34,132 bases of DNA from Christensenellaceae bacterium (lineage in GTDB: Bacteria; Bacillota; Clostridia; Christensenellales; DTU072). Below, piece by piece: positions 1 through 34,132 of this stretch (the stretch's first letter is position 1; every line of letters starts with the position of its first letter). The translations under genes were made by a program, and so were the position numbers. The notes below the pieces were generated by a model that was given only the letters and a program-made list of their open reading frames with translations, was not told the origin of the DNA and did no database searches. The stretch is from positions 1 to 34,132 of the forward strand of contig JAITLB010000050.1 in NCBI GenBank assembly GCA_031278175.1. The letters are read 5' to 3'.

Positions 1-762
1 AATCTTGAATCGAGCAAATGTCATACAAGTTCTATGCCAGATTTGAAGCGTGCAAATAAAAACAGATCAAAGAAAAGAAAACCGATTATAATAATTATTA
101 GCATACTTGTTTTGCTCTCTATTCTGTTTTGGGGTCAAACATCGATATTTTCTAGACTGATAGGCAAATTGAAAAAATGTGAGGATTTGGTTTGTTATGC
201 CGTTGCATCGCGTGCATTTGAGAGCGAGATCTATGCACTAAGTTATGCAGAATCGGTTTTTGCGGCAGGTGGTGCTGGTTATGTGCTAGGTCACGATGAG
301 CGCTTTTATGTTATTCTCGCAACATATTTTGAACAAAATGAAGCCGAAGTGGTCAAAGAAAAAAATGGTGCGACTAATATGCTTAAATTGGTAGCGACAG
401 GGTTTAGCGATAAATTTGATAATGCTAAAGATAAAAAAGTCATAAGAGAAGTTATAAATAAAATTTGGGAAAGTGTCCGCATGGTCGCGGAGATTGCAAT
501 AAAGCTCGATTTAAAGGAGATTAGCGACATCGAAATTATATCAAAACTAGAAGAAATTAAGAATGAAATCTTGGACCTTCAAAGTAAATCAGCTAGTGCA
601 ACTAAGAATGAATTGTGCGTAGATGTTGTAGTGGAGTTAATAGAAAAATACTTAAAAGCACTAAATTCGATTATGACCTCTGGTATGACCAAGAGAGCAG
701 CAAGTGCAAGAAGAGCATCAGCGCAATCACTAGCATTAATGAGCACTGTCATAAGTGATTAG
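1..762 (+). CDS. Membrane-anchored hypothetical protein with SPOR-like segment (5' end probably outside the window)
   Basis: ORF 34..762, but the frame is open to base 1 (N L E S S K C H T S S M...) and there is no Shine-Dalgarno before ATG 34. Basic N-terminus, then a hydrophobic helix (PIIIIISILVLLSILFWG), then 'YAESVFAAGGAGYVLGHDERFYVILATYFEQNEAEVVKEK', which resembles the SPOR-domain pattern. Confidence 0.6.
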   Translation, partial: NLESSKCHTSSMPDLKRANKNRSKKRKPIIIIISILVLLSILFWGQTSIFSRLIGKLKKCEDLVCYAVASRAFESEIYALSYAESVFAAGGAGYVLGHDERFYVILATYFEQNEAEVVKEKNGATNMLKLVATGFSDKFDNAKDKKVIREVINKIWESVRMVAEIAIKLDLKEISDIEIISKLEEIKNEILDLQSKSASATKNELCVDVVVELIEKYLKALNSIMTSGMTKRAASARRASAQSLALMSTVISD

Positions 763-1479
763 ACGGGAATGTTTGAAATCACATGTTAAAATAATTGTTA
801 GTGTTGGCAACACAATTCACAAAAAGTAAGAATTAATATCAAATATGTAGACAATAAAGAAAGCAATAGAACTTAGGCGACATAGTGTTTTTGAATTTAG
901 TAATTTTATTAAGCATTATATGTGCGGAATTGTGGATCGCAATAAGTTCTAATAGCACACAATAATTTAGTACATGTTAATGGTCATGTCATTTGGATCC
1001 GTCAGGACTTATGCAATACACTTACTAACTTATAGTCGCATAAATCTTAGATTCAATGCAAAACCGAGATTGAGAGGAACTCTGATGATATAATTAGCCA
1101 AAAACGATTGCGACCTTAATTTAACCTGGGGTAGAGTAATGGATATCATTGAAGTGTTAAGACGCTCAATTCTATTGAATTAATTAGTAAGACATAAGAT
1201 TTAATGCAAACCCTGCACTACACAAATAGCACGTATGTAGTGTAAATGACATTGCTGAGGCGCTAAGAGTTGAGAGGGTTGCGATAATTTATACAGACTA
1301 TCAGTTCCAGTTAATGGAATTAGCGAGAATTATTAAGATTAAACTGACTCGAGTTTGTTTTTGGACACGTTTAGATATCCATCTATTTTTGTACTTTAGT
1401 CTTAACCAGGGTTATATTATAATTCTCTACATATTTTTGCATGTCTTTTATCAATAACGCGAAAGAAGGTTGCGCACTA

Positions 1480-1508
1480 TTGCAATTTTGCCGAGCTAGG
1501 TTTATAAT
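1480..1508 (+). promoter_or_regulatory. Sigma70-type promoter upstream of yjbQ-like gene
   Basis: TTGCAA (1480-1485), 17 nt spacer, TATAAT (1503-1508). Confidence 0.55.
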
Positions 1509-1659
1509 ATGTTGATGCAAATCAATGCGATATATGTTTTAGCGTTTATGTAGATTTACAAGCTGACTATTTTAATAAGTAGTTAAAGAGGCTAGCTTTT
1601 AAAATACACAATATAAGGTTAAAATTTTGCATCATATTAAAGACAAGGAGTATTTGATA

Positions 1660-2076
1660 TTGAAGTCATATAGAAAGGAATTACATTTTGTCGTGCCCTC
1701 GAGGCGTGGTTTTGTTAACATAACCCCAAATGTTGAAACTGCTATTAGAGAGAGTGGTGTAAGAGAGGGATTATGTTTAGTGAATGCCATGAACATAACG
1801 GCTAGCGTATTTATTAACGATAATGAAAGCGGGCTACATCGTGATTTTGAGCGCTGGCTGGAAGGTCTTGCTCCTGAAAAACCATACAGTCAATATGATC
1901 ATAATGGATATGAAGATAACGCTGACGCTCATCTAAAGCGCACTATTATGGGGCGTGAGGTTGTTGTTGCGATAACAGATGGTAGACTAGATTTTGGGAC
2001 TTGGGAACAAATATTCTATGGTGAATTCGACGGCAAACGTGATAAACGCGTTTTAATTAAAATTATAGGCGAATAA
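1660..2076 (+). CDS. YjbQ/UPF0047 family protein (secondary thiamine-phosphate synthase family)
   Basis: ORF track starts at TTG 1627. AAGGAG (1645-1650) sits 9 nt before in-frame TTG 1660, giving a 138-aa product with family motifs ([42 protein letters not shown]). Confidence 0.85.
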
Positions 2077-2880
2077 AACCCATCGCAATGTTTGCTTAAT
2101 GAGTTTTCCCTAATTAACATATAACTCTGCATTTTGTTTAATCGCTAGTATCGCTGCGCTTAGTCCGCTAATTTAGTTAATATTTGTGTAGCGAGTATTT
2201 GGGTTTTAGTAGAAATCTGCTATAAACTTATCTAGGTTACTAAATTATCTGCTACTTCAGTTTTAGATAAGCATTGGATTTTAAGTTATTAGGTGCTCAA
2301 TTGCTAGGCAAAAGTGTCCCGTGTTAGCATTAGGCAATAAATGATATAGAGGTTTGCGGCAAATATGTTTATACAAATCTAGTAAGTAGTTAATAATTGT
2401 AACCCGTTTAGTGAGCGTAACTGTGTTTTCGCAAATTAAGCTAGTAAAATTTAGTCAAAGTAGTGTAGTTATAACTAGTTTTATTAAGTTAAGCAAATTA
2501 AGCGAATTTGCAAATGCACTTATAAAGCGGGTTAGATAATTGCGTGGCACAAAAATTCCTTGCTGTTTGGATGTTTTCTTAGACTAAACCCATATAAAAA
2601 TTAGTTAGATAATGGTGGTTGATTAGTGGAATTTTAAGTTTTAATTTTATAGGATTAGTCTAAATTATCAGAGATTTGTTTCTATTTGTGATGTTTGCAT
2701 CACTGCAAGTAAATACTTAAGATAATTCTATTGTAGCGGTCCTTCTACTGGCAAGCTTAATGCTCGGATAATTTTAGTATGCTAATAAATGTCGCCATTT
2801 TAGAATACATGAAAAACACCCTAGTTTATGAAGTTTTAGTGTATTTGAGTGTAAAAATAAGGTAAATTACTATGCCCTAA

Positions 2881-2909
2881 TTGACTAATTTCACTATTTG
2901 TAGTATCAT
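2881..2909 (+). promoter_or_regulatory. Sigma70-type promoter of the giant surface-protein locus
   Basis: TTGACT (2881-2886), exactly 17 nt, TATCAT (2904-2909), about 80 nt before ATG 2990. Confidence 0.6.
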
Positions 2910-2937
2910 ATAGGGGACTATAAAATCATCCCTAGTT

Positions 2938-2956
2938 TACGCGCGCGCGCGTGCGT
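2938..2956. other. Alternating pyrimidine-purine (CG)n tract in the 5' leader
   Basis: T-A-(CG)6-TGCGT, 19 nt of strict Y-R alternation, between the predicted promoter and the GGAGG (2973-2977) of the giant gene. Confidence 0.85.
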
Positions 2957-2989
2957 CTAGTAGTGGTTCAACGGAGGTATTACCCGGAC

Positions 2990-5900
2990 ATGAATAAGCG
3001 AGGCAAACTCATATCTGGTATTTTTATTGCGATCATAGTAATGGTCGTTTCAATAGTGATTGGGACAATCTCCGTTCTTGATGCTGGTGCTAAAACTGAA
3101 GATATTTACGCTTCATTATATAATGCAGCACCTACTGACGGCACTGTTATAAAAAACACTAATTTTTGGTACACAAACGATAACACGGTTAATGGAACAT
3201 ATCTTGATGACTCTGCAAATTCTGGAATGCAAGTTGGGAGTAATACCCTGCAAACGAGAGGCACGGCAACTGGCGGTAATGTGTCAGGTAGTAGCAATCC
3301 TGTAGCTGGAACTTTTAGGGATTTTAGAATGTCAGGAATTACATATTATGCTGCAACCGCTACAGCATTCGAGGGTACTGCTTCAAGTGATGGTGCTGTA
3401 TTAGCTTCAAATATCAGATTTAATACAACCGATAAACAATCTTATGGATTAGCTTCTGCGATCAAGGATTCTGGTTTTCAAGTTAAGTTTAATTTTGATG
3501 CTATGCTAGATAATCGTGCAGGTACAACTACGACATTTGTTGTCTATTTGAATTGGTATCCAACAGGTCCTGCTGGATCTAGAGTTGCAAACACCAGCAA
3601 AAATGTTACTATAGATTCAGGTGCTAGCAATTTAACTGGTTCAGGATATGAATTAACTGTACCTACCGCAACAGATATTGATTTAGCTAAGGCGGTCCTT
3701 GAGATTGTTATCTATATTCCTAGTAATGTTAACTTTAGAATTCTTTCACCTGCAGCGGGTGCTGAAGTTATGTTGTCAAGCACTGTAAATATTGCGACAA
3801 CCTCATCGCTAGTTATATCGGGTGAAAACCGTAACACTTATACAATACAATCAACACAACAACTAAACACGGGCGGGTATGTCAAACCTGGGGACACAGT
3901 GGAATTTACCACTTACGCATACACTTCTTCTCTAAGCAACAGATATGTATTTTCTGATGTTTATCCATATGTTATGGGTTTGCAAAATTTATCAGGTACC
4001 GAAAAATTTATTGGAAAACAAAATGGTATGACCTACGATGATACAAATCCCGCATGCATAGTTTATGAAAGCAATGGAATTGAATTAACAAAGGTTACTG
4101 AAGAGTATCAGAAAGTAACAAACAACCAGGGCGAATTTGTTTCATATAAGACATCGTTTATTGTAGGTCAAAATTTGTCGATGGGCACAGTGCTCAATAT
4201 CCGACCTAAAATTATTATCGGTGTAAATTTTGATGGGTCATTCGTGCAGAAGTATCAAAAAGAAACGGGACCATATACTATTTCTATAGATTCAGTTATA
4301 CCCTCTATGCCAGAAATTGCGCCAAATTCGACGTTAGGAAAGGCAATCAGTCAAGAAGCATGGTATACAGCGACCAATTCACCTACATTGGAAATGTCGA
4401 GCACTTCACATACAATAGCAACTGATGAGCACACGTTTGCATTTGTTTTCCCATCTTATGTTTTATCTATTGATGCATCCTTATATGATTTCAGTTCATA
4501 TATTACTCAGTTTGAAATTGATGAAGGTGCTGTCTCTATACCAGTAACTACAAATTTAGACGGTTCCAGCATACCAGGCAATGTACAACGTCTTTTTAAA
4601 TATACCAGTGATCGAGGCAGTTCAATGCCCGCAAAAACAAAATCTTTAAATTTTACTGATGCTGGTGTGTTTACAGTATTTTTAGTTTCAGTAGATCTAG
4701 CTGGCAATAAAAGCACTGTAAGAACTTATGTAAATGTAATGGTAGATGCTAGCGAACATACTGTGCTTGCATCGTATCGTGTTGGGGATGGGACGATTAC
4801 TCTTGGTAAAGGTGACATACGTTTCCGCTATATTATAGGTGAAAACGAACACAATGCCGATGGAAGTTTAAAGCTAACCGCTTCAACATACTTATCACAA
4901 GCTAAATATTTGACCACTAGTGGTGCTAAACGTGGCGAGTATGTAACGATAATGTTAGTTATGAATGCTACGGCATATTCATACTACAGACTAGAAAGTT
5001 ATATGAACTATGCAAGTAGTCAACCAGCCGTACAACGGCCAACGATGTTATTAGAAGGTGTAGACAGATATATTTATATGCGCTTTATAATGGATGAAAC
5101 TAACGTAGAGTATGGCGGTATCGCTCTTGAATGCGCCTTGCTTGAGAGAGCGCAGATTATTATAGCTCAACGTGAATTCGTATATAGCGGATCACCTCTA
5201 AATTTGAGCACTTATACACAGGTGTCATCTATAACAACGACAGGTTCAACAGGTTCTATTTTAGCTGGGATATCGACATCATTTAAATATTATAACATTT
5301 ATACAGTCACAGCAAGCATTTCGGGCAATGTGACAACTATAACTTACGATGGGTCAAATTATACCGTTAATTCGCTTAGCCCAATCGTTCCGCTATCAAC
5401 ATATACAATGGGCGGAAAGAGTTATTACTCTGCTACAGTTAGTCAGGGTACTGGTGGAGTATATAATTTAAGGATTGTACCTTTAGACGAATCCATGTTA
5501 ACAATTACCAATGCTGGCGAATATTGGTTTATTTCTGAAATAGCGACTCAAATTGGGACACCGAGATATTACGCTGTCAATGAAAATACCGTTATCATAA
5601 ACAAGGCATCTCCAGCTGTTTTGGGGTTGACAGCGACACCTATAACATACGGTTCCTCTATTGATAAACTGGATTATATTAGTTATTCAACTAGTGGTGT
5701 TGCATATTCAGCCGCCAATGGAAATATCAACATTTTCTATGACTTACAAACACCCACCTTAGAAGTTAAAAGACTTTATCTTACTAGTTCAGGAGTATGG
5801 GGCGAGTACATTATAAAAACACCAACGGCAGACAGTCAAGACTATATTATGCCTGAAGCTGGCACTATAAATATAAACGTAGAGTTTTCACCATTTGATC

Positions 5901-8900
5901 CAAGACTAAAGCTAGATGGTACACCTTTGCTACCTGATGAAGTCGCCACTTATACCTCTAACTATACATTTTATTTAAATTTCTATAACGGTATTACATT
6001 TACAGGTGGAAATGGTTTCTATGCAGCTAATTACAGCATAACTACCTATACATTCGCATGTGTAATAAATCCAGCGCCCGCTACAATCGAAATAGACGAA
6101 GAAAGTGTTGCTAATTTAGTCTACAATGGAAATTCATTAGTTCCTGCATATAATACTGTGCCAGCTGATCTTTCATATATAGCACTATACGAGCTGCGCA
6201 ATCCAAATGGTTCTTATGGTCAACAATCAGCAGCGCTACCTGTAGTAGCTGGTGAATATAGGGCAAGTTATTATGTTCAGGAGAAGAATTACCACTCAAG
6301 TACGATAATAAGCACTTTTGAAGTTAAGAAAAAAAGCGTTAGCTTAAGTGTCGAGGATCAATATTTGACCGCTTGCGAAGAACAAGGTTATACAATGGCG
6401 GTTACTGATGATGGTAAAACATATAATCGCTACTTTAGTAGTATATACGGTCGCTTAGTTTCGCCACCTATGACTGTGACTTCGGATAATCCCGATTTGC
6501 AACTAGCAGGTATAGGTTATAAATACGCGTTCAAGTTGGTGCGCGATTTAGATGGAAATCCAATAAGTTCTACGTATTCAGAAGAAATGTCGTTAGCTGA
6601 TGTAAGAACAGAAATGCGAGCTGCGGGCGCATTCTTGCTGAGAATAGTTGTAGATGCAACTAATTTTACTGGCGAGTTTACTTTGATGGTATGCGTGTCC
6701 CCCGCTGATGCACTAGATGCGACAGTTGCATCTTACTTTACAATTAGTTTCCCAGCATTAAAGTCGTCTTACGCTGTATATAATATTGACAGCACTACAC
6801 CTATGGTCAATCAATATGACACCACCATAGGGCATATTGAATATGGACAAACAATAGCTGAGCTACTTGAAAATAACCAGATATTCCAAAATATGCAAAT
6901 TGCTTTGATTCAATTTACATACACATCTGGCTTAGCTACTGTAGAGGGGCGGTTTAGGTTATACAGCGAAGAAGAAATAACCGATTCTTATGAGGTAAGA
7001 ATTGATGGTAAATACATATTGCCTGTTTTATATAATTCAAGCAATCAAATTATTCCGTATTATACATACATTGTCTGGGAAGCCGGGCATTATGAAGGTG
7101 AGGTGTTTATTCCAAACACAGGGTTTAAACCAATTACTCGTGAAATATCACTTTATGTAGCACGTGCAACCCCGACATTTGACAAGGTGTTTTTTGACCC
7201 TATAGTTTATGAGACCACTCTTGATGATCTAACTTGGTTCGGTGCACCACATGTAGCCGGTAACAATGCTGACATAACAGGTATTGTAGGATACGACTTA
7301 ATTTCAACACAATATCAATTAGTTCCATCGAATGTGGGATATGCACCTGAAGTAGGTGTGACTCCTGTCACATATAGATTTGTGCCAAGCGATAGAAAAA
7401 ATTATCGAGATGTTGAATTTACTGTCAACATAACTGTAACTCAAAAAACTGCTGGAATTACAATCGAGGAAAACCCGACTGCTCAATATGGAGATATTTA
7501 TGTAGCGCCTATAGTTACCACAAATCCTGCCAGCAGAGTTATACAATATGAGTATTTTGACGGGGAAACACCTATAACAATAAATTCAGCTACACCAGTG
7601 GGTGTGTATAGATTAGTTGTAACAATAGTAGATAAAAATTATGTAGGCACAGCTGAAACAAACTACACAATCACAAAAGCGCAACTGGAATGGAATGTTC
7701 AACCGACACCACAACAAGGTGAACTTCGGTTCGGGATAAAAGTTGATGAAATTATTTTAACAACCAGCGGATCATTAAAGACGAGGTATGGCACATATAT
7801 TCTTCCTGGAACATTTAAGTGTCTAATGGCACAAGGCATCGAATCCGGCGATTACATTCCAACAGGAACGCATGTTGTTACGGTCTCATTCACACCAGCT
7901 AGTATTGTGACTGCAGGTTTTTATGATAAGTATATAGTAAGTGAATTAACTATAAATATCGGGATATTAAAAAACGTTCCTGATGTAGCAGTAACTGGAA
8001 CAACAGTTACATACGATGGTACGCAAAAATCTCCAGTTATAAGTTTTGGTAATTTAATAGATGATTATTCCATAAATTACAGCGTAGTGTATAATGATTT
8101 ATCGACAGGAGCTGAGCTAGAGGGACCACCAATTAATGCTGGATCATACAATGTTACAGTCTTAATAGATGATCCTAACTATGAAAAAGTGTCCGATCCT
8201 GTAGTATTTAAAATTAACAAGGCACCTGTAGATGTTAAACTAGGGACATATGTATTTGGTTATGATGGCGCATCTCATGCTCTTACAGTAGAGTTATCAG
8301 TTAAAGACTTAGCATATTCCATTGCGTATGTAAACAATGGGGGTGTTTCAAGCAGTTCACCACAATCGGCAGCTGGCAAGTATAGAGCTGTTTTAGAGCT
8401 GAATGAATCCAACTATGCGATTAATGGAGTAGGTAACTACCCATTCTATATTATACCGCTTGTCAATTATGTTGATCTTGGATCACTTGTACAATCGTAT
8501 GGTGATGTATATGGTATAGATGCTGGATTCAACTATGACAATGTTACTTCGGTTACCTACTACAAGCAAGAATCTACGGGGATCGAGTTAACTAACGTCA
8601 ATAAAGCAATAGTAGACAAATATTTACTATCTTTCAAAATTCAGGTTAATGGTTTAATTTGTGATGTTATAGCTTCCATCGGAGATCAAGAAGATGTCTA
8701 CTATTGTAGAACCATCATCAACGACAATGAAACCGATGCTACATTTGTATTGCATACATCTGTTGAGACAATTGAAGATTTATATCTCACAATTGAAAAA
8801 GCTGTTGTAGATATTAATGTATTACCTCTTTATACAACAGTTTACGACACGAAGCCGTACAATACAGATTCAGTGTATGCCATTGCTGAAGTTGATGTAA

Positions 8901-11900
8901 AATTTGTTTATTCTTACTATCAGATAATAGATGAATTGCAAGGCGAAAAACTAGATCAAGCTATTAATGCTGGTACATATCGTTTTGTAATAGAGATAGA
9001 GGATCATAATTATGCTGGCACTGTTGATACCGTCTTAGTTATTCAAAAAGCGGATGCTGATGCAAGACAAGCTCCTTCACTCGATTCTAGATATAGTTAT
9101 AGCGATGATCCTAAGACTGTTAAATTTAGACCAGATGGTTCTGTTATGTTCAATGGTTCAAACATTGCTAACTCTGGCGCGTGGGAGATTACAACACAGG
9201 ATTTTGACAAACTGGGGGTTGGGGCTTATGATAATATTACATTTAAGTTTACACCCTCGGATACTAGTATTAATTCCGCTTATGTAATCGGCACTGCAAC
9301 TGTCAACAAAAAAGACATATCGGAATACGTAAGATACGATGATGCAGATTTACTACAACAATATAATCTAGCACAGCATAAAGTCAGAGCGTATATAGAT
9401 ACCGCTGTAGCTGATCTATTTAAAGCAAGTGACAAAAATCTAACTCTAATAGTCACTTACAATGGTTCGACATATCAACCCGAAAGATGTGGTTTATATT
9501 CCATAGTCATAACGGTATCTAGCACTTGCTACGAAGGTTCGATAGGAAGTGGTGCTGACAAAATAGAGATGCAAATTCAGACGGCGACCCCGTCGATTAT
9601 ATTGCCGACTATTGCAAGCATAAAACTAGGGCAAACATTACAAAGTTCAAGTTTGTCTGGGGGGTTGGCATATATTGGTGACACGTCACACGCAGTAGAG
9701 GGAGAGTTCTTCTTCGAGAATAGCGCATACAAACCAGATAAATTAAATTATAGAACTATATATTTAGGGTTTGCGCCTAAAGATTATAACAATTATAATC
9801 AAGTCACATTCGGTGCTAGTGTATTAGTGCTCCCAGTAGATGACAGCGAATACAACTATAGTTACGGCACAGTAAATGCCGCTGAGTTTATTTACGGTGA
9901 ACCTTTATCAGCGGTAACAATAACATTGACAAGTCAGTCGTTGGTACGTGGAAGTGTTGAATGGGTAAATCCGAACTATATTGCAAAAAACGGCGAAAGT
10001 GTTCAGTATCGCTTTATCCCAGCTTCTTCGCAAACTAACGATCAAGGTATGCCATATTATGATGTTTATCCTATTGTTTATGGCAACATACAAGTTGTGG
10101 TGAATGATGCTACATTCGTGTTTGATTCCGAATCATTTGCGACAGTTTATGTTGGTGAAAGACTACAAGAGCTTAGGTTAGATATTAAGATCCGAAATGC
10201 AAAAACTGGAGCCCTAGTTACAGATTATAATTATACTCTAGATGTCGGGGATACCGGTGTGGCGCTAAATACTCTCATTGAAGAGGCGCATGCAACTGAT
10301 TCTCCTAATCTTGATATTAGATTACATATAACTAAGAATTCATATACTGCAGGGAATTTCGTTCTTAAAGATATAAAGGTTAGACATTATCTTTCACAAG
10401 ACCGATTTAATGCAGCGGTAAATTCAAAAATGTATGATGGTGTTGCAATAAAAGACACATCTATTATACAGATGGCAGAAGTTAATGTTGCAAACACAAC
10501 TTTCGAGCCGATGCCTGGTGCGTATAAAATTACAAATATAGTTTGTGATGGCAATACTGTGGATTCAGTTTTAGCGGCTGGTGCATACACAATTAGCGCG
10601 TCCTATGACGATGGAACACATTATGGCACATTCTCGTTTACATTCGTTGTTGATAAACGGAATATATCTAATGCTATATCACCTGCAGTTTATACAAGTA
10701 CTGGTACCGAAGAGGGTGTAATCTTCAAGACAGTAGAATATATATATGGTTCAAATGTGGATGCATTCGAATTAGAGTTTTCCGAGTTTGCTAATGGATC
10801 TGTTATTGAATACGATCCTGATGCAATATTGCCGTATATAACATATAATTATTATAATAACATATCTAAAGATATGCCATACGGTAGCACAGCACCTCGA
10901 AACGCTGGTATGTATTATGTAGAAGTATCAATTTCAGTTGAATGTCCCGAATATGTAGGCATGGCAGCATTTATGTATCGAATCGATCGCAAAGAAGCCA
11001 ATGTGTATTTCCCAAGTGCTGGAGGTTATACATTCCAGTATGGGCAAATAATTTCCATAGTTCCAGTTATAGATGTTACAGAGACAGAGGGCTATTATAT
11101 TACTTATGATGGCAATCGCGCTGTCCCAGAAAATGCTGGTGAGTATAATGTGGTCGCGCATTTAGATGGCAAGAATTTTTACGGTACATCTTCAGCTGTT
11201 AAATTAATAATTCAAAAAGCAAAACTAGTAGTTGCGCAATTCCCAACCGTGTCGGGTTTGACTTACGGGCAGAATCTTGGAAGTGCTAAAATTACTGGCG
11301 GCATAGTCATGAATCCAACAACAGGCACAATTGCTAATGGTGCTTTTGCGTTTATGGATCCAAACATTGTTGCGTTTACTGCTGGCGCAACAAATTTAGT
11401 GTATTTGAAGTACGAATATAATGACAATTATGAGATGCTTGAAAACATCCCCGTAAATGTGTCTGTTGGTAAAGCCACAACGAGCATAGACATAATCAAT
11501 GCAACTGCGGTATATACTGGCGGTGAGGTATATCCACAAGTAAGAGCGGATACCGCTTATCCAGTTTCCTTTGACATGGTGTTCAGACGTAACGCGGGTG
11601 TTGTTGCGCCAATTAGTGCTGGAACTTACACCGTGACAGTAACCATTAATGATGATAATTACAGTGGTGAAATTACGGGAATAATATTTACTATAACTCC
11701 TGCACCAGTAATAGCAAATGAAAATCCCGTAGCATCTCCAGTTGTTTATGGTTCGGCACTTAGCACTAGTGTTTTAGTTGGTGGATGGGTTCGCTATTTC
11801 GATACAGGACTAGGTAGAGGTTCTTTTACATATCTTTATCCTGGATTAGTACCAGGTGAAGAACAGCGTATAGGTGCTGCCGGACCACATGACGTAGGGA

Positions 11901-13591
11901 CATACGAAGTTTACTATATATTCACTCCAGATGACACACAAAATTATCTACCCTACACTGGAACTGTTGAAATAGTTGTAGCAAAAGCCAATATTATAAT
12001 TGAAGTTATTAACAACAATTTTGAATATGGACAGTCAGTTTCAACTGGCCCGCAATTTATTACAACCCCAGGCGGTATAGAAGTAAAAAATGATGAATTT
12101 GAGACTTGGAAAGATTATCTGGAATCAAAACATCCTCAAGCGGGAGTATATAGTTTCACTGCTACAGTAAATACTGATTATTATGTCGGTGAAAAGACAT
12201 ACAATATACTTGTTTCTAAAAAGGCGATTGACTTTTCATTCGTCAATGAAAACGGCACTAAAGTTGACAAGTACTCGACCGTATATAGAGTCAGTTTAAA
12301 CGCATCTATAGCGATATTAGTTGAGTCTGTACACGAAGATGATAAGTTGGAAACTTTGCAAACTAACGTGATATATTCGTATATTACTACAGACGGGACA
12401 AATACTATGACATTTACTCCACCATCAAAAGTTGGTGAGTATATTGTAAATGTAAGTTTATCAAACAATAATTATTATATAAGACCTAGCGAATCCAAAA
12501 TTGAATATGTAATCGAGCGTGCGCCGGTCACAAGCATCGAGTTTGATACAGATACTATCAGTAATCAAGTATACGGGTCTGTCGCAATACCGATAATTAA
12601 TATTCAACCTGTAGGTGTAACTTATCAGTTATTGTTTGATAACAAACCTACTTTGCCTACAACTGTCGGTGATCATAATATATTAGTTATAGTAGATGAT
12701 CCGAATTATGTACCAACAACAAAGCAAAACAGATTCCGCATACTACCAAAGAAGATAACCATTGAAGATATTGTTGTAGCAAATAAAGCTTTTGATGGTA
12801 CGTCTGGGTTGCAAATTTCTGGGTCACTCAAAGGTGTCTTGCAAAATGATGAAGTTTATTTAACAATGACGGCACGCGTTAAAGGCGGATATAGTGATGT
12901 TGGTAGTTATGATGTAGAGATAACTAGCTGGGAATTAAAAGGATTACATGCTGGGAATTACACAATTGCCGAATCGCCTGTTTATGCCACCAAAGTAAGT
13001 ATAACGCGGTTAACCGTTGAAGATAATACGGGCAGTGGTTATATAATGTCAAATGTTGGATTTAATCCGAATGTGACACTAGTTATATCTGATGTATATT
13101 CTGCTAGCAATTCAACCTCTGTGTTCACTGCTATTTTAGGTCAACGCGCTGTAGCTAAGTCGGTTACTGTAAAAGAAAACGGAAATAATAAGGTGTTAGA
13201 TGAGAAAGTGAAGTTCTATGTTTTAATACCAGAAAGTTATAGAAAATCCAGAAATCTCACATTCCAACCAGTTGGTGGTCTTGAAGGTGAAGTTATATCG
13301 TTCTTAATTGAAGGTGATTATGTCACATTCTATGCAGATCGTTCAGGAGAAGTACTAATTATCGCTCATGATTTTCCATATTGGTTAGTTATTATAGGTG
13401 GTGCTCTTCTGTTCATTGTTGCAGCGTTTGTATTTATAAGAGTTATGCCTGCTCGTAGGGCATATAAGACTACATCTCGCTTACGTCAAGCGCATGGAAT
13501 GCATGCATATCAGAAGGTAACTTCCCAATCTAAGCAAATAAAAGACAAAGATAGATTGGATGAGTCAATGTATAATGATTATTTCGATTAA
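2990..13591 (+). CDS. Giant cell-surface protein with many MBG/YDG Ig-like repeats, N-terminal signal/TM and C-terminal TM anchor
   Basis: Single ORF (2951..13591). The better start is ATG 2990 (MNKRGKLISGIFIAIIVMVVSIVIG) preceded by GGAGG. Recurrent 'AGxYxVxVxxxxNYxG' and 'FxPxDxxNYxxV' units, YDG-like block 'FDGTSGLQISGSLKGVLQNDEVYLT...GNYTIA', C-terminal helix 'YWLVIIGGALLFIVAAFVFIRVM' followed by a basic tail. Confidence 0.93.
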   Translation: MNKRGKLISGIFIAIIVMVVSIVIGTISVLDAGAKTEDIYASLYNAAPTDGTVIKNTNFWYTNDNTVNGTYLDDSANSGMQVGSNTLQTRGTATGGNVSGSSNPVAGTFRDFRMSGITYYAATATAFEGTASSDGAVLASNIRFNTTDKQSYGLASAIKDSGFQVKFNFDAMLDNRAGTTTTFVVYLNWYPTGPAGSRVANTSKNVTIDSGASNLTGSGYELTVPTATDIDLAKAVLEIVIYIPSNVNFRILSPAAGAEVMLSSTVNIATTSSLVISGENRNTYTIQSTQQLNTGGYVKPGDTVEFTTYAYTSSLSNRYVFSDVYPYVMGLQNLSGTEKFIGKQNGMTYDDTNPACIVYESNGIELTKVTEEYQKVTNNQGEFVSYKTSFIVGQNLSMGTVLNIRPKIIIGVNFDGSFVQKYQKETGPYTISIDSVIPSMPEIAPNSTLGKAISQEAWYTATNSPTLEMSSTSHTIATDEHTFAFVFPSYVLSIDASLYDFSSYITQFEIDEGAVSIPVTTNLDGSSIPGNVQRLFKYTSDRGSSMPAKTKSLNFTDAGVFTVFLVSVDLAGNKSTVRTYVNVMVDASEHTVLASYRVGDGTITLGKGDIRFRYIIGENEHNADGSLKLTASTYLSQAKYLTTSGAKRGEYVTIMLVMNATAYSYYRLESYMNYASSQPAVQRPTMLLEGVDRYIYMRFIMDETNVEYGGIALECALLERAQIIIAQREFVYSGSPLNLSTYTQVSSITTTGSTGSILAGISTSFKYYNIYTVTASISGNVTTITYDGSNYTVNSLSPIVPLSTYTMGGKSYYSATVSQGTGGVYNLRIVPLDESMLTITNAGEYWFISEIATQIGTPRYYAVNENTVIINKASPAVLGLTATPITYGSSIDKLDYISYSTSGVAYSAANGNINIFYDLQTPTLEVKRLYLTSSGVWGEYIIKTPTADSQDYIMPEAGTININVEFSPFDPRLKLDGTPLLPDEVATYTSNYTFYLNFYNGITFTGGNGFYAANYSITTYTFACVINPAPATIEIDEESVANLVYNGNSLVPAYNTVPADLSYIALYELRNPNGSYGQQSAALPVVAGEYRASYYVQEKNYHSSTIISTFEVKKKSVSLSVEDQYLTACEEQGYTMAVTDDGKTYNRYFSSIYGRLVSPPMTVTSDNPDLQLAGIGYKYAFKLVRDLDGNPISSTYSEEMSLADVRTEMRAAGAFLLRIVVDATNFTGEFTLMVCVSPADALDATVASYFTISFPALKSSYAVYNIDSTTPMVNQYDTTIGHIEYGQTIAELLENNQIFQNMQIALIQFTYTSGLATVEGRFRLYSEEEITDSYEVRIDGKYILPVLYNSSNQIIPYYTYIVWEAGHYEGEVFIPNTGFKPITREISLYVARATPTFDKVFFDPIVYETTLDDLTWFGAPHVAGNNADITGIVGYDLISTQYQLVPSNVGYAPEVGVTPVTYRFVPSDRKNYRDVEFTVNITVTQKTAGITIEENPTAQYGDIYVAPIVTTNPASRVIQYEYFDGETPITINSATPVGVYRLVVTIVDKNYVGTAETNYTITKAQLEWNVQPTPQQGELRFGIKVDEIILTTSGSLKTRYGTYILPGTFKCLMAQGIESGDYIPTGTHVVTVSFTPASIVTAGFYDKYIVSELTINIGILKNVPDVAVTGTTVTYDGTQKSPVISFGNLIDDYSINYSVVYNDLSTGAELEGPPINAGSYNVTVLIDDPNYEKVSDPVVFKINKAPVDVKLGTYVFGYDGASHALTVELSVKDLAYSIAYVNNGGVSSSSPQSAAGKYRAVLELNESNYAINGVGNYPFYIIPLVNYVDLGSLVQSYGDVYGIDAGFNYDNVTSVTYYKQESTGIELTNVNKAIVDKYLLSFKIQVNGLICDVIASIGDQEDVYYCRTIINDNETDATFVLHTSVETIEDLYLTIEKAVVDINVLPLYTTVYDTKPYNTDSVYAIAEVDVKFVYSYYQIIDELQGEKLDQAINAGTYRFVIEIEDHNYAGTVDTVLVIQKADADARQAPSLDSRYSYSDDPKTVKFRPDGSVMFNGSNIANSGAWEITTQDFDKLGVGAYDNITFKFTPSDTSINSAYVIGTATVNKKDISEYVRYDDADLLQQYNLAQHKVRAYIDTAVADLFKASDKNLTLIVTYNGSTYQPERCGLYSIVITVSSTCYEGSIGSGADKIEMQIQTATPSIILPTIASIKLGQTLQSSSLSGGLAYIGDTSHAVEGEFFFENSAYKPDKLNYRTIYLGFAPKDYNNYNQVTFGASVLVLPVDDSEYNYSYGTVNAAEFIYGEPLSAVTITLTSQSLVRGSVEWVNPNYIAKNGESVQYRFIPASSQTNDQGMPYYDVYPIVYGNIQVVVNDATFVFDSESFATVYVGERLQELRLDIKIRNAKTGALVTDYNYTLDVGDTGVALNTLIEEAHATDSPNLDIRLHITKNSYTAGNFVLKDIKVRHYLSQDRFNAAVNSKMYDGVAIKDTSIIQMAEVNVANTTFEPMPGAYKITNIVCDGNTVDSVLAAGAYTISASYDDGTHYGTFSFTFVVDKRNISNAISPAVYTSTGTEEGVIFKTVEYIYGSNVDAFELEFSEFANGSVIEYDPDAILPYITYNYYNNISKDMPYGSTAPRNAGMYYVEVSISVECPEYVGMAAFMYRIDRKEANVYFPSAGGYTFQYGQIISIVPVIDVTETEGYYITYDGNRAVPENAGEYNVVAHLDGKNFYGTSSAVKLIIQKAKLVVAQFPTVSGLTYGQNLGSAKITGGIVMNPTTGTIANGAFAFMDPNIVAFTAGATNLVYLKYEYNDNYEMLENIPVNVSVGKATTSIDIINATAVYTGGEVYPQVRADTAYPVSFDMVFRRNAGVVAPISAGTYTVTVTINDDNYSGEITGIIFTITPAPVIANENPVASPVVYGSALSTSVLVGGWVRYFDTGLGRGSFTYLYPGLVPGEEQRIGAAGPHDVGTYEVYYIFTPDDTQNYLPYTGTVEIVVAKANIIIEVINNNFEYGQSVSTGPQFITTPGGIEVKNDEFETWKDYLESKHPQAGVYSFTATVNTDYYVGEKTYNILVSKKAIDFSFVNENGTKVDKYSTVYRVSLNASIAILVESVHEDDKLETLQTNVIYSYITTDGTNTMTFTPPSKVGEYIVNVSLSNNNYYIRPSESKIEYVIERAPVTSIEFDTDTISNQVYGSVAIPIINIQPVGVTYQLLFDNKPTLPTTVGDHNILVIVDDPNYVPTTKQNRFRILPKKITIEDIVVANKAFDGTSGLQISGSLKGVLQNDEVYLTMTARVKGGYSDVGSYDVEITSWELKGLHAGNYTIAESPVYATKVSITRLTVEDNTGSGYIMSNVGFNPNVTLVISDVYSASNSTSVFTAILGQRAVAKSVTVKENGNNKVLDEKVKFYVLIPESYRKSRNLTFQPVGGLEGEVISFLIEGDYVTFYADRSGEVLIIAHDFPYWLVIIGGALLFIVAAFVFIRVMPARRAYKTTSRLRQAHGMHAYQKVTSQSKQIKDKDRLDESMYNDYFD
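5155..13020 (+). repeat. Protein-level tandem Ig-like (MBG type, last one YDG-like) repeat region
   Basis: About 20-25 diverged units recognisable in the translation, e.g. NAGSYNVTVLIDDPNYEKV, NAGTYRFVIEIEDHNYAG, SAGTYTVTVTINDDNYSG, QAGVYSFTATVNTDYYVG, VTYRFVPSDRKNYRDVEF, VGTYEVYYIFTPDDTQNY. Boundaries approximate. Confidence 0.8.
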
Positions 13592-15230
13592 ATTAAGAGT
13601 GCTATTATTTATTTTAATAGTAGCACTCAGTATACTTTTGTGTCTAATACCTTCGGTAACCACCAATGCAGAGGAATTAGATATATCAATTCAACAAGTA
13701 TCAGAAGGTGATCATTTTTCTGCAGTTGAAGGTGTACTGTACGAGTTTTTGTGTCCGCTCCGCGTATCGCTACTGACCGTTGAACTGGATCGCGATTATG
13801 ACAGTGTGCCCTTAACCGACACGATAGCACTAACTTCATACGCTACGGCTAAATTTGGAACTTATACATTTTTTGAGAATGGCGAGTATGTTATAACTGC
13901 GCTCTTGGATGGCGATGAGACAATAGTTAATTCGATTCATATAACGAGCATCGATTATAAGGCACCATATCACAATAACACTAATACAGGCAAAGATAAT
14001 TTTGAGTTTGAGGGTGCATACCTTGCATGGTATCGCGCATATGTAGAAGACCAATTCTACGAGCAAAAGCAAGATGTCTCTAGCGGATTAGAGTGTGTAA
14101 TTATACTTCGTGATATGCTTAGCGGCGGTGGATTAGCCGAAGTCATGCCTGAATCTAGTGATGATTTAGATGCATATAGACAAATAACGCCAGATGTAAT
14201 AGAGGGTTTGGATGTTGATATAATAGCAAGAAAAGATTCAATATCTAAATTTGGCATAACGAGGAATGTGTATGTCGAATTTGACGTTGATAGGTATGGT
14301 GGTTCATACTATGTCTATGCTATAGATCGAGTAGGCAATGTCATGCTCAGTAGAATGTTTGACATATATGAGCGTTCAACATACTTCATCGAATTATCAA
14401 ATGGTGAAACACTAGACTACACTGAAGCAGTGCAGATAGCATCTGAAAGGATCAACACACAAAGCGAGGAATATGCTAAACATTTAATAGATGCGCTAAG
14501 TGTCGCGTTGGATCGGCTTAAATTGAGTTTCTTTAATGGCGATGAAGATGAAATTATCGCAGCAGCGACAGCATTTGACGTAGCGCAAATAAATTTCACC
14601 AATGCAAAGCTTGAATTTAATGTAGTGATAACTGGAAGTGATTTGTTTCCAGGCGCGATCAATGTACTAGACTTCAATTCAAGTTCTATAACAGACGCAA
14701 GGAAGGGTGATACGGCACTCCTTACAATTAGCTTGTTAGAGTATAGAGAGGATAACCCAGTATTTAACAATGTGCAAAACGTTTTGCAAGTATCAAAGGC
14801 GCAACGCTTGTTTACGGTTAACACGCAAGTTACCTTAAACGGAAATGCGGTCAAGCCAGCGGTGACAATCAAATTGTATTTTGTAATTCCTGAGAGTTTC
14901 AAAACGGTAGGTGTTGCAATTGAATCTAGCGGTGCAATTGTGCCTACTGCATTTGAAAAGGGTGGCGAATGGTTAACAATTGATGTAACGCTTGCAAATT
15001 CTAAATATTTCGTTATAATATACGATGAAAGCTTTAATCAAACCAACTACGCGCTGTATATAATTATAGGTTGTAGTGTCGGTGGGGTTGCTCTAATAAT
15101 TGGCAGTGTTTTACTTGTTTTGCATTTTAAGAAGGCAAGAGGTAAAAAGACTATCAGTGAGATGGAAGTTAGTGAGGCTACTAATATTAATACTGTTGTA
15201 AGAAAGCGCAATAACAGGAAAAAGCGATGA
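13560..15230 (+). CDS. Secreted single-pass surface protein; C-terminal module homologous to that of the upstream giant protein
   Basis: Signal-like N-terminus (LRVLLFILIVALSILLCLIPSVTTNA), C-terminal TM (YALYIIIGCSVGGVALIIGSVLLVL) and very basic tail. Overlaps the giant ORF by 32 nt (or 17 nt if ATG 13575 is used), suggesting translational coupling. Confidence 0.88.
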   Translation: MSQCIMIISIKLRVLLFILIVALSILLCLIPSVTTNAEELDISIQQVSEGDHFSAVEGVLYEFLCPLRVSLLTVELDRDYDSVPLTDTIALTSYATAKFGTYTFFENGEYVITALLDGDETIVNSIHITSIDYKAPYHNNTNTGKDNFEFEGAYLAWYRAYVEDQFYEQKQDVSSGLECVIILRDMLSGGGLAEVMPESSDDLDAYRQITPDVIEGLDVDIIARKDSISKFGITRNVYVEFDVDRYGGSYYVYAIDRVGNVMLSRMFDIYERSTYFIELSNGETLDYTEAVQIASERINTQSEEYAKHLIDALSVALDRLKLSFFNGDEDEIIAAATAFDVAQINFTNAKLEFNVVITGSDLFPGAINVLDFNSSSITDARKGDTALLTISLLEYREDNPVFNNVQNVLQVSKAQRLFTVNTQVTLNGNAVKPAVTIKLYFVIPESFKTVGVAIESSGAIVPTAFEKGGEWLTIDVTLANSKYFVIIYDESFNQTNYALYIIIGCSVGGVALIIGSVLLVLHFKKARGKKTISEMEVSEATNINTVVRKRNNRKKR

Positions 15231-15245
15231 AGCTAGGGAGCGGTG

Positions 15246-16091
15246 ATGACACATATTAAAAGCACTATAGAATATTTATTGTTTTTAGGACGAGGAAAGC
15301 GATTGTTGACCATCGGCACGTTAGCAACTCCTGTAGGTTTTGCCTTAGCGTGGTTGTTGCCTAGTGGCAATTATACAAAGTGGATTGTCAATTATAAGAC
15401 GACACCTAACAATTTTTTAAGCATTTTCACGTTTGATGTAAATATCCTACATTATGGTATAGCTTCACTTGCTACAATACTTTTGGTAATTGCATCGGCG
15501 TCAATAATGGTGAGTGTGATATCACGATCATTGCGGGTTGGTGTCTTTCATTGTAGGAAGCCTTTTTCTGATTTTAATGATAGTTTATTGCCAGTTTTTG
15601 CAGGTACATCTACTTTTGTTATTATGATAGTGGTGTATAAAATTGCACTTACACTATTCTTAACATTAGCAAAAGCCATCCGCAATTATTATGTTTCATT
15701 GACGTTTTCGATGATTACACTAATCATTATGATTGTCATAGCTTCTATAGCTTTTTCGCTTATGTCATTATATATTCCAATCATGTCAATTATGGGCGTG
15801 AGATATAAAGAAGCTATGGTAATGAGTATTAGAAAAACAAATCATAGAATAGCGCCAATAGCTGTAGGTATGTGGACACCGATAATAGTTAAGACTGTTG
15901 TTGGATCATTGGTTGCGTTACTTAAGATGGCACTGATGTCATTTATAGTAGATATTGTCTTGAATACTCTCTTGTTTGCATATCTCGTGTCTTATATGAT
16001 GATAACCTATTATGACATTGAGAACTTAAATAGAGAAGATTATGATAAATACAAACTAACCAGCAAGGACAGAAAACTGAAAAATGGGTAA
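15246..16091 (+). CDS. Polytopic membrane protein, unknown function
   Basis: ORF 15243..16091, ATG 15246 with GGGAG upstream; several hydrophobic helices; 15 nt after the previous stop. Confidence 0.85.
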   Translation: MTHIKSTIEYLLFLGRGKRLLTIGTLATPVGFALAWLLPSGNYTKWIVNYKTTPNNFLSIFTFDVNILHYGIASLATILLVIASASIMVSVISRSLRVGVFHCRKPFSDFNDSLLPVFAGTSTFVIMIVVYKIALTLFLTLAKAIRNYYVSLTFSMITLIIMIVIASIAFSLMSLYIPIMSIMGVRYKEAMVMSIRKTNHRIAPIAVGMWTPIIVKTVVGSLVALLKMALMSFIVDIVLNTLLFAYLVSYMMITYYDIENLNREDYDKYKLTSKDRKLKNG

Positions 16092-16097
16092 AGAGAT

Positions 16098-17192
16098 ATG
16101 ATATTTAAAAATTCATTTACGATACTGAGTCTGAACACCAATCTAGTGTTCAAAACTCTACTCTACACTATCGTTTTAACTGCGCTTTTTATCGCTGTTT
16201 TAACTAGTATAGTAACTCCGCTAATAAACGAAATATTTGTTCAAGTTGATATTATTGAGCAATTAAAAATCCCTATAGATCATTGGCTTAGAGGCGAGAT
16301 TACTTCTTCAGGCGAATTATTTAGAGCTATCCGTCATGCAATCTCATTCAAACCTGATGCGACAGGCATGGTGCTCGTCAATGTAATAATATTATACGTT
16401 CTCTTGATGTTCTTCATGCACATGACGAATATCCCTATAACTAACGTACTTTTCAACAAAATGAGCCAGGGCTATAATGAGCGTTTCCACATGTCGCTTA
16501 TAGCATCTTTGCCTAAGTCAATTGTATATTCATTTATTACAGCCGTTACAGGTTCTATTATAGACTTGTTGATTTTCTTTGGATGTATGTCATTGTTATC
16601 TGCACTGTATACTGTCTTTAACATATTTACACTGACAATTACTATAGCCATTATTCTTATACTAGTAGCTGGGCGAGTGACATTATTTAGTCAATGGGCA
16701 CCAATAATCATATGCGAGAACAAAAAGGTATTACCTTCCCTTCTCGAGGCAATAAAAAGCATGCGCAGTGTGTTTGTGCTTGCATATCCATCAATATTAC
16801 TGGCGATGATCATCTTTTTTGCTATATTCATGACGACAATAGCAGTGACATTTGCTATTGTGCCTATTATAGTCATTCCTGCATATATCGTACTATTACA
16901 ATGCATAGGTCTAACAAGTTATTTTACATCAAAAAACAGGAAATATTATATTTCGGATGGTCTGCGTCTCAGTTCTCAATCTGAAATAAGTATAATAAGT
17001 GGCGAATTTGACGATGATTCGATTATCACTGAACCTAGCGAGGTAGAGCCGATAGAAAGCGGCGGCGAACTACCGAATACTATTAGTCCTAGTGAGAGTG
17101 AGACACCTGTAGGTGCCCAAGACGACAAATCGAGCGAGTTAGAAATTGCTGAAGAAAACGCCCAAGCAAATCAAGGTAGTGACGAAGAATAA
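16098..17192 (+). CDS. Polytopic membrane protein with acidic Ser/Glu-rich C-terminal tail, unknown function
   Basis: Starts 6 nt after the previous ORF; several hydrophobic helices; tail 'TEPSEVEPIESGGELPNTISPSESETPVGAQDDKSSELEIAEENAQANQGSDEE'. Confidence 0.85.
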   Translation: MIFKNSFTILSLNTNLVFKTLLYTIVLTALFIAVLTSIVTPLINEIFVQVDIIEQLKIPIDHWLRGEITSSGELFRAIRHAISFKPDATGMVLVNVIILYVLLMFFMHMTNIPITNVLFNKMSQGYNERFHMSLIASLPKSIVYSFITAVTGSIIDLLIFFGCMSLLSALYTVFNIFTLTITIAIILILVAGRVTLFSQWAPIIICENKKVLPSLLEAIKSMRSVFVLAYPSILLAMIIFFAIFMTTIAVTFAIVPIIVIPAYIVLLQCIGLTSYFTSKNRKYYISDGLRLSSQSEISIISGEFDDDSIITEPSEVEPIESGGELPNTISPSESETPVGAQDDKSSELEIAEENAQANQGSDEE

Positions 17193-17255
17193 GTTTGCGA
17201 CCTCCGCTCTTAAAAATACTCTAGGTGCCAAGACTTCGATTATTATTTAAATATT

Positions 17256-17273
17256 CGACTACGTGCTTAGTCG
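17256..17273. other. Short inverted repeat (hairpin)
   Basis: CGACTA-cgtgct-TAGTCG, followed by cgcg-ctt-cgcg; just downstream of the surface locus. Confidence 0.4.
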
Positions 17274-17382
17274 TGGGTGTCACGCGCTTCGCGAATTATT
17301 AAGTAGCAATTGTGAGAAGAGATTGACCAAATTGCAAAAGGTATGTAAGCACACATTTCAAACACCAAAATGATATTAGAAG

Positions 17383-17429
17383 AATGCCCCATTTCTTTCA
17401 ACTGTTAAAGCAGAAAGCGATGGGGCATT
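17383..17429. other. Strong inverted repeat between convergent operons
   Basis: AATGCCCCAT...ATGGGGCATT perfect 10-bp arms with additional inner pairing (CTTTC/GAAAG). Confidence 0.7.
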
Positions 17430-17448
17430 AGATCAAAAAGGATAAAAA

Positions 17449-17517
17449 ATGCGAAAGTTTACTTGTAAGACACTCAAAAGTATTATTAATACAGTTTTCG
17501 GACCTTTTAAGTTTTAA
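17449..17517 (+). CDS. Candidate small ORF (22 aa, MRKFTCKTLKSIINTVFGPFKF)
   Basis: ATG preceded by AAGGA with suitable spacing (aaaaaggataaaaaATG). No homology evidence. Confidence 0.2.
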   Translation: MRKFTCKTLKSIINTVFGPFKF

Positions 17518-17551
17518 TTGCTATTATAAAGTTTCAACACTAATGGACTAG

Positions 17552-17587
17552 TAGTGCTTATTTTGATTTTAATTACTCAAAGCACTA
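17552..17587. other. Inverted repeat
   Basis: TAGTGCTT (17552-17559) / AAGCACTA (17580-17587), perfect 8-bp arms. Confidence 0.5.
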
Positions 17588-17602
17588 AGCTATCGTTATC
17601 AA

Positions 17603-17644
17603 TCGAGTAACCGAAAACACCAAGTAAGCGTTACGGTTACTCGA
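17603..17644. terminator. Inverted repeat downstream of dhaL; possible terminator without an obvious U-tract
   Basis: TCGAGTAACCG (17603-17613) / CGGTTACTCGA (17634-17644), perfect 11-bp arms, about 60 nt past the dhaL stop on the - strand. Confidence 0.45.
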
Positions 17645-17703
17645 ATAGCGAGGAGAAAATAAATATCTATTTAGATCGCTAGTTTGCACACTTTAGACTA
17701 TAG

Positions 17704-18363
17704 TTATATAAGAGTCTTAGCAAATTCTGCGATTGCGGTAAATATTACACCGACACCATAAGCTCCTGCATCGGGATGATCGAGACTACGTTCACCAACA
17801 TTGGCAGCACGCCCCATTCTAGCAGCAATTTTCTTGGTATTTTCCGCGCCTTGGACAGCACCTTTAGCGGCTTTGTCCATGCACACGAGCAGAGGCAGAC
17901 CATCATTAGCAGCGGCTTCCATAGCGTCAGTTGCTGGTACCAGTGCGTCTATTAGTGTTTTATCGCCTACGACTGCGCCACGTCCGAATGAGCGTTCGCC
18001 AGTTTTTTGGATTGCTTCTATTGCAGAGCGCAACAAGTCAATAAGGCCACGTATATTTAATTCATTAGCACCAGCTGCTGATTTGGCTGCACCGCGGAAA
18101 GCACTTCCCCAAATAGGACCACTCGCACCGCCACAATGCTCCATAATTACCATGCCACAACTTTTCAAGAACACACCTATGTTATCTCTTTCTAGGTCAT
18201 TCCATTCAACTCTGAGTTGTTTAAATCCTTTGGCTAGTGACATTCCAAAGTCACCATCGCCTGCAGCACTATCGACTTCACAAAATGGCACTTCATTTTC
18301 GATGATAACATCTGCCATTTTATCAACAATTGCAATGATATCTTTTGTTTTTAATAAATCCAT
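17704..18363 (-). CDS. dhaL: Dihydroxyacetone kinase subunit DhaL
   Basis: 219 aa with 'DSAAGDGDFGMSLAKGF', 'GGASGPIWGSAFRGAAKS', 'GDKTLIDAL', 'RSLDHPDAGAYGVGVIF'. Confidence 0.93.
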   Translation of the reverse strand: MDLLKTKDIIAIVDKMADVIIENEVPFCEVDSAAGDGDFGMSLAKGFKQLRVEWNDLERDNIGVFLKSCGMVIMEHCGGASGPIWGSAFRGAAKSAAGANELNIRGLIDLLRSAIEAIQKTGERSFGRGAVVGDKTLIDALVPATDAMEAAANDGLPLLVCMDKAAKGAVQGAENTKKIAARMGRAANVGERSLDHPDAGAYGVGVIFTAIAEFAKTLI

Positions 18364-18389
18364 AAAATTGAGGAACCTCCAGTTATGAG

Positions 18390-19379
18390 TTATACTTTTA
18401 GAGCAGGGGTAGCAGCTTCAGCATCTAATAATGCTTTTAGTTCAGCATCTAGTTTAAGCACTGACACAGACGCACCTGCCATATCTATTGATGTCATAAA
18501 GTTACCTACGAAGGTTTTATATATCTTGACACCTTTAGTTTCAAGTGCATTTGAAACTGCATTGTTATATAGATAGAGTTCTTGTAGTGGTGTTCCACCA
18601 AACCCATTAATAAGCAAAGCGATCTCTGCACCGGCTATGTCGATATCAGCACAGATATCGGACACATTTCTTTGTGCTAATTCGTCTGCAGAAATGAGTT
18701 TTTCTCGTGCTATTCCAGGTTCACCGTGGATGCCTACACCGTACTCGATTTCGCCATCGCCGATAGCAAATGTAGGTGTGCCTTTAGCGGGAACCGTGCA
18801 AGAAGTAAGCGCAAATCCGATAGAGCGGACGTTTGCTATTGCTTTTTCAGCTACAGCTTTGACCTCTTTTAATGTCTTGCCTTGCTCAGCTGCTGCGCCA
18901 GCTATTTTATGTACGAATACTGTGCCAGCCACACCGCGTCTACCAACGGTGTATAAACTGTCTTTAACAGCAATATCATCATTGACATATACGGATTCGA
19001 CTACTGCATCGTCATCATCGCATGCCATCGCCTTAGCCCCGTCAAAATTCATGCAATCGCCGCTGTAGTTTTTTATTATAAGCAGTGTGCCTTTATTTGA
19101 CTGTGTTTTCAAAATAGCATTATAGACTTGAATGGTAGATGGAGAGGCGAAGATATCACCACATACTGCTGCATCGAGCATTCCTTTCCCGACAAAGCCA
19201 GCATGTGCAGGTTCGTGACCACTGCCACCGCCACTAATTAATGTGACTTTATTCTTATCTATAACTTTCTTTTTAACAACTTTATATTTCTCAATAAAAT
19301 CAAGTTCGGGATGTGCTTTTATTATACCTTTACACATCTCAATGACAAAAGTCTCAGGAGTGTTAATTATTTTCTTCAT
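18390..19379 (-). CDS. dhaK: Dihydroxyacetone kinase subunit DhaK
   Basis: 329 aa with 'LISGGGSGHEPAHAGFVGKGMLDAAVCGDIFASPS', 'KNYSGDCMNFDGAKAMA', 'GVGIHGEPG' and 'LLINGFGGTPLQELYL'. Confidence 0.95.
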   Translation of the reverse strand: MKKIINTPETFVIEMCKGIIKAHPELDFIEKYKVVKKKVIDKNKVTLISGGGSGHEPAHAGFVGKGMLDAAVCGDIFASPSTIQVYNAILKTQSNKGTLLIIKNYSGDCMNFDGAKAMACDDDDAVVESVYVNDDIAVKDSLYTVGRRGVAGTVFVHKIAGAAAEQGKTLKEVKAVAEKAIANVRSIGFALTSCTVPAKGTPTFAIGDGEIEYGVGIHGEPGIAREKLISADELAQRNVSDICADIDIAGAEIALLINGFGGTPLQELYLYNNAVSNALETKGVKIYKTFVGNFMTSIDMAGASVSVLKLDAELKALLDAEAATPALKV

Positions 19380-19387
19380 CTATGCTA

Positions 19388-20518
19388 CTACCTCGCTGCT
19401 GCATCGCGTGCTGCGCGACCTAATTTATCGGCTGCAAGTATAGCACCAGCAACTCCGTCCTCAGTAATTGGGAAAGGCATGCTGTGTATGCTTTCTTCGG
19501 CAATACATGCTTTAGCTGCAACGGCTTTTAATCTGTCACCAATGTCTTTAACACCGAGATCATCAAGGCATACTGGCAAACCGACTGTTAGACAGAAATC
19601 AAGAACTTCGTTTATTTCTTCTAAATCAGCATTTTCAAGAACCAATTGGCATAGAGTACCAAATGCTACTTTCTCACCATGGTAATATTTATGTGTCTCT
19701 TCTAATATAGTCAATCCATCGTGAATTGCGTGTGCGGCCGCTAGACCTCCACTCTCAAATCCTAGACCTGACAGCAGTATATTAGCTTCGATGATATTCT
19801 CAAGAGATGGTGTTACAACTTTGCTTTGACAAGAAAGAAGTGCTTTATAACCATCCGAGAGCAATGTTTGATAACAAAGTTCAGCAAGAGCTAATGCGGT
19901 TTTAGTTGGTTTTGCTGGAGGAGTATATCCTTCTCTATATCCGCAAGGCAATCCTGCATTTATATTAGCAAATGAAACACTGTTAGCGCGTGCCTCAAAA
20001 TATGTAGATAACGCATCCCCCATTCCTGATACAAGGAAACGAGCAGGAGCATTAGCAATAACTGTTGTATCTATTAAAACAACGCTTGGGCTTTGGAAAT
20101 ATGCATAATCATCGAAAGCACCCTCATCAGTATATAATACTGCGGAATGACTTGTAGGTGCATCGGTAGCAGCAATAGTTGGCACTATTATAAGTGATTT
20201 ACCTTCGGCTACGCATTTAGCTGTATCAATAGCTTTACCGCCACCTAGTCCTATTGTGCAATTGCATGACTTTGCTTTTGCTAAGGCTTGAAGTTCCTTA
20301 ACGACATTACGTGAACATTCACCTTTAAAAGGTGCTTCAATAAACTTAATACCATATTTTTTAGCTGTAGCGTCTAGCTTTTCTTTGACACGTTTGACAT
20401 CATCAGGATGTGCTATAAGAAGTGCGTTCTTACCAAAAGTTTGAACGAAGTATCCAAGGTTTAACAATTCGTTTTCGCCTTGTACATATTTAGACGGGCA
20501 AATAAATGCTTTTCTCAT
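19388..20518 (-). CDS. gldA: Glycerol dehydrogenase (iron-containing alcohol dehydrogenase family)
   Basis: 376 aa with 'IGLGGGKAIDTAKCVA', 'IVPTIAATDAPTSHSAVLYTDEG', 'AAHAIHDGL', 'YHGEKVAFGTL'; GGAGG upstream of the start on the - strand. Confidence 0.93.
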   Translation of the reverse strand: MRKAFICPSKYVQGENELLNLGYFVQTFGKNALLIAHPDDVKRVKEKLDATAKKYGIKFIEAPFKGECSRNVVKELQALAKAKSCNCTIGLGGGKAIDTAKCVAEGKSLIIVPTIAATDAPTSHSAVLYTDEGAFDDYAYFQSPSVVLIDTTVIANAPARFLVSGMGDALSTYFEARANSVSFANINAGLPCGYREGYTPPAKPTKTALALAELCYQTLLSDGYKALLSCQSKVVTPSLENIIEANILLSGLGFESGGLAAAHAIHDGLTILEETHKYYHGEKVAFGTLCQLVLENADLEEINEVLDFCLTVGLPVCLDDLGVKDIGDRLKAVAAKACIAEESIHSMPFPITEDGVAGAILAADKLGRAARDAAAR

Positions 20519-20621
20519 CTAGAAATATATCCTCCAATAAAAATTAATGTAACGGCTAAAATTAACGCTCTATAGCTGAAAACCCAATATGATTGCTGGT
20601 ATTAAAAGAATTCAGATTAGA

Positions 20622-20632
20622 GGAACGTTTCC
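20622..20632. promoter_or_regulatory. Palindromic operator candidate (GGAA-acg-TTCC on the - strand)
   Basis: Perfect 4-bp arms around an ACG centre, about 10 nt downstream of the -10 element of the dha promoter. Confidence 0.3.
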
Positions 20633-20642
20633 CGCTTGCTAT

Positions 20643-20671
20643 ATTATATACGTTAGGCATGATTTAGTCAA
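20643..20671 (-). promoter_or_regulatory. Sigma70-type promoter of the gldA-dhaK-dhaL operon
   Basis: On the - strand: TTGACT (20671-20666), 17 nt, TATAAT (20648-20643). Confidence 0.65.
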
Positions 20672-21328
20672 TAGTGACTTAGAAATTTAATATATTTGAT
20701 GTATAAGTTAACAAATGAGTAAACAAATTTAAGTCTAAATTGCCTAAACTACAGCCTTTTTAAATCAAGACGGATAAAATATCAACGTGGCAACAAAAGA
20801 TCTACTCTCTTTGTCTATCTTCCACCATTTTAAGTATAACTAGTCTCAAGCTATTAATTAAGGTATACAAGTTAGTAATTGCTCTATTAGTGTGCAGGTG
20901 GCGAGGCATATGTCCAAATCGATCTAGCCGATGTCTTTCTAGTGTCTAATTTAGTCGTTGCTATATTAAATTTAAACGTGTAAGTGAATACTAAATATTG
21001 TGCTCTAGCGCGAGTAATGCGCAATGATAATTGGCTGCTAAAAGGGCATTAAATGGTTATAACAGCGCACATATAGCAATTGAAAGCAATCCTTGCACAT
21101 TTTTACTGCACAGGCAAATATGCCTTAATTTGGCGCGATAAGAGGCTTTTTACTATATTGATTTACGCGCTTGATTGAGCTAAGAGTCCTTAAGGGCAAG
21201 TGCTATTAAGTATATTTGCTAGCTTAGTTATATTTTTCAAACGGCTTGCAATATAGTTTAGAAATGTAGTTAATATTGAGGTCATAAATTTAAGAATACA
21301 ACTTAATATTTTTTACGTGCTACAACAC

Positions 21329-21358
21329 TTGACCACTTCAAGATGTTTTGTGTATAAT
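21329..21358 (+). promoter_or_regulatory. Sigma70-type promoter of the gamma-glutamyl ligase/ATP-grasp pair
   Basis: TTGACC (21329-21334), 18 nt, TATAAT (21353-21358). Confidence 0.6.
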
Positions 21359-21527
21359 GTTGAGAAAACAAATGATAATACTATCGCGTGTTTTTAGTAC
21401 GTAATTTTTAGAGTGATATTCTAGTAATCGGGGTTACTTCTTGTAGGGGTTTGTATTATTAGATTTATATAGAGGACGTGCGACTAATCAACTACGTTAG
21501 CATCATTTAAAGGCGGTTATACCGAAT

Positions 21528-22859
21528 ATGGATAGCAGTTCTAGTGCTTCACAGAGCATGCGCGAGAGGAACATTGATGCCATAATCAATTATTTTGAGC
21601 GGGGTTGCAAAAGACAACAAAACGGCAAATTGGGCATTGAAATTGAGCATTTTATCATTGACAGAAACGATGGTAAATCTGTAGATTATTACGGTTCAAA
21701 TGGTGTCGAGTCATTATTAGAATCGCTCGCTGAGACGTATAGCATCAAGAAATACTCTAGGGGGCATTTGATAGCATTAAGCGATGGTAACAAATGCGAG
21801 ATAAGTCTTGAGCCAGCTGCGCAATTAGAAGTAAGTTTAGGCATGTACTCTAAGATAGTCGAATTCAAAACGGAATATTCAAAATTTAGAAAGGTTATTG
21901 ACCCAATTTTAGAAAAGCATAATTATGCATTGATCACGACAGGATACAGACCAAACAGTCGCGTTGATGATCTCAATTTGATTCCTAAATTGCGTTACGA
22001 ATTGATGGATAAGTATTTTAGAGGCTTAGGTGGGTATGGTCCTAACATGATGCGCTCAACAGCGGCTACTCAAGTTTCTATAGACTATTATTGCGAAACC
22101 GATTTCAAAAAGAAATTTAGACTAGCAAATATTTTAACACCATTATTTGCAATTCTAATGGACGGCGAAAATGTATTCGAGGGCGAACACGGCAAAACAA
22201 TGGTGCGTACGCTAGTGTGGGACAGTGTTGACACAGACCGCTCGGGCTTTGCTTGTGGCGCTTTGGATAATATCAACTTCGGATTCAAGGATTATGCGGA
22301 GTATGTTTACGATCGTCCGTCAATTATGGCGCTTGATACTAGTCAAGAATTCAAATACACAGATAGCACCCCAACTAACCAAGTATACGGCGAAGTTTTG
22401 ATGTCTGACCTGGACATAACGCATGTGTTGTCGATGTTTTTTCCATATGTAAGACTCAAAAATTTCATTGAAATAAGAATGGCCGACAGCATGTCGATAG
22501 AATATACGTTAGGCTTTGCAGCTTTAATCAAAGGCTTATTTTACAGTCAAAAAAATCTTACAGCGTTACTGAAAATTTACGAAGATATAAAAACTAAAGA
22601 CGCGATAGATGCATTTGATGTATTGAAAGAATATGGGCTTGATGGAACAATTTACGGTAAAAATGTGTCGACTCAACTCTGCGAAATAATTTCATTAGCA
22701 AGCGATGGGTTAACTAAAGGTGAAAAGCATTATTTGAAGCCATTATACAAGCTTGCAACAAATACTAAGCGAGGGGCGCTACAAGTTGATGACTCAAAAA
22801 AGCAATTTGAAATAGGAGATAAGTTTAAGCAATATGGATATGAAAATTGCGACAGATAA
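21528..22859 (+). CDS. Glutamate-cysteine ligase-like enzyme (GCS2/plant-type GshA-like carboxylate-amine ligase)
   Basis: 'GIEIEHFIID', 'SLEPAAQLEVS', 'RYELMDKYF...GPNMMRSTAATQVSIDY', 'WDSVDTDRSGF' match the glutamate-cysteine ligase core; AAAGGCGG upstream. Confidence 0.8.
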   Translation: MDSSSSASQSMRERNIDAIINYFERGCKRQQNGKLGIEIEHFIIDRNDGKSVDYYGSNGVESLLESLAETYSIKKYSRGHLIALSDGNKCEISLEPAAQLEVSLGMYSKIVEFKTEYSKFRKVIDPILEKHNYALITTGYRPNSRVDDLNLIPKLRYELMDKYFRGLGGYGPNMMRSTAATQVSIDYYCETDFKKKFRLANILTPLFAILMDGENVFEGEHGKTMVRTLVWDSVDTDRSGFACGALDNINFGFKDYAEYVYDRPSIMALDTSQEFKYTDSTPTNQVYGEVLMSDLDITHVLSMFFPYVRLKNFIEIRMADSMSIEYTLGFAALIKGLFYSQKNLTALLKIYEDIKTKDAIDAFDVLKEYGLDGTIYGKNVSTQLCEIISLASDGLTKGEKHYLKPLYKLATNTKRGALQVDDSKKQFEIGDKFKQYGYENCDR

Positions 22860-24162
22860 GTATATTAGCATACTTGAATCTGATATTAGTGTGGTAGCTA
22901 AAGATTTTAAAGCAGCAAGTGAGTATTTAAAAACATCTTCAGCCGTGTTCACAAGAGGTCAATTGCAATTTTTAGCTGTGCCCAAATTGTTTACAAATGA
23001 CGCTTACTCAGTAATAGAATCAGCAGCAAAGACGATATACAATATATTAGATAAAGTAATATGCCGCTACTTAGTAGACAAAGAGTATAGAAAGCTTTTC
23101 CCATTCTCAAAGCAACTAGAGAATTTAATATTGACACCATGTGGTTATGATGTAAAATTGCCTATAGCAAGAGTAGACATATTTTTCAATGAGGAGGATT
23201 ACTCATTTAAATTCTGTGAATTCAACGCAGACGGTGCTAGCGCAATGAACGAGGATAGAGAACTAGTTAATGCATGGAAGAACTCGCATATTTGGCGCGA
23301 ATACACTAGCGAGTATAATATGCAATCATTTGAGTTGTTCGCCTCATGGGTAAACACATTTTTAAAGATATATTCAAGTTATGAAGGGAGAGTTGAAAAT
23401 CCTAGTGTAGCAATTGTAGATTTTTTGGATATAGGGACTAAGAGCGAATTTAGCGTGTTTAAAAAAGCGTTCGAGTGTGCTGGAGTGTCTGCTAGAATAT
23501 TAGACATAAGAGAATTAAAATACAAAGATGGGCGCTTGCAAACTATAGACGGGCAACAAATTGACGCAATATATCGGCGTGCGGTCACATCCGAATGTAT
23601 AGAACACTACGACCAAATACAGGATTTCATCAACGCTGTACTAGACAAAAAAGTTTGTTTGATCGGCGGTTTTAGAACTCAAATTATTCATGATAAGAAC
23701 ATCTTCAGGATATTGCGTATGGACCAAAGCAAGGAATTATTTACCGCGCAAGAAAATGCATTTATAGAAGAACATATTCCAATGACATTTAAATTAGAAA
23801 CTAATAGTTTTCCAGTCGAAGATGTTATTGATAATAAAGATAAATGGTTGATCAAACCTGCTAACAAATATGGGTCAAAGGGAGTAGCCACAGGCGGAGA
23901 TTACAACCTCGAGGAGTGGATACAAATTATAAAAGATAGATTAGACGGTGAGTATATATTGCAAGAGTATTGCACACCATATAAAAGGGAAAATCTTTTT
24001 TTCGAAAATGACACTCCCCGCTACGGTGAATATAACAACATGACAGGCATATTTTTATACGCTGGGGTTGTGGCTGGTCTATACTCAAGATTGACGACTG
24101 AGCGCGTTACAACAACGCAAAACGAGGGTAGAGTAGTTTGTTCACTGCTAGTAAATAAATAG
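22834..24162 (+). CDS. ATP-grasp ligase resembling glutathionylspermidine synthase / glutathione-synthetase-like enzymes
   Basis: 'KFCEFNADGASAMNE', 'IDAIYRRAV', 'DKWLIKPANKYGSKGVATGG', 'EYILQEYC' ATP-grasp-like motifs; ORF overlaps the upstream ligase by 26 nt. Confidence 0.65.
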   Translation: MDMKIATDKYISILESDISVVAKDFKAASEYLKTSSAVFTRGQLQFLAVPKLFTNDAYSVIESAAKTIYNILDKVICRYLVDKEYRKLFPFSKQLENLILTPCGYDVKLPIARVDIFFNEEDYSFKFCEFNADGASAMNEDRELVNAWKNSHIWREYTSEYNMQSFELFASWVNTFLKIYSSYEGRVENPSVAIVDFLDIGTKSEFSVFKKAFECAGVSARILDIRELKYKDGRLQTIDGQQIDAIYRRAVTSECIEHYDQIQDFINAVLDKKVCLIGGFRTQIIHDKNIFRILRMDQSKELFTAQENAFIEEHIPMTFKLETNSFPVEDVIDNKDKWLIKPANKYGSKGVATGGDYNLEEWIQIIKDRLDGEYILQEYCTPYKRENLFFENDTPRYGEYNNMTGIFLYAGVVAGLYSRLTTERVTTTQNEGRVVCSLLVNK

Positions 24163-24248
24163 AGCATAATTTAACCACTTCTATTTATCGCATACTGAAA
24201 TTACATACTAAATAATACTAATGCCCCATGCCACATAGCATTAGGATA

Positions 24249-24284
24249 GTGGACTAATAAAATGCGGGTGTTAGTCTACATTTT
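24249..24284 (+). terminator. Putative intrinsic terminator of the ligase pair
   Basis: GTGGACTAA (24249-24257) / TTAGTCTAC (24271-24279) stem with one G-U, followed by ATTTT. Confidence 0.5.
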
Positions 24285-24297
24285 GAAACGATAGTAC

Positions 24298-24339
24298 AAA
24301 AAGAGCCTTGGAGTTTGAATATCTCAAAGCACCAAGGCT
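24298..24339 (-). terminator. Intrinsic terminator of the PEPCK gene
   Basis: AGCCTTGG (24304-24311) / CCAAGGCT (24332-24339) with an inner TTTGA/TCAAA stem; read on the - strand it is followed by a T-run (A-run 24298-24302 on +). Confidence 0.7.
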
Positions 24340-24397
24340 TTTGGTCTATTTTAGATTATTTAATAGCATTTTGTGTTTACACTTAGCGATCTGTAAA

Positions 24398-26188
24398 TTA
24401 ATTGCTTATTTTCTTTACGCGACGTTTAAGTGCTGTAAGTTGGTTTTTGAGTTCTGCTGGGAGTCTATCGCCAAATTTTTCAAAGAATTTTTCGATATCT
24501 TCGGATTCAGCTGTCCAAGTAGTTTTATCAACATCCAAAATCGTCTCCAAGTCTTTTGTTGAAAAATCCAAACCATCAAGTTCAATGTCAGCACTGTTAG
24601 GAACATATCCTATAGCAGTTTCTTTTGCATCAACTGCATTTTCGCAACGCTTCAATATCCAATCTAGAACACGCATGTTATCACCGTAGCCAGGCCATAT
24701 GAAGTTTCCATTTGCATCGGTTCTAAACCAGTTGACGTTAAATATACGTGGCGCATTCTTTTTAACTTTAGCACCGATATTAAGCCAATGTTGGAAATAG
24801 TCGCCCATATGATAACCACAGAATGGAAGCATTGCCATTGGGTCATGTCTAACAACTCCAACTGCACCAGCTGCGGCTGCGGTTGTCTCTGATGCCATAA
24901 TTGCACCAACAAAGACACCATGTTTCCAATTGAATGATTCATAAACTAATGGAGCGGCTTTAGCTCTACGTCCACCAAAGATTATTGCGGTAAGTGGAAC
25001 ACCTGTTCTGCTTTCAAATTCTGGTGAAATACAAGGACAGTTTTTGGCAGGGGCTGTAAAACGACTATTAGGATGTGCACCCTTGACTTTTACACCATTT
25101 GCATCGACGGTATTAGGTGTCCAAGGATTTCCTTTCCAGTCAATTGCCTCTGCGGGTGGGTTTTTGTCTAATCCTTCCCACCATACTGTGTTGGTTTTTG
25201 GATTGTACAATACGTTTGTGAAAATAGTATTTTTCTGTGTTGATATAAGTGCATTCGGATTTGACTTGATATTTGTGCCAGGAGCTACACCAAAGAATCC
25301 ATTTTCAGGATTAACTGCGTAAAGCTTTCCGCCACGACCCTTTCTAATCCATGCTATATCGTCACCTACTGTAAATACTTTATAACCTTTTGATGTATAA
25401 CAATCGGGAGGAATAAGCATAGCAAGATTAGTTTTACCACAGGCTGACGGGAATGCAGCGGCGACATATTTTGTGTCACCGTCTGGTTTTTGAATGCCGA
25501 GAATAAGCATATGTTCGGCCATCCAACCCTCTTTCCAACCTTGATAAGATGCTATGCGCAAAGCAAAGCATTTTTTACCTAACAGAACGTTTCCACCGTA
25601 ACCACTGTTAAGCGAATAAATAGTATTATCCTCGGGGAATTGGCATATATAGCGGTTTGCTTCTTCAAGTTTTACCTTGCTATGTATACCTCTTACAAAA
25701 GTTCCACTTTCACCTATTTTGTCTAGAACCTTATCACTTACACGAGTCATAATAATCATATTTAAGACTACATAAATACTATCAGTTAACTCAATTCCAT
25801 ATTTAGCAAATGGTGATCCGATCTTGCCCATGCTAAAAGGGATAACATACATCGTTCTGCCTACCATGCAATCTTTTGCAATAGCATCCAACTTTGCATA
25901 AGCTTCTTGAGGATCCATCCAGTTATTGGTTGGTCCTGCATTTGTCTTATCTTGTGAACAAATGAATGTGCGGTTTTCTACACGGGCTACGTCGTTTATA
26001 GCTGTTCTGTGGTAGAGACATCCAGGCAACAACTTATTATTTAGTTTAAGCACTTCGCCTGTTTCTATCGCCTCTTCAGTTAGCGCGTTTTTTTGAGCTT
26101 TGCTTCCATCAATCCAAACGACTTTGTCAGGATTCATGAGTGCCTGATATTTCGCAACGAAATCTAGGATTTGTTGATTTTGCGTCAT
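24398..26188 (-). CDS. pckG: Phosphoenolpyruvate carboxykinase (GTP)
   Basis: 596 aa with 'FPSACGKTNLAMLIPP', 'GDDIAWIRKG', 'PENGFFGVAPGTN', 'IFGGRRAKAAPLVYES', 'PRIFNVNWFRTD', typical of the GTP-type family. Confidence 0.96.
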   Translation of the reverse strand: MTQNQQILDFVAKYQALMNPDKVVWIDGSKAQKNALTEEAIETGEVLKLNNKLLPGCLYHRTAINDVARVENRTFICSQDKTNAGPTNNWMDPQEAYAKLDAIAKDCMVGRTMYVIPFSMGKIGSPFAKYGIELTDSIYVVLNMIIMTRVSDKVLDKIGESGTFVRGIHSKVKLEEANRYICQFPEDNTIYSLNSGYGGNVLLGKKCFALRIASYQGWKEGWMAEHMLILGIQKPDGDTKYVAAAFPSACGKTNLAMLIPPDCYTSKGYKVFTVGDDIAWIRKGRGGKLYAVNPENGFFGVAPGTNIKSNPNALISTQKNTIFTNVLYNPKTNTVWWEGLDKNPPAEAIDWKGNPWTPNTVDANGVKVKGAHPNSRFTAPAKNCPCISPEFESRTGVPLTAIIFGGRRAKAAPLVYESFNWKHGVFVGAIMASETTAAAAGAVGVVRHDPMAMLPFCGYHMGDYFQHWLNIGAKVKKNAPRIFNVNWFRTDANGNFIWPGYGDNMRVLDWILKRCENAVDAKETAIGYVPNSADIELDGLDFSTKDLETILDVDKTTWTAESEDIEKFFEKFGDRLPAELKNQLTALKRRVKKISN

Positions 26189-26253
26189 TAGACATTTACC
26201 TCTACATATTATTGGCGAATCGCATGAATGATATAGGCGACTCGGATGCTCTA

Positions 26254-26259
26254 ATTATA
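26254..26259 (-). promoter_or_regulatory. Candidate -10 element for the PEPCK gene
   Basis: TATAAT on the - strand about 65 nt upstream of the start; no good -35 match at the expected spacing. Confidence 0.35.
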
Positions 26260-27042
26260 GCACACTTTTGCATTGTTATAAAGCAATTTAGTGAAAAAGC
26301 TTAAATAATATATAATTACAATGCAAAGATTGCAATCAAAACGCTGTATTTAAAGGATATTTGTAAACCTTTTTAGTAAAGTCAGCTGAATAAGCTTGCT
26401 AAATTTAAGCGGGCTTGCACTTGCTAGCAAGCAATTAACTAGTATATTGCATTTATGAGTGTAGTTAAGACGCGAATATAAAGAGCACTTTGATTTTTGA
26501 AACAAAAGAGAATTCAAAACAATGCACACAAACTACCTCGAAGATTGAAGTGAGAGTAGCATTATTAAATTGAGCGTCCCTGAACTCAATATATTATGTT
26601 AAGTTGAGCGATATTTACTTGCTATAGATACGACATTTTAAAACTACACTCTGTTATGGTGCTACAAGCGCTAATTTGAGATTGTAATAAATAACCACGC
26701 TTACTTAAATATTCTAGCAGAATGATAATTAACGCGGCAATTTCGTAGTTTAAAGTGTTTGCGGGTGATTACACACTTGGTAAATACTGTTTTGTGCAAA
26801 AATCTGCAAATGTTGAAGATAGATATATTTGCATGGTAAACAATTCAATCCAGAATTAATGCACAAAACACCAATCGTCTGCAAACAAACAAGCTATGCA
26901 TCTAGTTCTCGGATTTAAGTTAGACATTAAATGGAATAATTAGAGTTTAAAATATGTTTAGTGTAAATGAGACAATCACCCAAAGGTGGTAAAGCGCTGT
27001 ATTTAAATTGTTGCAACGAAAATGGAAATATATCAATTAAGA

Positions 27043-27079
27043 TTCCTCTTGGCTCTTGGAAGTACAGAACCAAGAGGAA
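27043..27079. other. Inverted repeat downstream of potD
   Basis: TTCCTCTTGG (27043-27052) / CCAAGAGGAA (27070-27079), perfect 10-bp arms; about 30 nt past the potD stop. Confidence 0.6.
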
Positions 27080-27107
27080 AAACAAAAAATGGAAGTGATT
27101 AGCGGGT

Positions 27108-28418
27108 TTATGCTGCGACAGCTCGACGCGATTTCTTCTTTTTGTTAATTAAAAATATTACTAATATAATAATGCCAACACCGACAACGGATGATACAAT
27201 TATAATTATAAGGTTCACTGGATTAAGACCAGTTGTTTTTACACGTTCCCACATAGCAACAAGCTTGGAATCATCTGAGAAATCTTTCATTATAACTAAC
27301 AATGGATCAGATATATCAGGATAACGTATAGAATCTCCGAAAAATTCGTCTACGTCATAGTCATTTTCTTCGAGTATGTCCAGTGCTGTAGCACTAGCTC
27401 TAACAGCTGCTTCACTTTCGCAAGAAGTGTAACCGATTGCCATTGCGTTGCGCATTGCGATGTCGGGGCGCATCATAAAATCCATAAATTTAAGAGCAGA
27501 CTCTTTATTTTGCGAATTTTTCAACATGGCCCAACCATCAAACCAAATATTGCCACCAATTTTGGGTACGTAGTAATCCAATGTATCCAGATCTTCCATG
27601 GCCCATAGCGCATCACCCGACCAAGCTAACCCAGCATATGCCTTTTCATTGACTAAGTCGGTTTTACCAAAATCAACTTCATAACTTGATATTACTTTGT
27701 GTTGTTCTTTAAAAGCTTCTTCAACTTGCGATAACAATGTATCATCTACGTAATTAATAAGCTCAGATAAAGGCATATTGTTGTAAGTATCAGAAAGCTT
27801 GCCACTCTCTTTTAGGTAAAAAACCCCAGCTAAATATGCCTCTCTCACAGAGTCTTTCATGAGTATTTTTCTATTCAGTTTAGATATTCCAGGTGTGTTC
27901 CATAATAAACCGTAACCAGCCTCATATGCAACTTCTGGATCGATCACTGAAGTATTGTAGACAATACCAACAGTACCCATCATGTATGGAATAAAATAAT
28001 CGCTCATTTTTTGTTTAGCGTTGTTAACAGTCAAATCTGCAAAGTTCGCATCTACCTTAGTTGTGATAGCACTGTTTATGTTTGAATAATTAGATAATTT
28101 GCTAAAATCAATTTTCTCTAAACGATCTTGCACAATCAAACGTTGTAGCGCATAGTCGGATGGGCATATGAGATCTATTTGTGCTTGCTGATCTTGAAGA
28201 CTTGAAAGCATTATTTCATTAGTATCAAACGTGGAATACACTACGTCAATATTAAATTCACTCTCGAATTCAGCGATTGCATCCATATCTATGTAATCAC
28301 CCCAGTTGTAGACATATAATTTATCAACAGCGGCGAAGGCGCCAATTTGGACATTCAAAGCAGTAAGAACTCCAACTGACATTGCAACAATTATTAAAAT
28401 TGCAATAAATCTTTTCAT
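27108..28418 (-). CDS. potD: Spermidine/putrescine ABC transporter substrate-binding protein, C-terminally membrane anchored
   Basis: Signal peptide without lipobox Cys, 'LYVYNWGDYIDMDAIAEFESEFNIDVVYSTFDTNE', 'ICPSDYALQRLI', then C-terminal TM 'IIIIVSSVVGVGIIILVIFLINKKKKSRR'. Confidence 0.92.
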   Translation of the reverse strand: MKRFIAILIIVAMSVGVLTALNVQIGAFAAVDKLYVYNWGDYIDMDAIAEFESEFNIDVVYSTFDTNEIMLSSLQDQQAQIDLICPSDYALQRLIVQDRLEKIDFSKLSNYSNINSAITTKVDANFADLTVNNAKQKMSDYFIPYMMGTVGIVYNTSVIDPEVAYEAGYGLLWNTPGISKLNRKILMKDSVREAYLAGVFYLKESGKLSDTYNNMPLSELINYVDDTLLSQVEEAFKEQHKVISSYEVDFGKTDLVNEKAYAGLAWSGDALWAMEDLDTLDYYVPKIGGNIWFDGWAMLKNSQNKESALKFMDFMMRPDIAMRNAMAIGYTSCESEAAVRASATALDILEENDYDVDEFFGDSIRYPDISDPLLVIMKDFSDDSKLVAMWERVKTTGLNPVNLIIIIVSSVVGVGIIILVIFLINKKKKSRRAVAA

Positions 28419-28442
28419 TTATGCTAATTCTCCTTATATTAT

Positions 28443-29276
28443 TTAGCGTGAATTTTCTGCCCTTTTACTAGGCGTTTTTTTGTATCTTCTTAAATTGATA
28501 AGCAGTAGCGCACCGACTACAACAACTATTATTATAGAAAATGCAGCGAACCAATATGGTTTTAGTCCTCCAGCTGTATGTTGTGAGGAGTAAATATATG
28601 TGCTAAGGGTTTCGATGCCACTCGTTGTACCCTTATTCAATTGTGTAATTATAAAATCGTCTACAGATATCGTAAATGCCATAGCAAAACCCGATAATAT
28701 TCCTGGCAGAATAATGGGTATGATGACAGAGACAATTGCACGGAGTGGTTTAGCACCTAGATCCAAAGCAGCTTCATAGATATTTGAATCCATTTGCATT
28801 AGTCTAGGCATTACCGACAAAACTACGTAGGGTGTACAAAATGATATGTGACCTAGTAAGAGACGTGTATATCCATCGGGGAATCTGAATGTTATAAAAA
28901 ACAACATCAGCGCTACGGCGATGACGATTTCCGAGTTGATTACGGGTAGTTGATTTACGTTTTCGACTATCTTACGCGAACGCTTTGACATTGCGAATAT
29001 TCCAATTGAGGCAAACGATCCTAGGATTGTTGCGGTGACTGATGAGATCGCAGCTATGAGTAGCGTATTTTTAAACGCTTGACCTAGTGTTGATGCATTC
29101 GATGACGTAAACAATTGAATATAAGCATTAAACGACATACCTTTAGAGAAACTAAATGATGATGTGTTAAAGAATGAAAATACTATCATCAAGAAAATTG
29201 GGGTATAGAGAAGAACTAGTGCGATAACTATATAGCTTCTCTCAAACAATTTTTTGAGTGTTGATTTTTCTACCAT
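28443..29276 (-). CDS. potC: Spermidine/putrescine ABC transporter permease
   Basis: 277 aa permease with EAA-type loop 'EAALDLGAKPLRAIVSVIIPIILPGI'; located between potB and potD. Confidence 0.92.
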   Translation of the reverse strand: MVEKSTLKKLFERSYIVIALVLLYTPIFLMIVFSFFNTSSFSFSKGMSFNAYIQLFTSSNASTLGQAFKNTLLIAAISSVTATILGSFASIGIFAMSKRSRKIVENVNQLPVINSEIVIAVALMLFFITFRFPDGYTRLLLGHISFCTPYVVLSVMPRLMQMDSNIYEAALDLGAKPLRAIVSVIIPIILPGILSGFAMAFTISVDDFIITQLNKGTTSGIETLSTYIYSSQHTAGGLKPYWFAAFSIIIVVVVGALLLINLRRYKKTPSKRAENSR

Positions 29277-30091
29277 AAATTACGCGCTGCCTCCCCTCTG
29301 TTTGTTTTTCTCATAAAGTAATTTGATACAAGAACTAATGCCAACATGATCAATGACATAACACTACCGACACCGTATAATTGATGTTCAAATTTTGTAT
29401 TAATTGAATCTCCAAATAGATGCGCACTCGTCCCACCAAGGAACTGAGTTATAGCAAACGTTGAGATTGTAGGGATGAACACCATAGTTATGCCGCTGAG
29501 TATTCCTGGCATAGATAGTGGAAGAGTTATTTTGAGAAATGTTGTTATAGAATGAGCACCCAAGTCGCTTGCGGCTTCGGAATATGATTTATCTATATTT
29601 GACAGCGTAGTATGAAGTGGTAATATCATGAACGGTATATAATTGTATACCAAGCCAAATATTAATGTGCCTATACCCAACTCGATGCCAAGTGCCTCAA
29701 ACATATATCTAGTAGACAGTGTGCGTATAAGAAAATTAACCCACATCGGCAGTATGAATAAGAGCACGATTAATCGCCCCGATGACCATTTGGATAGAAT
29801 GAAAGCTACTGGATAACCTATAAGCAAGCAAAGAGAAGTAGTGATGATGCCCACCAAAATTGAAAATGACAATGTTTTTAAACTTGCACCATCCCTTACA
29901 AGATCACTAAAGTTTGAGAAGGTGAACTGCCCATTAGAAATAAATGCGTTTGCAAGCAAAATGACTAGTGGGGCCACGACAAACAGTGACATAAATAGCA
30001 CATATGGATATGCAAAAACACTTCTTGTAATTCTAAACCCTTTAATTTTTGTAACTAGTTTAGAACCAATATTTGTGATGTATGTTTTCAT
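29270..30091 (-). CDS. potB: Spermidine/putrescine ABC transporter permease
   Basis: 273 aa permease with EAA-type loop 'EAASDLGAHSITTFLKITLPLSMPGI'; overlaps potC by 7 nt. Confidence 0.92.
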   Translation of the reverse strand: MKTYITNIGSKLVTKIKGFRITRSVFAYPYVLFMSLFVVAPLVILLANAFISNGQFTFSNFSDLVRDGASLKTLSFSILVGIITTSLCLLIGYPVAFILSKWSSGRLIVLLFILPMWVNFLIRTLSTRYMFEALGIELGIGTLIFGLVYNYIPFMILPLHTTLSNIDKSYSEAASDLGAHSITTFLKITLPLSMPGILSGITMVFIPTISTFAITQFLGGTSAHLFGDSINTKFEHQLYGVGSVMSLIMLALVLVSNYFMRKTNRGEAARNLW

Positions 30092-31542
30092 ATTGTTTCC
30101 TCTAGTTTTGTTATAAGAATTTTATCGGGAGCTACTGATATACCAACACGATCGCCTTTGAGCCATTCATCTTCGGTATCAGCAAAGAAGTCATAGTAGG
30201 TATCAGTTCTAACAACGCATTGATAGTAATTCCCTTTATAAATCGTGTTAACAATTTCACCGCCTATGATTCCATCATTTTCGTCATCGTATATAATTAC
30301 ATCGTCAAAATCAACGCTGACCTTAACTTTTGTGCCACTTGGTAGATCACATTGACAAGGGAATTTGCCACCGCAAATTTCGACTGTGTTAGTGTCCCAC
30401 ATTTCGGTTACAATCTCATTAATAATGCGTGCCTTATGCATAATATGAAGATCAGATGGCTTAATATATAATCCAACTTTGTCACCAGGTCTGCAATTGA
30501 CATTATCATGTATCAACATTTCATAATCCTCACCACCCGCTATAATAGCCGTGATTTGGAAATGATCGCCTTTAAACACGCACGATGATATAGTTGCTAG
30601 CAGTGCTGCGCGTGCATCATCGCTACTTAGAATCGATACATCTTCAGGGCGTACAATAACGTCAATAGGCTCATTATATTTAAAGCCCTTATCTACGCAC
30701 TCAAATGAATGATCGCAAAATTTAACATTGAAATCGGTAACCATAATGCCACTGAAAATGTTGGACTCTCCAATAAAGTCAGCAACAAACGCATTTGCTG
30801 GTTCATCATATACCTTCTGCGGTGTGCCGATTTGCTGTATTATGCCATCTTTCATTACAACAATTGTATCGCTCATTGTCAGAGCTTCCTCTTGATCATG
30901 AGTGACATATAAAAAGGTAATTCCGAGCTTTTTATGCATGTTCATAAGTTCTATTTGCATATCTTTGCGCATCTTTAAATCTAGAGCGCCAAGAGGCTCG
31001 TCTAGCAATAGCACATCGGGTTCATTAACTAATGAACGAGCAATAGCCACGCGTTGTTTTTGACCGCCTGACAAACTAGAAACGTTGCGTTTTTCGTATT
31101 CTTCAAGATCTACCATTTTAAGTGCGGTTTTAACCTTGGCGGCAATCTCATCTTTGGTGAGTTTTCTCAAGTTCTCAAATTTATTGCCGTTTTTGTCGAC
31201 AAAAAACGTGCCATCTGGGATGCTTTTTAATTTAAGACCAAATGCGATGTTGTTATATACGTTCAAATGCGGGAACAGTGCATAGTTTTGAAAAACGGTA
31301 TTGACATTTCTGTCATATGGAGGTGACGTTGTCATGTCTTTGCCTGATATATAGATAGTACCACTTGTCGGCTTTTCAAACCCCGCAATCATTCTCAGTG
31401 TAGTTGTTTTACCACAACCCGATGGCCCCAAAAACGTGACGAACTCACCCTTTTTAATGGTAAGTGAAACGCTTGATACAACGGGTTTTTCATCGTAACT
31501 TTTAGATACATTTTTTAATTCGATTATTTTATCTGTTGTCAT
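30088..31542 (-). CDS. potA: Spermidine/putrescine ABC transporter ATP-binding protein with two C-terminal TOBE-like segments
   Basis: Walker A 'GPSGCGKTTTLRM', signature 'LSGGQKQRVAIARSLV', Walker B 'VLLLDEPLGALD', 'YVTHDQEEAL'; overlaps potB by 4 nt. Confidence 0.95.
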   Translation of the reverse strand: MTTDKIIELKNVSKSYDEKPVVSSVSLTIKKGEFVTFLGPSGCGKTTTLRMIAGFEKPTSGTIYISGKDMTTSPPYDRNVNTVFQNYALFPHLNVYNNIAFGLKLKSIPDGTFFVDKNGNKFENLRKLTKDEIAAKVKTALKMVDLEEYEKRNVSSLSGGQKQRVAIARSLVNEPDVLLLDEPLGALDLKMRKDMQIELMNMHKKLGITFLYVTHDQEEALTMSDTIVVMKDGIIQQIGTPQKVYDEPANAFVADFIGESNIFSGIMVTDFNVKFCDHSFECVDKGFKYNEPIDVIVRPEDVSILSSDDARAALLATISSCVFKGDHFQITAIIAGGEDYEMLIHDNVNCRPGDKVGLYIKPSDLHIMHKARIINEIVTEMWDTNTVEICGGKFPCQCDLPSGTKVKVSVDFDDVIIYDDENDGIIGGEIVNTIYKGNYYQCVVRTDTYYDFFADTEDEWLKGDRVGISVAPDKILITKLEETI

Positions 31543-31560
31543 TTTATCCCCTATATAAAA

Positions 31561-32094
31561 TTAAAAATTACTAGGTGTTGTTATCCATAACACACGACAC
31601 CTGGCATTGCCGATGTTTACGATACGATGTTCCATGCTACCATTGATATAAAAGGCTTCACCCTTTTTTACAATATAGGTATTATGGAGCGTGACTAAAT
31701 TGATTTTGCCCTCCAAAATGTAGCCGAACTCTTCGCCTTCAAATGGATATCTGGTGTCGGACAAACCACCCTCTGGGAGTGTTAAAATAATTGGTTCCAT
31801 CTCGTTTTTTTGAGAATTTGGTATAAGCCATGTGTTTAAGCCATTTCCATTAGCTGATTCAAAGAAATCGGACTTAGCAAATACGATTTTTTCGCTTTTC
31901 ATAACAGTGAAAAACGAAGCGAGGTCGGTACCTAACACGCTTAGTATATCACTAAGCGTCGCTATAGAAGGACTGCATATATTGTTTTCTAATTGGCTGA
32001 TATAACCCTTTGTCAATTCACATCGCGCTGCGAGCTCTTCTTGGGTGAGTCCTATCGTCAAACGTAGCGATTTAATTTTTTCTCCAATTTCCAT
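31561..32094 (-). CDS. XRE-family HTH + cupin transcriptional regulator
   Basis: HTH 'LRLTIGLTQEELAARCELTKGYISQLENNICSPSIATLSDIL' and cupin 'PFEGEEFGYILEGKINLVTLHNTYIVKKGEAFYINGSMEHRIVN'. ORF track starts at TTG 32112; ATG 32094 (MEIGEK) is likelier. Confidence 0.9.
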   Translation of the reverse strand: MEIGEKIKSLRLTIGLTQEELAARCELTKGYISQLENNICSPSIATLSDILSVLGTDLASFFTVMKSEKIVFAKSDFFESANGNGLNTWLIPNSQKNEMEPIILTLPEGGLSDTRYPFEGEEFGYILEGKINLVTLHNTYIVKKGEAFYINGSMEHRIVNIGNARCRVLWITTPSNF

Positions 32095-32125
32095 GCTGAA
32101 AGCGTGCTCCAAATTAGTAGCTTAT

Positions 32126-32154
32126 ATAATACATTGCAAACTTATTAATGTCAA
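32126..32154 (-). promoter_or_regulatory. Sigma70-type promoter of the xre-potABCD operon
   Basis: On the - strand: TTGACA (32154-32149), 17 nt, TATTAT (32131-32126). Confidence 0.65.
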
Positions 32155-32559
32155 ACAAATTGATTAATATTTCTAAACTTGCTAAGTAATATTATGCTAA
32201 ACATGTTGTTTATAAGCATATGTAATGATATATAATAAAAAATCGAAACTTACGTCAAAAATGCAAACGAATGTTCATATTTTAAAAACTGTAATTATAG
32301 CAGTTTGCGTCTATCATGTTATGTTGAAAGTTATTAATTAATATAGAGAGTTTAAGGGGTTGAATATAGCAATAGCTTTTGTGTAGATTAAATTACTCTT
32401 GATACGTGAGAATAAATTTTGATAGGCTGAAACGCGGACATTTAAAATTAGACTTTGAAATGCTGAAAAGCTGACAAGCACACACCTTAGTTTTCTAATA
32501 GTTTATGGTCATCAAGCAAACAAAAGGCATAAAATGAGCGTATTAAATACTTGACATCG

Positions 32560-32598
32560 CTTGCAACGCATTGCTTTCAATTAGCAAAGCGTTGCAAG
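32560..32598. other. Long near-perfect hairpin downstream of the GLUG-like gene
   Basis: CTTGCAACGC-A-TTGCT / AGCAA-A-GCGTTGCAAG with a 7-nt loop; 15 bp plus one A-A mismatch. Confidence 0.75.
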
Positions 32599-32607
32599 TG
32601 GTAGACA

Positions 32608-34132
32608 TTAAGGATTTGTATAGTTTTCTGTCGTGCCGTTTACATTTCTGTAGTGACCTGAATATACATAGTATTTAGCAAATAATCCTACAATACCAGA
32701 GCTATCTTTAGTATAGCAATCGCTACTAGGAATATTTTTGTTCGTTCGATGTACTTCATCCGATGATTTAATATTATTGTCATTATTTGTTAGGTTAGTA
32801 AGTGAGCGCCAATATGTTCCAGAGTATGTAACAGAACCATTTCCCGATGGCCATAGGTTTACTAATAAAGTAGTCATCGGCCAATCTGAGTATGCCGAAC
32901 CGCTTCCCACGTACATGGATCCTGTATTATTATCTTGACCGTAATTACTCTGGAATGTGCCACTATCTACAACATGACCAGCGAACATTCCTAGTTTTAT
33001 CTCTTGCGGAGTACCAGAAATTCCGTTTCCAGCACCACCTGCATCTACCCACAGTACGGTGTAGGTTGCTAGTTTAGAGTCGTGTACAGAGTTGTCATGT
33101 ATTGTTCGATAAGTGCTTTCTGCTGCACCTGCAAGCGCACCGATTGCTGTTCGGTTAACAAGTTCTTGAGAATGGATTCTGTTAACAAGCAACACACCCT
33201 GGAACTCTGAGTTTGCAATTGTACCTGTTATGGTATTATATCCAGCTATACCACCGAGGAAAATTGTTGTGGAATCTCCTCCTGATTTCATTTCTGGCAC
33301 AGGATCGCCCTCAGGCGTAGTATCTATGTTTTGAGTTGCATTAAAATATAAGGCTTGTGTGGTGACAAAATACGTAATGTAATCATGCGTACTGGAATCG
33401 TAAGCAATTGATGAATTCGGCTCTTTAACCAGCGCCTGTGTTATAATACCAGCATTGTATCCGACGATTACTCCAAATACACCACCTTCATTTAGTCCTC
33501 TTTTAGTTGTAAAGCGATTTGCATATGTCTTTGCTTCTGTAATAGTGCTACCAGGACCGTTTATACCAGCTATGCCACCCAAGATTGATCCTGAGAGTTC
33601 GTGCTGGACTTTGATGTCTGCAAAGTTGACGTTTTGTAGAGTCCCTGAGTATTTTAGCACCCCATTTGAAAAATAGGATTTGTTATAGCCGATGATTCCA
33701 CCACCGCCGAATCCACGACCGCCAGTTGTATTGCCTAGTGCTGTGTCTGACTTTACCGAATAAGATCCAAAATCCGCATCGCTGTTTGTTGAGACTCTAG
33801 AATTCAATATTAACTTGCTAGTCAATGTAAGGTTAGTTAGTGTTCTACCTTCATTCAATCCTACGATACCACCGACAAATACTGCATCCTCGCACCATTC
33901 CAAATTAGCCGATGTGACGTTCACATTATTTACTGCAACACGTGAATCACCATTATCGCTGGTTATAGTAGCGCCGACAGCACCGCCGAAAGCCTTTCCG
34001 CCGTCATTACCATAACTTGAAGAAAGAGTTATTGTTGGATAAGATATTTCTAAATTCGTAAGCGAAGATCCTGAAGCGATTAGTCCTATTGCACCACCAA
34101 CATATCCAGCACCTTCAACATAGAATTGTGGA
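32608..34132 (-). CDS. GLUG-like Gly-rich repeat surface protein (partial; N-terminus beyond the right edge)
   Basis: The track ORF starts at GTG 33924 but the frame is open to the window end (...FYVEGAGYVGGAIGLIASGSSLTNLEIS...). Repeats: 'VGGIVGLNEGRTLTNL', 'GGGGIIGYNKS', 'LGGIAGINGPG', 'GGVFGVIVGYNAG', 'LGGIAGYNTITGTIANS'. Confidence 0.85.
   Translation of the reverse strand, partial: PQFYVEGAGYVGGAIGLIASGSSLTNLEISYPTITLSSSYGNDGGKAFGGAVGATITSDNGDSRVAVNNVNVTSANLEWCEDAVFVGGIVGLNEGRTLTNLTLTSKLILNSRVSTNSDADFGSYSVKSDTALGNTTGGRGFGGGGIIGYNKSYFSNGVLKYSGTLQNVNFADIKVQHELSGSILGGIAGINGPGSTITEAKTYANRFTTKRGLNEGGVFGVIVGYNAGIITQALVKEPNSSIAYDSSTHDYITYFVTTQALYFNATQNIDTTPEGDPVPEMKSGGDSTTIFLGGIAGYNTITGTIANSEFQGVLLVNRIHSQELVNRTAIGALAGAAESTYRTIHDNSVHDSKLATYTVLWVDAGGAGNGISGTPQEIKLGMFAGHVVDSGTFQSNYGQDNNTGSMYVGSGSAYSDWPMTTLLVNLWPSGNGSVTYSGTYWRSLTNLTNNDNNIKSSDEVHRTNKNIPSSDCYTKDSSGIVGLFAKYYVYSGHYRNVNGTTENYTNP

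Follow-up and report, generated by a model that had tools for sequence, protein, structure and literature searches.

Giant repeat proteins are usually regarded as variable adhesins, and proteins built from MBG domains are often annotated as adhesin-like. Among the closest described systems, Giant1-5 of Apilactobacillus kunkeei are extracellular proteins of 3000-8000 aa that are encoded in a small genome and in which no accessory-Sec targeting domain was found, with Giant1-4 carrying N-terminal beta-solenoids and diversifying largely by intragenic recombination, and Giant4-5 being found only in a few close species (PMC12863079). BAP of Acinetobacter baumannii is a giant array of Ig-like modules that is reported to be highly polymorphic between strains (PMC4647330). 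Serine-rich repeat proteins with an accessory Sec system illustrate how a large surface adhesin can bring its own export genes (PMC6973325).

The locus described here is a block of four successive + strand genes (2951-17192) in a window, the whole stretch of DNA analysed (34,132 nucleotides), that is the entire contig C118 of a 2.68 Mb, ~87% complete assembly of 275 contigs. Its first gene encodes a giant that resembles other giant MBG/Ig-like repeat surface proteins (Pfam MBG_2, MBG_3) in its tandem beta-sandwich stalk, signal segment, C-terminal membrane anchor and length of thousands of residues, but differs from them in having a near-fixed repeat number and length across genera, a single copy and a dedicated companion gene. 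With A. kunkeei Giant1-5 (PMC12863079) it shares the character of a very large extracellular protein, whereas here a single giant, inherited vertically, and its one companion extend across a family. Both it and BAP (PMC4647330) are Ig-like arrays, yet the array of the window giant is near-constant in size between genera. In contrast to the serine-rich repeat/accessory-Sec systems (PMC6973325), the genome has one full SecA (a second match is weak and lies in a 682-aa frame) and the block has no Asp-, SecY2- or glycosyltransferase-like gene, which places the locus outside those systems. A literature search found no paper on the giant protein. The features of the block are as follows.

2881-2909, + strand: sigma-70-like promoter match (TTGACT-17-TATCAT), 10 of 12, correctly placed, not above background
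2990-13591, + strand: giant fibre protein, likeliest start ATG 2990 (the longest frame, from GTG 2951, is 3546 aa)
3128-5230, + strand: N-terminal region of the giant (~residues 60-760), from an 18-orthologue alignment
5363-12763, + strand: MBG-type repeat region of 16 repeats (first at residue 805, last at 3271), from an iterative HMM and Pfam MBG_3
13382-13447, + strand: C-terminal transmembrane (TM) segment of the giant, with the most conserved stretch (GDYxTFYADxSGE...DFPYW) immediately before it
13575-15230, + strand: companion p556, starting at ATG 13560 or 13575, from AF2 model, alignment and family search
13597-13628, + strand: 13-bp hairpin just within the p556 frame (dG -20, z -4.1)
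15246-16091, + strand: polytopic membrane protein m282, first of an order-wide tandem pair (AF2 pLDDT 91.9)
16098-17192, + strand: polytopic membrane protein m364, second of the pair, with an acidic C-terminal tail in the window's genus

The open reading frames are present as an initial annotation had described them, four tightly packed + strand genes, and their coordinates bear out the spacing that it gave, an overlap followed by gaps of 15 nt and 6 nt: the start of p556 overlaps the 3' end of the giant, m282 begins 15 nt past p556 when counted from ATG 15246 (its longest frame is 15243-16091, and its orthologues begin at that ATG), and m364 begins 6 nt past m282. This spacing is compatible with cotranscription. 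Dihydroxyacetone kinase genes lie 3' of the block on the opposite strand. For the giant, ATG 2990, with GGAGG ~10 nt 5' of it, is a more likely start than GTG 2951. The one promoter reported upstream does exist as a match in the correct position, but it is weak evidence because shuffled sequences give 69 +/- 9 such matches where the region itself has 93. An alternating purine-pyrimidine tract, tacgcgcgcgcgcgtgcgt (window 2938-2956), lies between this promoter-like site and the codon at which the giant probably starts. The strong hairpin at 13597-13628 is followed by a T-rich stretch and could reduce expression of the downstream genes; it is missing from the two sister genomes G001 and G002, which rules it out as a conserved attenuator. 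The sole Pfam match in the block is MBG_3 in the giant, with no curated family for p556, m282 or m364, and NCBIfam and PADLOC searches added nothing above cut-off. Elsewhere in the window (21528-24162), a GCS2 (glutamate-cysteine-ligase-like) gene adjoins a gene with a sub-threshold glutathionylspermidine-synthase-type match.

Structurally, the giant consists, from N- to C-terminus, of a signal/TM segment, N-terminal domains, MBG-type repeats, a C-terminal module, a TM segment and a cytoplasmic tail of ~47 aa. It matches Pfam MBG_3 well above the curated cut-off (E 1.4e-36, 124.8 bits against 25, in 9 stretches) and thus belongs among MBG-domain surface proteins. Its N-terminal region retains the motifs WYxxG, YVKxGD, wYTxS and VDxAGN across genera; no Pfam match rose above cut-off there in seven orthologues, so that identification of the head with a known binding domain finds no support. 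Conservation increases toward the membrane. The C-terminus has no LPXTG motif, and sortase (PF04203) was not found in the 87% complete genome, which could be an assembly gap; lacking both the motif and a detected sortase, the giant does not group with sortase-anchored (LPXTG) giant adhesins.

Evolutionarily, the giant was traced through 40 genomes from 11 genera of the family and an outgroup of 58 genomes representing 32 further families of the order, using a profile (A6) of the ~490 residues preceding the C-terminal TM segment at a threshold of E <= 1e-20. It was recovered from 37 of the 40 family genomes, covering all 11 genera, and from 0 of the 58 outgroup genomes. It is almost always single copy, and the two pieces seen in each of two genomes are probably fragments. 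BLAST aligns it with its counterparts in sister genera in a single collinear piece whose ends are in register (47% over 3599 columns in G002, 40% over 3674 in G003 and 28% over 3717 in G005), and returns no match to L078-L081, the other MBG giants of G000. Those four are further very large open reading frames of the same genome (~1950-3770 aa) with MBG_2 matches. The 18 complete giants average 3585 aa (sd 121, range 3335-3824), a statistic of complete genes that leaves aside a few longer open frames (the longest, 4279, in G008). Each of the 18 has 16-18 repeats by an iterated repeat model. For 10-16 of the 16 repeats, depending on which of ten species was compared, the best cross-species match beats the best match within the window protein; therefore, the array is old and is not being reshuffled. 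In the nearest species 15-16 of the 16 repeats match by position and in distant species 4-9, where ~1 would be expected by chance. Judged from these alignments, the giant is one collinear orthologue and not a generic MBG protein.

The companion, p556 (full frame 13560-15230), was modelled by AF2 at pLDDT 82 as a signal segment, two Ig-like domains (~43-130 and ~147-278), a three-helix bundle (288-347), a beta-sandwich (352-489), a TM segment (498-526) and a basic tail, which in many orthologues ends in a lysine-rich, NKSKKKK-type sequence. Its profile recovers full-length or near-full-length relatives across the family, and the gene lies directly 3' of the giant in every uninterrupted contig but one, g8 and g10 included, and also in genera that carry the membrane pair elsewhere; two divergent copies in g8 were detected only with search filters off. 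The exception is G008 (68% complete), in which giant and companion sit on separate contigs and the gene after the giant does not resemble p556. As had been proposed from the window itself, p556 and the giant appear to share a membrane-proximal module, the last sandwich of p556 resembling that of the giant (hhalign E 4e-5, prob 69%), though the module is generic in the order, with partial matches in many other large surface proteins. Attempts to place p556 elsewhere gave little: it has no Pfam, NCBIfam or PADLOC match and its PDB sequence matches are weak and mostly over the TM segment or helices, which does not identify it as a known adhesin; Foldseek returned generic Ig/FN3 resemblance only; and a FIVAR-like identity of the three-helix bundle, suggested by the model, is unsupported by Pfam.

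Sixteen genomes, from genera g1, g2, g3, g4 and g9, carry all four genes in intact order on one contig (G000-G005, G010, G016, G018, G023, G028, G030, G032, G036, G038, G039), although in several of them a contig end cuts the giant itself, and G007, G013, G026 and G034 are consistent with the block across contig breaks. Recurrence of this gene order in 16 genomes puts the block far outside what chance would give. Its outer flanks differ, being dihydroxyacetone kinase in g1, YjeF in g2, Pta/TmcAL in g9, ffh in g4 and, in g3, a phage-like terminase in part and LarA in another part. In g6, where the pair is the only part of the block on its contig, the flank is Lon; in g5 and g8 the pair lies at loci apart from giant and companion, and in the three g10 genomes, which keep giant and companion, no m282 or m364 homologue was found. 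One genome of g3, G012 (96% complete), lacks the giant, the companion and both membrane proteins, through either co-loss or one missing stretch.

The initial annotation's two multi-pass proteins are borne out, m282 by a confident polytopic helical fold in its AF2 model and m364 by ~6-8 hydrophobic segments in its homologues, and the two are probably distant relatives of each other in sequence (hhalign prob 92%, E 6e-7). A sequence search found no solved relative. By Foldseek, m282 weakly resembles CysZ (6d79; prob 0.97, TM 0.62 by target length) and CTL1/PNS1 (prob ~0.9), with nothing better than E 0.1, and the ABC-transporter and GPCR rows reached prob ~0.2 at most, so that an ABC-type or other known exporter was rejected. 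One of 18 m282 homologues matches GPDPase_memb (PF10110) at E 1.2e-4, its 21.4 bits lying under the Pfam gathering threshold of 29.6, and neither m282 nor m364 can be assigned to that family; the CysZ/CTL and PF10110 resemblance is a fold lead, not membership. Profile searches of 98 genomes of the order found m282 in 50 and m364 in 61. In a sample of 118 genomes of the class, m282 turned up in just 3, the window genome among them. In at least ten other families the tandem pair stands at other loci, with no companion match there and no giant genome-wide. Its neighbours in those families look like housekeeping genes (valyl-tRNA-synthetase-like with HAD hydrolase, RsmI-like, GroEL-like and SerC-like), names that were mostly read from ORF sequence, with a Pfam check only for ValRS/HAD neighbours inside the family. 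As a raw observation in surface-protein-rich genomes, the pair in g5 and g8 is often close to a further very large open reading frame, no more than one or two genes away (1361 to 3875 aa; L068 8077-19704, L151 12089-19900, L147 2-7795, L129 3304-11178, L071 15303-19388), in g8 usually with a ~280-aa gene in between. An m364 homologue of another family (L142 8488-9774) is extended at its C-terminus by a stretch that matches FtsK gamma weakly, below cut-off (E 2.6e-4).

In trees built from the C-terminal region of the giant and from the concatenated pair, linked and unlinked genera lie on opposite sides of single branches, and in the pair tree the linked, unlinked and other-family pairs are each confined to one side of a branch. 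Genus g10 falls within the linked side. The most economical history is that the pair is old, that giant and companion arose at the level of the family, and that the two were joined once, with a single loss afterwards.

How far these genes form one system was weighed against this history. Giant and companion do co-occur family-wide, and the linkage of the four genes is real, but the dedicated four-part display or secretion apparatus that had been suggested for them is not supported. If all four were one machine, the polytopic pair would be a dedicated insertion, export or anchoring device for giant and companion, as might be read from a block that stays intact in 16 genomes while its flanks change and from the joint absence of all four in G012; against this, the four components are also found apart, the pair occurring in at least ten other families where the giant is absent, unlinked in g5 and g8, and undetected in g10 beside a retained giant and companion. 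Because m282 and m364 are an older pair, widespread without the fibre, we consider a single dedicated machine improbable. The genome's several other MBG giants, and a membrane-proximal module common to many surface proteins of the order, would suit an ordinary MBG/Ig-like adhesin of a repeat-rich lineage with incidental neighbours. We judge this explanation rather unlikely, though less so, since the giant is unlike other MBG giants in being a single, near-universal orthologue of constant length with a conserved partner gene.

The presence of the giant in 37 of 40 genomes with the companion directly behind it argues instead for a family-defining, two-component surface system of giant and companion that originated and was retained in one Christensenellaceae-labelled family, and to which the older pair was appended, an explanation in which we place somewhat better than even confidence. 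In such a system, the giant would be exported by the ordinary Sec route and held in the membrane by its C-terminal TM segment, in line with one SecA and no sortase found, and would project, head up, a stalk of ~16-18 MBG-type beta domains bearing the N-terminal head. The companion, encoded by the adjoining gene, most likely joins the conserved base of the giant in a hetero-complex, a contact suggested by adjacency and by a module that the two share in part and that is generic in the order. The giant's constant length, its fixed number of repeats, its single copy and its near-universal presence favour a structural role or constitutive tethering over a phase-variable adhesin, and constant length is compatible with adhesion as well. 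The m282-m364 pair would be separately inherited, having become linked behind the companion in one clade, where it may at most assist the fibre or be co-regulated with it. A bolder proposal, a family-specific envelope organelle in which a fixed-length, membrane-anchored fibre of ~16-18 repeats and its base partner recruited the ancient pair as a membrane assembly factor, seems to us a long shot; if true, it would mean a sortase-free and accessory-Sec-free route to a surface fibre of defined length.

The locus illustrates how misleading a conserved gene block may be, since two of its four genes have a separate, older history. It also presents a protein of ~3.5k residues with nearly the same repeat number in almost every genome of an 11-genus family, paired with one companion, and this constancy points to a constitutive structural or tethering job. 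For a lineage represented here by assemblies only, the giant offers a clean marker and target.
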